DNA of 10,773 nt from the NCBI GenBank assembly GCA_027489105.1, contig JAIYAJ010000142.1, positions 1-10,773 on the forward strand, read 5' to 3'. Below are positions 1 through 10,773 of this stretch, in pieces. The notes under the pieces are model-generated. The model saw nothing but the letters and a program-made list of their open reading frames with translations, searched no databases and was not told where the DNA came from. The position numbers and the translations under genes were made by a program. Position 1 is the first letter of the stretch; every line of letters starts with the position of its first letter. This DNA comes from Zymomonas sp. Its GTDB lineage: Bacteria; Pseudomonadota; Alphaproteobacteria; Sphingomonadales; Sphingomonadaceae.

Positions 1-447
1 CGGCGCTTGTGGGGCGGAATCCGATGCCAGATTGCACGCAAGCCGGAAGGCGACGGTATCGGCAGCCCTGAGCTGCTCGTTGCGGATGGGCCTGTCACCA
101 AGCGCCCCGCATGCGTTTCGACCAACCCGGCAACCGGGCCCGTGCCAGATGCCCGTGGCGAGGCCGCCCCAGGGTTCTCAATGTCGAAACACGGCCATGC
201 GGGCAATGGCGAGCGGGCTCCCGGCAAACCGAAGCCGGACACGTCCCACCCCCGGCCGTGAAACAGATCGCCTTGCCTCCGCACGCGCGGATCGTCGGGG
301 ATGGCTGAAGCTGAGACGATACCAATGCTGCGCGTGATTGCCATATCGGGAGCGGCATCCATTATGATTGATCGATGTCGATGGCTCTTCGCGCTTGCGT
401 CCGAGCAATAAGTGCAGAGATCGAACAACCTCCATCACCGCTTGAGT
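1..447. other. Left-edge region with no supportable gene
   Basis: Several short open frames occur on both strands here, but they overlap one another. None has a recognisable domain, a convincing ribosome-binding site or a protein-like composition; most are rich in Arg, Pro, Ala and Gly, as expected from random GC-rich DNA. The first 300 bases or so are clearly GC-rich, and the rest is closer to balanced. The stretch lies downstream of the stop codon of the minus-strand glycosyltransferase gene. I saw no strong hairpin followed by a T-run that would mark its terminator. It could be non-coding spacer or the decayed remains of a gene, and nothing in it lets me choose. Confidence 0.5.
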
Positions 448-2967
448 TTACTTGCTTCGAGAAACGGCCAGCAATGACAGTATCTGACGCCGTACGAACA
501 TTGGCAGAAGCCGCCAAAAGGGTCTTACTACCTTGAAGAGCAATTCGCGTTCATTGAGGGCGTTAGTAATGCGCAGTTCACTATCGGTGCGAGCAACAAT
601 TTCATTGAGCGGATTTTGATGGCGGAGCGAAATGTCTCTTCGCGTCGTTGCTGACGTCAACACCGTGTCGTTGACCAGCAGGGCAGTAGGACCTGTCCGA
701 CCCAGCAGATCGTATGTGCCCCGACCGTAAATGGCGAGAGCCGGCGTACTGATGATCGTCGCACGCCGCCGCCCCAATGACCGCCGCGAAACGTATTCGT
801 CGACTCCTGCGACAAAAACGCGGAGCGAGTAGTGCCCCGAAGCGATGATATCCGTGTATGCTCGTTCAGTCATAGCCTTGAGAAAGGCAATATCTTCGAG
901 ACGGTCGAAAATTTCGTCGATATTCGAATAATCTTTCTTCAGAGGCAAATAATGTTCGTTAGGCCGAACAACGCCGGAATATGTTCCTTCAAACAGGATC
1001 AGTGCAGTTCTGAGCCTGATTGACTCGAATACTTTTGGCGATATCTGATTCATGTGGACCAGCCCCTCATGTTCCCCGAGGAAGCGGGCCGCGAATGTGT
1101 CAAAATCCATATCGTGATGTTCAGCGGCCAGTCGCGCCAGATTTCCGTCGAAATCAAAGACGTTGCTTCCGCTTTCGGTCGCCAACGTGGCCCGGGCCGA
1201 CCCTATGAAACGATACCAATTGGTCCCGTAGATGCGCTTGTCAGAGTCGACTTCTATATCAGCCCGAACGCCCCGCAATTGCGCCAGCCGCTTAACCTCG
1301 ACCCCAATCGTGTACTTCTCTCGGGCCAACGCACCATAGTGATGCGGCAGCGTGCGCCCGCGATAACCAATTCTCAGGCTCCGCTCCGCCATCGGCGTCA
1401 CGAAGTCGTCGATTGCCGGGTCTTCCGGCACATAACCCGTGAGAGTCGGCAGGAATTCGACCTGCGCAAAGCGCGCGCGGGGGTAAACGAGATCGATCGA
1501 GCCGAAGGGCACGTTCGTGAAAACGGCGTCGATACCCAGCCGCTCCATGCAGCGTCGCGTCGTTTCTACCTGATCGTATTCGTCCTGAATAAACAGCAGT
1601 TTAGGACCACGATACGCCGCGACCAGATCAGCTATCCGGGGGGCGAGATGGTCGGGCGTCGATACACGCACCGAATAATGGATCGCTATGGCGTCATAAC
1701 ACGAAAAGTCAGGTGCCGCACCCGGGCGATCCTCGAACTCAATGTAGCCGGTTGCCGGCATGAAATGGAACCGGTGGCGCGAATGCAGTCGAAACGCTTC
1801 TAGATGCTCCATGATCGTGCTGACATGAGTCGAGCCATCATCATAGAGCATCAGAATATTGAGCGTGGGCCGTAATGCGGAATACTGCTGCCCGTGATGA
1901 TCGAGGTATTCGAGCAATGCGCTAAAACGGTTCTCGTACGACGCACGGCGGGCGGCTTCTCGTCGGGCCGACAGCGCTCCTGGGTCGGCTCTCAGCGGCG
2001 ACACTCTCTCGATTGCGTCGGCAAACTCGTCGGCCGTGAGTGCAGCCGTGAATAGATAAGGCTCGTCGGCGAGCGCGTCAATCGGGATTGTTACGACAGG
2101 GAGTCCGCATGCCAGATATTCATATGCTTTGAGCGGCAAAGACCGCCGCATCAGGTCGCTATCTTTGAATGGAATCAATCCGACAAGTGATTTCTCCGCC
2201 AGTCTCGCAATTCCATGGCTGTCAAGCTGCCCGAAATACTCTACATTTGGCTGTCTTTTGAGACGCTGCCAGTCCTCTCCGCCATCGACGTCCTTGCCAC
2301 AAAACCAGAAACGCCATCCGGGCAGGCGTTCAACGACCGCATTCAGCAAGACGTAGTCGAGACGATCATTGATGCCGCCCTGAAACAGTGCAACCTTGCC
2401 GCTATCCTCAGGTTTGTAGGCGCTCGCGCCCGTTGATTCCCAAAAATCAAAATCACAACCATTGTTCAGGACGTAGACAGGCTTGTCTGTCAAAGGTCGA
2501 TGCGTCTCGGCGACACCGGCAGAAACGGCGACGACGAAATCGACGCGCTGCATTGCGTCAACGGCGAGATGAGATAGATCGGTCGGCGTAATCGCCAACT
2601 TGTCGCATCTGGAGACATAGTCTTCCGTTGCGTGATACACGACCAAAGCGGGATGAAGACGGGCGACAACCGGCGTCAGAAACAGGTTATAAACCCATAC
2701 TAGCGGGCGGCTGACGCCGTGTTTACGCAGCTGCTCGCAGAGGCGCGCGAATTGTTCCTGACTGTGAGATGCAGCAATCCGTACGATTGTGATGTCGTGA
2801 CCTTCGATGGGCTCGAAGGTGATAGCGTCATCAGGCGCATTCGTCTGCACGAAGAAAACAGGCCAGCGTTTCGCAAACTGCGTCGCATAATGATAGCGGT
2901 TGCTGCGTGGCTCTGTGTGCCAGTCCGACCACGTGAGCATGACGACCGAATCAAAATTGCGTCGCAT
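448..2967 (-). CDS. Large two-module glycosyltransferase (GT4-like N-terminus plus second GT-B-like module)
   Basis: This 839-residue protein probably transfers sugars from nucleotide donors onto a growing surface polysaccharide in the cytoplasm. Residues about 8-360 look like a GT-B fold, GT4-type glycosyltransferase. The donor-side motif LPLKAYEYLACGLPVV (277-292), with E283, is typical, and AVSAGVAETHRP (147-158) and VLNNGCDFDFW (166-176) are the usual interdomain segments. A second module starts at about 367 (LNILMLYDDGSTHVSTI) and contains SPKVFESIRLRTALILFEG (643-661), which resembles the CgeB/YkvP-type glycosyltransferase C-terminal half. Residues about 730-839 match nothing I know. 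No signal peptide or clear membrane segment is visible, although the C-terminal 30 residues are basic and hydrophobic and could sit on the membrane. I took the ATG at 2967; M10 (2940) is an alternative, and neither has a strong ribosome-binding site. The gene is transcribed away from the 2-epimerase gene and points out of the window. Donor, acceptor and linkage cannot be told from sequence. Confidence 0.85.
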   Translation of the reverse strand: MRRNFDSVVMLTWSDWHTEPRSNRYHYATQFAKRWPVFFVQTNAPDDAITFEPIEGHDITIVRIAASHSQEQFARLCEQLRKHGVSRPLVWVYNLFLTPVVARLHPALVVYHATEDYVSRCDKLAITPTDLSHLAVDAMQRVDFVVAVSAGVAETHRPLTDKPVYVLNNGCDFDFWESTGASAYKPEDSGKVALFQGGINDRLDYVLLNAVVERLPGWRFWFCGKDVDGGEDWQRLKRQPNVEYFGQLDSHGIARLAEKSLVGLIPFKDSDLMRRSLPLKAYEYLACGLPVVTIPIDALADEPYLFTAALTADEFADAIERVSPLRADPGALSARREAARRASYENRFSALLEYLDHHGQQYSALRPTLNILMLYDDGSTHVSTIMEHLEAFRLHSRHRFHFMPATGYIEFEDRPGAAPDFSCYDAIAIHYSVRVSTPDHLAPRIADLVAAYRGPKLLFIQDEYDQVETTRRCMERLGIDAVFTNVPFGSIDLVYPRARFAQVEFLPTLTGYVPEDPAIDDFVTPMAERSLRIGYRGRTLPHHYGALAREKYTIGVEVKRLAQLRGVRADIEVDSDKRIYGTNWYRFIGSARATLATESGSNVFDFDGNLARLAAEHHDMDFDTFAARFLGEHEGLVHMNQISPKVFESIRLRTALILFEGTYSGVVRPNEHYLPLKKDYSNIDEIFDRLEDIAFLKAMTERAYTDIIASGHYSLRVFVAGVDEYVSRRSLGRRRATIISTPALAIYGRGTYDLLGRTGPTALLVNDTVLTSATTRRDISLRHQNPLNEIVARTDSELRITNALNERELLFKVVRPFWRLLPMFVRRQILSLLAVSRSK

Positions 2968-3161
2968 CTGACGGGATCTCGCGTTACGGGCCTTGTTGGG
3001 AGTGCAGTGTCGACTGCCGCGTGCTATTACACGATGGGCTCGGCAGTGTCGATGGACGCATCAGGCCCCGCCCGCGTAGCGGGCGCCTTGGACCGCATTT
3101 GCGCTAACGATCTCGGTCCATTATTGGCCTTCGGCGATCTCGCAGCTGCTAGAAAGCCTCC
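2968..3161. promoter_or_regulatory. Divergent intergenic region with repeat and hairpin
   Basis: This 194-base gap separates the starts of the minus-strand glycosyltransferase and the plus-strand 2-epimerase, so it should hold promoters for both. Three structures are visible. The 10-base sequence GCAGTGTCGA occurs twice in direct orientation (3004-3013 and 3043-3052, 39 bases apart). The first copy lies within a short inverted repeat, GCAGT-GTCG-ACTGC (3004-3017). A 7-base GC-only stem with a 3-base loop, CGCCCGC-GTA-GCGGGCG, lies at 3069-3085. No T-run follows the hairpin on the plus strand. I could not find a well-spaced -35/-10 pair. The regulatory role is inferred from position. Confidence 0.4.
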
Positions 3162-4229
3162 ATGCCTCAAATCCTCACCGTGCTCGGCGCGCGCCCGCAA
3201 TTCATCAAGGCTGCGCCCGTGAGCCGCGCGATCGCCGCCGCGGGTATGGGCGAAATCATCGTCCATACCGGCCAGCATTTCGACGCTCAGATGTCGGATA
3301 TCTTCTTCGACGAGCTCGACATCCCCAAGCCGCGCTACAATCTCAGCGTCAACAGCCTGGGCCACGGCGCCATGACCGGGCGCATGCTTGAGAAGCTCGA
3401 GGAGTCGATGCTCGCCGAGAAGCCTGACCTCGTTCTGGTCTATGGTGACACCAACTCGACGGTCGCCGGCGCTTTGGCGGCAGCAAAGCTGCATATTCCC
3501 GTGGCGCATGTCGAGGCGGGGCTGCGCTCCTTCAACCGGCGCATGCCCGAGGAGATCAACCGGGTGGTGGCAGACCATGTAAGTACCTTGCTGTTCTGCC
3601 CGACACGCAGCGCCGTCGACAATCTCGCTCGTGAGGGCATCGTCGCGGGTGTCCATGCGGTCGGCGACGTGATGTTCGACACCACTCTGGCTGCGATTGA
3701 ACTCTCCGGCGAGCGCTCGCGCATCGTCGAGGCGCTTGGCCTCGCGCCGCAGAGGTACGCCATCGCGACCATTCACCGCGCCGAGAACACAGATGACGAA
3801 GAGCGTTTCGCGCGCGTCGTCGTCTGGCTCGAGGCGGCCGCGCGCGAGCGCCCGGTCATCATGCCTGTCCATCCGCGCACACGGAAGCTGTTCGATGCGC
3901 GCGGGCTGGCGCCGGAGGGGGTGGTCCTGATCGATCCCGTCGGCTACCTCGACATGGCCCGTCTCCTGCACAATGCTGCAGCCGTCTTCACCGATTCGGG
4001 AGGGCTGCAGAAGGAGGCTTATTTCCATCGCGTCCCCTGTGTCACGCTGCGCGACGAGACCGAGTGGGTCGAGACCATTGAGGCCGGCTGGAACCGGCTC
4101 TGGACCGGCCCCGATTATCAGCCGCGTCGGGATATCCCCGATTACGGCACGGGGAACGCATCGACCCTGATCGCAACCGAGATCGTCGGATTTCTCAAAG
4201 CGTATCAGTCCGCTATGCGGCGGCAGTAA
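3162..4229 (+). CDS. wecB: Non-hydrolysing UDP-sugar 2-epimerase (WecB family, WbpI/WlbD-like)
   Basis: This 355-residue cytoplasmic enzyme inverts C2 of a UDP-2-acetamido sugar, through a 2-acetamidoglucal intermediate in this family. The length and motifs are complete: LGARPQFIKA (8-17), HTGQHFDAQMSDIFF (35-49), GDTNST (95-100), HVEAGLRSFNRRMPEEINR (116-134), TIHRAEN (203-209), PVHPRT (235-240), DSGGLQKEA (278-286) and RDETEW (297-302). Expected catalytic residues are D96, E118, E131 and H205. The GARPQFIKA start, the HFDA/MS/IFF block and the HG-MTGRML segment are, from memory, closer to WbpI/WlbD (UDP-2,3-diacetamido-2,3-dideoxyglucuronate 2-epimerase) than to classical WecB, which begins GTRPEAIK. 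The likely product is therefore UDP-ManNAc3NAcA, which fits the SDR genes nearby; UDP-ManNAc remains possible. It is the only plus-strand gene in the window. Its ATG follows a weak ribosome-binding site, and its last 25 bases overlap the convergent wzt gene. Confidence 0.93.
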   Translation: MPQILTVLGARPQFIKAAPVSRAIAAAGMGEIIVHTGQHFDAQMSDIFFDELDIPKPRYNLSVNSLGHGAMTGRMLEKLEESMLAEKPDLVLVYGDTNSTVAGALAAAKLHIPVAHVEAGLRSFNRRMPEEINRVVADHVSTLLFCPTRSAVDNLAREGIVAGVHAVGDVMFDTTLAAIELSGERSRIVEALGLAPQRYAIATIHRAENTDDEERFARVVVWLEAAARERPVIMPVHPRTRKLFDARGLAPEGVVLIDPVGYLDMARLLHNAAAVFTDSGGLQKEAYFHRVPCVTLRDETEWVETIEAGWNRLWTGPDYQPRRDIPDYGTGNASTLIATEIVGFLKAYQSAMRRQ

Positions 4230-6718
4230 GCAATGAGATAAAGGCGTCCGTCCTTCTCGGCAAAGAAATCAGCCAGTTTCTGGCCGACCTCGTCCAGGAT
4301 ATTGAGTTGGACTTGGGTTTCGAGGGGGTACGGCGTGATCTGGATCGATGTGGGTTCGGGTGCATTCTCATGAGGAATTGAGATGTCCCAATTGTCGCCG
4401 GTTTGGGGATAGTGAATGAGTTGGAAGGCTGCAGGCCCGGCCTGGTCGATCGACACCACCTCAAACCCCTGCAATCGCGACATCAGACGGCGCAGCGCCT
4501 CCTCGTTGAAAAGTGATACGTGGTAAGGCGGCACCACATTTGCTGATGATCCATGCGACAGTTCGGCGTTGAGCTGTGAGAAATGTGGCACCGCTGTAAC
4601 CAGCCATCCTCCCAACTTGACCAGCCGCGCATAGCTTTCAACGAATGCGAAGGGATCGGGAATATGTTCTAAAACGGCCACGGACGAGACAACGGCGAAC
4701 TGCTCGCCAGCCTGAAAGAGTTCCTGTGGATCACTGGTCACCACGTCGAAATCGAACAGCTCGCGTGCGATGCGGATCGACTGAAGATTCACCTCGTTGA
4801 GCTTCACAGTCCAGCCGGGCCGCAACTGCTGGACGAGATTTGCGAAGGCGCCGAGGCCGCCGCCAACATCGAGCCAAAGCCCCTGATTCGTTCCCTTCGT
4901 TGTCTTGGTGATAATGCCTTCAAGCACGTCACGTGGCGCTGAGAAGGGCGTGCCCTCGCCGCCATTGGCGAGACGAGGCTTCTCGTAAAGCTCTCGTGTT
5001 CGGCTATAATATGCGCCTTGGTAGAGTTGTGTCATGATCTCCGCGCTGGGGTATGGATCAACGCAAACAAACCCACACATCCCGCAACGGGAATGTCTGA
5101 AACCATATTTTGAGAAGGCAAAGTTGAGTGGGCCGCCGGTGCAAGCTGGGCAACTTTCATGGCGCGACCATTGATTGGGATATCCGCCTTGCTCAACACA
5201 AATGCTCTCAATCTCCGCGCGTAACGTCGTGATTTCGGACGAAGATGATGTGTCCGTGCCCTCTTGCATTAACAATGAGCCTTCGACTCCTGATAGCTGC
5301 TGACCCGTTAGCGACGCAGCCTCTGCCTGTCGTCCATAGGTAAGCGTAGGCATGAAAAAAACTGGCGCGCCGACATCCATGCCCGCATCATCGACACTAA
5401 ACGTATAGTAAAAATGTCTGTATTCATAAAATTCCCAAGTCCCAGGCACGTTTGGAACAAGGCCTAGCGAAAGATAATATTCGCCCTTCCTAAAAGGAAG
5501 GTAGTCGAAACTCAGCTCAACATAACCTGAAGGCGCAGGAATCTGACGATCTAACGCGTCAACATAGCTGTCTCGCGTTTCAAACGGCCTAATATTTTGT
5601 GTGAAAAACTGTGCGACTGACGAGAGATCGTATTTGCCATTGACCGACAGTGCCACACCAAGCGTCTCAGCGGGCAGCTCCCCCTCGACATGATAATGGA
5701 TCTTTACTTTGAAAGGCCTCAGCATCGTCAAGCGCGACGTCAGCTTGCCATCAGCGTCAAACATTTCGACGCTGTCGATGTAGACAGGCCCGCGCCGGAA
5801 AACGTGACGCGCCCCGTCGGTATCAGCGTCAAACAAATCACGAAGGGAGCTTTTGGATTTCGATCGATCTTGCTTCGCTTGGCTTGAGACACCCTGGCCA
5901 TCCAACTCTGGGGCGCCGGCAGCGGTATCATTCGGCGCATAGGTGTCGAGATCATCATCAACCGTCTCGATCCAACTGGCGGAATCCGCCTGCTGGTGAG
6001 CAGTCAGATCATAAGCTTGCACTACGCTGATGGCTGGGCCGATCATACGGACTCTGCCGCGCTCCATCCAGATGACGCGCTGACATAGTTGGGCTAACAA
6101 TCCGGTTCCATGCGAAACCAACAACACAGTACGCCCACCGGAACACAGGTGGCGAATGCGCCTGAGGCACTTTTGCACAAAGGTGGAATCACCTGCAGCC
6201 AAAGCCTCGTCAATAATCAAGATGTCGGGTTCGACGGCAGTCGCGATCGAAAACGCCAAGCGAGAGTGCATTCCGCTTGAGTAGGTTTTTACCGGACGCT
6301 CGATGAACTCCGCAAGACCACTAAAATCGATAATCTCATCAATTTTTGAATCGATTTCGGCGCGATTCATGCCGTAAAGTAGCCCGCTGAGATAGATGTT
6401 TTCGCGTCCCGAGTACTCGGGGTTAAACCCCAGGCCGAGCTCAAGGATGGCAGTCACCCGCCCTCTGATATCGACCGAACCGGCTGATGGCTCCAAAACG
6501 CCCGTGATCACCTTCAGCAAGGTCGATTTGCCGGCACCGTTCGAGCCAATGATACCCAGGACCTCGCCACGCGGAACCTCAAAGCTCACGTCATCTAGAG
6601 CCCGAAAGATCGTATGCCGCTTTCGTCGGGTGAGAACCTCGAGCGCGAGGTCGACCGGCTTGGAATAAACCTCGTATTCTTTTACGAGGTTGCAGACCGA
6701 GATTGCTATATCGTTCAC
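4205..6718 (-). CDS. wzt: Wzt O-antigen ABC exporter ATPase fused to zinc-ribbon SAM methyltransferase
   Basis: This 837-residue protein has three modules. Residues 1-240 are the ATPase that powers glycan export with Wzm. They show Walker A GSNGAGKST (58-66), the ABC signature region YSSGMHSRLAF (146-156), Walker B DILIIDE (165-171) and the H-loop SH (202-203). Residues about 305-445 form a beta-rich Wzt C-terminal domain, which in characterised homologues binds the modified non-reducing end of the O-polysaccharide. A Ser/Thr-rich linker follows. Residues about 515-837 add a zinc ribbon (C523, C526, C545, C548) and a class I SAM methyltransferase with motif I LDVGGGLGAF (616-625), an acidic residue at E642 and AVLEHIPDP (681-689). 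Ordinary Wzt proteins are about 400-470 residues and lack this third module. Translation starts at GTG, 12 bases after the wzm stop, so the two genes are probably co-expressed. The target of the methyl group is inferred, not shown. The frame is open throughout, with no sign of a frameshift. Confidence 0.95.
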   Translation of the reverse strand: MNDIAISVCNLVKEYEVYSKPVDLALEVLTRRKRHTIFRALDDVSFEVPRGEVLGIIGSNGAGKSTLLKVITGVLEPSAGSVDIRGRVTAILELGLGFNPEYSGRENIYLSGLLYGMNRAEIDSKIDEIIDFSGLAEFIERPVKTYSSGMHSRLAFSIATAVEPDILIIDEALAAGDSTFVQKCLRRIRHLCSGGRTVLLVSHGTGLLAQLCQRVIWMERGRVRMIGPAISVVQAYDLTAHQQADSASWIETVDDDLDTYAPNDTAAGAPELDGQGVSSQAKQDRSKSKSSLRDLFDADTDGARHVFRRGPVYIDSVEMFDADGKLTSRLTMLRPFKVKIHYHVEGELPAETLGVALSVNGKYDLSSVAQFFTQNIRPFETRDSYVDALDRQIPAPSGYVELSFDYLPFRKGEYYLSLGLVPNVPGTWEFYEYRHFYYTFSVDDAGMDVGAPVFFMPTLTYGRQAEAASLTGQQLSGVEGSLLMQEGTDTSSSSEITTLRAEIESICVEQGGYPNQWSRHESCPACTGGPLNFAFSKYGFRHSRCGMCGFVCVDPYPSAEIMTQLYQGAYYSRTRELYEKPRLANGGEGTPFSAPRDVLEGIITKTTKGTNQGLWLDVGGGLGAFANLVQQLRPGWTVKLNEVNLQSIRIARELFDFDVVTSDPQELFQAGEQFAVVSSVAVLEHIPDPFAFVESYARLVKLGGWLVTAVPHFSQLNAELSHGSSANVVPPYHVSLFNEEALRRLMSRLQGFEVVSIDQAGPAAFQLIHYPQTGDNWDISIPHENAPEPTSIQITPYPLETQVQLNILDEVGQKLADFFAEKDGRLYLIAYCRRIAD

Positions 6719-6730
6719 GAAGTCCAGACC

Positions 6731-7585
6731 TTACATTACGCTGGAAAAGTGGTGGCGTAGCCGCGAAAAAACATACGATCCCAACGCCAACATAAAAAAT
6801 GCAAATATTGGGAGAATAAACCAGGCTCGTGCGTTCGTAAAATTTCCGAAATATAATACGTCCTGATAACACCATATCAAATAACTAAATGGATTTAGAT
6901 TAGTTACGAATCTTAAAGTATTGGGTACCATTCCCGGAAGATAAACGATGGGCATTAGGTAAATATTTATTGTAACAAAAACGCGCACCACTTCAGCCGT
7001 GTCTCTAAAATATGGTGTTACTGAGGCAAGAAATAATGAAATTCCCCAAATCAAGCACATATGAATCGAGAAAACGACCGGAAGTAACAAAAACATCCAT
7101 GATATGGTTCCGCGTGATGCGATCGTAAATATCACTACGCATGAAAACAAAACAAGCTGCACAATCAGGGAAGATAAAGCCGTCTTTGCAATGAGAACCT
7201 CGATCGGAAAACTGACTTTTTTCACAATTGTCGAATTTGCCAAAACGACTCCCGTCGCACGGGATATGATATCTTGCGTAAGGAGCCAAGGCGCCAAGCC
7301 CGAAAAAAGGTACACTAAATAGTCACTAGGTCCGTTACTGCCAATTCTAACACTGAATACGATGGTAAATAGAAACGCATAGACAGCAAATATCAGCAAC
7401 GGATGCACCGCGAGCCAAACAATGCCCGCCGCCTGTCCGGCATGCATGTCTGTCATTTCCCGTCGCGCCATTTCCCACACCAGAGTGCGCTGACGCCAAA
7501 CAGATCGCATCAACACAAGAATGCCGAGACCGCGCTCATGGGGAGCGACGCCGCGGCGAAGGAATTTATCGCCTGATAGTTCCAT
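6731..7585 (-). CDS. wzm: Wzm O-antigen ABC exporter permease
   Basis: This 284-residue inner-membrane protein should dimerise to form the channel through which the lipid-linked polysaccharide is exported, driven by the Wzt ATPase encoded just downstream. About six membrane-spanning segments are visible, near residues 53-77, 89-108, 128-156, 163-188, 199-216 and 253-274. Family landmarks are KVSFPIEVL (123-131) and ASVTPYFRDTAEVVRV (187-202). Length is normal for the ABC-2 polysaccharide exporter family. I used the ATG at 7585. M26 (7510) is a possible shorter start, because homologues often begin near the amphipathic helix before the first membrane segment. The gene lies 34 bases after the stop of the preceding SDR gene and 12 bases before wzt. 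Its DNA is strikingly AT-rich: bases 6961-7080 are 45 of 120 G or C, against 41 of 60 at 8101-8160 in the neighbouring SDR gene. This suggests a separate origin. Confidence 0.95.
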   Translation of the reverse strand: MELSGDKFLRRGVAPHERGLGILVLMRSVWRQRTLVWEMARREMTDMHAGQAAGIVWLAVHPLLIFAVYAFLFTIVFSVRIGSNGPSDYLVYLFSGLAPWLLTQDIISRATGVVLANSTIVKKVSFPIEVLIAKTALSSLIVQLVLFSCVVIFTIASRGTISWMFLLLPVVFSIHMCLIWGISLFLASVTPYFRDTAEVVRVFVTINIYLMPIVYLPGMVPNTLRFVTNLNPFSYLIWCYQDVLYFGNFTNARAWFILPIFAFFMLALGSYVFSRLRHHFSSVM

Positions 7586-7619
7586 GGCCTAGATCATACC
7601 CTCGACACCAAACCAGCTT

Positions 7620-8684
7620 TCACAACGCATACTTTCGTATCTCCGGCACGTAATGCACGTGATTTATCATACAGTCCCTGATCTTTGCGCTGTTGAACCG
7701 GGTCCACTCGACCGTACGCCTGATCCCCTCCTCATGGCCGACCTCCGCGACAAAACCGAGCTTTTCACGTGCTTTGTCGGTCGCAGCGAAGCGTTGGCCG
7801 GAGCGGTCCCATTCCCGCGCCGGGGTCAGCGCGATCGGCGTCGCGTTGCCTGTCGCGGAATTGATGCGCTCCGCCAGCTCAAGAATCGAAACTTCGGCGC
7901 CGGAGCCGAGGTTATAGATCTCGCCGGCCTCGCCCCGCAGCGCGCAGGCCATCAAGCCGCGCGCCATGTCCTCGACGAAGATGAAGTCGCGTGTGGCGAT
8001 GCCGCCATTCTCGACCGGCAGCGCCTCGCCATGCAGCGACTTCCAGATGAAGGTGGGGGTCACGTTGCGCCAGACCGTCGCCGGCGTGCCGCGCCAGCGA
8101 CCGGCGCCGAGGATTTCGCCCGGCCCATACACGTTCTGGAAGCGCGCCTTGACGAAGGGCATGCCAAAGCGAGTGAAATAGTAGTTTCCATACATCTCGC
8201 CGATCAGCTTCGAAATCGAGTACGGGCTGTCATGGAAGAGCGAGACCGGCGCGTCCTCGTCCGTCGCGGTGGCGCCATCGAAGGTCTTGGCTGCGACGGC
8301 GCAGCCGGCGGCCGAGTAGACTACCTTCTTCAGGCTCTTGATGTCCTTCAACCGCTCGAACAGCTTCAGGCTGGTCAGCGTGTTGTTGTCGTGATCCATC
8401 AAGGGATCATGGATCGAGGACTGGTTCCCGTGGAAGCAGGCCAGATGATAGGCATAGTCCAGGTCGTCATCGAGGTCGCGCAGGATGCGATCACTGGTGA
8501 TGGGCCCGGAGACCAGATGCACGGCCGGGTCGTCGGGGACGTTGACGGCGTCGGCCGAGAGGAAGTTGTCGACGATCGTCAGTTTGCGGGGCTTCTCGCG
8601 CAGGACCTGCTTGACGAGGTTCGAGCCGACGAAGCCGGCGCCGCCGACCATCAGCACGTTCTTGCCAGCAAAGCTCTCGGTCAT
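7620..8684 (-). CDS. wbmF: WbmF-like NAD-dependent UDP-sugar epimerase (SDR family)
   Basis: This 354-residue extended SDR enzyme has a Rossmann NAD site, GGAGFVGS (14-21), with D39 placed to bind the cofactor ribose, and YSISK (155-159) with Y155 and K159. It closely resembles Bordetella WbmF as I remember it, for example in CFHGNQSSIHDP (83-94), GEILGAGRWRGTPATVWRN (189-207) and RDFIFVEDMARGL (232-244). The Ser/Thr of the catalytic triad is missing: the segment YSAAGC (123-128) has A126 where GalE has its serine. Published structural work on WbmF reported the same loss and pointed to Cys133, His90 and Asn213 as 3,5-epimerase features. By alignment these correspond here to C128, H85 and N207, all present. 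The likely role is 3,5-epimerisation of a UDP-diacetamido-uronic acid to the L-galacto form. That activity was inferred from structure in Bordetella, not assayed. The gene is third in the SDR run and followed by wzm. Confidence 0.88.
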   Translation of the reverse strand: MTESFAGKNVLMVGGAGFVGSNLVKQVLREKPRKLTIVDNFLSADAVNVPDDPAVHLVSGPITSDRILRDLDDDLDYAYHLACFHGNQSSIHDPLMDHDNNTLTSLKLFERLKDIKSLKKVVYSAAGCAVAAKTFDGATATDEDAPVSLFHDSPYSISKLIGEMYGNYYFTRFGMPFVKARFQNVYGPGEILGAGRWRGTPATVWRNVTPTFIWKSLHGEALPVENGGIATRDFIFVEDMARGLMACALRGEAGEIYNLGSGAEVSILELAERINSATGNATPIALTPAREWDRSGQRFAATDKAREKLGFVAEVGHEEGIRRTVEWTRFNSAKIRDCMINHVHYVPEIRKYAL

Positions 8685-8739
8685 GGATGTATCCGTTCGG
8701 AAGATGATGCGGCAGCGTGGAGGGCGGCGAAAAGGCTGG

Positions 8740-9681
8740 TCAAGCCTTCGAAGGCGGTGCCTTCAGATGGCTGTAGAGTGCGGTGACGCCATGATCGTCG
8801 TACCACGACAACATGCGCCGGATCGTCTGCTCGAACGAGTAGCGCGGACGCCAGCCGAAGGTCGCGATGGTCTCCGAGGGGTCGAGAACGACCGCCGGAA
8901 CGTCGTCGGTGCCTGGCTCGACCTCGGGCACCGGCTCCTTCAGCTCGATTCCGAGGTGATCGACCACGATGTCGAAGATCTCCTTGATGGTATGCCCCGT
9001 CCCGGTCGAAACGTTGAAGAGCCCGGTCGGCGCACCATCGGCCATCACCGCATCCATGACTGAAAAGAAGTCGTCCATGTCGATGAAGTCGCGCACGGTC
9101 TTCGAGCAGAAGCAGCCCTTGCCGGCTTTTAGCCTCGTGTAGAACGTCGGAATCGGGCCGATGGCCAAGCGGGGCCCGGTGACATTAGCGAGACGCAGCG
9201 AGACGAAGGGCAGGCCGGACATGGCGAGATAGTTTTCGCCGGCCTGCTTGGAGATGCCGTAACTGGTAAAGGGGCGAGCCGGGGCGTAGGCGGGAATCGG
9301 CAGCCGATCCGGCCGGCCATAGCCGAGAGCGGTGTGGAAATTGACGAAGCGCTTGATACCCGCCGACCGCGCAGCCTCGACGACATGGATCGTGCCCTCG
9401 ACATTGGTGCGCGTATCCTCAAGCCAGTCGTCGGGATCCTTGTAGGCCGCGGCGGAGTGGACGACATGGCTCGGACGGAACTCGGCGAAGAGAGCATCGA
9501 CGAGTGGCCGGTCCTGGACGTTGCCTTCGACGACGTTCAGCCCCGGATGCGCCTCCGGCAGCGAGCCGCGATGCCCCGTAGCGAAATTGTCGAGCACCAG
9601 GACTTCATGCCCGGCTTCGAGATAACGCTCGGTCAGATTCGAGCCGAGGCATCCGGCGCCGCCCGTGATGAGGATACGCAT
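8740..9681 (-). CDS. wbmG: WbmG-like NAD-dependent UDP-sugar epimerase/oxidoreductase (SDR family)
   Basis: This 313-residue extended SDR protein has the NAD motif GGAGCLGS (7-14), D31 for the cofactor ribose, the conserved stretch HSAAAYKDPDDW (75-86), T117 in NFHTALGYG (114-122), and YGISK (141-145). The triad is therefore Thr-Tyr-Lys, as reported for Bordetella WbmG, which it resembles strongly, including LRLANVTGPRLAIGPIPTFY (162-181). WbmG was proposed to act as an oxidoreductase or C4 epimerase on a UDP-sugar, because its active site lacks extra acid/base groups. An open frame extends upstream to 9882, but those 67 residues lie inside the preceding gene in another frame and do not look like an SDR. 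MRILITGG at 9681 is the natural start and has a good ribosome-binding site. The upstream SDR gene ends 7 bases earlier, which implies translational coupling. It is clearly a distant paralogue of the gene at 9689-10648. Confidence 0.92.
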   Translation of the reverse strand: MRILITGGAGCLGSNLTERYLEAGHEVLVLDNFATGHRGSLPEAHPGLNVVEGNVQDRPLVDALFAEFRPSHVVHSAAAYKDPDDWLEDTRTNVEGTIHVVEAARSAGIKRFVNFHTALGYGRPDRLPIPAYAPARPFTSYGISKQAGENYLAMSGLPFVSLRLANVTGPRLAIGPIPTFYTRLKAGKGCFCSKTVRDFIDMDDFFSVMDAVMADGAPTGLFNVSTGTGHTIKEIFDIVVDHLGIELKEPVPEVEPGTDDVPAVVLDPSETIATFGWRPRYSFEQTIRRMLSWYDDHGVTALYSHLKAPPSKA

Positions 9682-9691
9682 GCTCGCCTCA
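9682..9691 (-). promoter_or_regulatory. Ribosome-binding site overlapping upstream stop codon
   Basis: Read on the minus strand, this is TGAGGCGAGC followed directly by ATG. The TGA is the stop codon of the WbmH-like gene, and the overlapping GAGG is a Shine-Dalgarno core 5 bases before the start of the WbmG-like gene. This decides the start at 9681 over the longer in-frame option at 9882 and suggests that the two SDRs are made by coupled translation. Confidence 0.7.
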
Positions 9692-10648
9692 GCCCTTCGG
9701 CGCCGTGTTGATGTCGGCGCGGGCTTCCTTGAGGTGGGTGTAGCCGCCAACGACACCTTCCTTCTCCCAACGCTCGACCGACAGCCGCGCGATCTCGTCG
9801 AGCGGTGTGAACTCGACATCGCCGAAATCGGCGAAGGTCCGGGAGGGATCGAGCAGGATGGAAGCAGCGTCGTCCGGTCCAAGCGGCTTCACTTCCGGTT
9901 CCGGATAGTCGTTGAGCTTCATCGCCTTGACGACCGCGTCGTAGAGTTCCTTGATCGCCACGTCCTTGCCGGACGAGAAGTGATAGGTGCCATTGCCCTT
10001 TCCGCCAGCCGCCTGAACCACCACCTTGGCAAGGTCGCCGGCATAGCAGAAGTCGCGCCGGGCCGGCGTTACGAAACATTTCTTGCCTTCGGCGAGGCGG
10101 CCGTAAAAAATCGGCAGCGGGCCGGAAACGTTGCGCGGGCCGATGACGTTGGCGAGCCGGAAGGTCACCCAGTCGACGCCAGAAAACTGCACATAGTGCT
10201 CGCCGGCAGTCTTGGAGATCGCGTAACTGGAATTGACCGGGTCGATCGGATGGTCGAGCTGGATCGGTTGCTGCAGCGGCTTGGTGCCGTAGCAAAGCGC
10301 CGTCTGGAAATAGATCAGCCGGCCGACCTTATGGAGCTTGCAGCCCTTGGCGATGTTGGCGCCACCGACAGCATTGACCAGCGCATCGGTCTCCCAGTCA
10401 TCCGGATCCTTGTAGGATGCGGCCGTATGCACGACGACGTCCGGCTTGAAATCGCTGAAGAGCTGGTCGACGAGCTTCCAGTCGGTGATCGAGCCCTCGA
10501 TCTGCGTCAGGCGCTCCTGATCGAGAAGGTTGTCCTTCCGGCCAGTGGAGAAGTTCTCGAGCGACATCACGCTATCGCCGCGCGCCAGGAACATATCCGC
10601 CGCGGTAGAGCCGACTTGGCCGGAGCCGCCCGTAATGAAGACCTTCAT
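9689..10648 (-). CDS. wbmH: WbmH-like NAD-dependent UDP-sugar epimerase/oxidoreductase (SDR family)
   Basis: This 319-residue extended SDR enzyme has the NAD motif GGSGQVGS (7-14), an acidic E31 where the paralogue has D31, HTAASYKDPDDW (74-85), T116 in YFQTALCYG (113-121), and YAISK (142-146). The Thr-Tyr-Lys triad and blocks such as FRLANVIGPRNVSGPLPIFY (163-182) and GGYTHLKE (301-308) match Bordetella WbmH as I remember it. WbmH was described as having the triad in an otherwise feature-poor site, consistent with oxidation/reduction or C4 epimerisation of a UDP-sugar rather than 3,5-epimerisation. It shares the AxYKDPDDW and RLANV-GPR blocks with the next gene and probably arose from the same ancestor by duplication. 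The ATG at 10648 follows GGGA at a spacing of 8 bases. A partial gene ends 26 bases upstream. Confidence 0.92.
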   Translation of the reverse strand: MKVFITGGSGQVGSTAADMFLARGDSVMSLENFSTGRKDNLLDQERLTQIEGSITDWKLVDQLFSDFKPDVVVHTAASYKDPDDWETDALVNAVGGANIAKGCKLHKVGRLIYFQTALCYGTKPLQQPIQLDHPIDPVNSSYAISKTAGEHYVQFSGVDWVTFRLANVIGPRNVSGPLPIFYGRLAEGKKCFVTPARRDFCYAGDLAKVVVQAAGGKGNGTYHFSSGKDVAIKELYDAVVKAMKLNDYPEPEVKPLGPDDAASILLDPSRTFADFGDVEFTPLDEIARLSVERWEKEGVVGGYTHLKEARADINTAPKG

Positions 10649-10674
10649 GATTCTGATCCCATAAATTGCTGGAG

Positions 10675-10773
10675 TTATTCGGCCGCGACCGGTGCTGGCT
10701 CGATCTCGTCAAGCATGCGCCGATAGGAGGCGGCGCGGTCGTGGAAGGTCTGCTGCCAGAGTTCGAGGCTGAG
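10675..10773 (-). CDS. C-terminal tail of an unidentified protein, cut by the window edge
   Basis: On the minus strand the frame that begins at the window edge stays open for 32 codons and ends in TAA at 10675-10677. The visible residues include LELWQQTFHDRAASYRRMLD near the start and EPAPVAAE at the end. Codon use is GC-rich, like the SDR genes that follow, and the first SDR starts 26 bases after this stop, so it probably belongs to the same operon. The segment looks like a C-terminal amphipathic helix followed by a short flexible tail. It is too short to identify the family; a glycosyltransferase, methyltransferase or sugar-modifying enzyme would fit the setting, but this is a guess. Confidence 0.6.
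   Translation of the reverse strand, partial: LSLELWQQTFHDRAASYRRMLDEIEPAPVAAE

What the first reader, a model, noticed from the sequence alone, without database searches (positions are those of the whole stretch)
4205..5180. Methyltransferase fused to the C-terminus of the O-antigen exporter ATPase Wzt
The protein runs without a break from a full ABC ATPase, through a Wzt carbohydrate-binding domain, into a class I SAM methyltransferase (LDVGGGLGAF, AVLEHIPDP). In well-studied ABC-dependent O-antigens (E. coli O9a type), a separate enzyme caps the chain with a methyl or phosphomethyl group, and the Wzt C-terminal domain recognises that cap before export. Here, capping, cap recognition and the export motor would be one polypeptide, which implies direct coupling of chain termination to export. 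The domain order is seen in the sequence; the cap function is inference. I do not know how widespread this fusion is.
Basis: partly seen in the sequence, partly recalled or inferred. Interest (0 to 1): 0.78.

Follow-up and report, generated by a model that had tools for sequence, protein, structure and literature searches.

The report
Sugar-chain exporter fused to methylating enzyme
A bacterial pump motor that exports surface sugar chains is built as one protein with a methyl-adding enzyme, which probably marks the finished chain end right at the export gate; the design recurs in other bacteria, and in what I read nobody has tested it.

Summary
The fusion is real. One open 837-aa frame (window 4205-6718, minus) holds an ABC ATPase, a Wzt carbohydrate-binding domain (CBD) and a complete zinc-knuckle SAM methyltransferase (MT), 12 bases after its permease Wzm. 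Of 71 database relatives of the MT half, 63 carry both ATPase and MT by Pfam; 4 of the 6 named fusion sources are Alphaproteobacteria. It is rare: 2 of 397 genomes sampled in the order. All 62 aligned fusions keep the zinc cysteines, SAM-binding glycines and CBD core, joined by variable linkers.

The only two unfused Wzts that a CBD search found in those genomes are each followed directly by a separate MT gene. In 14 of 78 scored Wzt loci (all 14 Bacteroidota) an MT lies one or two genes downstream. Four free relatives of this MT have long helical tails, two of them coiled-coil-like, the layout of known chain terminators; the fused form lacks it.

My best reading is a chain-end methyltransferase tethered at the export gate. 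Target, glycan and coupling are inferred. A nucleotide-sugar or internal target is not excluded; a phosphomethyl cap is unsupported (no kinase domain found). New variant of a known kind.

The parts
4205..6718 (-). Whole fused gene: Wzt ATPase, carbohydrate-binding domain and methyltransferase, 837 aa, GTG start
6200..6598 (-). ABC_tran match in the nucleotide-binding domain (residues 41-173); closest solved relatives by sequence: 6amx, 6m96, 8dku (Aquifex-type Wzt)
5816..5935 (-). Linker 1 (residues 262-301), mostly under pLDDT 50 in the model, poorly conserved
5390..5794 (-). Wzt_C carbohydrate-binding domain (residues 309-443); S417, G419, N423, P425, W428, Y433, H435 identical in 62 of 62
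5237..5326 (-). Linker 2 (residues 465-494) between CBD and MT, under pLDDT 50; 18-55 residues over the columns of residues 462-496 in 62 fusions
4208..5236 (-). Methyltransferase module (residues 495-837), models alone at mean pLDDT 94.3, pTM 0.92
5075..5152 (-). Zinc-knuckle-like CxxC...CxxC (residues 523-548), all four Cys identical in 62 fusions; zinc binding itself is inferred
4451..4882 (-). SAM-binding core, Methyltransf_23 (residues 613-756), with motif I at 616-623 and E684-H685
6731..7585 (-). Wzm permease (ABC2_membrane), 12 bases upstream of the fused gene
7620..8684 (-). Nucleotide-sugar SDR (NAD-dependent epimerase/dehydratase), also upstream of the Bosea fusion
8740..9681 (-). 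Second nucleotide-sugar SDR (start read at MRILITGG; the listed ORF opens earlier at 9882)
9689..10648 (-). Third nucleotide-sugar SDR
3162..4229 (+). WecB-type UDP-GlcNAc 2-epimerase, convergent, overlaps the end of the fused gene by 25 bases
448..2967 (-). 839-aa glycosyltransferase; its C-terminal part matches the 474-aa L093 gene at 32% identity

Best explanation
The protein is the ATPase half of a Wzm/Wzt exporter for a lipid-linked surface polysaccharide, to which a chain-terminating methyltransferase has been tethered. Proposed working: a growing chain reaches the exporter; the tethered MT methylates its non-reducing end and so stops growth; the neighbouring CBD on the same flexible arm binds the methylated end; ATP binding then releases it into the Wzm channel. 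Shown: the domain order, intact catalytic and knuckle motifs, variable low-confidence linkers, and the recurrence of the fusion. Inferred: that the MT acts on the chain end, that the CBD reads that product, and that export depends on it. In the Klebsiella and E. coli systems that I read about, the terminator sits on a coiled-coil ruler; none was detected in the fused protein or in the other six complete genes of the window, so here the cap would be added at the gate.
For: 1) 63 of 71 relatives carry ATPase and MT by Pfam; motif I Gly 619/620/621/623, E684, H685 and the four Cys are identical in 62 of 62 aligned fusions, so the enzyme is under selection. 2) The only two unfused Wzts found by a CBD search of 397 genomes (L091, L092; 44 and 43% identity over 456-469 aa) are each followed directly by a separate MT gene. 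3) In the 78 of 80 fetched Wzt loci that could be scored, same-strand MT ORFs lie at +1 in 7 of 75 and +2 in 10 of 70 (14 loci, all Bacteroidota by title), against 1 of 322 at -1 to -5. 4) Free members of the same MT family, P0044, P0050, P0060 and P0098, bear 135-198-residue helical-looking tails; heptad periodicity is clear in P0060 and weaker in P0098 (3 and 40 of 500 shuffles reach it; 2 and 6 of 300). None of 65 ATPase-bearing rows has a tail above 14 residues. An MT with a C-terminal coiled coil is the layout of the E. coli O101 MT, needed for O-methylation and read by its authors as end-capping (PMC13168486, passages). 5) CBD and MT divergence go together beyond the ATPase (partial r 0.62; ATPase-MT given CBD 0.14). 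6) Precedent: the Aquifex Wzt CBD binds a 3-O-methyl sugar cap (PMC9445017, abstract and passages).
Against: The best fold matches (MtmC, TcaB9, KijD1) are sugar-nucleotide or related sugar methyltransferases. P0025 joins the same MT to an ATPase with no Wzt_C match. Three Wzts with the same CBD are unfused (P0121-P0123), and whether an MT gene lies beside them could not be seen. 64 of the 78 scored Wzt loci show no MT at +1 or +2, and the upstream control is partly trivial, as Wzm usually sits there. Most free MTs lack a long tail, and P0044 and P0050 fail the heptad tests. The MT genes beside L091 and L092 belong to other MT subfamilies (30.8 bits, and no reported match, to the family model), and the L091 one shows no heptad signal. 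E. coli O101 strains with a broken MT gene still make O polysaccharide. The CBD alignment to Aquifex is weak.
Confidence: 0.55

Rival explanations
1. The MT methylates a nucleotide sugar (C- or O-methylation) or an internal residue of the repeat, and the fusion only places a tailoring enzyme near the membrane.
Confidence: 0.25
2. The MT modifies a chain end that an earlier terminator has already made; it is a second check, and a separate ruler protein outside the window sets the length.
For: The window is 10773 bases and may cut the cluster; the Hyphomicrobium cluster L093 holds a second MT gene (14618-15565).
Against: No second MT among the 7 complete genes of the window; no coiled-coil-like stretch passes in any of these 7 proteins. 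In the Bosea stretch L001 I saw no other MT, but by eye only: the script's ORF picker took wrong frames over its SDR genes.
Confidence: 0.1
3. The fusion is a neutral join of two neighbouring genes with no functional coupling.
For: wzt and MT genes are neighbours in some loci; fused and free MTs are mixed in the tree; linkers are poorly conserved.
Against: The fused state persists over 43-91% identity to the window in 61 other sequences with all motifs intact. P0025 shows the same MT joined to another type of ATPase.
Confidence: 0.1

Closest known systems
Aquifex aeolicus Wzm/Wzt with CBD (PDB 8dku, 7k2t; PMC9445017)
   Different: The Aquifex Wzt chain has 404 residues and ends after the CBD; here an MT follows.
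WbdD of E. coli O9a (PMC3482155) and the E. coli O101 MT (PMC13168486)
   Same: Methyltransferases read as chain-end enzymes in Wzm/Wzt pathways; some free relatives of our MT have an MT plus a long C-terminal helical tail.
   Different: Ours is on the ATPase, has no detected coiled coil and no kinase domain, and carries a zinc knuckle.
Geobacillus WsaE (PMC2943079)
   Same: A capping MT domain joined to other pathway enzymes, acting independently of chain length in vitro; wzm, wzt and wsaE overlap (passages). It is a precedent for a cap enzyme without a described ruler.
   Different: WsaE joins the MT to glycosyltransferases (synthesis side); here it is joined to the exporter.
Sugar C-methyltransferases MtmC, TcaB9, KijD1
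   Same: N-terminal knuckle part plus SAM domain.
   Different: Their C-terminal third is missing here; 13-16% identity; no Pfam sugar C-methyltransferase family reported.

Membership tests
CBD-type Wzt of ABC-dependent glycan export | Wzt-like ABC ATPase with Walker A and signature | tested here: met
   ABC_tran 86.8 bits; Walker A (GSNGAGKST) and YSSGM present; 6amx E 1.5e-65
CBD-type Wzt of ABC-dependent glycan export | Wzt_C carbohydrate-binding domain | tested here: met
   32.8 bits against cut-off 30.4; 8dku_A aligned over model residues 5-454
CBD-type Wzt of ABC-dependent glycan export | Wzm permease encoded beside it | tested here: met
   ABC2_membrane gene 6731-7585, 12 bases upstream
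CBD-type Wzt of ABC-dependent glycan export | CBD binds a modified non-reducing end | not testable with these tools
   weak alignment only: Aquifex T346, A348, W362 fall on S417, G419, Y433 when numbered by hand
WbdD-type chain terminator | SAM methyltransferase domain | tested here: met
   motif I Gly identical in 62 of 62
WbdD-type chain terminator | Kinase domain (O9a type) | tested here: not met
   no kinase family among Pfam matches at E 0.01
WbdD-type chain terminator | Extended coiled coil (ruler) on the terminator | tested here: not met
   no Pro-free 56-aa window with at most 4 Gly in the fused protein (a home-made test); tails 0-14 aa in 65 ATPase-bearing rows
WbdD-type chain terminator | Modification of the non-reducing end stops growth and licenses export | not testable with these tools
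   needs glycan chemistry
Zinc-containing sugar C-methyltransferase (TcaB9, MtmC) | Knuckle part plus SAM domain fold | tested here: met
Zinc-containing sugar C-methyltransferase (TcaB9, MtmC) | Family-specific sequence models and C-terminal third domain | tested here: not met
   no such family at E 0.01; alignments stop at about residue 268 of about 405; which Pfam families these are is recalled
UbiG | NCBIfam equivalog score | tested here: not met
   23 bits against cut-off 102.95

The most novel reading that the evidence does not exclude
Capping at the gate without a ruler. The chain terminator sits on the exporter instead of on a coiled-coil scaffold, so that chain length is set by a race between the polymerase and a methyltransferase swinging on the pump ATPase, and termination, proofreading and export become one event.
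Probability: 0.3. Interest if true: 0.8.

Novelty: new variant of a known kind. Interest (0 to 1): 0.6.

Why it matters
How termination of a surface polysaccharide is coupled to its export is known, in what I read, from systems in which terminator and exporter are separate proteins. A single polypeptide carrying both gives a direct test: the MT can be switched off by one motif change without touching the pump. The family also gives a natural series to compare: MT on a helical tail, MT alone, MT on a CBD-type Wzt, and in one case MT on an ATPase without a Wzt_C match.

Tried and rejected
Frameshift, readthrough or chimera: rejected. Phosphomethyl cap: no kinase domain found. MT-CBD geometry: the full model has pTM 0.51 and low-confidence linkers, so the question stayed open. 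Plasmid records: no match. Counting independent fusions: 103 of 119 proteins went into the tree (16 dropped as too short or without the motif), and 21 label changes is only a parsimony count; several rows that my string rule labelled 'free' are fragments or shifted frames (P0067, P0074 and P0082 begin inside the CBD or linker), so I give no number. A maximum-window heptad score did not separate the tails of P0044, P0050 or P0098 from shuffles (z 0.6, -1.9, 1.8; P0060 z 2.6). A Fourier test did for P0060, borderline for P0098 (40 of 500), not for P0044 or P0050. In the last scan the window was picked as the best of many but only that window was shuffled, so its counts are too favourable; one glycosyltransferase window of L093 also passed (2 of 300), a likely false positive. 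Locus survey: home-made ORF picker, same strand only, MT found with this family's model; in GC-rich loci the picker can take wrong frames, as it did in L001. Fold lists are capped and show no absence of other families (notes). Literature: seven searches (one search listed 20 of 24 papers and 15 of 37) of an open-licence library listed no paper on such a fusion by title or start of abstract; I read passages of five papers only (PMC11231755, plus part 1 of 2 of its Discussion; PMC9445017, plus its abstract; PMC3482155; PMC13168486; PMC2943079). Most subscription journals are not held.
Full report
What is there. The minus-strand frame 4205-6718 encodes 837 residues without a break. Pfam finds an ABC ATPase, a Wzt_C carbohydrate-binding domain (CBD) and a class I methyltransferase (MT), each above its curated cut-off, Wzt_C only just. 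The gene lies 12 bases after a Wzm-type permease, which follows three nucleotide-sugar SDR genes. A convergent WecB-type epimerase overlaps its end by 25 bases, and an 839-residue glycosyltransferase follows on the minus strand. The finding's coordinates mark only the MT; the module starts near residue 495 and includes a zinc-knuckle-like CxxC...CxxC pair.

Not an artefact, and not unique. A search with the MT half gave 71 proteins; 63 of them have ATPase and MT by Pfam, and 57 have ATPase, Wzt_C and MT (my count from the table). Six fusions carry an organism name: Bosea, Hyphomicrobium nitrativorans, two Xanthobacteraceae bins, and one bin each labelled Proteobacteria and Planctomycetes; a partial protein labelled Comamonadaceae came (P0097). 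Source names such as 'ATPase subunit/SAM-dependent methyltransferase' show that databases already label the architecture. Bosea carries the same order of three SDR genes, permease and fusion, with one transglutaminase-like gene between the SDRs. The family is rare: 2 of 397 genomes of the order, 1 of 385 of the class (the Bosea genome itself) and 1 of 103 of the second carrier's family (that genome itself); these samples overlap.

Anatomy. In 62 aligned fusions (the window included) the ATPase is 76% identical on average over pairs, the CBD 58%, the MT core 56%, and the two linkers 17 and 11%. All four knuckle cysteines, the motif I glycines, E684, H685 and H733 are identical in 62 of 62. The full AlphaFold model has good domains but linkers under pLDDT 50 and pTM 0.51, which fits a swinging arm and leaves MT-CBD geometry open. 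The MT alone models at pLDDT 94.3 and pTM 0.92. The Aquifex residues T346, A348 and W362, part of the pocket that holds the methyl cap (PMC9445017, passages), fall on S417, G419 and Y433, which are invariant; that alignment is weak and only suggestive.

What the MT family is. A search with the MT alone gave 53 proteins, 43 of them at E below 1e-66; several are fragments or fusions cut short. The full-length free ones share the lead-in motif TLxxE...C..GGYP..WPRH and the knuckle. Fused and free rows are mixed in one branch of 99 rows. Four free members, P0044, P0050, P0060 and P0098, add 135-198 residues of charged, helical-looking repeats at the C-terminus. P0060 has heptad periodicity (3 of 500 shuffles reach it) and draws sub-threshold matches to coiled-coil families; P0098 is borderline in one test (40 of 500) and passes another (6 of 300); P0044 and P0050 do not pass. 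None of the 65 ATPase-bearing rows has a tail above 14 residues. In most Klebsiella O-antigen systems and in E. coli O9, as discussed in PMC11231755 (Discussion, part 1), the terminator sits at the distal end of a coiled coil that acts as a ruler. The E. coli O101 MT has an MT domain plus a C-terminal coiled coil and is needed for O-methylation (PMC13168486, passages).

Gene order. A CBD search of 397 order genomes found 4: two fused, and two unfused at 38 and 35% CBD identity; the Wzt_C score of one of these (L091) lies just under the Pfam cut-off (29.5 against 30.4). Both unfused Wzts (44 and 43% identical over 456-469 residues) are directly followed by an MT gene of another subfamily, and the one in L092 has a long heptad-rich N-terminal region. 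Among the 80 Wzt loci, 78 could be scored (the Bosea fusion among them): MT ORFs at +1 in 7 of 75, +2 in 10 of 70, +3 to +5 in 3 of 195, and -1 to -5 in 1 of 322. The +1 and +2 cases are 14 loci, all Bacteroidota by record title, so they are not independent; 64 loci have none there. The upstream control is partly trivial, because the permease usually sits there. In Geobacillus, wzm, wzt and the capping enzyme gene wsaE overlap (PMC2943079, passages).

Reading. The simplest account is that a chain-end methyltransferase has been joined to wzt and has lost, or never had, the ruler tail. CBD and MT divergence track each other beyond the ATPase (partial r 0.62, against 0.14 for ATPase-MT given CBD). 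That is expected if one makes what the other reads, but also, in part, if neighbouring segments are inherited together. A cap enzyme without a described ruler has a precedent in WsaE, whose methylation did not depend on chain length in vitro.

Against. The nearest folds act on sugars before they enter a chain, as far as I recall for MtmC and as titled for TcaB9 and KijD1. P0025, a single metagenome protein on a 6.4-kb contig, carries the same MT on an ATPase without a Wzt_C match. Three Wzts with the same CBD are unfused, with unseen neighbours. E. coli O101 strains with a broken MT still make O polysaccharide, so a methyl cap is not always an export licence. The polymer, its methyl group and its end are unknown, and that it is an O antigen rather than a capsule or another glycan is itself inference. 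I read of no mutant or chemistry for this protein.

Verdict. I file it as a new variant of Wzt, not as a member of the WbdD type, because the kinase and the coiled coil were looked for and not found. It may still work like one.

Noticed in passing
P0025 (metagenome protein, 621 aa): Same MT fused to a different ABC ATPase that has no Wzt_C match: a second partner for the MT, perhaps a separate fusion event.
   Followed up: partly
P0044, P0050, P0060, P0098: Free MTs of this family with long helical C-terminal tails; P0098 ends in a basic, possibly amphipathic helix (by eye).
   Followed up: partly
P0100, P0073, P0103, P0075, P0077: Some free MTs have N-termini that look like a membrane helix (P0100) or basic amphipathic helices (by eye), perhaps another way to keep the MT at the membrane.
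   Followed up: no
window 448-2967 and L093:12735-14159: The window's 839-aa protein joins a glycosyltransferase half to a part matching a separate 474-aa gene of L093 at 32% identity; that gene has no Pfam match. This cluster may have fused more than one gene pair.
   Followed up: partly
window 4205-4229: The WecB-type gene is convergent with the fused gene and their ends overlap by 25 bases.
   Followed up: no
window 3-428 (-): Start of a further gene cut by the window edge; its beginning (SIGIVSASAIPDDPRVRRQGDL) resembles the L093 glycosyltransferase at 7241-8734 (by eye).
   Followed up: no
L001:802-2784, L091:11001-12872, L093:5400-7295: Asparagine-synthase/amidotransferase genes lie in the related clusters (Pfam), which hints at an amidated sugar.
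   Followed up: partly
window 6601-7500: Around the start of the fused gene and in the permease the G+C content drops to 42-45%, against 49-66% in the other 600-base windows.
   Followed up: no
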